Positions 1 to 60,393 of a stretch of 60,393 nucleotides of DNA are shown here, in pieces. The position numbers and the translations under genes are program-made. The notes under the pieces are model-generated. The model saw only the letters and a program-made list of their open reading frames with translations. It was not told the DNA's origin and did no database searches. The DNA comes from an uncultured Legionellales bacterium (GTDB lineage: Bacteria > Pseudomonadota > Gammaproteobacteria > Eutrophobiales > Eutrophobiaceae): NCBI GenBank assembly GCA_913046215.1, contig CAJWRJ010000005.1:1-60393 (forward strand). The letters run 5' to 3'. Every line of letters begins with the position of its first letter. The first letter of the stretch is position 1.

Positions 1-34
1 TCTTAATATTTTTAACTTATTTGTAGAGGATGTC

Positions 35-1219
35 ATGATGTCAGACGAAAAGTATGAATCTTTTGGAGCGAATACTAAAGCAACTCGCGCCGGACAAAAA
101 AGAAGCTTTGAAGGTGAACATAGTGAATTAATTTTTGCTAGCTCCAGCTATATTTTTAAAGATGCGGCTGAAGCAGCAGCTCGTTTTTCTGGCGATAGCG
201 CAGGCAATATATATTCCCGTTTTACAAATCCAACAGTCAGGACATTTGAAGAACGTCTAGCCGTAATGGAAAAAGGCGAACGCTGTATAGCAACTTCTTC
301 TGGGATGTCAGCAATATTAAGCACAGTACTTGGCTTACTAAAAGCAGGGGATCATATTGTTTCATCGAGAAGTATTTTTGGTACGACAGTGGGCTTATTT
401 AGTAATATTTTGCCCAAATATGGAATCAATACAGATTTTGTAAATTTAATAGATTATGAATCATGGCAAAATGCCATAACACCACAAACGAAAATACTTT
501 TTTTGGAAACACCATCAAATCCATTAACGGAAATAGTTGATATAAAGAGGATTGCTGATATTGCTAGAGAGAATAAATTACTATTAATTGTTGATAATTG
601 TTTTTGCACACCCTCTCTTCAACTCCCATTAACTTTGGGTGCCGACATTGTGATTCATTCAGCAACTAAATATTTAGATGGTCAGGGACGTTGTGTTGGA
701 GGTGCAATCGTAGGCACAGAGAAAATTTTGTCAAATGAGATATATACTTTCTTGAGAACAGCAGGAACAACAATGAGCCCCTTTAATGCTTGGGTATTTT
801 TGAAAGGATTAGAAACTTTGTCTATTAGGATGCGAGCACATTCTGAAAACGCATTAAAAATTGCTGAATGGCTAGAGAATCAAAAGTCTGTGGAAAAAGT
901 TTTTTATCCAGGGTTAAAGTCTCACCCCCAGCACGACTTAGCAAAAAAACAACAATATGGATTTGGTGGTGTAGTTAGTTTTGAAGTTAAAGGGGATAAA
1001 TTAAGGGCTTGGAAATTGATTGATTCGATTGATATTTTCTCAATTACTGCAAATCTTGGCGATACAAAAAGTACGATTACTCATCCCGCGACAACAACAC
1101 ATCATAGATTGACTGAAAATCAGCAAAAAGAAGCCGGAATTCATCCTAATTTGATCCGTCTTTCAGTCGGTCTTGAAGATGTTACCGATTTAATTTCTTC
1201 CTTGGAGCGTGTTCTTTGA
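35..1219 (+). CDS. metZ: O-succinylhomoserine sulfhydrylase
   Basis: A PLP-dependent Cys/Met-metabolism enzyme of the cytosol that would make homocysteine directly from O-succinylhomoserine and sulfide. The 394-residue length is usual for the family. Visible landmarks are the YSRFTNPTV segment near residue 60, the VDNCFCTP segment near 186 that carries the cofactor-contacting aspartate, and the Schiff-base lysine in SATKYLDGQG at about residue 212. Two ATG codons are adjacent (35 and 38). An AGGA at 27-30 is better spaced for the second, so the true start may be 38. MetZ versus MetB (cystathionine gamma-synthase) cannot be settled by motif alone; overall resemblance favours MetZ. In other gammaproteobacteria metZ usually follows purF, which would lie left of the window. 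Confidence 0.9.
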   Translation: MMSDEKYESFGANTKATRAGQKRSFEGEHSELIFASSSYIFKDAAEAAARFSGDSAGNIYSRFTNPTVRTFEERLAVMEKGERCIATSSGMSAILSTVLGLLKAGDHIVSSRSIFGTTVGLFSNILPKYGINTDFVNLIDYESWQNAITPQTKILFLETPSNPLTEIVDIKRIADIARENKLLLIVDNCFCTPSLQLPLTLGADIVIHSATKYLDGQGRCVGGAIVGTEKILSNEIYTFLRTAGTTMSPFNAWVFLKGLETLSIRMRAHSENALKIAEWLENQKSVEKVFYPGLKSHPQHDLAKKQQYGFGGVVSFEVKGDKLRAWKLIDSIDIFSITANLGDTKSTITHPATTTHHRLTENQQKEAGIHPNLIRLSVGLEDVTDLISSLERVL

Positions 1220-1513
1220 GTGTATTTTTTTTAGACGTTATGCCATGGAAAGCCTGATATTGCCTCATGCTAGTCATTTTTGACTAAAAAAATATAGAAA
1301 AATAATAAAACCAACATGGATTTAAAGACCACTTTTTAGGTACACTACGCGGCCTGAAATTGTTGTACAGCTTTTGCATAAAATGTTGCAATGCACAATC
1401 TGACTTTATAGAAAAATAATAAATACGGATGTTCCACATTATCTTGTGCAACATGCAGTTGTAGTAAATAACAATTTAATATTAATTATTTATAAACATG
1501 GAGGCTGCTGACC
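1220..1513. other. Intergenic leader before the serine-cycle block
   Basis: This 294-base gap contains no convincing gene. It holds a perfect 6-bp inverted repeat, TAGTCA/TGACTA with a 4-base loop (1271-1286). It is followed by A residues rather than T residues on the plus strand, so it is not a rightward terminator. A second, imperfect inverted pair consists of ATGTTGCAATGCACAA at 1383-1398 and TTGTGCAACAT at 1444-1454. A weak promoter candidate overlaps the first repeat. sgaA has a strong AGGAGG-like site, GGAGG at about 1500-1504. The gap probably carries the control region of the C1 block. Confidence 0.5.
1280..1309 (+). promoter_or_regulatory. Candidate promoter for sgaA-ppc block
   Basis: TTGACT at 1280-1285 differs by one base from the sigma-70 -35 consensus. 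With an 18-base spacer it faces AATAAA at 1304-1309, a weak -10. The -35 hexamer lies inside the right arm of the TAGTCA/TGACTA inverted repeat, so a bound repressor or activator there could affect initiation. The evidence is pattern only, and the AT-rich background makes chance matches likely. Confidence 0.3.
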
Positions 1514-2695
1514 ATGCCTGGACGTAATTTTTTATTTATCCCTGGACCTACTAATGTTCCAAGACGTATTCAAAATGCAATGTCTGTGGAACAGGAAGAT
1601 ATGCGTGCGATGGATTTGCCTGATTTTACTAAGCCCTTGTACGAAGATTTAAAGAAAATATTTAAAACAAAAAATGGTCGGATATTCATATTTCCAGCCT
1701 CTGGGACAGGAGGATGGGAGTCAGCGGTCTCAAACACATTGAGTTCTGGCGATAAGGTGCTGATGTCTGGCTTTGGACATTTTTCAAACTTATGGATTGA
1801 TCTTTGTCAGCGTTGGGGTTTAGATGTTCAGGCTATTGAAGTTGATTGGGGCGAAGGCGTGCCAGTTGAAAAATATGCTGAAATCCTAGCAGCCGATAAA
1901 AATCATGAGATTAAAGGAGTGTTTGCAACTCAAAATGAAACAGCAACAGGAGTTGCATCAGATATTGCAGGTGTTCGTAAAGCACTCGATGCATGCAATC
2001 ACCCAGCATTATTGTTTGTTGATGGCGTCAGTTCTGTTGCATCAATAGATTTCCGAATGGATGAATGGGGAGTCGACCTTTGTGTTTCAGGTTCACAAAA
2101 AGGTTTTATGCTACCAACTGGTTTGGGAATTGTATGTGCAAGTGAAAAAGCATTAGCATGTAGAGAAAACTCTAATCTTCCAAAGACATTCTTTGATTGG
2201 AATGATCAAATTAAGACAAATGATTTAGGTTATTTTCCATATACCCCTCCCATGAATTTACTTCGAGGACTGCGTGAATCTGTTAATATTTTAAATGAAG
2301 AAGGTTTGGAAAATGTTTTTGCAAGACATAATCGTATAGCTAGTGCTGTTCGTGCCGCAGTTAGTGCATGGGGCATGACACCAATTGCTAAGGAAGAGAA
2401 ATGGTATTCAGATACAGTTACTGCCGTTAAAGTTCCAGAGGGCTTTGATGGTAACGAGGTTGTTCGGCATGCTTACAACTATTACAACTTAGCATTATCA
2501 ATTAGTTTAGCAAAAATTGCTGGTCAAGCATTTCGTATTGGTCATTTAGGTGATATGAACGAGTTAATGATTCTAACACCAATAACTGGTGCAGAAATGG
2601 CAATGAAGGATTTAAATTATCCCATAGAGCTAGGTTCTGGTGTGGCAGCTGCGCAGGAGTACCTACGCAAGACAGCTACACCAAAAATAAAATAA
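1514..2695 (+). CDS. sgaA: Serine--glyoxylate aminotransferase
   Basis: A PLP enzyme that transfers the amino group of serine to glyoxylate, giving hydroxypyruvate and glycine, the step that regenerates the C1 acceptor in the serine cycle. At 393 residues it is the usual length for class-V aminotransferases of the AGAT/SGAT group. It opens with the FIPGPTNVP motif, has an aspartate in LLFVDGVSS (about 160) that would contact the pyridine nitrogen, and the Schiff-base lysine at 196 in SGSQKGF. A strong GGAGG lies about nine bases before the ATG. It is the first gene of a six-gene run on one strand whose other members (malyl-CoA lyase, malate thiokinase, hydroxypyruvate reductase, PEP carboxylase) are all serine-cycle enzymes. 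That context favours SGAT over alanine-glyoxylate aminotransferase. Confidence 0.93.
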   Translation: MPGRNFLFIPGPTNVPRRIQNAMSVEQEDMRAMDLPDFTKPLYEDLKKIFKTKNGRIFIFPASGTGGWESAVSNTLSSGDKVLMSGFGHFSNLWIDLCQRWGLDVQAIEVDWGEGVPVEKYAEILAADKNHEIKGVFATQNETATGVASDIAGVRKALDACNHPALLFVDGVSSVASIDFRMDEWGVDLCVSGSQKGFMLPTGLGIVCASEKALACRENSNLPKTFFDWNDQIKTNDLGYFPYTPPMNLLRGLRESVNILNEEGLENVFARHNRIASAVRAAVSAWGMTPIAKEEKWYSDTVTAVKVPEGFDGNEVVRHAYNYYNLALSISLAKIAGQAFRIGHLGDMNELMILTPITGAEMAMKDLNYPIELGSGVAAAQEYLRKTATPKIK

Positions 2696-2776
2696 TAAAA
2701 AATTTTACATAACAGAATAGCGTCAATTCTTTAAAATTCTTGACCTATATCTTTTAATTTATTTGAGGATGAATAA

Positions 2777-3730
2777 ATGAGTTTTACACAATATGAACAA
2801 GCATATGCACGTTTACAACGTAGTGAGCTGGCTGTTCCTGGGTCTAGTCCAGAAATGTTTGAAAAAGCAGCTAAGAGTGATGCAGATTTTGTTTTTCTAG
2901 ATTGTGAGGATGCCGTTGTTCCTGATGATAAAGAGCAAGCAAGAAAAAATATTATCGAGGGATTAAATACAGTTGATTGGAATAGTAAAACTGTATCTGT
3001 TCGAATTAATGGTTTAGATACACATTATATGTATAGAGATGTTGTGGATATTCTAGAACAGGCTGGTAACAATCTTGACACAATTTTAATTCCAAAAGTT
3101 GGAACCGATGCTGACGTATATGCAATTGACATGTTAGTTACGCAGATAGAAACAGCAATGGGTTTGAAGAAAAAAATTGGATTGGAATGCCTTATTGAAA
3201 CAGCACTTGGAGGGGCAAATGTTATGTCCATCGCACAAGCAAGCTCACGATTAGAGGCATTACATTTTGGTGTTGCTGATTATGCGGCTAGTATGCGCTC
3301 GAGAACAACAGTCATTGGCGGTTTGAATCCAGATTATGTTTGTGATGGTGCGCTTAATGATCAGTGGCATGCAGCACAAGTTAACATGCTTACAGCATGC
3401 AGAGCATTTGGCCTTCGTGCAATAGACGGACCATTTGGAGATTTCAGTGATGATGAAGCATATAGAGCTGCCGCAAGACGTGTAGCGGCTTTAGGTTATG
3501 AAGGTAAATGGGCTATTCATCCAAAACAAATACCATTGGCAAATGAAGTTATGTCCCCACCAGATGCAGAGGTAACTCGTGCTAGGCGAGTACTAGAGGC
3601 ACTTGATGAAGCAGCAAAAGCCGGCAAAGGTGCCGCGCAGCTTGATGGCAAAATGATTGATATAGCTTCTGAGCGTATGGCAAGAAATGTTATCGCCCAA
3701 GCTGATCAAATCGCCAAAAAAACTAAGTGA
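2777..3730 (+). CDS. mclA: L-malyl-CoA lyase
   Basis: A HpcH/HpaI (CitE-like) TIM-barrel lyase that would split L-malyl-CoA into acetyl-CoA and glyoxylate, the exit step of the serine cycle; family members may also act on beta-methylmalyl-CoA. The 317-residue protein shows the conserved LDCEDAV (41-47), the arginine of VRING (R76), the metal-binding glutamate in CLIETALG (E141) and the aspartate in FGVADYA (D168). It resembles the alphaproteobacterial MclA almost end to end, but the loop after GLNPDY (about 190) looks roughly ten residues shorter than the Methylobacterium protein as I recall it. It lies 81 bases after sgaA and 44 bases before mtkA. A citrate lyase beta subunit is unlikely in this context. 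Confidence 0.92.
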   Translation: MSFTQYEQAYARLQRSELAVPGSSPEMFEKAAKSDADFVFLDCEDAVVPDDKEQARKNIIEGLNTVDWNSKTVSVRINGLDTHYMYRDVVDILEQAGNNLDTILIPKVGTDADVYAIDMLVTQIETAMGLKKKIGLECLIETALGGANVMSIAQASSRLEALHFGVADYAASMRSRTTVIGGLNPDYVCDGALNDQWHAAQVNMLTACRAFGLRAIDGPFGDFSDDEAYRAAARRVAALGYEGKWAIHPKQIPLANEVMSPPDAEVTRARRVLEALDEAAKAGKGAAQLDGKMIDIASERMARNVIAQADQIAKKTK

Positions 3731-3774
3731 AAAATTCAAATACAAAAAAATAAGTTATAAGGAGTATGTAAATA

Positions 3775-4947
3775 GTGGATATTCATGAATATCAATCAAA
3801 AGAAATACTCTCTGAGTATGGGGTACCAATTGCCGCAGGTGGATTAGCATATAGTCCTGAGCAAGCAGCTTATCGTGCAACAGAAATAGGCGGTGATGCT
3901 TGGGTTGTAAAAGCCCAAATTCATTCAGGCGCTCGCGGTAAAGCTGGAGGTATTAAGGTTTGTAAAAGCGAAGATGAAGTAGCAAAGGCAGCTGAAGAAC
4001 TACTTGGAAAAAAATTGGTGACTCATCAAACAGGGCCACAAGGAAAAGTCTGTCATCGATTATACGTAGAGGCTGGGTGCAATATAGATCGTGAAATATA
4101 TATGGCTTTTGTTCTTGATAGGCAAAAAGAGAGTGTAACAGTTGTTGCATCAGCTGAAGGCGGAATGGAAATTGAACAACTTGCAATTGAGAAACCAGAT
4201 TCGATCATAAAGATTGCAGTTGAAGCAGCTGTAGGGATGCAACCATTTCAAGCTCGGGAAATTGTTTTTGCATTAGGTTTAGATAAGTCACAAGTTAATC
4301 AAGCAGTAACAACTATTCTTGGTTGTTATCGTGCAATGCGAGATCTTGATGCAAATATGGTAGAAATAAATCCATTAGTTGTAACAAAAGAAGGAAATCT
4401 ACTAGCAGTCGATGCAAAGATGGGGTTTGATGACAATGCACTTTTTCGTCACAGCCAGATTTCCGAATTAAGAGATAAATCGCAAGAAGATATTCGCGAG
4501 ATGAATGCCGCGGATCGTGGATTAAGTTATGTTGGGTTGGACGGCAACATTGGGTGCATTATTAACGGCGCTGGTTTAGCAATGGCAACAATGGATATGA
4601 TTATGCATGCGGGCGGAGAACCTGCTAATTTTCTTGATATCGGTGGCGGCGCATCTCCAGAACGCGTAAGCAAAGCTTTTAATCTTGTGTTATCTGATGA
4701 CAACGTAAAATGTATTTTAATAAACATTTTTGCTGGTATTAATCGATGTGATTGGGTGGCAGAAGGCATAATTCAAGCAGTTCAAAAAATTGAATTAAAG
4801 TTACCCGTTGTTGTTAGATTATCGGGAACAAATGTTGAACAGGGTCGAAAGATGCTAAAAGATAGTGGTTTACCACTCATAATGGCTGAAACACTTAGAG
4901 AAGCTGCTGATAAAGCAGTTGCTGCATGGAAAGAAAATAGCAAATAA
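3775..4947 (+). CDS. mtkA: Malate--CoA ligase, beta subunit
   Basis: The ATP-grasp subunit of malate thiokinase, which with MtkB makes malyl-CoA from malate, CoA and ATP. It is a homologue of SucC (390 residues). The N-terminal ATP-grasp begins [11 protein letters not shown], a VEINPLVV metal-site motif follows at about 200, and a CoA-ligase Rossmann domain containing the GGGASPE segment fills the C-terminal third. The start is GTG at 3775, supported by AAGGAGT about ten bases upstream; the usual MDIHEYQ sequence begins exactly there. By sequence it could be succinyl-CoA synthetase. Its position between mclA and mtkB in a serine-cycle block is the reason for calling it MtkA. Confidence 0.9.
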
Positions 4948-4959
4948 GAGAGGAATATT

Positions 4960-5850
4960 ATGGCAATTCATTTAAAAGAAACTACTAAAGTTTTAGTACA
5001 AGGTTTTACAGGTCAAATTGGTTCCTTTCATTCAGCTGACATGATTAAGTATGGAACAAATATTGTTGGTGGCGTGACACCAGGTAAAGGTGGAATGAAG
5101 CATCTTGATAAGCCGGTTTTTAACACAATGAAAGAAGCTGTTGAGGCAACTGAAGCAGAAGCTAGTATAATTTTTGTCCCACCACCATTTGCTGCTGATA
5201 GTATTATGGAGGCAGCTGATGCAGGCATTAAATTTTGTGTGTCAATTACCGATGGAATACCCTCCCAAGATATGATTCGTGTTAAGCGTTATATGCGTCG
5301 ATATAAAGAACAAGATAAGATGATTTTGACAGGCCCCAACTGTGCAGGCTCAATAAGCCCAGGAAAAAGTATGATGGGAATAATGCCGGGACATATTTAT
5401 TCACCTGGTAATGTTGGGCTTATAGGTCGTTCCGGAACATTAGGTTATGAAGCTGCATCACAAATGAAAGAGGAAGGTATTGGTATTTCAACAAGTGTTG
5501 GTATTGGAGGCGATCCAATTAATGGCAGCTCATTCAAAGACCATTTAGAATTTTTTGAACAAGATGATGAAACAAAAGCCGTCGTTCTTATTGGAGAAAT
5601 AGGTGGCCCTCAAGAGGTAGAGGCAGCAATGTGGGCAAAAGATAATATGAAAAAACCAGTTATTGGCTACATAGCCGGGTTGACAGCACCAAAAGGCCGT
5701 CGCATGGGCCATGCAGGTGCAATTATTTCAGCTGTTGGTGAAAGTGCTGCAGAAAAAGTTGAGATATTGCAGGAGTGTGGTGTAAGTGTTGTTCCAAATC
5801 CATCATCATTTGCACCCGTTGTTAAAGGTGTATTAGATAAAGTCAGTTAA
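4960..5850 (+). CDS. mtkB: Malate--CoA ligase, alpha subunit
   Basis: The CoA-binding and phosphohistidine subunit partnering MtkA, homologous to SucD (296 residues). It starts with a Rossmann CoA-binding domain containing VQGFTGQIGSFH. The second domain carries the catalytic histidine, H251, in GHAGAI, which is phosphorylated in this family. An AGAGG site precedes the ATG. The gene follows mtkA by 12 bases, as expected for a 1:1 complex. The call of malate rather than succinate as substrate is inferred from neighbours and not from a diagnostic residue. Confidence 0.9.
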   Translation: MAIHLKETTKVLVQGFTGQIGSFHSADMIKYGTNIVGGVTPGKGGMKHLDKPVFNTMKEAVEATEAEASIIFVPPPFAADSIMEAADAGIKFCVSITDGIPSQDMIRVKRYMRRYKEQDKMILTGPNCAGSISPGKSMMGIMPGHIYSPGNVGLIGRSGTLGYEAASQMKEEGIGISTSVGIGGDPINGSSFKDHLEFFEQDDETKAVVLIGEIGGPQEVEAAMWAKDNMKKPVIGYIAGLTAPKGRRMGHAGAIISAVGESAAEKVEILQECGVSVVPNPSSFAPVVKGVLDKVS

Positions 5851-5866
5851 ACGGAGATTAAAAGAG

Positions 5867-6841
5867 GTGAGTAAACCAAAAGTTATCCTTACACGGAAAT
5901 GGCCAGATGAGGCTGAGAAAAAAGCAAAGGAACTTTTCGACGCAGTTCTTAATGAAGACGATCATAAAATGTCTATTGAGGAACTCAAAGAGGCAATGTG
6001 TAATGCTGATGCGTTATGCCCAACAGTTTCAGATTTTCAAATTAATTCCGATGTATTTGGTGTTGAAAATCTTAAATGTAAGATTGTCGCAAACTTTGGT
6101 GTTGGCTATAACAATATTGACACCAATGCTGCAAAAGAAGCCGGTATTGTGGTAACTAATACACCTGATGTTTTAACAGATTGCACCGCAGATATTGCCA
6201 TGGTTCTTCTTTTATCTGTCGCTCGTCGCATTGGCGAAGGGGAACGTCTTGTCCGCAATAAAGAGTGGTCTGGTTGGTGTCCAACCCATATGTTGTCAAC
6301 CAAAGTGACTGGTAAGAAACTTGGGTTTATTGGTTTTGGCAGAATTGCACAAGCCGTTGCTCAAAAAGCACATTTTGGTTTTGGTATGCAGATAAGTTTT
6401 TATGATCCCTATCCACCTTCAGATGAAATTGTAAAAAAGTTTAGTGCAACTAAATTTAATGTCTTAGAGGATGTTCTAAAAGATTCTGATTTTGTAACTT
6501 TGCACTGCCCAGGTGGCGGTGAAAATACAAATCTGCTAAACAATGATCGTTTTGCATTGATGAAGAACTCAGCATTCCTAATAAATACGGCACGCGGTGA
6601 TGTTGTGGATGAAAATGCTTTGGTTCAGGCATTAAAAAATAATGTCATAGCAGGGGCTGGTTTGGATGTTTATGCTAAGGAACCTACCGTAACAGAAGAG
6701 TTATTGGGTATGGACAATGTAGTTCTCATTCCTCACTTAGGTAGCGCAACCACAGAAACAAGGGTTGCTATGGGGTTACGTTCCTTAGAAAATGTTAAAG
6801 CATTTTTTGATGGAAAAGAGCCTGGCGACCGTGTTGCATAA
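5867..6841 (+). CDS. hprA: Hydroxypyruvate reductase (glycerate dehydrogenase)
   Basis: A D-2-hydroxyacid dehydrogenase that would reduce hydroxypyruvate to D-glycerate, the step after SgaA in the serine cycle. The nucleotide-binding GFGRIAQ begins near residue 156. The catalytic set is complete: R243 in NTARGD, E272 in AKEPT and H290 in IPHLGS. The length of 324 is normal. The start is GTG at 5867 with CGGAG at 5852-5856. By sequence a glyoxylate reductase or another family member is possible; position between mtkB and ppc supports hydroxypyruvate reductase. Confidence 0.88.
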   Translation: MSKPKVILTRKWPDEAEKKAKELFDAVLNEDDHKMSIEELKEAMCNADALCPTVSDFQINSDVFGVENLKCKIVANFGVGYNNIDTNAAKEAGIVVTNTPDVLTDCTADIAMVLLLSVARRIGEGERLVRNKEWSGWCPTHMLSTKVTGKKLGFIGFGRIAQAVAQKAHFGFGMQISFYDPYPPSDEIVKKFSATKFNVLEDVLKDSDFVTLHCPGGGENTNLLNNDRFALMKNSAFLINTARGDVVDENALVQALKNNVIAGAGLDVYAKEPTVTEELLGMDNVVLIPHLGSATTETRVAMGLRSLENVKAFFDGKEPGDRVA

Positions 6842-6865
6842 AATCATAATTGGTAAAGGTTATTT

Positions 6866-9607
6866 ATGACATCGGCTGATGCCGGTTTTGACGAGCATTC
6901 ACTAGATACAATTTCTGCAACATATGCTAAAGAAGTTGTAGGGCTTCTAACTGAACAGCTCACCAAGGTAATTGAACACCGTAATTGCGATATTCTTCCC
7001 TATTTCAAAGGAGAACTCCTTCTCCCTTCTGATAATTCTGCAATGCTTTTAGATACCTTACAGGCATGGGGTATATGGTTTCAGTTACTAAATGTTGCAG
7101 AAGAAAATACTGCAATGCGTCGTCGTCGTTTAGCAGAAAAAGAGTACGGATTAGAGAATGTTCCCGGTACGTTCGCCAGTGTTTTCAAGCAAGCTAGTGA
7201 ATTAAAAATTAGTAGCGATGAAATTCAGAATTTACTTGATATCGCTAATATTTGCCCAACGATTACAGCGCATCCAACTGAGGCAAAGAGAGTTACCGTT
7301 CTAGAGATTCATCGCAGGATTTATGTATTGCTGTATCGAATTGAAGCTTCACGTTGGACACAACGCGAAAGAGAAAAACTTATATCTTCACTGCGAGACG
7401 AGATAGATCTGCTTTGGTTAACCGGAGAATTAAGATTAGAAAAACCTACGGTCGAGCAGGAAACTATCTGGGGACTGCATTTCTTCGAGCAATCTCTGTT
7501 TAAGCGTGTTTCGGAAACACATGAGAGGCTTAAATGGGCTCTGAATCTGAGTTATCCAGGTGAAAATTTTTCAATACCTCCTTTTTTTAAATTTGGATCA
7601 TGGATAGGTGGAGATCGTGATGGTAATCCTTATGTCACTAATGATGTAACTAAGGATAGTTTGCTGAAGAACCGTCAAATAATCTTAGATTATTATATTG
7701 AGTCAATTGAAATCTTAGTTGAGAAACTAAGCGTCTCCCGTGAGAGCGTAACATTATCAAAAAATTTCGAAAATCATCTCAATAATATTCTCAAAAGTAT
7801 TGATGAACTCGAGTCAATCTCTACCAGAAACCCCGGAGAGGTTTTTCGTCAATTTTTAAGCTGTATGTTAATAAAATTGCGTGGGACGTTGGAAAGTGAA
7901 GAGGAGGGACACTATAGTGCTATTAGTTATCAAAATGCAGATGATTTCATACTGGATCTTAAACATCTTTCTGAAGGTTTATCTGAGTCCAATTGCGAGC
8001 AGTTATCAAATTTATTAGTGAACCCATTACTACAGGAGGCAGAGTCATTTAGATTTTGCACGGTTCGTCTCGATTTGAGAGAAAATTCAGATTCAATTAA
8101 TCATGCTTTGTCTGTTATTTGGGTGGCGATGAAAAATGGCGAGGAACCTCCTGCACCTAATAGCGAAGAATGGAAAAAATGGTTACTAGAAGAACTTGAA
8201 AAACCACTTGATACCTTACCAACTTTTTCAAACTTAGATGAATCATCCTCATCTACATTAGGCCTTTTTGAAATGGTCACTCAAATGATGGATAAGCTTG
8301 ATAACGAGGCATTTGGCAATTTTATTTTGAGTATGACAAAAACGGTGAACGATATATTAGGTGTTTATTTTTTGGCAAAAATTACTGGTATTTTTTCCGG
8401 TGAAAATGAGAAAGAATTTTCGCGTTTATCTATTGTTCCTCTATTCGAAACTATTGAGGATTTAAGATCTGCGCCAAAGATAGTTCAAGAGTTATTAGCG
8501 GTACCAATTATCAGTAAAACAATTAAACAAAAAACTGGTATTCAGGAAGTTATGATTGGTTATTCTGATTCAAATAAAGATGGTGGTTATTTTACTGCTA
8601 ATTGGGAGTTGAATAGAGCACAAGCAAGCCTAACCAGGGTTGGTAATGAAGCTGGTATTCCAGTTTCTTTTTTTCATGGACGCGGTGGATCTGTGAGTCG
8701 CGGTGGTGCGCCAACTGGCATTGCTGTTGCAGCACAGCCTGCCGGTTCTGTTCACGGACAAATGCGAATTACAGAGCAAGGCGAGGTAGTTTCATCAAAA
8801 TATGCAAACGAGGGGACAGCGCAGTACCAAATGGAGCTACTTTCGGCCAGTGTGTTTCAACATACCCTAAGATCACTTGATGAAGAGCAATTAAAGCCTA
8901 ATTTAGATTTTGATAAAGCGATGGAATCATTATCCAGACTAGCATTTAAAAAATATCGAGAACTCGCCGAATCAAATGGTTTGGTTGATTATTACAGTGC
9001 CGCCAGTCCAGTTGAAGAACTTGCTAAAATGAATATTGGATCTAGACCTGCTAGAAGAACTGGCACAAAGTCACTTGATGATTTAAGAGCTATTCCTTGG
9101 GTTTTTGCGTGGACTCAAAATAGGCATCTTGTACCCGGATGGTATGGTGTTGGTAGTGCAATAAAAGAATTTACAGATGAACATGGCAATAAGGGCAGAA
9201 AATTAATAAAAAAGATGTTTGCCGAATCACGCTTATTTCGTTTAGTTGTTGATGAGACGGAAAAAACACTATCGCTCATCGATTTTGATATCTGTAAAGC
9301 ATATTCAGAACTTGTTGAGGATGAAAGTATTAGAAAAAATATTTTCAATATGATTAGTAGTGAATATAGCTTAACAAAAGAAGTAATTTTAGAAATTACT
9401 GGCGAAGACAAGCTATCTCAGCGTTTTAAAAAGTTTAGCCGAAAGTTAAATCGCCGACTACCCGTTTTACATCAAGCAGGTCTTGAGCAAATTAAGTTGA
9501 TTAAAGAATTTCGTCAGCGAAATAAGGGAGATGAAATAACTGATGATCTAATACCCCTATTATTATCAATAAATTGTATTTCATCAGGATTAGGTTGGAC
9601 AGGGTAG
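6866..9607 (+). CDS. ppc: Phosphoenolpyruvate carboxylase
   Basis: Carboxylates PEP to oxaloacetate, the CO2-fixing step of the serine cycle as well as a general anaplerotic enzyme. At 913 residues it is slightly longer than the Escherichia coli enzyme. The catalytic histidine is H136 in ITAHPTEAKR, followed by the GGDRDGNP segment near residue 248, the GYSDSNKDGG motif near 570 and the FHGRGGSVSRGG loop near 605. No frameshift or missing catalytic segment is visible. It is the last gene of the C1 block and its end lies 12 bases from the end of a convergent gene. Whether it is allosterically regulated by acetyl-CoA or aspartate cannot be read here. Confidence 0.96.
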   Translation: MTSADAGFDEHSLDTISATYAKEVVGLLTEQLTKVIEHRNCDILPYFKGELLLPSDNSAMLLDTLQAWGIWFQLLNVAEENTAMRRRRLAEKEYGLENVPGTFASVFKQASELKISSDEIQNLLDIANICPTITAHPTEAKRVTVLEIHRRIYVLLYRIEASRWTQREREKLISSLRDEIDLLWLTGELRLEKPTVEQETIWGLHFFEQSLFKRVSETHERLKWALNLSYPGENFSIPPFFKFGSWIGGDRDGNPYVTNDVTKDSLLKNRQIILDYYIESIEILVEKLSVSRESVTLSKNFENHLNNILKSIDELESISTRNPGEVFRQFLSCMLIKLRGTLESEEEGHYSAISYQNADDFILDLKHLSEGLSESNCEQLSNLLVNPLLQEAESFRFCTVRLDLRENSDSINHALSVIWVAMKNGEEPPAPNSEEWKKWLLEELEKPLDTLPTFSNLDESSSSTLGLFEMVTQMMDKLDNEAFGNFILSMTKTVNDILGVYFLAKITGIFSGENEKEFSRLSIVPLFETIEDLRSAPKIVQELLAVPIISKTIKQKTGIQEVMIGYSDSNKDGGYFTANWELNRAQASLTRVGNEAGIPVSFFHGRGGSVSRGGAPTGIAVAAQPAGSVHGQMRITEQGEVVSSKYANEGTAQYQMELLSASVFQHTLRSLDEEQLKPNLDFDKAMESLSRLAFKKYRELAESNGLVDYYSAASPVEELAKMNIGSRPARRTGTKSLDDLRAIPWVFAWTQNRHLVPGWYGVGSAIKEFTDEHGNKGRKLIKKMFAESRLFRLVVDETEKTLSLIDFDICKAYSELVEDESIRKNIFNMISSEYSLTKEVILEITGEDKLSQRFKKFSRKLNRRLPVLHQAGLEQIKLIKEFRQRNKGDEITDDLIPLLLSINCISSGLGWTG

Positions 9608-9619
9608 GGTTATTTAAGT

Positions 9620-11032
9620 CTATTTATAGATTACTACCTTATCGATTTTTTCTAAATTAATCGGCAATTCCATGTAACCACCTGATTTTTTGATTTTCAG
9701 CTGTATCTTATTTTTTTCACTTTTTATAATCAATCCTTTAAATTCTTTCCCCGATTTTAGTTTGATTACAGCATATGACTTTATGTAATTTTTAAGTTCT
9801 GAGATTGGAACTTCAACTAAAGACTTTTTCTTTTTTAGTTTTTTATTTTTTAGTGGTTCATTTTTATTTTTAGGCGCTTCAACTAAAGGCTCTTTACTTT
9901 TTAATGACTCAGTTTTATTTAATTTTTGTTCTTTTTCTACCTCAGTTTTTTTATTTATCTTAAAAGAAAAATCATTATAGTCCTTACCATTGACCTTTAC
10001 AGTCATGCCAAGAATATACGGCCATTGATTGATCTCGTATTGGTTAAAATATTGGAGGTTCGATAGATTCTCCGGCATAAACTTAAATTCTATTTTTGAT
10101 TGTGGGCTATTAAATGCCTTCACAATATGGTAAATGTCGTCGCTTAGAGTAAGTCCCATTTGAGTAATAATTTTTTTAAAATCGCCCATAACGGCATCAA
10201 GATAGTTCTCTGATTTCCTCTCCATTCTTTTTGCGCAATATTTAATGAATCTCTCGTTATAACCAAGGTCATGAATGCCAAAAGTAATTGTGGTTAATAA
10301 ATTTTCTTGATTAAGGATCATAGATGCAAGTGGCTCAATGCCGGACACTCTGGTTTTTATGAAGTAATCCCCGGCATCGTGAACCGTAAATCCAAATTTT
10401 AGATCGATCATTGATGCATATTCATCAAACTCATAATCTAACTCAATACTGCTATCATATTTAGCGTAGCCAAGTTTCGGCATTAAATCTTCAGGATATA
10501 GTGGTTCGTTTTCCCAATCACTAAGCAGACCATTACACATTAGACTTTTAAGTTGGGCAATATGAGTTTCAAATTCATCTTTTTTTAAATTTTTACCGAG
10601 TCCTGCAAATTGATTTGCATCAACTTTGAGATGATTTACCTTCAATTGTATTTTGGGAATTATTCTTATTATACTGTCAAATTGTTTAATTGGGTTTTTT
10701 GTATTTTGTTTTAGATTAAGTAATTTCCTATCTAAGAGAAAATAATCCAATACACTATCTAATCTAAATTCTATTGATTCAATTGTTACTGCATTGTCTC
10801 CAGGAGGGAGATTAGCAGCAAAAAGAGCAGATGGAGCCATTTCAATATCTTTAAGGGTTATTGAGCCATCCATTGAATAATTAATACCAATACTCTGATA
10901 CGTTATGTCAACATACGGGGATGCTTCTGATAATACATAATCAACGTTCACTTTAATCTTCCAGTATAGATACCCATAAAACCCGGCTATTACAAGGCAG
11001 ACTAAAATTATCAATTTAATAATTATTTTCAA
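9620..11032 (-). CDS. Membrane-anchored protein of unknown function with a Sm-like tail
   Basis: I do not recognise this protein. I choose the TTG at 11032 as start because GGAGAG (11041-11046) lies eight bases upstream and the protein then opens as a clean hydrophobic anchor (about residues 2-22); a longer ATG start at 11128 adds 32 odd residues and no good ribosome site. The resulting 470 residues are: an N-terminal membrane segment; about 340 residues of mixed strand-rich sequence, presumably outside the cytoplasm, distantly reminiscent of AsmA or YdgA-type proteins; a lysine-rich linker (about 360-410) with two near copies of an LVE(A/V)P element; and a C-terminal stretch of about 55 residues. 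That last part (VIKLKSGKEFKGLI... MELPINLEKIDKVVIYK) looks like a Sm/LSm-type small beta barrel. It is convergent with ppc and divergent from the nucleotidyltransferase gene. Confidence 0.75.
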   Translation of the reverse strand: MKIIIKLIILVCLVIAGFYGYLYWKIKVNVDYVLSEASPYVDITYQSIGINYSMDGSITLKDIEMAPSALFAANLPPGDNAVTIESIEFRLDSVLDYFLLDRKLLNLKQNTKNPIKQFDSIIRIIPKIQLKVNHLKVDANQFAGLGKNLKKDEFETHIAQLKSLMCNGLLSDWENEPLYPEDLMPKLGYAKYDSSIELDYEFDEYASMIDLKFGFTVHDAGDYFIKTRVSGIEPLASMILNQENLLTTITFGIHDLGYNERFIKYCAKRMERKSENYLDAVMGDFKKIITQMGLTLSDDIYHIVKAFNSPQSKIEFKFMPENLSNLQYFNQYEINQWPYILGMTVKVNGKDYNDFSFKINKKTEVEKEQKLNKTESLKSKEPLVEAPKNKNEPLKNKKLKKKKSLVEVPISELKNYIKSYAVIKLKSGKEFKGLIIKSEKNKIQLKIKKSGGYMELPINLEKIDKVVIYK

Positions 11033-11179
11033 TATCTTATCTCTCCGTATGACCAATATGATCCATATAACTACAAGATACCTAATCATATTACGCCTTA
11101 TCAGTAGCCTGTATATATTTTTCTGCATGAAGTGAACTAATTCGAGTGATTTTTTTTGATAAACGAGTAAAACTAAGCG

Positions 11180-12115
11180 ATGCGAATCAGACCAAAAGAC
11201 TTTATTGCTATCGATGATAAATTATTCTTTGCTGTAGTGAATGAATTTCAGGAAGATAATCACGCATTAACATTTCTGCGTTATATAAAAGATAATACGA
11301 GCATACGTAAGCTTACTACAAAAGAAGCGGATGAAATTATTACAAAATACTATCCGGAGTTTCAATTTAGTAGTGCTTATATTGATATCAAGCTGCATGG
11401 TATTCCAATTAGTATGATAAAAGAAATCTATTATCCAGAGGATACGATCAGTCGATTACATAGCGTAAAAATATTTGATGATAAAAAAAAGGATGCAATA
11501 GGTGTTATAAAATATTTACAAAGTGTGGGTTGCAAGGTAAATGACTTTGGTATTACAGGCTCTCTAATGCTGGATGCACACAATCAGGATTCAGATATTG
11601 ATATTGTTATATATGGTCGGGAGCTATTCCTTGAAATTAGAAACCATATAAAATGTTCATTAGCTACAGGGGAGCTTAGTCCGTTAGATCAAGCGATGTG
11701 GAAAGACGCATACGAGCGCCGCAATTGTTCATTAAGCTTCAAAGATTTTTATTTCCATGAAATAAGAAAATATAACAAATTTATTTTTGGCAAAAGTAAG
11801 GTTGATATTAGTGCTATTCCTAGTGAGACTGAAAGATACAAAGAGAGCGGGCCTTATAAAAAAATTGGTCAAGAAAAAATTCTATCAGTCATAACAAATG
11901 ATACTCGTGCTTATGATTTCCCTGCGAGGTATTCAATAGATCACGACACTATTAAAGAGATTATTTGTTACACCGCAACCTATACTGGTCAGGCAAAAAA
12001 GGGAGAGAGAATTGAGGCTAAGGGTTTTGTAGAAGAGGATAGTAATGGGGTGCATCGTTTACTAGTGGGTACCAGTCGTGAGGCTGAAAATGAATTCATT
12101 CGTGTAGTTGATTAA
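11180..12115 (+). CDS. Predicted nucleotidyltransferase-fold protein
   Basis: A 311-residue protein with a Pol-beta-type nucleotidyltransferase signature: the GITGS turn at 124-128, the carboxylate pair D139 and D141 in QDSDIDIVIYG, and a plausible third carboxylate D209 in SKVDISAIP. The N-terminal 110 residues (starting RPKDFIAIDDKLFFAV) and the C-terminal 75 residues are conserved-looking but unassigned. It resembles, from memory, the predicted nucleotidyltransferases of COG1665, a group I associate mainly with archaea. No antitoxin or partner gene adjoins it: the left neighbour is divergent and the right neighbour convergent. The substrate is unknown. An antitoxin or tRNA-modifying role would be a guess. 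Confidence 0.7.
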   Translation: MRIRPKDFIAIDDKLFFAVVNEFQEDNHALTFLRYIKDNTSIRKLTTKEADEIITKYYPEFQFSSAYIDIKLHGIPISMIKEIYYPEDTISRLHSVKIFDDKKKDAIGVIKYLQSVGCKVNDFGITGSLMLDAHNQDSDIDIVIYGRELFLEIRNHIKCSLATGELSPLDQAMWKDAYERRNCSLSFKDFYFHEIRKYNKFIFGKSKVDISAIPSETERYKESGPYKKIGQEKILSVITNDTRAYDFPARYSIDHDTIKEIICYTATYTGQAKKGERIEAKGFVEEDSNGVHRLLVGTSREAENEFIRVVD

Positions 12116-12135
12116 TCTTCAGTACTTAATAAAAT

Positions 12136-13476
12136 TTATTGTAATAATTTAAGCTTATCAAAGTAGATATCCATTTCTTTAGCTACTTTTTTTGCTAATA
12201 GTATTGTAGAAAGTAGAGTTGGAAAAATCATCAAAGCAAACATGCAATCAATAATGTTAATAATCGTTGCCTGTGTCCATATTGTACTTAGTGGTATGAC
12301 AACTAAATACACGTAAATGTATTTATCACCGATTTTTTTCCCAAATAAATAACGCGCACACTTAAGACTATAATAGGAATAAGTGATCATTGTTGAAATT
12401 GCAAATAATGAGAATACCAGATAAACAATCATGTTCCCGATATTTGGGAGAGCCTGATTAAAAGACATTGCAGTCATAATAATGCCGCTTTCCGATGTGG
12501 AAATGCCCGAGGTTAATATAACCAAAGCCGTGCATGTGCATACAATATGAGTGTCAATAAATGGACCAAGCATAGCTACGAGTCCTTCACGCACCGGTTC
12601 TTTGGTTTTCGCAGCACCATGTGCCATTGCCTCGGTACCTACGCCGGCTTCATTTGAAAAAATAGCACGTTTAATTCCTGTAACAAGAACTTCTTTAAAA
12701 ATGAGCCCAGTTGCACCACCACCGATGGCATTTATTCCGAATGCAGAACTAAATATATCTGCCAAGACTTTTGGAATTTCATTAATATTAATTACTATTA
12801 CAATAAAACTACTTATTAAATAAATAACAAACATGAAAGGGACAATTTTAGCCGTGAATAAACCAACCCGTTTAATGTCACCTAGAATTACAAATCCAAT
12901 AATTAGAAGACAGGCGATGCCAGTATTTGTAGGTGAAATTGAAAATTCACTATGTATAAATGATGCGAGCTGATTGACTTGAAACATAGGAATGCATCCA
13001 ATCAGTCCTCCTAATGCAAATAGTATTGCAAGCAGTTTGAAACGTTTACCAAGGCCGCATTCTATAAAATACATAGGACCACCTTGTTCTACTCCATTTT
13101 CGTCTTTTTTTCGATAGAGACATGAGAGCGTGCATGTAAAGAATTTAATTATCATGCCAAATAGACCGGCTACCCACATCCAGAATATTGCACCTGCTCC
13201 ACCCATGTTAATAGCAATAGCGACACCCGCTATATTACCCATTCCAATTGTTCCTGAAAGTGCGACTGTTAGCGCTTGAAAGTGGGATACTTCACCTGGT
13301 GAGGACTTATCATCATATTTTCCAAAAAGAATGGAAAATGCGTGAACAAAACCACTTAGTGGTCTTAAACCTGAAATATATGAAAAATAGATACCAGTAA
13401 TAAGTATAAAGATGACAAGTGGCAGCCCCCATAGCGCATCAACCGCAAATGACCAGAATTTTTCAAATTGATCCAT
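12136..13476 (-). CDS. Sodium:alanine/glycine symporter (AGCS family)
   Basis: An inner-membrane symporter with about ten or eleven hydrophobic segments, expected to import alanine or glycine with sodium. The family signature region is visible as GIKRAIFSNEAGVGTEA near residue 270, and GTIGMGNIAGVA near residue 75 matches the sodium and substrate-binding region. I prefer the ATG at 13476 because family members start close to an MDQFEKFW-like sequence; an upstream ATG at 13524 (16 residues longer) has a weak AAGAG site. Glycine uptake would fit a genome using glycine as the C1 acceptor, but the substrate is inferred from the family only. It is divergent from the MFS exporter gene. Confidence 0.88.
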   Translation of the reverse strand: MDQFEKFWSFAVDALWGLPLVIFILITGIYFSYISGLRPLSGFVHAFSILFGKYDDKSSPGEVSHFQALTVALSGTIGMGNIAGVAIAINMGGAGAIFWMWVAGLFGMIIKFFTCTLSCLYRKKDENGVEQGGPMYFIECGLGKRFKLLAILFALGGLIGCIPMFQVNQLASFIHSEFSISPTNTGIACLLIIGFVILGDIKRVGLFTAKIVPFMFVIYLISSFIVIVININEIPKVLADIFSSAFGINAIGGGATGLIFKEVLVTGIKRAIFSNEAGVGTEAMAHGAAKTKEPVREGLVAMLGPFIDTHIVCTCTALVILTSGISTSESGIIMTAMSFNQALPNIGNMIVYLVFSLFAISTMITYSYYSLKCARYLFGKKIGDKYIYVYLVVIPLSTIWTQATIINIIDCMFALMIFPTLLSTILLAKKVAKEMDIYFDKLKLLQ

Positions 13477-13541
13477 TTTGATAATATCTACAATTTCTTG
13501 TTTAGTTGAAATGAACAGTATCATAAAATACTCTTACATAC

Positions 13542-14924
13542 ATGAAAGCCTCAATTCTAGAAAATTCCATGCAACGCATCACGCTTATCATGATTCTGTT
13601 GAATGCATTTACAACACCCCTCATGTTGTCAGCTGTTAATGTTGCAATTCCATCTATTGCTGATGCGTTATCTTTAAATGCAGTATTGTTATGTTGGATT
13701 CCTATGGCTTTTCTTACAGCAAGCGCAATGTTTGTTTTAATATTTGGGCGCATCGCCGATATGATTGGAAGAAAAAAAATATTTCTAATTGGTACAAGTA
13801 GCGTCATCGTAACATCAATAATCGCATCGTTTGTTGATAATGGAATCGCACTGATTACAGCTCGTTTTTTTCAAGGTGTGAGTGCGGCGATGTTGTATGC
13901 AACTCAGGTGGCAATCATCTCATCTGTTTTTCCACCGGAGAAACGAGGCTATGCTATTGGGTTAACAGTTTCAGCAATATATTTTGGCTTAACTGCTGGA
14001 CCGTTGATAGGCGGTTATGTGGTTGACTTATATGGTTGGCGTGCAAGTTTTCTGGTTCATTTACCCCTTGCACTTGCCGCATTAATAATAGGTGTTTTAT
14101 ATGTAAAAGATGAGTGGCTCTCAGAGGAGAGAGGTAGTTTTGATATTTTTGGAGCAATCCTTTATATGATATCTATTTTTATCATTTGTTTAGGAGTTTC
14201 ATTTTTACCATCATCGTTAAGTTTTATTTTAATTTTGTTTGCGCTTTCAGGATTAACTTTTTTCTTTTTTTTCGAAAACAAACATAAACATCCAATTTTT
14301 GATACCTCGTTATTTTTTACAAATCGTGTTTTTACTTTTTCATGTTTAGCATCAGTCATAATTTATACTGCAACATTTGCTAATGTGGTTCAGGTAAATC
14401 TTTTTTTGCAATATTTAAAAGGATTATCAGCTACAACCGCAGGCTTAATTATGATGTGCCAACCAATGACCATGGCTATTTTTTCACCTATTGCTGGAAG
14501 ATTATCGGATAAATTTGAACCTAGATATCTCTCGACAGTCGGTATGGCTATAACATGCTTCGGATTGGTCATGCTATCCAACTTACGAATTGGTTCAGAA
14601 CTTAATTATCTTATTTTATCTCTAGTTATAACTGGTTTGGGTTTTAGTTTATTTTCACCCCCCAATGTAAATGCAATTATGGGTTCAGTTGAAAAGAAAT
14701 CGTATGGAAGCGCAACCGGCGCTATGGCAACAATGCGAATTATAGGTCAGATGAGTAGTATGATATTGGTTACTTTAATTTTTGCTTTAATCATTGGATC
14801 TGTTGAAATCAATCAAGATAATTACCTAAATTTAGAAGAAGCAATTCACACCACTTTTACTATTGCTGCAATTTTATGTATACCAGGTTTATACTTTTCG
14901 ATGGCAAGAGGCAAGGTTTTTTAA
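13542..14924 (+). CDS. MFS transporter, drug-exporter-like (DHA2 type)
   Basis: A 460-residue inner-membrane protein with at least twelve hydrophobic segments. The cytoplasmic loop motif of the major facilitator superfamily is clear as GRIADMIGRKK after the second segment (about 69-79). The exporter-type motif appears as a GPLIGGYVVDLYGWR segment near residue 147. The N-terminal pattern NVAIPSIADAL resembles the EmrB/QacA drug-proton antiporter group. Substrate unknown. The ATG has no obvious ribosome site. The gene ends before a hairpin that terminates the convergent fhs gene. Confidence 0.82.
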   Translation: MKASILENSMQRITLIMILLNAFTTPLMLSAVNVAIPSIADALSLNAVLLCWIPMAFLTASAMFVLIFGRIADMIGRKKIFLIGTSSVIVTSIIASFVDNGIALITARFFQGVSAAMLYATQVAIISSVFPPEKRGYAIGLTVSAIYFGLTAGPLIGGYVVDLYGWRASFLVHLPLALAALIIGVLYVKDEWLSEERGSFDIFGAILYMISIFIICLGVSFLPSSLSFILILFALSGLTFFFFFENKHKHPIFDTSLFFTNRVFTFSCLASVIIYTATFANVVQVNLFLQYLKGLSATTAGLIMMCQPMTMAIFSPIAGRLSDKFEPRYLSTVGMAITCFGLVMLSNLRIGSELNYLILSLVITGLGFSLFSPPNVNAIMGSVEKKSYGSATGAMATMRIIGQMSSMILVTLIFALIIGSVEINQDNYLNLEEAIHTTFTIAAILCIPGLYFSMARGKVF

Positions 14925-14935
14925 TCTTATTAAAA

Positions 14936-14956
14936 AAAGGGCGCATTGCGCCCTTT
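14936..14956 (-). terminator. Rho-independent terminator of fhs
   Basis: A perfect 9-bp stem, AAAGGGCGC paired with GCGCCCTTT, encloses a 3-base loop. On the minus strand it is followed by an uninterrupted T tract (read as A residues at 14932-14938 on the plus strand, partly shared with the stem), which is the arrangement expected for termination of fhs 18 bases after its stop codon. The tail on the plus strand is poorer, so termination of the MFS gene here would be less efficient. Confidence 0.85.
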
Positions 14957-14973
14957 GCATACTTAATTGTGTA

Positions 14974-16647
14974 TTAAAAAAGACCAACAATTTTTCCGTC
15001 ACCATCGACATCTATTTTTTCAGCAGCTGGCACTTTAGGTAAACCTGGCATTGTCATCATATTTCCTGCAATAACAACTATGAATCCGGCACCACTCGCG
15101 AGCCGTGCTTCGGTGATTGCTACAGTGTGGCCACTAGGAGCACCTCTAACAGTTGGGTCAGCAGAGAATGACATTTGAGTTTTTGCTATACATACAGGAT
15201 ATTCACCATAGTCTTCATTTAATTTATCTATTTGGGCGCGTACATTTTGTGGAGCTGAAATACCACTAGCACCGTAGATTTTCGTGGCGATTGCTTCAAT
15301 CTTATCCCATAGAGGAATATTATCTTCATACACAAATTTATGTTTACCAGAATGATTATCAACGATATCTACTACAGTTTTCGCTAAATCTTCAGCTCCA
15401 GCTCCTCCATCTGCCCAATGTTTTGAAATCACTACTTTCGCACCCATAGCTTCAGCTTTTGACTTAAGTAATTCAACTTCAGCATCCGTATCATTTACGA
15501 AGTGATTTATACAAACGACACATGGAAGACCAAAATTATTTTGCATATTGTTGAAGTGTCTCTCGAGATTTACCATTCCTTTTTCGAGCGCCTCTAAGTT
15601 TTCACTGTTGAGTTGATCTTTGTCGACACCACCGTGATATTTGAGCGCACGAATAGTAGCAACAAGAACAACCGCACTTGGTTCTAGTCCTGCTTTACGA
15701 CATTTAATATCAAAAAACTTTTCTGCACCAAGATCAGCACCAAAACCTGCTTCTGTGATGACATAATCTGCTAATTTTAGAGCAGCTTGTGTGGCAGAGA
15801 CACTGTTACAGCCATGCGCAATATTTGCAAATGGACCACCATGAACAATCGCAATATTATTTTCTAATGTCTGAACAAAGTTTGGTTTGATCGCATCCTT
15901 TAACAGCGCAGCCATTGCTCCATTCGCATTTAGTTCTCGGGCATGAACTGGTTTTCGATCACCTTTGGTATAACCCACCACAATATTACCTAGACGTTCT
16001 TTCAAGTTATCAAGCGAGGTTGCAAGACAAAATATTGCCATTACCTCAGATGCAACGGTAATATCAAAACCATCTTCTCTTGGAAAACCATTTGCTGTTC
16101 CTCCAAGCGAGTTAATTATTTTTCTCAAAGCACGATCATTCATGTCTAACACTCTTTTCCATGAAACTAGACGTGGGTCTATGTTTAATGTGTTTCCATG
16201 ATTGATATGATTATCAACCATGGCTGAGAGAAGATTATGTGCCGAGGTTATCGCATGAAAATCACCTGTAAAATGTAGATTTATATCTTCCATGGGAACA
16301 ACTTGCGCATAACCGCCGCCAGCCGCACCGCCCTTAACACCAAAACATGGTCCAAGTGACGGTTCGCGTAAACAAATCATTGTTTTTTTGCCAATTTTAT
16401 TCATTGCATCGCCTAGACCAACAGTCGTGGTTGTTTTTCCTTCTCCAGCTGGAGTCGGACTAATTGCCGTGGTTAAAATTAATTTTCCATCTGGGTTATT
16501 CTTTAGACCATCAATATAATCCAGAGATAATTTAGCTTTATAGTGCCCAAATGGTTCAAGATGCTCACTCTCGATTCCGTATTGATCTTGGGCTAGATCC
16601 ACAATACGCTTCATTTTTGCCTTTTGAGCAATTTCAATATCAGACAT
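14974..16647 (-). CDS. fhs: Formate--tetrahydrofolate ligase
   Basis: Uses ATP to join formate to tetrahydrofolate, giving 10-formyl-tetrahydrofolate, an entry point of C1 units into the folate pool. With the start at 16647 the protein has 557 residues. It carries the P-loop [11 protein letters not shown] at about 65-75 and a glycine-rich [13 protein letters not shown] segment near 120, both typical of the family. The start is chosen by an AGGAGAG four bases before the ATG; an upstream in-frame start at 16680 has no such site. It stands alone with its own terminator. Next to a serine cycle it would feed formate carbon to GlyA after reduction by FolD or MtdA/Fch, none of which is in this window. 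Confidence 0.96.
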
Positions 16648-19453
<2,806 letters not shown>

Positions 19454-19461
19454 TTATGTAA

Positions 19462-20778
<1,317 letters not shown>

Positions 20779-20793
20779 GCATAGGGTTTATTT

Positions 20794-21090
20794 ATGAAAT
20801 TTTTGACTTTTATTATGATAGTGCTCTTAATTCTTTTGCAATATCGGTTATGGAATGGAACTGGTAGTTTAAGTGAGGTTAATGTTCTTAAGAAGGAAAT
20901 TCAAAAAATAAAGAGTGAGAATGAGACTCTTAAAGAACGAAATTTATCTTTAACAGAGGAAGTTGTTGATTTAAAAGAAAGAGACGAAGCGATAGAAGAA
21001 ATAGCACGTAGCGAAATGGGAATGATTAAAGATGGTGAGACTTTCTATCAAATTATTGATAACTCAGAGGAGCAATCAAGCTCGAACTAA
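20794..21090 (+). CDS. ftsB: Cell division protein FtsB
   Basis: A 98-residue single-pass inner-membrane protein of the divisome that pairs with FtsL and FtsQ. Residues 1-16 form the membrane anchor, followed by a leucine-zipper-like coiled coil (about 28-70, heptad-rich and charged). The C-terminal IARSEMGMIKDGETFYQI matches the FtsB end region. It lies 15 bases after eno, as in many gammaproteobacteria. Confidence 0.92.
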   Translation: MKFLTFIMIVLLILLQYRLWNGTGSLSEVNVLKKEIQKIKSENETLKERNLSLTEEVVDLKERDEAIEEIARSEMGMIKDGETFYQIIDNSEEQSSSN

Positions 21091-21093
21091 AAT

Positions 21094-21798
21094 ATGTCTA
21101 ATAACAACCGCCTTTGGGTAGTGATTCCCGCTGCTGGGATTGGTAAGCGTATGGGTGTTGATATACCAAAGCAGTATATAACAGTTTGTGATAAAGCAAT
21201 CATCGAACATACTGTTGAAAAATTTACGAGTCGTAATGATTTACAAGGTATATTAGTCGCATTATCAAACTCTGATCAGCATTGGTCGACGCTAGAACTT
21301 TCAAAAAATAATAAAATTACGACAGTAACTGGCGGAGAAGAGCGTTATAAATCTGTTTACAATGCTCTATGTAGTTTGAAAAATAAAGCTGGTGATGACG
21401 ATTGGATTCTGGTGCATGATGCTGTAAGACCATGCATAACAACTTCCGAGATAGATCAATTTATAGCCGATTTGGACCATTTGAATGGAATTGGTGGAAT
21501 TTTGGCATTACCATGTTTTGAAACAATGAAAAAAGCTAATACCAATCATGAAATAGAAGAAACTATTGATAGAAAATTTATTTGGCATGCTCAGACACCA
21601 CAAATGTTTAGATATAAAAAGCTTTTTTTGGCAATTGAAAAAATAATGAACGAGAATATTTTTATAACAGATGAGGCAATGGCGATGGAATTAGCTGGCT
21701 ATAAGCCGATGCTTATTCAAGGCACTCACAGTAATATTAAAATAACTGATCAAAACGATTTAAAATACTTAGAGTCGTTTTTAAGGCAGGAAATATAA
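21094..21798 (+). CDS. ispD: 2-C-methyl-D-erythritol 4-phosphate cytidylyltransferase
   Basis: Third-step enzyme of the non-mevalonate isoprenoid pathway, coupling CTP with methylerythritol phosphate. The 234-residue protein has the nucleotide-binding IPAAGIGKRMG near 11-21, the KQYI motif after it, a HDAVRPC segment near 109 and a C-terminal GTHSNIKIT region. It starts three bases after the ftsB stop and is followed at three bases by ispF, so all three genes are probably cotranscribed. Confidence 0.95.
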   Translation: MSNNNRLWVVIPAAGIGKRMGVDIPKQYITVCDKAIIEHTVEKFTSRNDLQGILVALSNSDQHWSTLELSKNNKITTVTGGEERYKSVYNALCSLKNKAGDDDWILVHDAVRPCITTSEIDQFIADLDHLNGIGGILALPCFETMKKANTNHEIEETIDRKFIWHAQTPQMFRYKKLFLAIEKIMNENIFITDEAMAMELAGYKPMLIQGTHSNIKITDQNDLKYLESFLRQEI

Positions 21799-21800
21799 AT

Positions 21801-22280
21801 ATGCGAATCGGTCATGGGTATGACGCTCACCCTCTAAAACAAGGTAGACCACTCGTTCTTGGTGGAGTAACCGTACCTTATCAAAAAGGACTCGATGGTC
21901 ATTCGGATGCAGATGTTGTAATTCATGCTTTGTGTGATGCATTATTAGGCGCTACTGGTCTAGGAGATATTGGAACCTATTTTCCAAGCACAGATGAATC
22001 ATATAAAGATATTGATAGTCGACTGTTATTAAAACAAGTTTTAAATTATATAAGAAAAAGTAATTTTTCAATTGGTAATGTTGATATAACAATTCTGGCT
22101 CAAGAGCCTAAATTAGCAGAACATATACCAGCGATGAAAAAAAATCTCGCTGATGATCTAAAAACTGACAAATCTCTTATTAATATTAAGGCTACTACAA
22201 CCGAGGGCATGGGGTTTATTGGCCGAAAGGAAGGTATATCGGCACATGCGGTTGTTTTAATAATTTCTGGTGTCAAATAG
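21801..22280 (+). CDS. ispF: 2-C-methyl-D-erythritol 2,4-cyclodiphosphate synthase
   Basis: Cyclises the CDP-methylerythritol 2-phosphate intermediate of the isoprenoid pathway. The 159-residue length is typical. GHGYDAHPL at 4-12 supplies zinc ligands, GHSDADVV follows at about 34-41, and the C-terminal ATTTEGMGFIGR carries the conserved Thr-Thr-Glu. Downstream, the truD-surE-pcm-rpoS genes common in gammaproteobacteria are absent; a convergent smr gene follows after seven bases. Confidence 0.96.
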   Translation: MRIGHGYDAHPLKQGRPLVLGGVTVPYQKGLDGHSDADVVIHALCDALLGATGLGDIGTYFPSTDESYKDIDSRLLLKQVLNYIRKSNFSIGNVDITILAQEPKLAEHIPAMKKNLADDLKTDKSLINIKATTTEGMGFIGRKEGISAHAVVLIISGVK

Positions 22281-22287
22281 TTAGGTT

Positions 22288-22893
22288 TTATTTTTCTCCT
22301 GCTTTTAAAATTAGATATATTGCTCCAGTGCCACCATCTTTGGGTTGCGCTGAGTGAAAACCCCAAACTGCAGCTTCATCTCTCAACCATTGATTTAATT
22401 TATTTTTAATTTTTGGCGAGTTGTTTTTTGATCCGTGACCTTTTCCGTGAACGATAAGAACACAATCTGGATAAAGATAGCTAGAATTATTAATAAATCT
22501 CCCTAAATCTTTTTTTGCCTCACTAACTGTCAAGCTATGCAGATCTAATTTGTCCTTATATTTTATTTTTCCCTGACGCAATCTTTTAAAAATTCTATTA
22601 TTTTCTCCGGCTCTACAGAATTTTATTTCAGTATTACCATCAACTTTATCTAAATATGAACTAGTATCATTAATTTCATAATCATTATCAGTGCTATCTT
22701 CATCATTTTTTCTAACACTCGGCAATGGTTTAGGCTTTTTACAATTATTATTACTATTATTTTTTATTCTTTCTATCTTCCCAACAGCATCACGAAATAT
22801 TTTTTTATCTTCATCTGAGACCTGCTTATATTTATCCGGATCTTCCATTTTTAATTTAACCATTCTCTTGCATTTAGAAAAAATTTCATCCAA
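22288..22893 (-). CDS. Smr-domain protein, possible endonuclease
   Basis: A 201-residue cytosolic protein with a C-terminal Smr domain (about 115-195). The domain shows the LDLHSLTVSEAK motif, the VLIVHGKGHGS loop and a KDGGTGAIYLIL end. The N-terminal part is charged and low in complexity, with an SDEDKKIFRDAVG segment like those of the YdaL/SmrA group. Such domains are reported to nick DNA or RNA; the role here is inferred. The start is unclear: TTG at 22893 or ATG codons at 22863 and 22848, all inside or just beyond the end of purL. A short overlap with purL is likely in any case. Confidence 0.85.
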   Translation of the reverse strand: MDEIFSKCKRMVKLKMEDPDKYKQVSDEDKKIFRDAVGKIERIKNNSNNNCKKPKPLPSVRKNDEDSTDNDYEINDTSSYLDKVDGNTEIKFCRAGENNRIFKRLRQGKIKYKDKLDLHSLTVSEAKKDLGRFINNSSYLYPDCVLIVHGKGHGSKNNSPKIKNKLNQWLRDEAAVWGFHSAQPKDGGTGAIYLILKAGEK

Positions 22894-25800
22894 GGGCTAT
22901 ATTCACTTTTCCATTCACTGGGAAACCAGGAGAATTGTTTAGTTAGAAAAACTCTTTCTGGATGCGGCATCATAATTGTAAAACGCCCATCTTTATTGGT
23001 AAATCCAGTTAGTCCATATTTTGATCCATTGGGGTTATATGGATATTGTTCAGTAAGATTACCTTTGTTATCAACGTATCTTAATGCTTCAGATGATTTT
23101 TCTTTGCCAGTAGCTGGAACGGCACGTCCTTCACCATGCGCAACTACTATTGGAATTTGAGAGCCTTCCATATCTCTAAAAAATAATGATGGAGAATCCA
23201 TTATTTCGACCATTACCAATCTTGCTTCAAATTGTTCAGATAAATTAGGTAGAAAATCTGGCCAAGCTGACGCACCAGGTATTAATTCACGAATATGAGA
23301 CATCATTTGGCAGCCATTGCAAACGCCAAGTCCAATTGTATTATTACGATTGAAGAAATCTTCAAATAGCTTTCTAAGATTTTCATTGTATAAAATTGTT
23401 TTTGCCCAGCCACCTCCTGCACCAAGGACATCACCATATGAAAAACCTCCACAGGCGACTAAACCGTCAAATTTTTCAAGCGTGATATTTCCCTCTATTA
23501 AATCTTGCATGTGAACATCTAGACAGTCGAATCCTGCACGATCAAAGGCAGCCGCCATTTCAAGTTGACCATTTATTCCTTGTTCCCTAAGTATAGCTAT
23601 TTTAGGATTTTTACCTTTATTAATAAGGAGTGAAGTTTCCTTCAATTTAGAATTTAAATTAATAAAAATTCCTGAATCACTTTTATCTAAGATATTTTCA
23701 TATTCTTGTTTCGCACATTCAGGATTATCTCGAAGAGATTGTAAATGATAGCTTGTTGCTGCCCATTTTTGTTGCAATTCATTTATATCAGCATCTAGCA
23801 CTTGTTTTCCATTGAATATAAGATTGAATGTATTATTTTTATTGATTGTTCCAATATTATGAATATTATTTTCATGTAACCCATTTTTAGTAAAAGTTTT
23901 CCTTACACTGTTTTCACTATTTTTATCTATTTGTATTACTGCTCCCAGTTCTTCATTGAATAAATTTTCAATTAAATTTCCAACTAAGTTAAGGTTGATA
24001 TCTATTCCCACATGTCCGGCAAACGCCATTTCAGATAAAGTCACAAAAAGGCCACCATCAGATCGATCATGATAGGCAGTTATAAGACCTGATTCATTAA
24101 GAATCTGTATTGATCGAAAGAAAGAAATTAATATTTTTGAATTTTCCAGGTCTGGTGCTTCATCACTTATTTCATTGTAAACCTGACACAATGCTGAGCC
24201 ACCAAGGCGCTTTTTTTCATATGCTAGATCTATAAATAATAGTATCGATGACTCATCATCAATTAGTTGAGGTGTTAGTGATTGTCTAACATCAATAACT
24301 CTTGAAAAAGCTGAAATATTTAGTGATATTGGCGCAATCACTTTTTTTTGCGTTTGTTTTTCCGACCATACTGTGTTCATTGATAATGAATCTTTTCCAA
24401 CTGGAATACAGATTCCAAGTTCTTTAGATAATTGGCTGACAGCAGATACTGTATTGTATAAATTAACGTCTTCCTCGGGTTCTCCACAGGCTGCCATCCA
24501 ATTTGCAGATAAACTTATATCTTCAATTTTAAGAATACGTGCTGCTGAAATGTTTAAGATTGCTTCGGATAATGCCATTCGACCAGATGCCGGGGCATTT
24601 ATTATGGCAACAGGCGATCGCTCTCCAATTGCCATTGCCTCACCTGTGTACTCATAATAAGATGAGCTGGTAATAGCGCAATCAGCAACAGGTATTTGCC
24701 ATGGTCCTACCATTTGATCACGAACTACCAGTCCAGATACAGAGCGATCACCAATAGTTATCAAGAAATTCTTACTTCCAACGGTTGGCAATTTGAGAAT
24801 ACGATCAACGGTGGTTTCAAAATCTAGTTTTACTGTGACAAACTCTTTATTTTTTTGAAGTCTACCCGATACGTTTATTTTAGTTTTCGGCAAATCACCT
24901 AATAGTATTGACATTGGAATATCAATTGCATGATTACTAAAGTGGGTATCGTTAAGTACCAATCGCTCTTTTTTTGAGCTATTTCCGATAATAGCGAAAG
25001 GCGCGCGTTCGCGTTTACAAAGTTTTTTGAATTGATTTATTTTATTTTTAGTTATTGCTAAAACATAGCGTTCCTGTGACTCATTACACCAAATTTCCAT
25101 AGGAGACATACTTAATTCATCATTTGGAATGTCTCGAAGACTTAATTTTGCTCCTCGATTAGAGGCACTTACTAACTCTGGTAAGGCATTCGAAAGACCC
25201 CCTGCACCAACATCATGAATACTAAGAATTGGGTTATCCTCTCCAAGCGACCAACATCCATCAATCACTTCTTGGCAGCGTCGCTGCATTTCTGCGTTAT
25301 CACGTTGAACCGAGGCAAAATCAAGCGATGCATGACTTGAACCGGAAGTCATTGATGAAGCCGCACCTCCACCAAGCCCAATTAACATTGCTGGTCCTCC
25401 CAATACAACTAGCTCTATTTCAATTGGTATATTTTCTTTTTTAACATGAGGTTCACGAATCATTCCATACCCACCAGCGAGCATAATAGGTTTGTGGTAG
25501 CCATAAACCAGAGAGTTTGATTTTTTTTCTTCATACGTACGGAAATAACCACAGAGAGCAGGGCGACCGAATTCATTGTTATAAGATGCGGCACCAATCG
25601 GCCCCTCAATCATTATATCTAGTGCTGAAACAATACGTTCAGGTTTACCGTTGTCTTTTTCCCATGGTTGTGTGAAGTCTGGTATATTTAAATTTGAAAC
25701 TGTGAAACCTGTCAGTCCTGCTTTTGGTTTTCCTCCGCGTCCTGTTGCTCCTTCATCGCGTATTTCTCCTCCTGATCCCGTTGCTGCCCCCGAATAAGGT

Positions 25801-26711
25801 GAAATAGCAGTTGGATGGTTGTGAGTCTCAACTTTTATTAGTATGTGAATTGCCTCTTCTTTGTAGAGATATTGATGTTTTTTTGGATCAGATAAAAACC
25901 TTAATCCAGAAAATCCTTTCATTACTGCGGCATTATCATGATACGCAGATAGTATATTTTTTGGATTATTATCATGAGTCTGGCGTATCATCGAAAATAA
26001 AGAATCTTCTTTTTTATTATTATTAATTGTCCACTCAGCATTAAAAATTTTATGCCGACAATGTTCTGAATTAGCTTGCGAAAACATCATTAGTTCAACA
26101 TCTGTAGGATTTCTTTTTAATTTTTTAAAAGCTGAGAATAGAAAATTTATTTCATCTTCTGATAAAGCCAATCCCATATTTGAATTTGCTTTTTTTAATC
26201 CATTTATACCATTTTTTAAAATATCAATATTTTCTAACGGAGCTGGTTCAGATTTTTTAAATAAATCTTTAGCCACATTTTCACTTTCTATAATAGTTTC
26301 TGTCATTCGATCATGAATTAAGGGGTATATTTTCTTAATCTTTTGGTGTGTTAATTTTTTTTCATCAGCTACTTCTAATAGATAGACAGTTCCACGTTCT
26401 ATTCTTTTAATTTTTCTAAGACCTGAATTATGAGCAATATCAGTTGCTTTACTTGACCAAGGAGAGATTGTTCCGAATCTTGGAATAACTATTAACTTTT
26501 CATATTTATCTGAAAAGTTATATTTTTTACCATAATTTAGTAATACATCGAGTTGCGCTAGTTCTTTTTTATTTAATTTTTCACTTTCATCAATAAAGTG
26601 AATAAAGTATGTATCAATAGAAATAATTTCTGGTATGTAGGCTTGTGCTGTCGAGATTAATTTATTAATCCGAAATTTAGATAGTGCGTTACAACCTTGC
26701 AGTATCAGCAT
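22851..26711 (-). CDS. purL: Phosphoribosylformylglycinamidine synthase
   Basis: The large single-chain form (1286 residues) found in gammaproteobacteria, making FGAM from FGAR, glutamine and ATP in purine synthesis. The N-terminal domain starts LILQGCNALSKFR. The synthetase core contains the KVETHNHPTAISPY segment near 290 and a GDRSVSGLVVRDQMVGPWQ-type region near 655. The C-terminal amidotransferase has its cysteine in LGVCNGCQMM and the histidine in MMPHPERV. Nothing is truncated. It is the upstream partner of the overlapping smr gene. Confidence 0.97.
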   Translation of the reverse strand: MLILQGCNALSKFRINKLISTAQAYIPEIISIDTYFIHFIDESEKLNKKELAQLDVLLNYGKKYNFSDKYEKLIVIPRFGTISPWSSKATDIAHNSGLRKIKRIERGTVYLLEVADEKKLTHQKIKKIYPLIHDRMTETIIESENVAKDLFKKSEPAPLENIDILKNGINGLKKANSNMGLALSEDEINFLFSAFKKLKRNPTDVELMMFSQANSEHCRHKIFNAEWTINNNKKEDSLFSMIRQTHDNNPKNILSAYHDNAAVMKGFSGLRFLSDPKKHQYLYKEEAIHILIKVETHNHPTAISPYSGAATGSGGEIRDEGATGRGGKPKAGLTGFTVSNLNIPDFTQPWEKDNGKPERIVSALDIMIEGPIGAASYNNEFGRPALCGYFRTYEEKKSNSLVYGYHKPIMLAGGYGMIREPHVKKENIPIEIELVVLGGPAMLIGLGGGAASSMTSGSSHASLDFASVQRDNAEMQRRCQEVIDGCWSLGEDNPILSIHDVGAGGLSNALPELVSASNRGAKLSLRDIPNDELSMSPMEIWCNESQERYVLAITKNKINQFKKLCKRERAPFAIIGNSSKKERLVLNDTHFSNHAIDIPMSILLGDLPKTKINVSGRLQKNKEFVTVKLDFETTVDRILKLPTVGSKNFLITIGDRSVSGLVVRDQMVGPWQIPVADCAITSSSYYEYTGEAMAIGERSPVAIINAPASGRMALSEAILNISAARILKIEDISLSANWMAACGEPEEDVNLYNTVSAVSQLSKELGICIPVGKDSLSMNTVWSEKQTQKKVIAPISLNISAFSRVIDVRQSLTPQLIDDESSILLFIDLAYEKKRLGGSALCQVYNEISDEAPDLENSKILISFFRSIQILNESGLITAYHDRSDGGLFVTLSEMAFAGHVGIDINLNLVGNLIENLFNEELGAVIQIDKNSENSVRKTFTKNGLHENNIHNIGTINKNNTFNLIFNGKQVLDADINELQQKWAATSYHLQSLRDNPECAKQEYENILDKSDSGIFINLNSKLKETSLLINKGKNPKIAILREQGINGQLEMAAAFDRAGFDCLDVHMQDLIEGNITLEKFDGLVACGGFSYGDVLGAGGGWAKTILYNENLRKLFEDFFNRNNTIGLGVCNGCQMMSHIRELIPGASAWPDFLPNLSEQFEARLVMVEIMDSPSLFFRDMEGSQIPIVVAHGEGRAVPATGKEKSSEALRYVDNKGNLTEQYPYNPNGSKYGLTGFTNKDGRFTIMMPHPERVFLTKQFSWFPSEWKSEYSPWMKFFLNAREWLN

Positions 26712-26792
26712 TAACTTATTCTTTTATTGAATGTAAGAAGAGGCTTTATGTTATCAGTTCTTTCGGCATGATAATAGGAAAAAATTACTAAT

Positions 26793-27308
26793 TCACATGT
26801 TCAGCCTACGTAAATTTCTATCGGGTAAAGATGCCTCCCAAATTTCTTGAAACAAGTTTGAGTAATTTTTACTCGCTCTTGGCCCATTAAAATTTAGCGT
26901 ACCCTCATATCGACTTGCATTTCCACGATATAAATAACCAGTTTCATCTGCAATCAGTAGCGCCTTATTGTAATTTTTATATTCTGAAGATATTTTACGT
27001 AGTTCTATGAAGCTAGGTAATTTTGCGCATAAATTTAAAATTTGATGTTCAGTATTAATTATTGATTCAATATTAGATACTAGAATACGAATTTGCGCAC
27101 GTCTTCCATTAAGTGCTAAATTTTTTAGTGAATCTATAAAATTTGATCGGTTATAAATATGTGACTCTAAGTCTCTAGAAATAATTAATAATTTTCTTGA
27201 TGACTGTCTTGCCATCTCCGACACCACAAGTGATACTTCTTCCCTGGTCTCTGTTTTTGATATTCTATAGGGCGATTTGCCTAGTTTGCAGTCACCAAGA
27301 TCATACAT
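26793..27308 (-). CDS. Conserved protein of unknown function, phospholipase-D-like fold possible
   Basis: A 171-residue protein without a signal peptide or membrane segment. The layout (an LLIISRDLE strand, RAQIRILVSN, then ALLIADETGYLYRGN) resembles a domain fused to acetyltransferases in some Pseudomonas-group proteins (DUF7931-like, from memory), which has the look of half a phospholipase-D fold but lacks the HxK catalytic motif. No acetyltransferase domain is attached here. It lies 29 bases after purB start-side neighbour order (purB is upstream on the minus strand? no: purB ends at 27338, so purB precedes this gene in transcription), and probably shares its transcript. Function unknown. 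Confidence 0.65.
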   Translation of the reverse strand: MYDLGDCKLGKSPYRISKTETREEVSLVVSEMARQSSRKLLIISRDLESHIYNRSNFIDSLKNLALNGRRAQIRILVSNIESIINTEHQILNLCAKLPSFIELRKISSEYKNYNKALLIADETGYLYRGNASRYEGTLNFNGPRASKNYSNLFQEIWEASLPDRNLRRLNM

Positions 27309-27337
27309 ATATTATTTTAGGCTATTGATTTGTTATT

Positions 27338-28705
27338 CTAAATGGATTTAGCTTGTGTTTCAGCGTTACCAAGATAATTATTTGGACTTAATTCTTTAAG
27401 TCTAGATTTATCATCATCAGATATATTAAGTTGGTCAATAAAATTATGAAGTAATTTTTTATCTATTTTTTTTCCACGAGATAATTCTTTCAGTTTTTCA
27501 TAAGCATTATCATCACCAGAGCGACGCATGATGGTTTGTATTGCTTCAGTTAAAACCTCCCATGAATCTTGCAAATCACGATTCATTTTCTCGGCGTCAA
27601 CCTCAAGCTTTGATAATCCTTTTATACAGGAGTCAAAAGCTATAATTGAATGAGCAACACCAACACCCATGTTTCTTATCACAGTTGAATCTGAGAGGTC
27701 TCTTTGCCATCGAGATATCGGTAGCTTCATTGCAAAATGCTCAAAAATATTATTTGATAAACCTAAGTTTCCTTCTGAATTTTCAAAATCTATCGGATTA
27801 ATTTTATGCGGCATCGTTGACGAACCAATCTCCCCATCCAAATGTTGTTGTTTGAAATAACCAATAGATATGTAGCTCCAGATATCACGACAGAGATCAA
27901 TTAAAATAGTATTTATTCTAATTAATGCGTGAAAGTATTCTGCAATATAGTCATGAGGTTCTATTTGCGTTGTGCAGGAATTATAGTCGAGACCCAGTTT
28001 TTCAATAAATTCCCGTGATAAAGATAACCAATTAACACTTGGATAAGCAGCGAAGTGGGCATTAAAATTACCTACAGCGCCATTAAACTTTCCTAACAAT
28101 TTTATAGCTTCGAGCTTTTCAATTTGATTTGACAAGCGATTGACATATACAGCAATTTCTTTACCGAGAGTTGTTGGTGATGCAGCTTGACCATGTGTTC
28201 TTGCCAGCATAGCAACTGAGGCATGATCATTAGATATTTTTTTTAAAATAGTCAGTAATTTATTAAGTTTTGGTACCAATACAACATCTCGTGCATCTTT
28301 TAGCATAAGACCATGACTTACATTGTTGATATCTTCAGAAGTACAAGCAAAATGAATAAATGGCGTGGCATTTTTTAGCGGATCAAATGATTTAATTTTT
28401 TCTCGAAGGAAATACTCAACTGCTTTTACATCGTGATTCGTTGTTTGCTCTAATTCTTTTATCTTTATCGCATCATCAATTGAAAAGTTATTTTTAATAT
28501 CATCAAGAAATGATATTGAATCCGCGGTGAAAGTATCAAGGTCCTTTATATCAGCATGATTTGATAGAGACTTTAGCCATTCGATCTCAACTGCTATTCT
28601 AAATCGAAAGAAACCATACTCGCTAAATATTGATCTGAGCGCGTCAGTTTTATTTTGATATCGGCCATCAACTGGTGAAATTGCTGTGAGAGCTGATAGT
28701 TCCAT
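27338..28705 (-). CDS. purB: Adenylosuccinate lyase
   Basis: Acts twice in purine synthesis, releasing fumarate from SAICAR and from adenylosuccinate. With the ATG at 28705 the protein has 455 residues and begins MELSALTAISPVDGRY as in other gammaproteobacteria; a GTG two codons upstream is the alternative. The fumarase/lyase-superfamily signature is GSSTMPHKINPIDFENSEGN-like, near residue 290, and TSEDINN lies near 122. It is followed on the same strand, after 29 bases, by the small unknown gene ending at 26793. Confidence 0.96.
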   Translation of the reverse strand: MELSALTAISPVDGRYQNKTDALRSIFSEYGFFRFRIAVEIEWLKSLSNHADIKDLDTFTADSISFLDDIKNNFSIDDAIKIKELEQTTNHDVKAVEYFLREKIKSFDPLKNATPFIHFACTSEDINNVSHGLMLKDARDVVLVPKLNKLLTILKKISNDHASVAMLARTHGQAASPTTLGKEIAVYVNRLSNQIEKLEAIKLLGKFNGAVGNFNAHFAAYPSVNWLSLSREFIEKLGLDYNSCTTQIEPHDYIAEYFHALIRINTILIDLCRDIWSYISIGYFKQQHLDGEIGSSTMPHKINPIDFENSEGNLGLSNNIFEHFAMKLPISRWQRDLSDSTVIRNMGVGVAHSIIAFDSCIKGLSKLEVDAEKMNRDLQDSWEVLTEAIQTIMRRSGDDNAYEKLKELSRGKKIDKKLLHNFIDQLNISDDDKSRLKELSPNNYLGNAETQAKSI

Positions 28706-28776
28706 AATCACCTGATTAATTTAATTTGACCTTGATTATACATGTATTGGGACAGATAAAATCACTTAAAGTTCTT

Positions 28777-29817
28777 TTATGGCGAAGGATTTGGAATTTT
28801 TTCGTGTATCGATTCAATTTCCTTTATCACATCATTTGAAAGCTCGATATTTATACTTTCTATGTCAATTTTTAGTTGTTCCATTGATGTAGCGCCAATA
28901 ATGTTGCTTGTTAGGAAAGGTCGACTGGTAACGTATGATAATGCCATTTGCGCAGGGTCTAACCCATTTTTTTTAGCAAGTTTGACATACAATTTTGTTG
29001 CTTCTGTTGCTCTCGGATTTAGATAGCGAGTAAATCTTTCAAATAGCGTTAAGCGGGCACCTTCAGGTTTTTTATTATTCAAATACTTACCGCTTAGCGA
29101 ACCAAATGCCAGAGGCGAGTATGCCAGTAATCCAATTTGTTCACGATGTGAAAACTCTGATAAACCAATCTCGAAAGTACGATTCAAAAGATTGTATGGG
29201 TTTTGTATGCTGACGATTCTAGGATACCCTTTTTCATTTGCGATACGTAAATACTCGTTCAAACCCCACGGCGTTTCATTCGATATACCAATTGATCTAA
29301 TCTTTCCTTGTTTGACTAGTTCTCCAAGAACTTCGAGTGTTTCAACGATTGGAACACCATCTTTATCAGGAGCATGATAATATCCCAATCTCCCAAAAAA
29401 ATTTGTGTCACGTTCAGGCCAATGCATTTGGTATAGATCAACATAGTCAGTTTTAAGACGTTTTAATGAATCATCTAATGCTTGATTTATATTTTTCTCG
29501 TCAAGTTTAATTTGGCCATCACGAATATATGGCAGCCATTCAGCCTTTGCGCTCACTTTTGTCGCAATTATTAAATTATCTCGATCCTTTCTTTTATTTA
29601 ACCAATTTCCAACATAGGATTCTGTTAATCCATAGGTTTCAGCACGAGGTGGAACAGGGTACATTTCGGCAACATCGATAAAATTAATTCCCGAATCAAT
29701 TGCAAAATCTAATTGTTCATGCGCCTCTTTTTCTGTATTTTGTTCTCCCCAAGTCATGGTTCCCAAGCAAATTTTACTAACATTAATATCTGTATGACCA
29801 AGTTTTCTATATTCCAT
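28777..29817 (-). CDS. tas: Aldo/keto reductase, Tas-like
   Basis: A 346-residue NADPH-dependent aldo/keto reductase closely following the pattern of Escherichia coli Tas: LGTMTWGEQN near 19, DVAEMYPVPPRAET near 48 with the catalytic aspartate and tyrosine, a catalytic-lysine strand at IIATKVS, and MHWPERDTNFFGR near 133. GAGGT precedes the ATG by four bases. The substrate is unknown; tas was named for a genetic phenotype in tyrosine auxotrophs and not for a defined reaction. It is a single gene with a divergent neighbour, pyrC. Confidence 0.88.
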   Translation of the reverse strand: MEYRKLGHTDINVSKICLGTMTWGEQNTEKEAHEQLDFAIDSGINFIDVAEMYPVPPRAETYGLTESYVGNWLNKRKDRDNLIIATKVSAKAEWLPYIRDGQIKLDEKNINQALDDSLKRLKTDYVDLYQMHWPERDTNFFGRLGYYHAPDKDGVPIVETLEVLGELVKQGKIRSIGISNETPWGLNEYLRIANEKGYPRIVSIQNPYNLLNRTFEIGLSEFSHREQIGLLAYSPLAFGSLSGKYLNNKKPEGARLTLFERFTRYLNPRATEATKLYVKLAKKNGLDPAQMALSYVTSRPFLTSNIIGATSMEQLKIDIESINIELSNDVIKEIESIHEKIPNPSP

Positions 29818-29873
29818 ACCTACCTCTTTTTTTATATTTACTGGTAATTATTTATATTCTATATGAAAAAACA

Positions 29874-29903
29874 TTGTCGCAGACAAATAAGGCTGCTTAT
29901 AAT
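29874..29903 (+). promoter_or_regulatory. Candidate sigma-70 promoter for pyrC-rnt
   Basis: TTGTCG at 29874-29879 and a perfect TATAAT at 29898-29903 are separated by 18 bases, ending about 40 bases before the pyrC ATG. The TTG at 29874 could be misread as a start codon extending pyrC by 23 residues; the promoter match argues that it is -35 DNA. Confidence 0.55.
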
Positions 29904-29942
29904 ACCTTTCTATTTTATAAAGGTTACAAATTTTCGCCATCT

Positions 29943-30995
29943 ATGCAGACATTAACCATTCAAAAGCCAGATGACTTTCATCTCCATCTTCGAGATGGCG
30001 CAGCTATGAATAGCATAGTCAATTATAGCGCAGCTCAATTTTCAAGAGCAATTGTTATGCCAAATTTAACACCACCAATAATTAGCGTTGATATGGCGAT
30101 GTCCTACCGAAAGCGTATTTTGGATAGTGTCGACAAGAATTTTAATTTTGAACCCTTAATGACTTTATATTTAACTGATGATACATCACTTTCTGAAATA
30201 GTTAATGTTTCAAGAAATGAACGTGTTAAAGCTATTAAATACTATCCTGCAGGGGCAACAACAAATTCTGAAAATGGAGTAACTGATATTAAAAAGGTTT
30301 ATTCTGTCTTTGAAGCCATGACAAAATATGACATACCTTTATTAATACATGGCGAAGTCAACGATAAAGATGTTGATATTTATGATAGAGAAAAAGTATT
30401 TATTGAAAAATTTTTAATACCACTAGCGAATGATTTTAGCGATTTGAGGATAGTTTTAGAGCACATTTCAACAAGAACGGCTGTTGATTTTATTTTAAGT
30501 GCAAGTAATAAATTGGCAGCAACAATAACTCCTCAACATTTGCTTCTAAATCGAAATGATTTATACAAAGATATTAATAACAAAGATTCTTTTCAGCCAC
30601 ATAATTATTGCGCACCTGTAGTTAAAGATGAAAAAGATCGTTTGGCAGTTTTAAGTGCGGCAATTAGCGGTAATCCAAAATTTTTTTTAGGGACAGATAG
30701 TGCGCCACATGCACTTTCAAAAAAAGAAAGTAATGCTTGTTTATGTCCTGGTGTTTTTTCTGCTTATAACGCATTAGAGCTCTATGTAGAGATTTTTGAT
30801 AAAGAAGACCAATTAGATAAATTTGAGGCATTTGCAAGTTTTTTTGGAGCAGATTTTTATGGGTTAGAACGTAATAGTGATAAAATTACACTAATTAAGA
30901 ATGCAGTGGATATCCCAAACGCATTGCCATATGACAATGATAAAATAGTGCCTATGCAAGCAGGAAAAACCTGTGCTTGGCAACTAAAACGTTAG
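29943..30995 (+). CDS. pyrC: Dihydroorotase
   Basis: Third enzyme of pyrimidine synthesis, closing carbamoyl-aspartate to dihydroorotate. I place the start at ATG 29943 because family members begin a few residues before the DDFHLHLRDG metal-binding motif, giving 350 residues; a longer TTG-initiated frame runs through the promoter. Further zinc-site features are the carboxylated lysine region VKAIKYYPAG near 100, the histidine of LLIHGEV near 138, EHIST near 175 and FLGTDSAPH near 248. It is followed six bases later by rnt. Confidence 0.95.
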   Translation: MQTLTIQKPDDFHLHLRDGAAMNSIVNYSAAQFSRAIVMPNLTPPIISVDMAMSYRKRILDSVDKNFNFEPLMTLYLTDDTSLSEIVNVSRNERVKAIKYYPAGATTNSENGVTDIKKVYSVFEAMTKYDIPLLIHGEVNDKDVDIYDREKVFIEKFLIPLANDFSDLRIVLEHISTRTAVDFILSASNKLAATITPQHLLLNRNDLYKDINNKDSFQPHNYCAPVVKDEKDRLAVLSAAISGNPKFFLGTDSAPHALSKKESNACLCPGVFSAYNALELYVEIFDKEDQLDKFEAFASFFGADFYGLERNSDKITLIKNAVDIPNALPYDNDKIVPMQAGKTCAWQLKR

Positions 30996-31001
30996 CTGAT
31001 T

Positions 31002-31628
31002 ATGAGTGAAACAAATTTAACTATTGCCAATCGTTTTCGTGGTTTCTTTCCTGTAATTGTTGATGTGGAAACAGCCGGGTTTGATCCATTAAAGGATGCT
31101 TTACTAGAGATTGCTGCGGTAACACTCAAGCTTAATGATAAGAATCATTGGTGTATTGATGAAGTTATGTCAAAACATATAAAACCTTTTGATGGGGCTA
31201 ATCTAGATGCGGCATCATTGGAATTTACCGGCATTGACCCCGATCATCCTTTTCGTAAACAAATAGCAGTTACTGAAAGTGAAGCTTTTAATGAAATATT
31301 CAAGGTAATTCGAAAAAAGACAAAAGATAATAAGTGTTCAAGAGCCATATTAGTCGGTCATAATTCTTCATTTGATCTAAGTTTTTTAAATGCTTGTGTT
31401 GAAAGAAATAATATAAAACGCAATCCATTTCATCCTTTTAGTAGTTTCGATACCGCAACACTGGCCGGACTTATTTATGGGCAAACAGTTTTATCAAAAG
31501 CAGCTTTGGCAGCAGGATTAGAGTGGGATGATGAAGAGGCGCACTCAGCAAGATACGATGCTGAACAAACTGCACACTTGTTTTGCAAAATTGTTAATAA
31601 ATGGAATAAGCATTCAGATATTTTTTAA
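31002..31628 (+). CDS. rnt: Ribonuclease T
   Basis: A 3'-to-5' exoribonuclease that trims tRNA and other stable RNA ends. The 208-residue DEDDh nuclease shows all sites: VDVETAG (about 21-27) with the first Asp and Glu, GHNSSFDLSFL near 120, and HSARYDAEQT with the catalytic His and last Asp near 183. It starts with RFRGFFPVIVDVE, as does the Escherichia coli protein. It overlaps the convergent mtaD gene by 15 bases at their 3' ends. Confidence 0.95.
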   Translation: MSETNLTIANRFRGFFPVIVDVETAGFDPLKDALLEIAAVTLKLNDKNHWCIDEVMSKHIKPFDGANLDAASLEFTGIDPDHPFRKQIAVTESEAFNEIFKVIRKKTKDNKCSRAILVGHNSSFDLSFLNACVERNNIKRNPFHPFSSFDTATLAGLIYGQTVLSKAALAAGLEWDDEEAHSARYDAEQTAHLFCKIVNKWNKHSDIF

Positions 31629-32942
31629 TTCGCTATTTTTGATTTCCTTTTCCCAAAGATTTACTTTATTTTTTAGTTCATCCATATTCAATGTTGTTAA
31701 TTCTTTATTTTTGAGTAGTCTTTTACCGGCAACCCAAACATCACTGACTTGTTCACGACCACCTGAGTAAATAATATGTGAAATAGAGTCGTATACAGGC
31801 ATTGTTTCTAGCTTGCCTAAATCTATTGCGACAATGTCCGCTTGTTTTCCTTTTTTTAGAGAACCTATTGATTTATCAAGTCCTAGAGCAACCGCAGCAT
31901 TATATGTTGCCATTTTCAAAGTTGTATATGCATTGCAACTTGTATGATTTCTTGAAACACCTTTAGCAAGTAATGCTGTCGTGCGCATTTCACCAATCAT
32001 ATCAAGGTCATTATTACTGGCAGTGCTATCTGTTCCAATTGAGACATTGATTTTATGATTTAGTAATTTATCAACCGGACAAAAACCACTCGCTAATTTT
32101 AAGTTTGATTCGGGGCAATGTACTATATTGACTTCATATTTTTTCAGCATATCTATTTCTTTGTCATTTAATTGTGTCATATGTACAGCAATCAAACGTG
32201 AACTTAACAGATCGAGTTCTGCTAAACGTTCAAGCGGGCGTTTTCCAAATTCCTTTATACTTTGATTAATTTCATCTTCAGTTTCATGCACATGCATATG
32301 AATAGGAATATCTAATTCCTCAGCGAGGAAAGATATTTTTTTTAATGATTCATTAGATACTGTGTAAGGAGCATGAGGTGCAAATGCAGTCCTAATAAGT
32401 GGATTATGTTTATACTTATCATGAACAGCCTCACCTTTAGTTAAGTACTGCTCGCTGTTATTTGCCCAAGCTGTTGAAAGATTCATGACAATTAAGCCAA
32501 TTACAGCCCGCATTCCCGTATTTACGCAAGCTTCAGCAGTAATATTTGGGAAAAAGTACATATCATTGAAGCACGTTGTTCCGGATCGGAGCATTTCAGC
32601 AATTGCTAGTTTTGTTCCATCCATGACAAATTCAGAGCTAACCCACTTTTTTTCCGCTGGCCAAATGTAATTATTTAGCCAATCCATTAAAGGTAAATCA
32701 TTTGCTAGCCCACGGAATAATGACATGCCAGCATGAGTATGTGAATTAATTAATCCAGGTATAATAGCGTGATTTTTTAAATCTAATTCTTCTTTTGCCG
32801 TATATTTTTTTCTAGCGTCATTAGATTTTAGTATTTCCTTTATCTTATCGTCCTTAATTGCTATCGCATAGTTTTCGTAAACAGTTCCTTCTGGCTCTAA
32901 AGGTATAATCCATCTAGCATGTATTAATGTATCTATGTTCAT
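31614..32942 (-). CDS. mtaD: 5'-methylthioadenosine / S-adenosylhomocysteine deaminase
   Basis: An amidohydrolase of the TRZ/ATZ group that would deaminate methylthioadenosine to methylthioinosine. With the ATG at 32942 it has 442 residues; a TTG three codons upstream is possible. Metal-binding features are NSHTHAGMS near 68 with two zinc histidines, MHVHETEDE near 218 and IGTDSTASNND near 300. It lies beside mtnA and gyrA, as in Pseudomonas. With the methylthioinosine phosphorylase at 50478 it defines the salvage route through methylthioinosine. Activity on S-adenosylhomocysteine is possible in this family. Confidence 0.85.
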   Translation of the reverse strand: MNIDTLIHARWIIPLEPEGTVYENYAIAIKDDKIKEILKSNDARKKYTAKEELDLKNHAIIPGLINSHTHAGMSLFRGLANDLPLMDWLNNYIWPAEKKWVSSEFVMDGTKLAIAEMLRSGTTCFNDMYFFPNITAEACVNTGMRAVIGLIVMNLSTAWANNSEQYLTKGEAVHDKYKHNPLIRTAFAPHAPYTVSNESLKKISFLAEELDIPIHMHVHETEDEINQSIKEFGKRPLERLAELDLLSSRLIAVHMTQLNDKEIDMLKKYEVNIVHCPESNLKLASGFCPVDKLLNHKINVSIGTDSTASNNDLDMIGEMRTTALLAKGVSRNHTSCNAYTTLKMATYNAAVALGLDKSIGSLKKGKQADIVAIDLGKLETMPVYDSISHIIYSGGREQVSDVWVAGKRLLKNKELTTLNMDELKNKVNLWEKEIKNSELKNI

Positions 32943-33006
32943 CTTTGACAAGTATTCCCATTTATTCTTAAATACTATAATAATTCATTAGTGATGATGA
33001 AGGCCA

Positions 33007-34062
33007 TTGAAAAACAAAAAATCTAACCAGCAAATTGAATCATTTTCTGCCGTCAAGTGGGATGCAGGAAATTTAATTCTATTGGATCAAAGAAGATTAC
33101 CAAATGATGTAGTTTACCTCCGATATGACTCTATTTTTGATGTCGCTGCCGCAATAAAAGAAATGGTAGTTCGAGGAGCTCCTGCAATCGGTATAACGGC
33201 TGCATATGCAGTCGTTTTAGCAGCAATTTCGGCATACAAGGATTCCCCTAATTCTTGGCGTCAAAATATTGAGAAAGGTTTACAAGAGCTTGCTGCTGCG
33301 AGACCAACTGCCGTTAATTTAAATTGGGCCATCAAGAAAATGCGAAATGAATTTCATTCTATAGATGGTGATCCGCAAGAAATTTTACTAAAGCTCGCGA
33401 TTAAGATACATAACGACGATATTACAGCAAATCATGAAATGGGGCGTCTGGGTGCTGAATTAATTAATCCAAATAGTGAAGTTATCACTCATTGCAATGC
33501 AGGTGCACTTGCAACTGGTGGATATGGTACAGCTTTGGGAGTAATAAGAGCGGCATATAAAAAAGGTTTACTCAATAAGGTTTATGCTTCTGAAACACGT
33601 CCTTGGTTTCAGGGTGCTAGATTAACAAGTTGGGAGTTAGAGCAAGATGGCATACCTGTAAGTTTATTAATCGACTCGGCTGTATCAGATTTGATGAGAT
33701 CGGAAAATATATCATGGTTAATTGTTGGCTCCGATCGTATTACAGCAAATGGCGACGTTGCAAATAAAATCGGAACATACTCACATGCATTATCAGCTAA
33801 TTATCATAATATCAAAGTGATGGTGGTCGCCCCGGCGTCGACTATCGATATGACAATAAAGTCAGGAAAAAAAATACCAATTGAGAATCGTCCCTCGAAT
33901 GAGATTATGACTTTTGAAACATCTAAAACTGTCGCAAATCAAATTGAAATACTAAATCCCGCTTTTGATATTACCCCGTCATCATTAGTTGATTACATCG
34001 TCACAGAAAAAGGAATTATTCATAAACCAAATGCAGAAAAAATGCACGCAATTTTCGGTTAA
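33007..34062 (+). CDS. mtnA: S-methyl-5-thioribose-1-phosphate isomerase
   Basis: Converts methylthioribose 1-phosphate to methylthioribulose 1-phosphate in methionine salvage. The 351-residue protein is homologous to eIF2B-alpha-type isomerases; it shows VVRGAPAIGITAAYA near 58, a HCNAGALATGGYGTALG segment near 163 with the catalytic cysteine, and VGSDRITANGDVANKIGTY near 245 with the catalytic aspartate. The start is TTG at 33007, preceded by AAGG; no closer in-frame ATG exists before conserved sequence. It is divergent from mtaD. Confidence 0.93.
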   Translation: MKNKKSNQQIESFSAVKWDAGNLILLDQRRLPNDVVYLRYDSIFDVAAAIKEMVVRGAPAIGITAAYAVVLAAISAYKDSPNSWRQNIEKGLQELAAARPTAVNLNWAIKKMRNEFHSIDGDPQEILLKLAIKIHNDDITANHEMGRLGAELINPNSEVITHCNAGALATGGYGTALGVIRAAYKKGLLNKVYASETRPWFQGARLTSWELEQDGIPVSLLIDSAVSDLMRSENISWLIVGSDRITANGDVANKIGTYSHALSANYHNIKVMVVAPASTIDMTIKSGKKIPIENRPSNEIMTFETSKTVANQIEILNPAFDITPSSLVDYIVTEKGIIHKPNAEKMHAIFG

Positions 34063-34121
34063 AGTTATATAAAAATCAGTCGTTTGAAAGTAGAAATTTA
34101 GTAGGGGAAAACTCCATATTG

Positions 34122-34130
34122 TGTTAAAAT
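34122..34130 (+). promoter_or_regulatory. Candidate extended -10 element for gyrA
   Basis: TGTTAAAAT fits an extended -10 (TG, one base, then TAAAAT) about 57 bases upstream of the gyrA ATG. I see no good -35 at the usual distance. Pattern only. Confidence 0.3.
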
Positions 34131-34187
34131 TTTCTCTTTAAAATTACTAAAAAATAAAGGATTTATTTACCTCATATTTGGATATTT

Positions 34188-36731
34188 ATGTCTCAACCTG
34201 ATCTCGCAAAAACATCCTCACCAGTCATCATAGAAGAAGAAATGCGAAAGTCCTACATGGAATACGCAATGAGCGTTATTGTAGGTCGTGCTCTACCTGA
34301 TGTACGCGATGGCCTTAAACCAGTTCATCGTAGAGTGCTATTTGCTATGAAAGAGATGGGCAATGATTGGAATAAAGCCTATAAAAAATCAGCACGAGTT
34401 GTTGGTGACGTCATTGGAAAATATCACCCTCATGGCGATACTGCTGTATATGATACTATTGTGAGAATGGCGCAACCATTTTCTCTGCGTTATATGCTTG
34501 TTGATGGACAAGGTAATTTTGGTTCTATAGATGGTGATGCACCAGCTGCAATGAGATATACCGAAGTTAGAATGTCGCGTGTCGCACATGAAATTCTAGA
34601 AGATATAGATAAAGACACGGTAGAATTTTCTCCAAATTACGATGGCTCAGAACACGAACCTGTCGTACTACCAACACGAATACCCAATTTACTTATCAAT
34701 GGTTCAAGTGGTATCGCTGTTGGTATGGCAACAAATATTCCCCCACACAACTTAACGGAAGTTATTAATGGGTGTCTCGCATTAATCAAATCACCAGAAA
34801 TTAGTATAAAAGATTTAATGCAATATATTCCAGGTCCTGATTTTCCAACTGCAGGAATAATTAATGGCTCATCGGGAATCAAAGATGCTTATGAAACTGG
34901 GCGCGGTAGAATCGAAGTTCGTGCCAAAAGTAAAATTGAAGAAAGCGACTCTGGAGATAAAATTATTATAAGCGAACTTCCTTATCAAGTTAATAAAGCA
35001 CGCTTATTAGAAAAAATAGCCGAATTAGTTAAAGAAAAGAAAGTAAGTGGTATACGCGAGCTTCGCGATGAATCAGATAGAGATGGGATGCGAGTTGTAG
35101 TTGAACTGCGCCGAGGGGAGGTAGCAAAAGTAATTTTAAACAATTTGTATAAAATGACTCAAATGCAATCAGCTTTTAGTGTTAATACTGTCGCATTAGT
35201 TGATAGTAAGCCTCAGGCAAATTTAAATTTGAAACAACTTCTCGAGCATTTTATTAAACATCGCAGAGAAATTGTTACTAAAAGAACTATCTTTGAATTA
35301 CGTAAGGCAAGAACACGCGCACATATATTAGAAGGACTAGCAGTCGCGCTAGCAAATATTGATCCTGTTATTAAGTTGATAAAAAAATCCATTAATCCAG
35401 CAGAGGCAAAAGCAGAACTCCTTAAAGTGGTTTGGAAATCAGATATTGTTGTTGAGATGACAGAAGATGCAGGTTCAGAAATATCTAGACCTGATAATCT
35501 AAGAGATGAATTTGGTATTCATAAAGATGGCTATCATTTATCTCCTGAACAGGCACAAGCAATTTTAGAGTTACGTTTACAAAAATTAACAGGTCTTGAA
35601 AAAGATAAAATACTTAAAGAATATAAAGAATTATTAGAAAGAATTATTGATCTGCTCGATATTTTGTCTAGACCAGACAGATTAATGAAAGTTATTCATG
35701 ATGAATTAAAAGATGTACAAGAGCGCTATGGAGATGAACGTAGAACAAAGATTGAAAGCAATCAAAAAGATTTAAGTATGGAGGATTTGATAACAGAAGA
35801 GGATGTTGTTGTAACATTGTCTCATGCAGGTTACGTAAAATCACAGCAAATTAGTGTTTATAAGTCACAACGTCGAGGTGGAAGAGGGAAGACCGCAACT
35901 TCAGTTAAGGATGAGGATTTCATAGATAAGTTATTTATTGCGAGCACACACGACACACTGCTATGTTTTTCAAGTAGAGGTAAACTTTACTGGCTAAAAG
36001 TATATGAATTACCGCAAGCAAGTCGCACCGCACGCGGTAAACCAATTATTAATTTATTACCTTTAGAAGAAGGCGAACAAATTAATGCAGTATTAGCAAT
36101 AAGAGATTATGTTGAAGACAAATTTGTATTTATGGCAACTGCAGATGGAACTGTTAAAAAAACGTCACTGATTGAATTTTCACGACCAAGACCTAGCGGT
36201 ATAAGAGCAATTGAATTAGTCGATGGGAATAAACTTATTGGCGTTGAGCTTACCGATGGTAAGCACGACATTATGTTATTTAGCGATGCTGGAAAAGTTG
36301 TTAGATTTCCTGAGTCCCATGTACGCTCTATGGGGAGAACCGCTAAGGGTGTGCGTGGTATTCGTTTGAATAAGTCTCAGAAAGCTATTTCATTAATCAT
36401 TATAGAGGGAAAACAATTTTCTATATTAACCGCTACCAAGAATGGCTATGGTAAACGGACGAAAATTGTAGATTTCCCACAAAAATCAAGGGGTGGCGTT
36501 GGAGTGATATCTATACAAGTTACAAAAAGAAATGGCCCTGTAGTTAGTGCAGTTGCAGTCGAAAATGATGATGAAATAATGCTTATAAGCGATCAAGGCA
36601 CGTTAATTAGAACACCAGTAAAAGATATTTCAATATTTGGCCGTAATACCCAGGGCGTTAGATTGGTAAATCTAAGTGAACTGGAACAATTAGTTGGTAT
36701 CGAACGTATTATCGAATATGGTGACAGTTGA
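34188..36731 (+). CDS. gyrA: DNA gyrase subunit A
   Basis: Cuts and rejoins DNA in the gyrase A2B2 tetramer that introduces negative supercoils. The 847-residue protein has the breakage-reunion domain with the active-site tyrosine Y124 in RYTEVRM and a C-terminal beta-pinwheel containing the gyrase box QRRGGRGK near 562. In the quinolone region the residue matching Escherichia coli Ser83 is Thr (T85 in HGDTAVYD) and the Asp87 equivalent is retained (D89). It ends nine bases before pheA; serC, which often sits between them, is absent. Confidence 0.98.
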
Positions 36732-36739
36732 GGCTTACT

Positions 36740-37825
36740 ATGAGTAAAGCAAAAAAACTCGAAGAATTACGAGAGAAAATTGACTCTTTAGATAAAGATA
36801 TACTAGAGATTATAAGTGAGCGTGGACAAATAGCTCAAGAAATTGCGAAGGTTAAAACTGATTCTTCAGAGCCTCATAATTTTTATCGTCCTGAACGTGA
36901 AGCGCAGATCTTACGAAAAATAATTGAAAATAATAAGGGCCCGCTTTCAGAAGAGGAGATGGTTAGGTTGTTTAGAGAAATTATGTCGGCATGTTTAGCT
37001 TTAGAGCAAGTTTTGGATATTGCTTATTTGGGTCCAGAGGGAACATTTACACAAACCGCAGCATTAAAGCATTTTGGCAGTTCGGTTAACACTTCAGCGT
37101 TTGGCACTATCGATCAGGTGTTTAGAGAGGTTGAATCAAATGCCTCGCATTATGGCGTAGTTCCAATTGAAAACTCGATTGAAGGTATTGTTAATCACAC
37201 ACTTGATATGCTGAACCACTCTAGCTTAATGGTTTGCGGTGAGGTGGAATTAAGAATTCATCACCATTTATTAAGCAAGAATGAAACTATCGATGAAATA
37301 AAGAAAGTTTATTCTCATCAACAATCTTTAGCACAATGTCGTGGTTGGTTGGACACTTACTTACCCAAGGCTGAGCGTATATCCGTTACTAGTAATGGAG
37401 AAGCTGCAAATATTAGCAGTACTAAAAGTAATGTAGCTGCTATTGCGAGTGATTCGGCAGGCAAGTTGTACGAATTAAAAAAGCTCGCGACTAACATAGA
37501 AGACGAATCTGATAATACAACACGTTTCTTAGTGATTGGTAAAGCGCCATGCCCAAAATCTGGGAATGATAAAACTTCTTTAATTTTTTCTGCCGCTAAT
37601 AGGCCTGGCGCATTACACAAAATGCTTGGGTGCTTTGCTAAAAATAGCGTAAGTATGACACGCATTGAATCTAGGCCATCTAGACGCGAAATGTGGGATT
37701 ATGTTTTTTTTGTTGATATCGAGGGGCATGCTGATGATGATTCAGTTAAGAAGGCGCTTAGCGAACTAGAAGAGCACGCAGCAATGGTTAGATTATTGGG
37801 CTCATATCCAAGAGCTGTGTTATAG
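36740..37825 (+). CDS. pheA: Chorismate mutase / prephenate dehydratase (P-protein)
   Basis: A two-domain enzyme for phenylalanine synthesis. Residues 1-90 form an AroQ-type chorismate mutase (LREKIDSLDKDILEII opening). The dehydratase follows, with the GPEGTFTQ entry motif near 98 and TTRFLVIG near 265. An ACT regulatory domain ends the protein (about 280-361) with the ESRPSRR feedback motif. I start at ATG 36740, which has GAGG six bases upstream; a TTG overlapping the gyrA stop would add four residues. It starts the pheA-hisC-tyrA-aroA-cmk aromatic run. Confidence 0.96.
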   Translation: MSKAKKLEELREKIDSLDKDILEIISERGQIAQEIAKVKTDSSEPHNFYRPEREAQILRKIIENNKGPLSEEEMVRLFREIMSACLALEQVLDIAYLGPEGTFTQTAALKHFGSSVNTSAFGTIDQVFREVESNASHYGVVPIENSIEGIVNHTLDMLNHSSLMVCGEVELRIHHHLLSKNETIDEIKKVYSHQQSLAQCRGWLDTYLPKAERISVTSNGEAANISSTKSNVAAIASDSAGKLYELKKLATNIEDESDNTTRFLVIGKAPCPKSGNDKTSLIFSAANRPGALHKMLGCFAKNSVSMTRIESRPSRREMWDYVFFVDIEGHADDDSVKKALSELEEHAAMVRLLGSYPRAVL

Positions 37826-37833
37826 GGTTTATC

Positions 37834-38937
37834 ATGTCCTGTGATTTGTTTTCGTTAGCTACATCTGGTGTTTCGGGGCTTACCCCATATCGTCCTGGAA
37901 AATCAATTGAGCAATTACAAAGAGAGATGAATTTAGATGAAGTCGTAAAGCTTGCATCTAATGAAAATCCACTAGGACCTAGTCAGATTGTTCTAGATGC
38001 AATTAGCGCAACAAAAGATTTGTCTCGTTATCCAGATGGAGACGGTTTTAACCTAAAGAAAAGATTAGCTAAAAAACATAATCTTAAAGTTGAAAATATT
38101 ACATTAGGCAATGGTTCCAATGATATTCTAGAGATGGTAACACGTGCTTTTGTTACAACTAATCACGAAGTAATTTATTCCCAACATTCTTTTGCAGTAT
38201 ATCCACTAGTCACACAAGCTGTGGGTGCTAAGCATGGGGTAATTCCAGCAAATGGTTGGGGGCATGATTTAGATGCAATGCTAAGTTCTGTTAATAATAA
38301 AACAAGACTCATATTTATTGCGAACCCAAACAATCCAACTGGCACTTGGGTTGATAGTAATAATCTTAGAAATTTACTTGAAAAAATTCCGGATAATATA
38401 ATTGTTTTAGTTGATGAAGCATATTTTGAGTATGCTAGAACTGAAGAGAAGTATCCAGATTGTAGTCAATGGGTAAATGATTTTGATAATTTGATCGTTA
38501 CTCGAACCTTTTCAAAAGCATATGGTTTGGCAGCACTAAGAATTGGATATTCATTATCTCATCCGGATATAGCGAATCTTTTAAATAGAGTAAGACAGCC
38601 ATTCAATAATAATTCACTTGCCTTAATTGCTGCTGAAGTTGCATTACAAGATACGCAATATATAAGAAAAAGTATTGAATTAAACAGCGATGAAATGAAT
38701 AAATTAATCCAAGCTTTTGACAATATGGGGTTGGAATACATTCCCTCAAAAGCTAATTTTATATGTGTAGATTTTAAACAACCATCATTAGAAATTTATC
38801 AAAATTTGCTTAAAGCTGGTGTTATTGTTAGGCCTATTAGTGATTATGGTATGCCAAATCATTTACGGATTAGTATTGGATTGGAGCACGAAAATGAAAA
38901 GTTTATTAATGAATTAGATAAAATAATAGCGAAGTAG
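37834..38937 (+). CDS. hisC: Histidinol-phosphate / aromatic aminotransferase
   Basis: A fold-type-I PLP aminotransferase of 367 residues. The NENPLGPS motif near 48, the NPNNPTGT motif near 168 and the PLP lysine in RTFSKAYGLAALRIGY near 226 are all present. In this position (after pheA, before tyrA) Pseudomonas carries hisC2, thought to serve aromatic amino acid synthesis. Here it may act on histidinol phosphate, on phenylpyruvate and hydroxyphenylpyruvate, or both; sequence alone does not decide. Confidence 0.93.
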   Translation: MSCDLFSLATSGVSGLTPYRPGKSIEQLQREMNLDEVVKLASNENPLGPSQIVLDAISATKDLSRYPDGDGFNLKKRLAKKHNLKVENITLGNGSNDILEMVTRAFVTTNHEVIYSQHSFAVYPLVTQAVGAKHGVIPANGWGHDLDAMLSSVNNKTRLIFIANPNNPTGTWVDSNNLRNLLEKIPDNIIVLVDEAYFEYARTEEKYPDCSQWVNDFDNLIVTRTFSKAYGLAALRIGYSLSHPDIANLLNRVRQPFNNNSLALIAAEVALQDTQYIRKSIELNSDEMNKLIQAFDNMGLEYIPSKANFICVDFKQPSLEIYQNLLKAGVIVRPISDYGMPNHLRISIGLEHENEKFINELDKIIAK

Positions 38938-38943
38938 AAAGTA

Positions 38944-39822
38944 ATGCTTATTAGACATTTATCAATAATTGGAGTGGGCCTTATTGGCGGTTCGCTTGCA
39001 CGTGCGTTAAAAAAAGCGAAGCTTGTTGAGCATGTAACTGGCTGTAATCGTTCTGAGGATACAATGAAAAGAGCCCTTAAATTGGGCGTTATTGATGATT
39101 ATTCAAAAAATATTTCACAAGCAGTAAAAGGCGCTGATGTTGTTGTTATCGGGACGCCTCTGTCTGTATCCGAAAAAATATTGCCGAATATTGCTGAAAG
39201 CGTATCAACTAAGACTATCATAACTGATGTAGGTAGTGTTAAAGGAGGTATCGTTAATGCCGCTAGAGAGTCTCTAGCCAATAAATTTTGTAATTTCGTA
39301 CCTGGACATCCAATAGCCGGAACTGAAAAAAATGGAGTAGAATATTCATTCGAAGATTTATTTGTTAACCATCGTGTCATTCTCACGCCTTTAAAAGAGA
39401 CATCGCCAGATGCATATAAACTTATTTCCGAAATGTGGGAATCAGTAGGCGCAGAGGTTATTGACTTAGATGTTCAGTATCACGATGAAGTGCTAGCTGC
39501 AACAAGTCATTTGCCACATATGCTCGCTTATGCTTTAGTCGATTGCTTAGCTGGAATGCAAGAGAGAGATGAAATTTTTAAATATGCGGCTGGTGGTTTT
39601 GCTGATTTTACTCGAATTGCATCCAGTAATCCTGAAATGTGGCATGATATTTGTTTTTCAAATCGTGATGCATTAGTTCAAACATTAAATATATTTTCAG
39701 AACATATTGATCAATTAAAGGTAGCGATTAATAAATCTAATAGTAATGAGCTTTTAAAAATATTTAGACGCGCAAAAGAAGCAAGAGATAAATTTAATAA
39801 AGAAGAAAATGATAAAATATAA
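38944..39822 (+). CDS. tyrA: Prephenate dehydrogenase
   Basis: A 292-residue NAD(P)-dependent enzyme converting prephenate to hydroxyphenylpyruvate for tyrosine. GVGLIGGSLARALK (10-23) is the nucleotide site; FVPGHPIAGTEKNG near 119 carries the substrate-site histidine, and ATSHLPHMLAYAL near 190 is another conserved region. It is a free-standing protein: in Pseudomonas it is fused to AroA, whereas here a 21-base spacer separates the two genes. No ACT domain is attached. Confidence 0.94.
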   Translation: MLIRHLSIIGVGLIGGSLARALKKAKLVEHVTGCNRSEDTMKRALKLGVIDDYSKNISQAVKGADVVVIGTPLSVSEKILPNIAESVSTKTIITDVGSVKGGIVNAARESLANKFCNFVPGHPIAGTEKNGVEYSFEDLFVNHRVILTPLKETSPDAYKLISEMWESVGAEVIDLDVQYHDEVLAATSHLPHMLAYALVDCLAGMQERDEIFKYAAGGFADFTRIASSNPEMWHDICFSNRDALVQTLNIFSEHIDQLKVAINKSNSNELLKIFRRAKEARDKFNKEENDKI

Positions 39823-39843
39823 TCTCCCGATAAATTTAATATA

Positions 39844-41154
39844 ATGTTAAAAGATAGTGTTAATTTTCGTGTTCATCCATCTCCTTCAATATCAGGGAAA
39901 GCAGTAATTCCTGGCGATAAATCAATATCACATCGAGCTATAATTTTGTCAGCTATCGCAGATGGCAATTCAAAAATTAATAATTTTTTACAAGGCGATG
40001 ACACATTAGCAACAATTGATGTATTTAAAAAAATGGGAGTTGATATTAAAAATAATGAAAATTTTATTAAAGTCAAAGGAGTTGGACTTCATGGATTATA
40101 TGCCGATGATCCAATATTTGATTTTGGTAATTCTGGCACATCTGTCAGATTACTTGCTGGCTTACTGTCTGCTCAGGATTTTGATTCTCACTTAATCGGT
40201 GACGAATCTTTGATGAAGAGGCCAATGCTTCGAGTGATAAAGCCATTACAGGAAATGAATGCAAAAATTACTTGTACAAATTCAGGAACGTTACCAATTA
40301 ATATTATAGGTAATCAAAAAATAAAAAGTATTAAATATAAATTACCAATTGCTAGTGCTCAATTAAAATCATGTTTATTGTTAGCCGGACTCTATGCAAA
40401 TGGTACGACTGAAATTTATGAAAAAATAGAAACTCGTGATCATACAGAACGAATGCTGACAAATTTTTTACATCCTGTTATAAAAAAAGATAATCAAATT
40501 TATATTAAACAAGCAAACAGACTTATTGGTTGTGAGATTGATGTTCCAGGGGACTTTTCTTCTGCTGCTTATTTTATTGTAGGTGCAGTTATAACTCCAA
40601 ACTCAAATATTATTTTAGAAAATATTGGAGTGAATCCCACACGTAGCGCAATGTTAAAAATTCTAAAATTAATGGGTGCCAATATAGAAATAAAAGATGA
40701 AAGATTGATTTCTGGTGAACCGGTTGCCACAATTTATGCTAAAACTAGTAAATTAGTAGGTATTGATATACCTGAAGATTTAGTTCCTGCAGCGATAGAT
40801 GAATTTCCAATAATTTTGATTGCTGCAGCCTGTGCAAAAGGAAAAACAAAATTATCAGGTGCATTTGAATTACGCATAAAAGAAAGCGATCGAATACAAT
40901 CTATGGCAGATGGTTTTTCTGGTTTAGGAATCAAAACAGAATTATTAGACGATGGCATGATAGTTGAAGGTGGGCAGTTTAGTGGGGGGATAGTCGATAG
41001 TAGTAATGATCACCGCATTGCGATGGCTTTTTCCATAGCTGGTATTGTTGCTAGAGAACCAATAATTATTAATAATTGCAAGAATGTTTCAACATCGTTT
41101 CCTAGTTTTGTTATGACCGCAAAACAAGTAGGTATCAATATAGATTATGTCTGA
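39844..41154 (+). CDS. aroA: 3-phosphoshikimate 1-carboxyvinyltransferase (EPSP synthase)
   Basis: Penultimate common step of the shikimate pathway, joining PEP to shikimate 3-phosphate. The 436 residues show the PGDKSISHRA opening motif at about 22, GNSGTSVRLL near 97 and the KESDRI motif near 345, all from the two-domain inside-out barrel fold. It ends inside cmk with an 8-base overlap, so translation is probably coupled. Confidence 0.96.
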   Translation: MLKDSVNFRVHPSPSISGKAVIPGDKSISHRAIILSAIADGNSKINNFLQGDDTLATIDVFKKMGVDIKNNENFIKVKGVGLHGLYADDPIFDFGNSGTSVRLLAGLLSAQDFDSHLIGDESLMKRPMLRVIKPLQEMNAKITCTNSGTLPINIIGNQKIKSIKYKLPIASAQLKSCLLLAGLYANGTTEIYEKIETRDHTERMLTNFLHPVIKKDNQIYIKQANRLIGCEIDVPGDFSSAAYFIVGAVITPNSNIILENIGVNPTRSAMLKILKLMGANIEIKDERLISGEPVATIYAKTSKLVGIDIPEDLVPAAIDEFPIILIAAACAKGKTKLSGAFELRIKESDRIQSMADGFSGLGIKTELLDDGMIVEGGQFSGGIVDSSNDHRIAMAFSIAGIVAREPIIINNCKNVSTSFPSFVMTAKQVGINIDYV

Positions 41155-41848
41155 TGTTAATATCATAACTATAGATGGACCAAGTGGAACTGGAAAAGGA
41201 ACGGTATGTGGTTATTTAACTAAATTACTAAATTGGCATTTTCTTGATAGCGGTGCTCTTTATCGTGTTTTGGCTTATGCTGCAGAAACTCTTGGTGTAA
41301 ATTATGAAAATGAGGTTGAATTAGTAAAATTAGTCAAGAGATTGAATATAGAATTTAAATTATTAAATCCAGAGAGCGTGGTCGATGTATTTCTCGATGG
41401 GAAAAATGTTACAAACAAAATTCGCACAGAGACTTGTGGAAAAGCAGCGTCGCTTATAGCTCCTAAAGCATCTATACGCAAAGCTTTGCTCGTTTTACAA
41501 AGAGGATTTCTAAAAAAGCCAGGTTTGATTGCTGATGGTCGAGATATGGGTACTGTTGTATTTCCAGGCGCACAACTAAAGATATACTTAACTGCGAGTA
41601 TTGAAGTTAGGGCCAAAAGACGGTTCAAACAGTTGAAGGATGCAGGTTTTAGTGTTAATCTCCGCCGCCTTCACGCAGAAATTGCTGAGAGGGATGAGAG
41701 AGACAGCACAAGAAATATTTCACCTCTAAAGCCAGCAAAAGATGCATTTATTATTGATACTAGTTTGTTAGATATTAAAGCTGTTGAAGAGGAGATTAAG
41801 AAATTAGTTTTTAGTAGGTTTACTAATTTACAAAATAAAGGTGGTTGA
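41147..41848 (+). CDS. cmk: Cytidylate kinase
   Basis: Phosphorylates CMP and dCMP. The 233-residue P-loop kinase has GPSGTGKGT at 10-18, the LDSGALYR substrate motif near 31 and DGRDMGTVVFP near 130. It is followed by rpsA after an 84-base leader, the order found throughout gammaproteobacteria. Its stop codon forms the foot of an inverted repeat described separately. Confidence 0.96.
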   Translation: MSDVNIITIDGPSGTGKGTVCGYLTKLLNWHFLDSGALYRVLAYAAETLGVNYENEVELVKLVKRLNIEFKLLNPESVVDVFLDGKNVTNKIRTETCGKAASLIAPKASIRKALLVLQRGFLKKPGLIADGRDMGTVVFPGAQLKIYLTASIEVRAKRRFKQLKDAGFSVNLRRLHAEIAERDERDSTRNISPLKPAKDAFIIDTSLLDIKAVEEEIKKLVFSRFTNLQNKGG

Positions 41849-41895
41849 CTATGCAGTTAAATAGTCAGCTTAAGATTAACTAAAATAAATAGTCA
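41846..41895 (+). promoter_or_regulatory. rpsA leader inverted repeat with competing arm
   Basis: TGACTAT (41846-41852) and ATAGTCA (41861-41867) form a perfect 7-bp inverted repeat with an 8-base loop, starting on the cmk stop codon. A second ATAGTCA lies at 41889-41895, inside a 10-base direct repeat TAAATAGTCA (41858-41867 and 41886-41895). The left arm could pair with either copy. Ribosomal protein S1 is known to repress its own synthesis through its leader in Escherichia coli, so a structural role is plausible but unproven. Confidence 0.4.
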
Positions 41896-41932
41896 TGCTG
41901 ATAAATCAAGCAGACTTCAGGATTATCCATTC

Positions 41933-43600
41933 ATGAGTGAAAGTTTCGCCGAACTATTTGAACAAAGTCAGATTGAAAATAAAATGCGTCCCGGAAGTAT
42001 TATTAGCGCAAAAGTATTAGATATAAAATCAGATACAGTAATTGTTAATGCTGGTCTCAAATCCGAAGGAATAATTCCAATCGATCAATTTTATGATGAG
42101 AGTGGTGAGCTTGAAATTACTATTGGAGATGATATCGATGTTTCACTCGATTCTATTGAGGATGGTTACGGAGTAACCCGTTTATCACGCGAAAAAGCAA
42201 AAAGAAAAATAGCATGGGAAGAATTAGAAAAAGCGCACGAAGAAAATAAAACAGTCACTGGAATTATAACTGACAGAGTAAAAGGTGGCTTTACTGTAGA
42301 AGTAGGAAAAGTACGTGCATTTTTACCAGGATCTTTAGTTGATGTTAGGCCCGTGCGCGACACAACATTTTTAGAGGGTAAGCCAATTGATTTTAAAGTT
42401 ATAAAAGTTGATCAACGCAGAAATAATATTGTTGTGTCAAGACGTGCTGTCGTCGAAACAGAGACAAACATCGATATAGATGAAGTTATTGAAACTTTAA
42501 AAGAAGGTGCATTAGTAAAAGGTATAGTTAAGAATTTAACTGATTATGGTGCATTTATTGATCTCGGAGGAATAGATGGTCTTCTTCATATCACAGATAT
42601 GGCATGGAAGCGTGTTAAGAATCCAAGCGAAATAGTCGGTATTGGGGATGAAATTGAAGTTAAAGTTCTCAAGTTTGATTCAGAAAAGAAAAGAGTTTCA
42701 CTCGGGTTAAAACAAATGGGCGATGACCCATGGTTGAATTTGACAAAACGTTATCCAGAGGGTGAAAATTTAAGTGGTAAAGTAACAAGTCTTGCTGACT
42801 ATGGGTGTTTTGTTGAACTTGAGGAAGGTGTCGAAGGATTAGTTCATGTATCAGAGATGGATTGGACTAATAAAAATGTTCACCCATCAAAACTTGTACA
42901 TATAGGACAAGAAGTTAATGTAAAAATATTAGATATAGATCAAGAACGACGTCGTATCTCTTTGGGTATAAAACAATGCGAGGAAAATCCGTGGGAGAAA
43001 TTCGCATCTAATCACAATAAAGGGGATCATGTTACAGGAACGATTAAGTCTATAACTGATTTCGGTATTTTTATTGGTCTTGATGGTGGAATAGATGGGT
43101 TAGTTCATATGTCAGATGTCTCATGGAATGATGATATGGAAGCTTCAGCACGTAATTTCAGTAAGGGAGATGAAATTAAAACGGTAGTTTTAGGCGTTGA
43201 TTCAGATAGAGAGAGAATCTCGCTCGGTATTAAACAATTAGAGGATGACCCGTTTTCAAGTTTTGTGACTGCTAATCAAAAGGGATCACTCGTAAATGGC
43301 ATAGTAAAAAAAGTTGATCAGGAATTAGTAGTTATTAGTTTAACAGATGAAGTTGAAGGCACTTTAAAAGCGAGTGAAATTTCAATAGAAAATGAAGTAT
43401 CGGATGCAAGAACTGTTCTCAAGGATGGAGATGAAATCGCAGTGAAGATCATTCATATCGATCGCAGAAAACGCTTGATTAATTTGTCAATTAAGGAAAA
43501 AGAGTCGGATGATGAGCAATCAACGGTAGATGAATATGCACCAAAAACGAAGGAAAGCTCCAAGCTAGGCGATATTTTAAAGGAACAGTTAGAAAAATAG
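41933..43600 (+). CDS. rpsA: 30S ribosomal protein S1
   Basis: The RNA-binding ribosomal protein that recruits mRNA to the 30S subunit. The 555-residue chain contains six S1 (OB-fold) repeats in order, the third to fifth marked by [33 protein letters not shown] and [17 protein letters not shown]. The acidic, lysine-rich C-terminal tail is usual. The ATG has no strong Shine-Dalgarno site, as is common for rpsA. Confidence 0.98.
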
Positions 43601-43638
43601 AAAAAATATAAAATAACGGATTGCCTATCATTTTTTGA

Positions 43639-43676
43639 ATTGTTATCATCAGTCGGTAAATAGCTGTAATAACAAT
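43639..43676 (+). repeat. Inverted repeat in the ihfB leader
   Basis: ATTGTTAT (43639-43646) and ATAACAAT (43669-43676) are exact inverted copies 22 bases apart, between rpsA and ihfB. It could be an operator or an RNA stem. No T tract follows directly, so a terminator is unlikely. Confidence 0.4.
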
Positions 43677-43717
43677 AGTTTGCAGACGAAATAAAAATAT
43701 TAAAACGGGATTAAGAT

Positions 43718-44017
43718 ATGACAAAGTCGGAACTAATTGAGGTCCTGTCGCGAAAGCAATCGCAATTAGCATATAAGGACATTGAATTAGCAGTCAAAAC
43801 GATACTTGAGTATATGTCATCCTCACTTTCGAATGGTGAGCGTATTGAGATTCGAGGATTTGGTAGCTTCTCTCTTCATTATCGTCCAGCTAGATCGGGT
43901 CGAAATCCAAAATCAGGTGAACCAGTCTCACTCCCAGCCAAATATGTGCCGCATTTCAAGCCAGGAAAAGAACTACGCGAAAGAGTAAATAATAGGTTTA
44001 ATCCAATTACAAATTAA
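43718..44017 (+). CDS. ihfB: Integration host factor, beta subunit
   Basis: A 99-residue DNA-bending protein forming a dimer with IhfA. It starts [14 protein letters not shown], has the [16 protein letters not shown] core at about 44-59, and the beta-arm sequence [30 protein letters not shown] with the DNA-intercalating proline region. The location after rpsA is standard. Confidence 0.95.
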
Positions 44018-44044
44018 CAGGTATTCTAGATTTACTGTTTTTTT
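44017..44044 (+). terminator. Weak terminator candidate after ihfB
   Basis: ACAG at 44017-44020 can pair with CTGT at 44035-44038, followed by an uninterrupted T run to 44044. The stem is only four to five pairs, so termination would be partial at best. Confidence 0.25.
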
Positions 44045-44151
44045 ATAGAAGATCTAACCAAATATTAGTACTTGTTACTTGCCAATATACTGTCTATCTT
44101 AGTCAATAAAATTCTCTTATTTATATTATATAAATCCAGGGAGAAATAATT

Positions 44152-44433
44152 ATGACTTTTATACTCAAATTATTATTTTTCAGCATAGTTTTTATATTTG
44201 GTCTAGCTTTTCACCTAAAAAATCATCAATTGGTTCTATTGAATTATTATATAAGTGAAATTCAATTACCCTTATCTTTATTGGTTGTAATTTCCTTATG
44301 CATTGGTATTGCTCTTTGTATTTTAGTGACTTTTCCTATAATTATTAGACTAAAGAAAAATAATAACAAACTTATTAAAAAGTTTGAGAGACATGAAAAA
44401 TTATTGAATGGTTCAGATGAATTAAAAATATAA
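44152..44433 (+). CDS. lapA: Lipopolysaccharide assembly protein A
   Basis: A 93-residue inner-membrane protein with two hydrophobic segments (about 3-20 and 40-66) and a basic cytoplasmic tail, matching the LapA/YciS (DUF1049) pattern. It acts with LapB in controlling the level of the lipid A enzyme LpxC. AGGGAG lies nine bases upstream of the ATG. It is followed ten bases later by lapB. Confidence 0.85.
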   Translation: MTFILKLLFFSIVFIFGLAFHLKNHQLVLLNYYISEIQLPLSLLVVISLCIGIALCILVTFPIIIRLKKNNNKLIKKFERHEKLLNGSDELKI

Positions 44434-44443
44434 GATTAAAAAA

Positions 44444-45613
44444 ATGCAAGACGAATTAATGTTTCTTTGGTTGCTACTTCCTGTTGCATTTCTAATTGGA
44501 TGGTATATTGGAAATAGCTCTAAAATAAAAAGTAAGGTATCTAAAAATATCTCTCTTGAGTATTTTAAGGGGCTTAATTTTGTTCTAAATGAACAGCCAG
44601 ATAAAGCGATTGAAGTATTCATAAAAATGGTTGAAGTTGATAATGATACTGTCGACACACATTTGGCTTTAGGTAATTTATTTCGGCGACGTGGAGAGGT
44701 TGATAGGGCAATACGAATTCATCAAAATTTAATTGCTAGAACTACACTAAGTGAAACCGAAAGAGCTCATGCCTTACTTGAGTTAGGAATGGATTATATG
44801 CGCTCTGGTTTATTAGATAGAGCGGAAAAACTATTTTTAGAGTTATTAGATATTGGTTTTTATCTGAAGGAAGCTCATTTTAATTTACTAGAAATATATC
44901 AACAAGAAAAGGATTGGGAAAATGCAATCGTAATTGCTAAAAAATATGAGACTATTTCTAAGGTAAGTTTAAGCTCGACAATTGCCCAATTTTTCTGCGA
45001 ACTCGCTGACGATGAGTTGAGAAAGGGGCAAGTAAAAAAAGCGAAAGAAAAAATTCAAAATGCAATAGATTCAAACTCAAAATGTGCTAGAGCTAGTATA
45101 TTGCAGGCTAAAATATATCAACTTTCAGGTGAAACAAAACTTGCAATCAAATGCTATAAAAGACTTGAATCACAAGACAGTGACTACATAACAGAGATCA
45201 TTTCTCCGTTGTTTGATTGTTACATGATTCTTGGAGATATCAATTCATTTATTGATTATTTGAAGAAGCTATCTAATTCTCATAAAAATACAAATATAAT
45301 AATAGCTCTTGCTGAGCTTATTGCCGAGTATAAGGGAGAAGATATAGCCGCTAATTTCATTTTCGAAAAACTAGAAAATAAGCCATCAGTGCTAGGTATT
45401 GATAAGTTAATTGAATATGTATTAAATAAATCGGAGGGCTCAACACATGATTATCTAAAGATAATCAAGAAACTAATGAGTAAATTAATTGAGAAAAAAC
45501 CAACTTATAAATGTAATAATTGTGGTTTTGATGCGAAAATATTGCATTGGCAGTGTCCTGGGTGTAAGCATTGGGAATCAATTAGACCTATTTTTGGAGT
45601 GATTAGTGAATAA
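44444..45613 (+). CDS. lapB: Lipopolysaccharide assembly protein B
   Basis: A 389-residue inner-membrane-tethered adaptor that targets LpxC to the FtsH protease in Escherichia coli. The N-terminal anchor is residues about 6-22. Tandem TPR-like helices fill about 35-330. The C-terminal rubredoxin-like metal site is intact: CNNCGF near 355 and CPGCKHW near 370. It overlaps pyrF by eight bases. Confidence 0.92.
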   Translation: MQDELMFLWLLLPVAFLIGWYIGNSSKIKSKVSKNISLEYFKGLNFVLNEQPDKAIEVFIKMVEVDNDTVDTHLALGNLFRRRGEVDRAIRIHQNLIARTTLSETERAHALLELGMDYMRSGLLDRAEKLFLELLDIGFYLKEAHFNLLEIYQQEKDWENAIVIAKKYETISKVSLSSTIAQFFCELADDELRKGQVKKAKEKIQNAIDSNSKCARASILQAKIYQLSGETKLAIKCYKRLESQDSDYITEIISPLFDCYMILGDINSFIDYLKKLSNSHKNTNIIIALAELIAEYKGEDIAANFIFEKLENKPSVLGIDKLIEYVLNKSEGSTHDYLKIIKKLMSKLIEKKPTYKCNNCGFDAKILHWQCPGCKHWESIRPIFGVISE

Positions 45614-46313
45614 AAGTAAAGTAATTGTTTCGCTTGATTATTCTAATGCAAAGCAGGCATTAGACTTTTGTCAAAAAGTAAATCCAATGGATTGTAGAAT
45701 CAAAGTTGGTAAGGAACTTTTTACAGCTGAAGGTCCAAAATTAATTGAAAAGTTAAGAAAGTTAGATTATGAGATATTTCTAGATCTTAAATATCATGAT
45801 ATTCCAAACACAGTAGCAAAGGCATGTCGAGTAGCTCTCGATTTAGATATTTGGATGCTAAACATTCATGCTTCTGGCGGAAGAAAAATGATGGAAGCGG
45901 CCCATCAAACAATTGAGAAATATGGATCTGAAAACAAACCGCTACTCATAGCCGTTACAGTCTTGACAAGTATATCTTCAAATGATTTAGCAGAGTTGGG
46001 CATAAATAACTCTGTTAATAAGCAAGTGGTTTCTCTAGCAACAATGGCAAAGGATATTGGTTTGGATGGCGTTGTTTGCTCTGGCGTTGAAGTCAGAGAA
46101 TTGAGAAAAAAGTTGGGCGATAATTTTTGTTTTGTTACACCAGGTGTAAGATTAGAGGATTCTGTAAATGATGATCAGAAAAGAATTATCACACCTATTG
46201 ATGCAATTCGGGCAGGAAGTGATTACCTTGTTATAGGTAGACCAATAACAGAATCTACAGATCCAATTAATGTCTTGAATTCAATTAATAACAGTATAAA
46301 TGCATTAGATTAA
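45606..46313 (+). CDS. pyrF: Orotidine 5'-phosphate decarboxylase
   Basis: Last step of UMP synthesis. The 235-residue TIM-barrel enzyme opens with VIVSLDYSNAKQAL, carries the catalytic FLDLKYHDIPNTV segment near 57 (Asp-Lys-Asp tetrad region), and ends with the phosphate-binding VIGRPIT near 213. The start is GTG at 45606, overlapping lapB. Confidence 0.95.
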   Translation: MNKSKVIVSLDYSNAKQALDFCQKVNPMDCRIKVGKELFTAEGPKLIEKLRKLDYEIFLDLKYHDIPNTVAKACRVALDLDIWMLNIHASGGRKMMEAAHQTIEKYGSENKPLLIAVTVLTSISSNDLAELGINNSVNKQVVSLATMAKDIGLDGVVCSGVEVRELRKKLGDNFCFVTPGVRLEDSVNDDQKRIITPIDAIRAGSDYLVIGRPITESTDPINVLNSINNSINALD

Positions 46314-46322
46314 ATTTTCATA

Positions 46323-49300
46323 GTGTCTCAATTAATTAGGAATAGTGTTCTAAACCCTAAAGTAGCTATAAGAGAGCAAAAAACATATTGGTCTCGATTA
46401 TATGGCAGTGCAAAGTCACTTGCTGTAATAAAAGTGGCTTGTCAAATAGATTCTCCTGTCGTTTTAATAACCAATAACGTATTAAGTGCGGCTAATTTAG
46501 TCAGTGAACTTGAAAATTTCTCGGAAGACTTGGCCGTGGTACCAATTAAGTATTTACCTGATTGGGAAACATTACCTTATGATATTTTTTCACCATATCA
46601 AGATATTATTTCTGAAAGACTTGAGACCTTACATGAATTAAAAAATTTTTCGAAAGGAATTTTAGTGGTTACTATTTCATCATTGATGCATTATTTACTA
46701 CCCAGAGAACATCTACTATTAAACTCATTTTCCTTGGATTTGGGACAGAAGATTAACTTAGAAGATTTTAAAAAAGATCTATGTCAGCAAGGCTATAATT
46801 TTGTAACGCAAGTTTCAGAGCACGGAGAGGTCTCTATTAAAGGTTCTTTAATAGATATTTATCCAATGGGGAATAGTAAACCCATTAGGATTGATTTGTT
46901 TGATAATGAAATTGATAGTATTCGTTTATTTGATGTTGAATCACAACGTTCATGCGAAACAATTGATTCTTTCAGGGTCTTGCCAGCAAGAGAAATTTCA
47001 TTAACAGATGATAGTATCGCACGTTTTAGGCAAAATTGGAGAGCTCATTTTTCAGGCAACCCTAATCAATCCCCAATTTATCGTGATGTTAGTCAGTCAC
47101 TATCGCCTGGAGGGATAGAATATTATTTACCTTTATTTTATAAGGAAACAAGTACATTATTTGATTACATTAATGATGACTCAGTATTAATTTACGATGA
47201 TGATGTAAATGTATCTGCCGATAAATTTTGGGAAGATGTTATGGCTAGATACCAACATATAAAAGAAGAAGATGAAAGACCTGTATTAGCTCCAGAGAAA
47301 CTTTTTTTAGATTTAGATAGTCTTAAAAAGTTTTCGAATAGATTTAATCAGATAATTATAAGCAACCTTATAGATAAGCCAAAATCAAATGTTATTCAAT
47401 TTAATTCAAATATGCCAACAGGCATGGCAATTGATGGGCGCGCTAAGGATCCATTGAAATTAGTCAATTCCTTTTTGGACGAATTTGAAGGACGTGTTTT
47501 AATCGCAGCAGAGACAAAAGGTAGATTAGAGACAATTTTGGAGTTATTCAAAGGGAAAATTAGTCTATCAAGAATAGATTGTTGGAGTAGTTTTTTAGAA
47601 AGTAAAATTAATTTTGCTATAACTGTTATGCCAATTGAAAATGGCTTAATTATTAATAATCCAAACATTGCCGTTATTACAGAATCACAGTTATTTGGCG
47701 AGCGAGCGATGCAAAGACGTTTGAGAAAACGAAAAAAAGTTGATGCTGATACTGTCATACGCAACTTAACTGAATTAAGAGAAGGTGCACCTGTTGTCCA
47801 TGAGCAACATGGTGTAGGCCGTTATTGTGGGTTAATTACCATTAAAATGGGTGGAATCCTAGGCGAATTTATTCATCTTGAGTATGCTGATAGGGCAAAA
47901 TTATATGTTCCAGTTTCTGCATTAGATCTAATTTCTCGATATACAGGAATAGATCCAGATAATGCGCCTCTTCATAGTTTAGGAAGTGGGCATTGGCAAA
48001 AAGCGAAACGTAGAGCTGTTGAAAAGGCATATGATGTAGCTGCCGAATTACTAGAGCTTCATGCTCGCCGAGCAGCAAAAAAAAGGGAGCCTTATAAGTT
48101 CGATCAAAATGAATATTTCTCTTTTATACAGAATTTTCCCTTTGAAGAAACTCTTGGACAACAAGAAGCAATTACTTCTATGATCGATGATTTAGTTAGC
48201 TCAAACCCAATGGACAGACTTGTATGTGGAGATGCTGGCTTTGGAAAAACAGAAGTCGCTATGAGAGCTGCATTTATAGCTGTCCAGAATGGTAAACAAG
48301 TTGCACTATTAGTACCAACAACACTTTTAGCACAGCAACATTATCAAAACTTTGTTGATCGATTTGCGGATTGGCCGATAAAGATCGAATTACTATCTAG
48401 ATTTAGAAATAAAAAAGATCAGGATGTAGTTTTATCAAATATGAGCAGCGGAATAGTGGATATTGTTATAGGAACTCATAAACTATTACAAGATGATATC
48501 TTTTTTAAAAATCTAGGTTTAATTATTATTGATGAAGAGCATCGTTATGGAGTAAGACAAAAGGAAAAATTCAAATCATTACGTGCAGAAATTGATATTT
48601 TAACATTAACGGCGACACCAATACCAAGAACACTAAACATGGCGTTGTCAGATATACGCGAACTTTCAATAATTTCAACACCCCCATCTAGACGTTTAGC
48701 TGTCAAGACATTCGTATGCCAGCATGATGATTCTTTGATTAAAGAGGCAATAATTCGCGAAATAAAACGTGGTGGACAGATTTTCTATTTACATAATAAT
48801 GTTAAAACAATCAAGGAAACCGTTAGAAGAATGAGTAAGCTTGTGCCTGAGGTACGTGTACAATATGCTCACGGAAAAATGCCCGAGAAGCAGCTCGAAT
48901 CAGTCATGTTGGATTTTTATCATCGGCGTTTTAATTTATTAGTTTGTACAACTATCATTGAAACTGGAATTGATATTCCAACTGCTAATACTATTATAAT
49001 CGATCGAGCAGATAAATTTGGTTTAGCACAACTTTATCAATTAAGAGGACGAGTTGGACGATCTCATCATAGAGCTTATGCATATTTAATAGTGCCAGAA
49101 AAGAAAAATATGACTGCTGATGCAATAAAACGATTGAAGGCAATAGAAGCACTAGAAGAATTAGGAGTTGGGTTCACACTTGCGACCCATGATCTCGAGA
49201 TTAGAGGTGCTGGAGAGATTTTGGGAGAAGGGCAAAGCGGACATATACAAGAGATTGGATTTAGTTTATATATGCAGCTATTGGATAGGGTGATGCGAGC

Positions 49301-49793
49301 TATGAAAGATAATAGGCAATTAGACCTTACTCAAGCTTTTAACAGTAGTGTAGAAATTGATTTACACATTCCAGCATTAATTCCAGAGTCTTTTTTACCA
49401 GATGTTCATATGCGATTAATTTTATATAAGCGAATTGCGAATGCTAAACATATTCCTGAACTAGTTGATTTGAAGGAAGAAATTATCGATCGTTTTGGCA
49501 TGCTACCTGAATCTGTAATTAATTTATTTGATATTGCTAAATTGAAACAAAAGGCATCTAATCTTGGTATTAGAAAGATTGATTTAGGTGAAAATGGAGG
49601 ACGCATTTGTTTCAAAGAAAACTCAAATGTTGATTCGAAGCGTATTATAGAATTAATAAAATCAAGTCCAGAAAATTATAAATTTGAAGGGAATGATAAG
49701 CTAAAGATTAATAAAATTTTTTCAGATAAGCTTTCAAAAATAAATTTTTTAGAGCAATTTTTTAATGAAATTATTCTAAGTGATGCAGCATAA
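46323..49793 (+). CDS. mfd: Transcription-repair coupling factor
   Basis: A DNA translocase that removes stalled RNA polymerase and recruits UvrA. The 1156 residues cover the UvrB-like N-terminal region (DWETLPYDIFSPYQ near 75), an RNA-polymerase-interacting CarD-like segment (HEQHGVGRYCGL near 494), and a RecG-like motor with GDAGFGKTEVAM Walker A near 640, DEEHRYGVRQ Walker B near 738 and the QLRGRVGRS motif near 906. A TRCF C-terminal domain ends the protein. The start is GTG at 46323, ten bases after pyrF. Confidence 0.97.
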   Translation: MSQLIRNSVLNPKVAIREQKTYWSRLYGSAKSLAVIKVACQIDSPVVLITNNVLSAANLVSELENFSEDLAVVPIKYLPDWETLPYDIFSPYQDIISERLETLHELKNFSKGILVVTISSLMHYLLPREHLLLNSFSLDLGQKINLEDFKKDLCQQGYNFVTQVSEHGEVSIKGSLIDIYPMGNSKPIRIDLFDNEIDSIRLFDVESQRSCETIDSFRVLPAREISLTDDSIARFRQNWRAHFSGNPNQSPIYRDVSQSLSPGGIEYYLPLFYKETSTLFDYINDDSVLIYDDDVNVSADKFWEDVMARYQHIKEEDERPVLAPEKLFLDLDSLKKFSNRFNQIIISNLIDKPKSNVIQFNSNMPTGMAIDGRAKDPLKLVNSFLDEFEGRVLIAAETKGRLETILELFKGKISLSRIDCWSSFLESKINFAITVMPIENGLIINNPNIAVITESQLFGERAMQRRLRKRKKVDADTVIRNLTELREGAPVVHEQHGVGRYCGLITIKMGGILGEFIHLEYADRAKLYVPVSALDLISRYTGIDPDNAPLHSLGSGHWQKAKRRAVEKAYDVAAELLELHARRAAKKREPYKFDQNEYFSFIQNFPFEETLGQQEAITSMIDDLVSSNPMDRLVCGDAGFGKTEVAMRAAFIAVQNGKQVALLVPTTLLAQQHYQNFVDRFADWPIKIELLSRFRNKKDQDVVLSNMSSGIVDIVIGTHKLLQDDIFFKNLGLIIIDEEHRYGVRQKEKFKSLRAEIDILTLTATPIPRTLNMALSDIRELSIISTPPSRRLAVKTFVCQHDDSLIKEAIIREIKRGGQIFYLHNNVKTIKETVRRMSKLVPEVRVQYAHGKMPEKQLESVMLDFYHRRFNLLVCTTIIETGIDIPTANTIIIDRADKFGLAQLYQLRGRVGRSHHRAYAYLIVPEKKNMTADAIKRLKAIEALEELGVGFTLATHDLEIRGAGEILGEGQSGHIQEIGFSLYMQLLDRVMRAMKDNRQLDLTQAFNSSVEIDLHIPALIPESFLPDVHMRLILYKRIANAKHIPELVDLKEEIIDRFGMLPESVINLFDIAKLKQKASNLGIRKIDLGENGGRICFKENSNVDSKRIIELIKSSPENYKFEGNDKLKINKIFSDKLSKINFLEQFFNEIILSDAA

Positions 49794-49795
49794 TT

Positions 49796-50485
49796 ATGAA
49801 AAAAATAATAAATATTTTTGCAATATTAATTTTTACAACACCGTGTAGCCTTCATGCTGAGTCTTGGTATCAGGTTGAAGTTATAGTTTTTGATAGAATC
49901 AATCCAGATTTTGGCGAGGAAAAATGGAGTTCTGTTCAACCGAGTATTAGGCCTGACATGCTTGAGTTGTATAGTAATGATGAGACTAATTCTAATCAGC
50001 AGTTAGTCCCATTTATGATTATGGATAAAAAAAATAATCGAATGAATGGAATACACCGAGTTTTAAGGCTATCTAAAGAGTACCGACCTTTAATCCATCT
50101 ATCGTGGCAACAGCCTGCAACAGAACGAGATGAGTCGAGATATATCCATATAATAAAACGTAATGATGATGAGAAATTATTGAATCAGAGTAGCAGTAAT
50201 GATTTTAATGAACCTGATTTTTTAGAAGAGCTTGTGTTTTCAAAAAAAATTATTGATGGTTCGATAAGAATAAGGAGTGGTTTTTTATTGCATGTAGACG
50301 TTGAACTCTACTATTTTAGTGACATGATTAATGATAGCGCAGTTCAATTTTCGATAGAAGCTTCTAATCAGCTTATAATTGGACTTAGTGAATCAAGAAA
50401 GATTAAGCTAGACGAAATACATTACTTCGATAACCCAATATATGGTTTAATTTTACAAGTTAGTCGTTTGGAAAATGTTAATTAG
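49796..50485 (+). CDS. CsiV-like periplasmic peptidoglycan-binding protein
   Basis: A 229-residue exported protein with a signal peptide (about 1-20, ending CSLHA before ESWYQVEVIVFDR). The motif WYQVEVIVF followed by a long strand-rich domain and a conserved VELYYF segment fits the CsiV family, first described in Vibrio cholerae as a regulator of the lysine-less cell-wall response. It starts three bases after mfd, the usual neighbour. A role in cell wall maintenance is inferred from the family. Its end overlaps the convergent phosphorylase gene by eight bases. Confidence 0.75.
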   Translation: MKKIINIFAILIFTTPCSLHAESWYQVEVIVFDRINPDFGEEKWSSVQPSIRPDMLELYSNDETNSNQQLVPFMIMDKKNNRMNGIHRVLRLSKEYRPLIHLSWQQPATERDESRYIHIIKRNDDEKLLNQSSSNDFNEPDFLEELVFSKKIIDGSIRIRSGFLLHVDVELYYFSDMINDSAVQFSIEASNQLIIGLSESRKIKLDEIHYFDNPIYGLILQVSRLENVN

Positions 50486-51218
50486 CATTTAATAGAAATT
50501 CATTAATTAGTAATAGAATATTATATAGTCCTCCTTCAAGATTTCTTTGTATTATTTCACTTGTAATAGGTAAAGTTGATTTACCAGCGGCCCAATTTAC
50601 AACTAGGCAGCAGCAGGCGTAATTAATTTTAAGTTCTCTCGCGAGGCTTGCTTCTGGCATTCCAGTCATACCAACAATATTACAACCATCATTTTCTAAT
50701 CTTAGTATTTCAGCGGCAGTCTCTAATCTTGGTCCTTGAGTTATTCCATAAGTACCTTTTGGATGAATTTTTAACTTTTTAACTCTAGCGGAATCAATTA
50801 ACTTTTTACGAAGTATCTCTGAATATGGGTTTGAGAAGTCAATATGTTCAACATCCATCGGATCGCCATCACTGAATGTATGATCCCTATTATAAGTATA
50901 ATCTATTATTTGGTCGGGTATAATTATATTATTTGGTGACATTGATTTTGTTATACCTCCAACTACGCTGACACTGATTATATTTCTAACATTTATTTCA
51001 TGTAACGCCCATATGTTTGCCTTATAATTTATTTTATGTGGTGCGATCCTGTTGTCTTCTCCATGGCGTGGTAAAAAAATAATTTCAGTTTTATTCAAAA
51101 TTCCAATTTCTATTGGAGCAGACGGTTTTCCCCATGGCGTATCAGGAAAAATTTCATCAATCATATTAATTTCAGGAAATTTATTAAGGCCACTACCACC
51201 GATAATTGCAGTTTTCAT
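50478..51218 (-). CDS. S-methyl-5'-thioinosine phosphorylase
   Basis: A 246-residue purine nucleoside phosphorylase of the MTAP family. Landmarks are IIGGSGLNKFP at the start, FLPRHGEDNRIAPHKINYKAN near 50 with the phosphate site, and NIVGMTGMPEASLARE near 185. The GMTGMPEA form of the base-binding region and the short length fit the Pseudomonas methylthioinosine enzyme better than MtnP for methylthioadenosine. The presence of mtaD in the same window supports this, because the deaminase makes its substrate. Its ATG overlaps the hpt stop by four bases (ATGA), so the two are coupled. Confidence 0.82.
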   Translation of the reverse strand: MKTAIIGGSGLNKFPEINMIDEIFPDTPWGKPSAPIEIGILNKTEIIFLPRHGEDNRIAPHKINYKANIWALHEINVRNIISVSVVGGITKSMSPNNIIIPDQIIDYTYNRDHTFSDGDPMDVEHIDFSNPYSEILRKKLIDSARVKKLKIHPKGTYGITQGPRLETAAEILRLENDGCNIVGMTGMPEASLARELKINYACCCLVVNWAAGKSTLPITSEIIQRNLEGGLYNILLLINEFLLNAN

Positions 51219-51766
51219 ATTTTTTTTATGGCATAAACACCATTAACATTTCTATAATATTCACAATAATCCATTCCATTACCAAATACATAGACATTGG
51301 GAACGGTTGCTCCAACAAAATCTATATCTCTTTCTAATTTACTATTATCAAGAATCTTTTTTAAAAGTACGGCAGCATAAACTTTTTTTGCTCCGTTTGA
51401 GTAACAATACTTAATTATCTCAGATAATGTAATACCTTCATCTAAAATATCATCAATCAATAATATTGTTCTATCTAGCAAAGATTTATCTGGTTTTTTT
51501 AGCCATATTAAGCTTCCACCACGCGTGCCACTTGAGTAACGAGTTGCGTGGACGTAATCTATTTCTAAAGGAAAATTAAGCTTGGTTATTAATTGCCCAG
51601 AAAATATTAATCCACCAATCATAATAGGCATAACTATGGGATTTGTATTTTCCAATTCATTTGTTATTGCTTTACTAAGATCATCGGTAATCTTACTTAT
51701 CTGAACATTCGTATATAGAGGTTCAGCCCCGTCTAGTATTTCTTGATAATTTTGATTTATTTTCAA
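51215..51766 (-). CDS. hpt: Hypoxanthine-guanine phosphoribosyltransferase
   Basis: A 183-residue salvage enzyme making IMP from hypoxanthine and PRPP. The PRPP-binding loop is ILLIDDILDEGITL near 102-115, and a VYVFGNGMDYCEYYRN base-site region ends the protein. It precedes and overlaps the methylthioinosine phosphorylase gene, which releases hypoxanthine, so the operon recycles both products of that reaction. Confidence 0.88.
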   Translation of the reverse strand: MKINQNYQEILDGAEPLYTNVQISKITDDLSKAITNELENTNPIVMPIMIGGLIFSGQLITKLNFPLEIDYVHATRYSSGTRGGSLIWLKKPDKSLLDRTILLIDDILDEGITLSEIIKYCYSNGAKKVYAAVLLKKILDNSKLERDIDFVGATVPNVYVFGNGMDYCEYYRNVNGVYAIKKI

Positions 51767-52149
51767 ATGGTATCACCGTGTATACTACAGATTCATTAAA
51801 ATGTAACTCAACATATATTATTGATTTATATAGAATTAATAAAAATAATAATAATATTCAATATTCCTAATCCAAAAATACTTGATCAATTTAACAATTT
51901 TTTGACAAGAATCATAAAAAAAAGAATAATTGTATTATTTTCAATATCTTATCTACATTATTTTTAAAATATCCAGATTAGATTAAATTATAAACAACGT
52001 TTCTTTGCTGAGCGCAATTAATCAAAGGCACCAATAATTCCGTGACCCTTTTGCATTTAGTGATGTAAACTGAGTAAACTTTTGATTAGCTAGAAATTCA
52101 TATAAAACAAAAATTTAAAAAATAATTTTATAATTTTCGAGGAATAAGT
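51767..52149. other. Intergenic region with glyA leader
   Basis: A 383-base gap between divergent hpt and glyA with no gene visible. The first 200 bases are extremely AT-rich. A good rightward promoter lies at 51902-51930, giving a glyA leader of about 210 bases. The leader holds TTAATCAAAGG (52018-52028), which could pair with CCCTTTTG (52046-52053) or with CTTTTGATTAG (52079-52089). It also holds a direct repeat of GTAAACT (52065-52071 and 52074-52080). I do not recognise a glycine or tetrahydrofolate riboswitch. Confidence 0.5.
51902..51930 (+). promoter_or_regulatory. Candidate sigma-70 promoter for glyA
   Basis: A perfect -35 TTGACA (51902-51907), a 17-base spacer and AATAAT (51925-51930), one base from TATAAT. 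This is the best-matching promoter I found in the window, but it sits in AT-rich DNA. Initiation near 51937 would leave a leader of roughly 210 bases before glyA. Confidence 0.5.
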
Positions 52150-53418
52150 ATGTTTAGTAAAAATATTAAAGTTGAAGGCTATGATGATGATCTTTTTAAT
52201 GCTATGGAAGGAGAGAGACGTCGCCAAGAGGAGCATATTGAATTAATTGCTTCCGAAAATATGGCAAGCCCAAGAGTACTGGAATGCCAGGGATCTGTGC
52301 TAACAAATAAGTATGCGGAAGGCTACCCAGCAAAACGTTATTATGGTGGATGCGAATTTGTTGATGTTGCAGAACAGCTTGCAATTGATAGAGCTAAAAA
52401 ACTGTTTGGAGCTGATTGGGCAAATGTACAACCACATTCTGGTTCGCAAGCAAATGGAGCTGTTTTTCATGCCTTACTAGAACCTGGTGATACAATTATG
52501 GGTATGAGTCTAGCGCACGGCGGTCATCTAACTCATGGAGCAACAGTAAATGTTTCGGGCCGAATATATAATGCTATTCAATATGGTTTGAATGCTGATA
52601 CAGGCGAGATTGATTATGATGAGGCAGAAAAATTAGCTTTAGAAAATAAACCGAAATTAATTATTACTGGTTTTTCAGCATATTCACGTATTCTTGATTG
52701 GCAAAGATTTAGAGATATTGCGGATAAGGTTGGTGCTTTATTACTATCTGATATTGCTCATATTGCTGGCCTTGTTGCTGTCGGCGAATATCCAAGTCCA
52801 ATTCAAATAGCTGATATAACAACTACAACAACACATAAAACGTTACGCGGTCCACGTTCCGGTTTGATTATGGGTAAGAGTAATGAGGAAATTGAAAAGA
52901 AAGTTAATTTTACTGTTTTCCCTTCATACCAAGGCGGACCTCTGATGCATATAATTGCAGCAAAAGCCGTTGCATTTAAAGAAGCGATGGAACCCGAATT
53001 CAAAACTTATATTCAACAAGTAAAAGAGAATGCTAAAGCAATGGCTGAAACCTTTGTTGAGCGCGGGCTAAAAATTGTTTCTGGCGGAACTGATAATCAC
53101 TTGTTTCTTGTTGATATGGTTGACAAAGGATTAACCGGGAAAGATGTTGATGCTGCATTAGGTTCGGCTAACATAACTGTTAATAAAAATGCTGTTCCAA
53201 ACGATCCTCAATCGCCTTTTGTTACTAGTGGCATCAGAATAGGTACACCGTCAATCACAACAAGAGGTTTTGATAAATCAGATGCGATTCAGGTTGCAAA
53301 CTGGTGTTGTGATATTATGGATAACATGGGCGATGATTCAGTAATAAAGCGTGTGAAAGCTGAAGTTTTGGAACTTTGTAAGAGCCGCCCATTATATGAA
53401 TTCAATCAGGATCTGTAG
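52150..53418 (+). CDS. glyA: Serine hydroxymethyltransferase
   Basis: A PLP enzyme moving the C1 unit between methylene-tetrahydrofolate plus glycine and serine; in this genome it is the entry reaction of the serine cycle as well as a normal housekeeping step. The 422-residue protein shows ELIASENM near 36, [15 protein letters not shown] near 56, a [11 protein letters not shown] segment near 198 and the Schiff-base lysine in [14 protein letters not shown] near 227. CGAGGAA lies 8 bases upstream. Only this copy is visible; a second C1-dedicated copy could exist elsewhere. Confidence 0.97.
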
Positions 53419-53493
53419 AGTTATTTGAGGTTAAAATTTAGCTATAGGATACTTTACCTTATAGTTATCTACGATTAAAAGCGGGCTAATTAT

Positions 53494-54006
53494 ATGCGAT
53501 GTCCTTTCTGTAATCACATTGATACAAGTGTTATCGATTCACGTGATGTTGGTGAGGGAGACAAGATTCGGCGACGTCGTGAATGTAATAATTGTAAAGG
53601 AAGATTTACAACTTACGAGTCGGTAGAATTAAATTTGCCGCGTATTATTAAATCTGATAATCGACGGGAAGCATTCGATGAAGCAAAATTAAGATCGGGC
53701 ATATTAAGAGCTGTTGAAAAATGTCCTGTTGAAATGGAGCGCGTTGAAACTGCGATTTCAAATATAAAAAACAACTTACAAGCTCATGGGGACAGGGAAG
53801 TTAAATCAATTAAAATTGGTAATTGGGTTATGGAGGAGTTGAAAGAGCTTGATAAGGTTGCATATGTGAGATTTGCATCTGTCTATAGAAGCTTTGAGGA
53901 TGTAAGGTCTTTTCTTGAGGAAATAGAGAAGTTAGAACATGAATTACCTCCTGAATTGAAAAGAAATCAACTTGATCTTCTTGAGTCTGATGGTGATGAG
54001 AATTGA
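53494..54006 (+). CDS. nrdR: Transcriptional repressor NrdR
   Basis: A 170-residue nucleotide-sensing repressor of ribonucleotide reductase genes. The N-terminal zinc ribbon has CPFC at 3-6 and CNNC at 31-34. The ATP-cone domain follows (about 49-139), with [10 protein letters not shown] near its start. It stands between glyA and ribD as in many gammaproteobacteria. Its stop codon shares one base with the ribD start. Confidence 0.95.
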
Positions 54007-55091
54007 TGTGGAAAGAAGAAGATTATCAATTTATGTCTCGGGCAATCCATCTAGCCAAAAATGGCAAATTTACCTGCAGACCTAATCCTCTCGTTGGGTG
54101 CGTCATAACCAAAGATGGTAAATTAGTAGCAGAGGGCTGGCATGCTGCGACGGGAAAACCGCATGCTGAAATAAACGCGCTTAATGTATGCGATAATTCA
54201 ACTAATTCAACTATGTATATAACACTTGAACCCTGTTCTTATCATGGTAGAACACCCCCTTGTACTCAGACATTGATTAATGCAAAAGTAAAACAGGTTA
54301 TTGTATCTATGTGTGATCCAAATCCAAAAGTTTCTGGATTAGGCATTAAAGAGCTTGAAAAATCGGGCATAAAAGTCAAAAAAGGATTATTAGAGCAGGA
54401 GTCAGCAAGACTTAATATCGGTTTTATTAAGCGCATGACAAAAGAACTACCTTATGTACGATGTAAAATGGCACAGTCTTTAGATGGAGCAACAGCACTT
54501 GCAAATGGTACAAGCAGATGGATTAGTTCGCCTGAAGCTAGATATGATGTTCATTATTTTCGTGCAGGAAGCTGTGCGATTTTAACTAGTGCTGATACAG
54601 TTGCAAGAGATAACTCGATGTTAAATCCTCGAGATTTAGAAATTGATTATAAAGATCCAATAAGAGTTATAGTTGATAGAAATTTAAAAACTTCAGAGCA
54701 ATCAAAAATATTTGAACATGAAGGGAAGATAATTATATATACACAAATGGAAAATCGTAATTACAAAAAGTTTAGAAATCATGATGTAGATATTGTCTAT
54801 GTTCCGAAATCAAATACTTGGTTAAGTGATATTTGTAAAAATATGGCTAAGAAATATGAGATTAATGAAGTTTTAATAGAATCTGGAGCAACGTTTTCGG
54901 GTGCCATGATTGATGCTGGTTTGGTGGATGAATTAGTTATTTATATAGCACCAAAGCTGTTTGGCAATGAATCCTTGCCATTATTTAAAATACAAAAGAT
55001 AAATAAAATCAATGATGCAATTGAATATGAGTATACGGATATAAGAAAAATTGGCAAAGATCTTAGATTAATAATGAAACCTAAAAAATAA
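54006..55091 (+). CDS. ribD: Riboflavin biosynthesis deaminase/reductase
   Basis: A two-domain enzyme for the second and third steps of riboflavin synthesis. The N-terminal deaminase has the zinc motif HAEINAL near 51 and EPCSYHGRTPPC near 76-87. The C-terminal reductase begins around 147 (CKMAQSLDGATAL) and includes an LIESGATFSGAMIDAGLVDEL-type region. I choose the ATG at 54006, which overlaps the nrdR stop by one base, over a TTG one codon upstream. The protein has 361 residues. Confidence 0.95.
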   Translation: MWKEEDYQFMSRAIHLAKNGKFTCRPNPLVGCVITKDGKLVAEGWHAATGKPHAEINALNVCDNSTNSTMYITLEPCSYHGRTPPCTQTLINAKVKQVIVSMCDPNPKVSGLGIKELEKSGIKVKKGLLEQESARLNIGFIKRMTKELPYVRCKMAQSLDGATALANGTSRWISSPEARYDVHYFRAGSCAILTSADTVARDNSMLNPRDLEIDYKDPIRVIVDRNLKTSEQSKIFEHEGKIIIYTQMENRNYKKFRNHDVDIVYVPKSNTWLSDICKNMAKKYEINEVLIESGATFSGAMIDAGLVDELVIYIAPKLFGNESLPLFKIQKINKINDAIEYEYTDIRKIGKDLRLIMKPKK

Positions 55092-55096
55092 AATCT

Positions 55097-55687
55097 ATGT
55101 TTACTGGAATTATTCAAGAAATTGGCAATATCATGGAAATTGATTCTCATGAGTTAGATAAACAAATTATTTTCAAGACAGAAAAAAAATTTTTAGACGA
55201 TATGAATATAGGAGATAGTTTATCGATAAATGGCGTTTGTTTATCAGTTGTGGAAACGAAAGACGATACATTTAGTGTGGATGTTTCAAATGAAACTATC
55301 AAATTAACAACTTTTTCAGATTTGAAGATTAATAGCACTGTTAATCTTGAAAAAGCCATGACTCTCTCCGAAAAAATAAACGGCCATTTTGTTTCCGGGC
55401 ATGTTGATGAAACTGGCATTGTAAAAGAGAAAAAGATTATTGGTAGGTCAACATTTTTTTTAATCGAAGCTCCCAGTGATATTAAAAAATTTTTTTCAAA
55501 AAAAGGATCTATATCTATTGATGGGGTAAGTCTCACAATAAATTTTGTTAAGGAAAATTGTTTTGGTGTGAATATTATTCCCCATACATTATTAAGAACA
55601 ATCATGTCAGATTATGATGTGGGCACTAGAGTTAATATTGAAGTAGATTTAATAGCACGTTATTTGGAAACATTACTAATTAAATAA
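55097..55687 (+). CDS. ribE: Riboflavin synthase, alpha chain
   Basis: Dismutates two dimethylribityllumazine molecules to riboflavin. The 196-residue protein opens MFTGIIQEIGNI and holds two lumazine-binding repeats, with NGVCLSVV near 48 in the first and IDGVSLTINFV near 145 in the second; HFVSGHVDETG near 96 carries conserved histidines. It sits between ribD and ribBA in the operon. Confidence 0.95.
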   Translation: MFTGIIQEIGNIMEIDSHELDKQIIFKTEKKFLDDMNIGDSLSINGVCLSVVETKDDTFSVDVSNETIKLTTFSDLKINSTVNLEKAMTLSEKINGHFVSGHVDETGIVKEKKIIGRSTFFLIEAPSDIKKFFSKKGSISIDGVSLTINFVKENCFGVNIIPHTLLRTIMSDYDVGTRVNIEVDLIARYLETLLIK

Positions 55688-55708
55688 ATAGCACTTTGGA
55701 TTATTGAT

Positions 55709-56818
55709 ATGTCACTTAATAGCACTCAAGAACTAATTAAAGAAATCCAAAATGGAAAAATGATTATTTTGATGGATGATGAAGACCGAGAAAATGAGGG
55801 TGATTTGGTTATTGCTGCATCCTGCATTAGTTCGGAAGATATAAATTTTATGGCTCGATATGGTAGAGGTCTCATTTGTCTAACTTTGACAGATCAGCAT
55901 TGTAAGAAATTAAATCTTCCATTAATGACAAATCATTCTAATGACAGCTTTACAACTAACTTTACGGTTTCAATTGAAGCTGCTGAGGGCGTGACAACAG
56001 GAATTTCTGCGTCTGATCGCGCTCTGACTATTAAAAAGGCGACTGCAGTCGATGCAAAAGCAAGTGATTTAATTCAGCCAGGACATGTTTTCCCTCTGAT
56101 GGCTCAACCAGGTGGTGTGTTATCTAGAGCAGGACATACTGAGGCTGGTTGTGATTTAGCAAAACTAGCAGGTTTTCAACCATCAGCAGTAATTGTTGAA
56201 ATCTTAAACGAAGATGGATCTATGGCAAGAAGGGATGATTTAGAAAAATTTGCGTTAGAACATGATCTTAAAATAGGAACAATATCGGATCTAATAAGCT
56301 ATCGAATACAAAATGAAAAAACAGTAGAGCATATAACAGAGTGTAATCTTCCAACGGAATATGGTGAATTTGTTTTACATGCATATCAGGATAAGTTAAA
56401 AAAGAAACTTCATTTGGCCTTAGTAAAAGGAACTCTTATTTCAGATGAAGCCACTTTAGTTCGTGTACATGTTGAGAATCCAATATCTGACTTAACTGGA
56501 AGTTTAGCTAAAGATCGTGGTTGGCCAATCGGTGATGTTTTGGAGCGTTTTTCTGGAGAAAAAAGAGCTGTTTTAGTAATTTTGTGCAATCAATACTCAC
56601 CTATTGAGTTGGTCAATCAGATAGAGTCTTATAGACTGCCAGAAAAGAATATAAACAATAAAAATAATAATGCTAGCTGGGATACCAGAACTATTGGTCT
56701 AGGAGCACAAATACTATCTGATTTAGGTATTAAGAAAATGCGTTTACTAAGTGCCCCAAAACATATACACGCGCTTTCTGGATTTGGACTCGAAATTATT
56801 GAATATATTAATGATTAG
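55709..56818 (+). CDS. ribBA: 3,4-dihydroxy-2-butanone 4-phosphate synthase with degenerate GTP cyclohydrolase II domain
   Basis: The N-terminal domain (about 1-205) makes dihydroxybutanone phosphate from ribulose 5-phosphate: [11 protein letters not shown] (24-34), TGISASDRA near 94, and the [14 protein letters not shown] segment near 146 are intact. The C-terminal 160 residues resemble GTP cyclohydrolase II but the zinc-binding cysteine cluster is missing: the place is taken by [18 protein letters not shown], with no Cys triad, and the usual EGRGIG loop is gone. The half should therefore be inactive as a cyclohydrolase, as in some Pseudomonas RibB proteins. A separate ribA is expected elsewhere in the genome. 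Confidence 0.9.
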
Positions 56819-56866
56819 AACATATTTTTTAAAACAACCATATTAGACAATATATTAGGAATCAAA

Positions 56867-57316
56867 ATGGCTACGAAAAAAAATAATATCCATATTGCAA
56901 TTGTAGCTAGTAATTTTAATAGAAATATTGTCGATCGTTTATATAGCGGAGCTATTTCAACGTTAGAAAAAAATGGAATAAATGAGGAAAAGGTAAAAGT
57001 TGTTAGAGTTCCTGGCGCATTTGAAATTCCAGTCACAGTTAAATCATTACTTGATAAGAAAAAATATAATGCAATTATTACACTTGGCGTAATTATAAGA
57101 GGAGAAACACCTCACTTTGAGTATATTTCAAATGCATGTGCTCATGGAATTTCACAGCTAGCAATAAACAGTGGAACCCCTATAATCTTCGGAGTTTTAA
57201 CAGTGGACAATAAAACACAAGCAGAGAAGAGATCTAATATTGATCCGATGGAAAAGAATAAAGGATCGGAAGCAGCACAAGCTGCATTAGATATGGTTGA
57301 TTTGGATTGGTTATGA
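56867..57316 (+). CDS. ribH: 6,7-dimethyl-8-ribityllumazine synthase
   Basis: Joins the RibD and RibB products to form lumazine. The 149-residue protein shows VASNFNRNIVDRL near 13, the VPGAFEIPVT substrate motif near 47, and GVIIRGETPHFEYISN near 76 with the catalytic histidine. It is the last riboflavin gene before nusB. Confidence 0.95.
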   Translation: MATKKNNIHIAIVASNFNRNIVDRLYSGAISTLEKNGINEEKVKVVRVPGAFEIPVTVKSLLDKKKYNAIITLGVIIRGETPHFEYISNACAHGISQLAINSGTPIIFGVLTVDNKTQAEKRSNIDPMEKNKGSEAAQAALDMVDLDWL

Positions 57317-57331
57317 GAAATACGTAGTTCT

Positions 57332-57790
57332 ATGCACTCAAAAATTAATAAAAAAAATATACGTCAGCGTATAAAAGCAAGACAAAATACTGTTCAAGCT
57401 TTATATCAATGGCTTATTACAAATAAGGATTTGGATGAAGTTATGTCTGAGTTTGAAAATGATAAATATAAACTTGCCAAAACAGATGTTAGCTACTTTA
57501 AATCTTTATTGAAAGGTACAATAACTTGCCATAAAGAACTCGATGCAAGAATTGTCAACTTATTAGATCGACCAATTGAAGAATTAGATACCATAGAGAG
57601 AGCAATACTACATATAGGATGCTATGAATTAGAATACCATAATGACATTCCGTGGAAATCAATTGTTAACGAGTCTGTTGAGCTTGCAAAAACATTTGGT
57701 GCTGAAGATTCATATAAATATATTAATAGTATATTAGATAAAGTTGCAAAAGAATTAAGACAAACCCAATCAAAAAATCTTGTTAGCTAA
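57332..57790 (+). CDS. nusB: Transcription antitermination protein NusB
   Basis: A 152-residue all-helical protein that binds boxA RNA with S10 to antiterminate rRNA transcription. RQNTVQALYQWLI near 17 and the C-terminal SIVNESVELAKTFGAEDSYKYIN region near 110 are typical. It lies 15 bases after ribH and three before thiL, the common order. Confidence 0.94.
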   Translation: MHSKINKKNIRQRIKARQNTVQALYQWLITNKDLDEVMSEFENDKYKLAKTDVSYFKSLLKGTITCHKELDARIVNLLDRPIEELDTIERAILHIGCYELEYHNDIPWKSIVNESVELAKTFGAEDSYKYINSILDKVAKELRQTQSKNLVS

Positions 57791-57793
57791 ATT

Positions 57794-58747
57794 TTGAATG
57801 AATTTGAAATTATAGAGCATTATTTCAAGCTACCACTTATCAATCAGAAAGAAGTTAAGCTTGGTATAGGAGATGATGCTGCGGTTATCAGCTTGTCTCA
57901 AGACAAAGAATTAGTTGTTTCAATCGACACTCTAGTTGAAGGAGTTCATTTTTTAAAGGGTCTATCTCCTAAGGATGTTGCTAATAAATCACTTCTAGTT
58001 AATCTTAGCGACATAGCAGCAATGGGAGCTACACCAAGATGGATCACCTTATCGTTAACTCTTCCTGAAAATAATTCAGTTTGGTTGGAAGGATTCTCGA
58101 AGCAATTCAATAAACTACTTAAAAATTATTCATTAGCTCTTATTGGCGGTGATTTAACAAAAGGCCCATTATCAATAACAATACAAGCGCATGGTATTAT
58201 TCCAAAGGGAAAATTTTTGCAACGAAGCGGCGCAAAACCTGGTGATTATATTTATGTAACTGGAGAATTAGGCGCCGCTGCATATGCTTTGAGATATTTG
58301 AAAAATACTGACGATAACTTAAAACCAACAAATGATGAACTTGAAAAATTAAATAAACCTGAACCAAAAATTCAAACAGGATTAGAGCTAAGAGATATTG
58401 CGACAAGTTGTATTGATATTTCAGATGGTTTGTTTACAGATCTCAGCCATATCCTTAATTGTAGTAAAGTGGGAGCTGATGTGAAATTAAATGATATTCC
58501 TTATTCGAAGACTCTTTTAAAGTTGGATAAAGATTTAGCTATAGATCTTGCATTAACTGGTGGCGATGACTATGAATTATGCTTTACTGCTCCTTCAAAC
58601 TTATCTAAATCTGATTTAGAAAAAAAGATTACGACATCAAAATTTTTTAAGGTTGGCAGAATTAATCAGTTAGATTCGAAGCTGAATTTGATTGGTGATG
58701 ATAAAAAGATATACAAACTTAAATCAGTTGGGTATCAACACTTTTAA
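57794..58747 (+). CDS. thiL: Thiamine-monophosphate kinase
   Basis: Phosphorylates thiamine monophosphate to the active diphosphate. The 317-residue protein has LGIGDDAAVI near 24, VNLSDIAAMGATPRW near 72, the IGGDLTKGPLSIT loop near 117 and ISDGLFTDLSHI near 209. The start is TTG at 57794, which fits family members opening close to an EFEIIEHYF-like sequence; an ATG at 57798 is out of frame. pgpA, often next, is replaced by a convergent fumC. Confidence 0.93.
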   Translation: MNEFEIIEHYFKLPLINQKEVKLGIGDDAAVISLSQDKELVVSIDTLVEGVHFLKGLSPKDVANKSLLVNLSDIAAMGATPRWITLSLTLPENNSVWLEGFSKQFNKLLKNYSLALIGGDLTKGPLSITIQAHGIIPKGKFLQRSGAKPGDYIYVTGELGAAAYALRYLKNTDDNLKPTNDELEKLNKPEPKIQTGLELRDIATSCIDISDGLFTDLSHILNCSKVGADVKLNDIPYSKTLLKLDKDLAIDLALTGGDDYELCFTAPSNLSKSDLEKKITTSKFFKVGRINQLDSKLNLIGDDKKIYKLKSVGYQHF

Positions 58748-58772
58748 TTACTATTTTATGTATTAAAAATAA

Positions 58773-60164
58773 TCATTTTGGTTTAATCATTTCTTCAGGC
58801 CGAACAATTTTATTAAACTCTTCTTCTGTAACAAAGCCTAAAGCTATTGCTTCTTCTTTTAGTGTCGTCCCATTTTTATGTGCTGTCTTAGCAACAATTG
58901 TTGCATTATCATATCCAATTTTTGGCGTAAGTGCTGTTACAAGCATTAGTGAGCGCTCCATAAGCGATGTTATGTTTTTTTTGTTTGGCTCGATCCCCGA
59001 GATACAATTATCCGCGAAACTAATACATACATCTGTCAGCAATCTTATTGATTGTATCAGGTTGTATGCAAGTACCGGTTTAAAAACATTTAGTTCCATA
59101 TGACCCTGACTTCCTGAAAATGTAATTGTCGTGTGATTACCCATAACTTGCGAGCATACCATTGTCATCGCCTCGCATTGAGTTGGGTTAACTTTACCAG
59201 GCATTATAGAAGAGCCTGGTTCATTTTCAGGTAAACTTAATTCACCCAACCCTGAACGTGGTCCAGAACCAAGTAGTCGGATATCATTAGCTATTTTAAA
59301 TAGTCCGGTCGCTAACGTATTAAGCATACCTGACATTTCAACAAATCCATCATGAGCAGCTAGTGCCTCAAACTTGTTTTCTGCTGTTATAAAAGATAAT
59401 CCAGTATATTTTTTAACTTCTTCAGCAAAGCTTTTAGCAAATTTAGGTTTTGCATTAAGTCCGGTTCCAACAGCTGTACCGCCTTGAGCCAAGGCTAGTA
59501 ATTTTGGAAGAGATTGTTCAACTCGTTCAACTCCGTTAGATACTTGTTTTACGTAACCAGAAAATTCTTGGCCGAGAGTAAGAGGTGTCGCATCTTGTAA
59601 ATGTGTTCGACCAATTTTGATAATATCTTGCCACATGTCGACTTTTTTCTGTAGATGATCTTGAAGGTACTTGAGTGCGGGCAAAAGTTTCAATGATATT
59701 TCTTCTGCTGCAGCGATATGCATAGCAGTCGGGAAAGTATCATTTGAGGACTGACTTTGATTACAGTGATCATTAGGATGAACTGGTGATTTGCTTCCCA
59801 TTTCACCTTTAAGAATTTCAATTGCACGATTTGAAATAACTTCATTAGCATTCATATTGCTTTGTGTACCCGAACCAGTTTGCCAAACGACTAAAGGAAA
59901 ATGATCATTCCATTTTCCCTCCGCAACCTCTTTTGCAGCCAAAACAATAGCATCTCCGATTTTCTGATCTAAGTCTCCAAGTTTCATATTGGTTTTTGCT
60001 GCCGCTAACTTTGTAATACCAAGCGCACGAATAAGAGGTAGCGGCATTGTTTCTTCGCCAATCTTAAAATTTCCTAATGAACGCTGAGTTTGAGCACCCC
60101 AATATTTATCTGCTGGAACTTCAAGAGGTCCAAAGCTATCGACTTCTGTTCGAGTTTTTTTCAT
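58773..60164 (-). CDS. fumC: Fumarate hydratase, class II
   Basis: Interconverts fumarate and malate in the TCA cycle without an iron-sulfur cluster. The 463-residue protein opens [22 protein letters not shown], has a SSNDTFPTA substrate motif near 139, [12 protein letters not shown] near 190 and the superfamily signature [16 protein letters not shown] near 317. It starts three bases after the acnB stop on the same strand, so acnB and fumC are probably cotranscribed. Malate it makes could also enter the MtkAB step. Confidence 0.97.
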
Positions 60165-60167
60165 AAT

Positions 60168-60393
60168 TTAGTTTACTACAGAGACTGGAATCTCTTCTAT
60201 TTTTGATTTGGCTTTCAATGCGCTTTTTTGAAAAGATTCAATTTCATCAAAATTTAGATATCTATATACATCATCTGCAAGTGGGTCAAGATTAGTTGCA
60301 AATTCCATATATTCCTTCATTGTAGGGATTCTACCTAATATTGAAGAAACAGCAGCAATTTCAGCAGATGCGAGAAAAACATTTGCACCATCG
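60168..60393 (-). CDS. acnB: Aconitate hydratase B, C-terminal fragment (window edge)
   Basis: Reading leftward from the window end, 74 residues precede a TAA at 60168-60170. They begin DGANVFLASAEIAAVSS and contain GRIPTMKEYMEF and ADDVYRYLNF, which match the extreme C terminus of the bifunctional aconitase/2-methylisocitrate dehydratase AcnB. The gene is cut by the window and not broken. It lies immediately upstream of fumC, giving two TCA-cycle genes in a row. Confidence 0.88.
   Translation of the reverse strand, partial: DGANVFLASAEIAAVSSILGRIPTMKEYMEFATNLDPLADDVYRYLNFDEIESFQKSALKAKSKIEEIPVSVVN

Follow-up and report, generated by a model that had tools for sequence, protein, structure and literature searches.

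What would a small Sm-like barrel do at the end of a membrane protein? Barrels of this kind are known above all for RNA handling inside the cell, and one is predicted at the C terminus of a membrane-anchored protein of 470 residues encoded in the window (the whole stretch of DNA analysed, 60,393 nucleotides with a GC content of 35%). The gene is present as a single copy in its own genome (1.40 Mb, 98.8% complete) and its features are collected in Table 1. An ortholog from the same genus (L002, in genome G005) is 42% identical to the window protein and has a TTG at the matching start position, with a TAG a few codons 5' of it in the same reading frame, which makes the alternative, longer start at an ATG at 11128 unlikely.

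Table 1. Features of the gene and of the protein that it encodes, in window coordinates
Feature	Coordinates	Strand	Residues	Basis or remark
Gene for the 470-aa membrane-anchored protein	9620..11032	-		TTG start at 11032, stop at 9620-9622
GGAGAG, ribosome-binding-like site upstream of the TTG	11041..11046	-		Read directly from the sequence
N-terminal membrane anchor, uncleaved type, containing Cys12	10964..11026	-	about 3-23	
Strand-rich JlpA-like domain	9950..10957	-	about 26-361	Predicted models of the window protein and a relative
First invariant cysteine of the domain	10535..10537	-	Cys166	Alignments
Second invariant cysteine of the domain	10235..10237	-	Cys266	Alignments
Lysine-rich linker	9824..9949	-	about 362-403	Low model confidence
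Sm-like tail	9623..9823	-	about 404-470	Predicted model and sequence profiles

AlphaFold2 models of the window protein and of a relative from P. subflava, built on 19-row alignments, reached mean pLDDT values of 66.6 and 75.8, respectively. According to DSSP, the window model begins with a helix (residues 2-37) and continues with a mixed strand and helix domain up to about residue 359, in which pLDDT falls below 50 at 136-158, 170-189 and 322-337. Confidence is also low at 363-403. In the tail that follows, a helix at 410-416 precedes five strands at 420-469, and pLDDT is about 80-87. Each part given in the first-pass annotation is confirmed by the model, namely the anchor, the large strand-rich domain, the linker and the small C-terminal domain. 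The lysine-rich character that it gave to the linker applies to the window protein and its ortholog, where lysine makes up 33% and 27% of the 45 residues ahead of the tail, but it is not a general feature of the tail proteins, the mean over 44 anchored proteins (window included) being 8%. Both the layout and the tail fold are predicted, from the models together with sequence profiles.

In the predicted model, the tail consists of a short N-terminal helix and a five-stranded small barrel of the Sm/LSm/Hfq fold. This tail, of 66 residues, matches the C-terminal domain of RimP with a Z score of 10.8 (1.5 Å over 68 residues) and on Hfq from M. jannaschii with a Z score of 10.1 (0.9 Å over 54 residues), while other Hfq chains, from many bacteria, score about 8.6-9.3; Foldseek by itself returns modest E-values (0.0076 for RimP). 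The tail of the Pseudomonas relative is likewise modeled as an Sm-like barrel. Independently of any model, a sequence profile built from 57 tails and compared with the PDB has its best matches in the Sm-like protein 1m5q (E 9.9e-6) and Edc3 (6y3z, E 1.4e-5), and then reaches KLLA0A11308p (5lop, E 1.4e-4), taken as Edc3 on the basis of the title of 6am0, followed by LSm8 and LSm4. By hand count, 47 of the best 60 of 88 matches are Sm, LSm, Hfq-like or Edc3 chains, the other 13, with weaker E-values, being HTRA1 (nine), the designed barrels 7ur7 and 7uwy, BB1, and eL33. The first-pass annotation had read the C terminus as Sm/LSm-like and had named structure prediction of the full protein as a check; with a small barrel predicted in both proteins and a profile that reaches Sm/LSm chains, this interpretation is supported and was not refuted. 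Edc3/LSm and the archaeal Sm-like proteins, the best PDB sequence matches of the profile (E about 1e-5, among the best 60 of 88), are eukaryotic or archaeal, act inside the cell in mRNA decay or snRNPs, and have no membrane anchor, unlike the window protein.

The closest known relative, both by fold and by Pfam model, seems to be the C-terminal domain of RimP (DUF150_C, PF17384). The window protein has no Pfam or NCBIfam match above the cut-off, nor does any model span it whole, in agreement with the earlier remark that no named family has this layout. Below the cut-off, the tail searched alone matches DUF150_C (E 0.003, 18.2 bits against 26.3; 13.7 bits for the full protein) and LSM (PF01423; E 0.085, 13 bits against 23.4). 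Among 14 full-length relatives searched at E up to 1, DUF150_C matches nine and LSM three, and no further Pfam family matches more than one. The ortholog L002 passes DUF150_C by 0.2 bits (26.5 against 26.3), so that Pfam would label its tail a RimP C-terminal domain, and on this sequence evidence the tail is linked more closely to the RimP barrel; the other members with bit scores given all fall under the cut-off. The NCBIfam RimP models weakly match a few members, and in L005, for which ranges are given, only in the tail region. RimP is a cytoplasmic ribosome-maturation factor with an N-terminal domain of its own, which had no Pfam match in the window protein or the relatives searched; the window barrel instead comes after a membrane anchor. 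Two other family matches were found. The sole NCBIfam match of the window protein under E 1, LIC_13076 (E 1.9e-4), spans the linker and the tail; its 21 bits lie far under the cut-off of 110, and it was attributed to lysine-rich composition together with a weak match to the barrel. L060, a Pseudomonas-type tail protein, passes the Pfam model for the biotin-ligase C-terminal domain (25 against 21 bits), which is another small barrel.

Sm-like folds are also found in the small lipoproteins YgdI and YgdR of E. coli. The exported cytochrome Kustd1711 holds an Hfq-like domain, described as acidic rather than RNA-binding (PMC11791136), which indicates that a fold of this kind can exist outside the cytoplasm. 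This nose domain (7zs0), which superimposes on the window tail with a Z score of 8.9, is inserted in an anammox diheme cytochrome, whereas the window barrel ends a membrane protein at its C terminus. FlgV, which is a membrane protein and once bore the name Hfq, was considered as a second precedent and discarded, given that PMC11607428 describes it as predicted to form two helices and an unstructured tail and not an Sm fold. A prior description of periplasmic Sm-like proteins was not found in the open-access papers searched.

For the large domain, a profile search against the AsmA/YdgA families had been suggested as a check. An assignment to these families was rejected for the window protein. 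No AsmA-type Pfam match was found in the window protein or in 14 relatives, a result that concerns Pfam-detectable relations. The comparison with YdgA/DUF945 (PF06097) aligns 44 columns with a probability of 37.6, all within the anchor, so that the likeness in architecture (an N-terminal anchor and then a large domain) does not extend to an alignment of the domain. PF06097 has no match in the window protein and DUF945 is absent from its genome, while L015, a tail-less relative, has a DUF945 match under the cut-off on its first 44 residues, again the anchor (E 0.0019). In its predicted fold, the large domain instead resembles JlpA, most clearly in the Pseudomonas relative (JlpA from Campylobacter jejuni, 3uau; E 5e-6, Z 13.7 over 265 residues, 5.0 Å); the window domain, which is partly of low confidence, gives a looser match (E 7.3e-4, Z 9.0, 7.6 Å). 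Identity is 9-10% and the match stops ahead of the tail. The JlpA structure reportedly holds a hydrophobic ligand, and by analogy the JlpA-like domain may do the same. JlpA itself is a lipoprotein. The lipobox consensus requires Gly, Ala or Ser before the cysteine, and Cys12 of the window protein is preceded by Val; together with the 15 of 19 relatives without an anchor cysteine, this sets the window protein apart from JlpA-type lipoproteins.

The side of the membrane on which the tail lies was addressed in 19 aligned relatives with set starts, four of them of the Pseudomonas type. The N-terminal side of the anchor carries a net positive charge in 17 of them, L013 and L002 being at zero. Beyond the anchor all 19 have exactly two cysteines, both of them invariant in both alignments, a pair that fits a disulphide outside the cytoplasm. 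An additional cysteine within the anchor is restricted to the window protein, L002, L012 and L018. From the anchor charge and the two invariant cysteines, the tail of the window protein is predicted to lie in the periplasm, in support of the extracytoplasmic topology that the first-pass annotation had drawn. This prediction applies to the window protein in particular. Among other proteins with the tail, L162 (from genome G400) looks by eye like a short exported protein with little beyond a signal peptide and the Sm-like tail, and a tail-out arrangement is likewise read by eye for multi-helix proteins, L145 among them. In the three-helix tail proteins, which are frequent (n=33), the mean loop charges, 1.24 and 0.97, are too close to assign a side.

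A tail of this fold could bind RNA or DNA in the manner of Sm and Hfq, so that the nucleic acid is either tethered at the membrane or captured outside the cytoplasm. The Sm/Hfq/RimP-like fold would suit such a role, as would the strongly basic window tail (net charge +8, among the more basic tails) and the lysine-rich linker that precedes it. However, net charge ranges from -5 to +10 over 94 tails (two of which are RimP), 26 of them being neutral or negative, and few members have a lysine-rich linker. In Sm proteins, RNA is contacted by an Asp and an Asn in the Sm1 motif and an Arg-Gly in Sm2. The positions aligned to these residues in the 57 tails are mixed or hydrophobic and not conserved, including the Asp and Asn of Sm1, and the conserved columns are glycines (G14 in 45/57, G24 in 46/57, G29 in 52/57, and G48 in 56/57) and hydrophobic residues. 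Conservation of the tail is mostly structural, with no binding face indicated by the alignment. Nucleic acid binding is regarded as very improbable.

The distribution of the tail suggests a different kind of function. Scanning genome contigs with the window protein as a single query found no relative, and a search of plasmids with the tail gave no match. With profiles, matches were obtained in 22 of 369 genomes of the class (two rows, E up to 0.01) and in 61 of 369 (14 rows, E up to 0.001). Reading of the ORFs assigned the whole layout of anchor, large domain and tail to 18 class genomes, the own genome counted and G051 added on reading L171; this recurrence argues that the layout is more than chance. 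The tail is found on another membrane or exported protein in 38, and only part of the large domain in six. Since G400 has both the layout and a tail on another protein, the tally is 18 + 38 - 1 + 6 = 61. One tail was read from each of the 38 genomes, and all of them match a tail profile with E-values of at most 1e-3. The layout is also present in 18 loci of the Pseudomonas group (16 Pseudomonas records and two Pseudomonadaceae MAGs), with culturable carriers such as P. alcaligenes and P. nitroreducens. Presence is patchy in the order of G232 (five of 24 genomes, one as a partial ORF). Across the phylum, a tail-only profile with an E threshold of 0.01 matches 19 of 398 genomes, but a few of these matches read as RimP (L054, L061). 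The window protein therefore belongs to a wider set and is not an isolated oddity, and the tail marks unannotated proteins in many genomes.

The scaffolds that carry the tail can differ even within one genus. In G001, from the same genus as the window, a tail 47% identical to that of the window is found on a protein of 217 residues with predicted membrane helices (L003, 1498-2151), adjoining, by eye, the genes for ribosomal proteins L13 and S9. The best tree built from 81 tails groups this G001 tail with those of the window and its ortholog at 64/86, which is not strong, and the group is drawn with the long-branched L052 at 80/85. A single clade for all the tails of the whole layout is disfavored (p 0.02), but a constraint that keeps the window tail with those on the same type of scaffold is not rejected (p 0.13). 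Domain swapping of the tail between scaffolds is suggested by these sequence comparisons. In some of the multi-helix proteins (L020, L085, L145, and L154), the segment that joins the helices to the tail contains a C-x-C pair (CAC or CGC), which may be linked to metal or redox chemistry; L021 is related to them and has no such pair.

Barrels of the Sm, Hfq and MscS types pack edge to edge into rings or stacks, and the tail could accordingly be an assembly module that oligomerizes the JlpA-like domain. The five-stranded Sm-like fold, a membrane-tethered layout, which would favor rings, and the proteins bearing two Sm-like tails (L045, by profile, and L051, by eye and from another class of the phylum) are all in keeping with this possibility. 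It is nevertheless judged unlikely, as the fold nearest to the tail is the RimP C-terminal domain, which to our knowledge does not form rings, and as the LSm domain of Edc3 is monomeric when isolated, according to PMC4320757. In the same paper, the isolated domain binds helical, leucine-rich short motifs and whole Edc3 is a dimer.

With one fold on several scaffolds, a variable linker, and no catalytic or RNA-binding signature, an adaptor tail is the most economical reading. The window protein would be an inner-membrane, JlpA-like protein, periplasmic in its bulk, whose Sm-like tail serves for docking rather than for binding RNA, a proposal given an even chance of being correct. A single uncleaved N-terminal helix would anchor the protein in the inner membrane, the JlpA-like domain, held by one predicted disulphide, may cradle a hydrophobic ligand, and a flexible linker would carry the small barrel. 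This barrel, like the LSm domain of Edc3, would recognize a short stretch of another protein, and any membrane protein bearing the tail would in this manner be brought to the same envelope place or partner. Several observations count against the proposal: the conserved columns of the tail single out no binding face, neighboring genes differ between families, loop charges assign no side to the three-helix proteins, the JlpA match of the window protein itself is loose, and RimP, the nearest in fold, is cytoplasmic. In this proposal we infer both the docking role of the tail and the ligand of the JlpA-like part. A broader version is tentative and rather doubtful: the tails might constitute an undescribed, extracytoplasmic branch of Sm-like domains in gammaproteobacteria, nearest to the RimP C-terminal barrel, which would act as an exchangeable tail and dock several envelope proteins onto one periplasmic partner or assembly. 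If true, the recurrent extracytoplasmic tail would represent an Sm-like fold serving as envelope adaptor, a new and unnamed use of a known fold whose function we infer.

The neighborhood of the gene bears on one further alternative, in which an SH3-like tail binds peptidoglycan or some other polymer of the envelope, with a linker long enough for it to reach the cell wall. The separation of domain and tail by a linker and the sharing of the tail by several scaffolds are compatible with it, as is an OprI-like lipoprotein gene seen by eye near the gene of P. subflava (L090, one of four Pseudomonas-group loci read). This explanation is considered quite improbable, however, because no wall-binding family is found among the Pfam matches of the tail and because the neighborhood is not common across families: in 20 stretches read (19 with the whole layout plus L126, a three-helix tail protein), no gene neighbors are common across families. 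A docking tail remains the preferred reading. Neighbors are common within single families, as in L116, L118 and L119 and likewise in the window and G005, which have in the same order, with names given by eye, a PEP carboxylase, the target gene, an ORF of 311 residues, and a sodium/alanine-type symporter. The 311-residue ORF, divergent from the target gene at 11180-12115 and kept in order in G005, matches a nucleotidyltransferase model (PF01909; 21.2 bits against 21). On the other side, positions 1514-9607 of the window hold a run of genes that reads by eye as a serine-cycle set, in a genome of 1.40 Mb: serine-glyoxylate aminotransferase, malyl-CoA lyase, malate-CoA ligase subunits, hydroxypyruvate reductase, and the PEP carboxylase.
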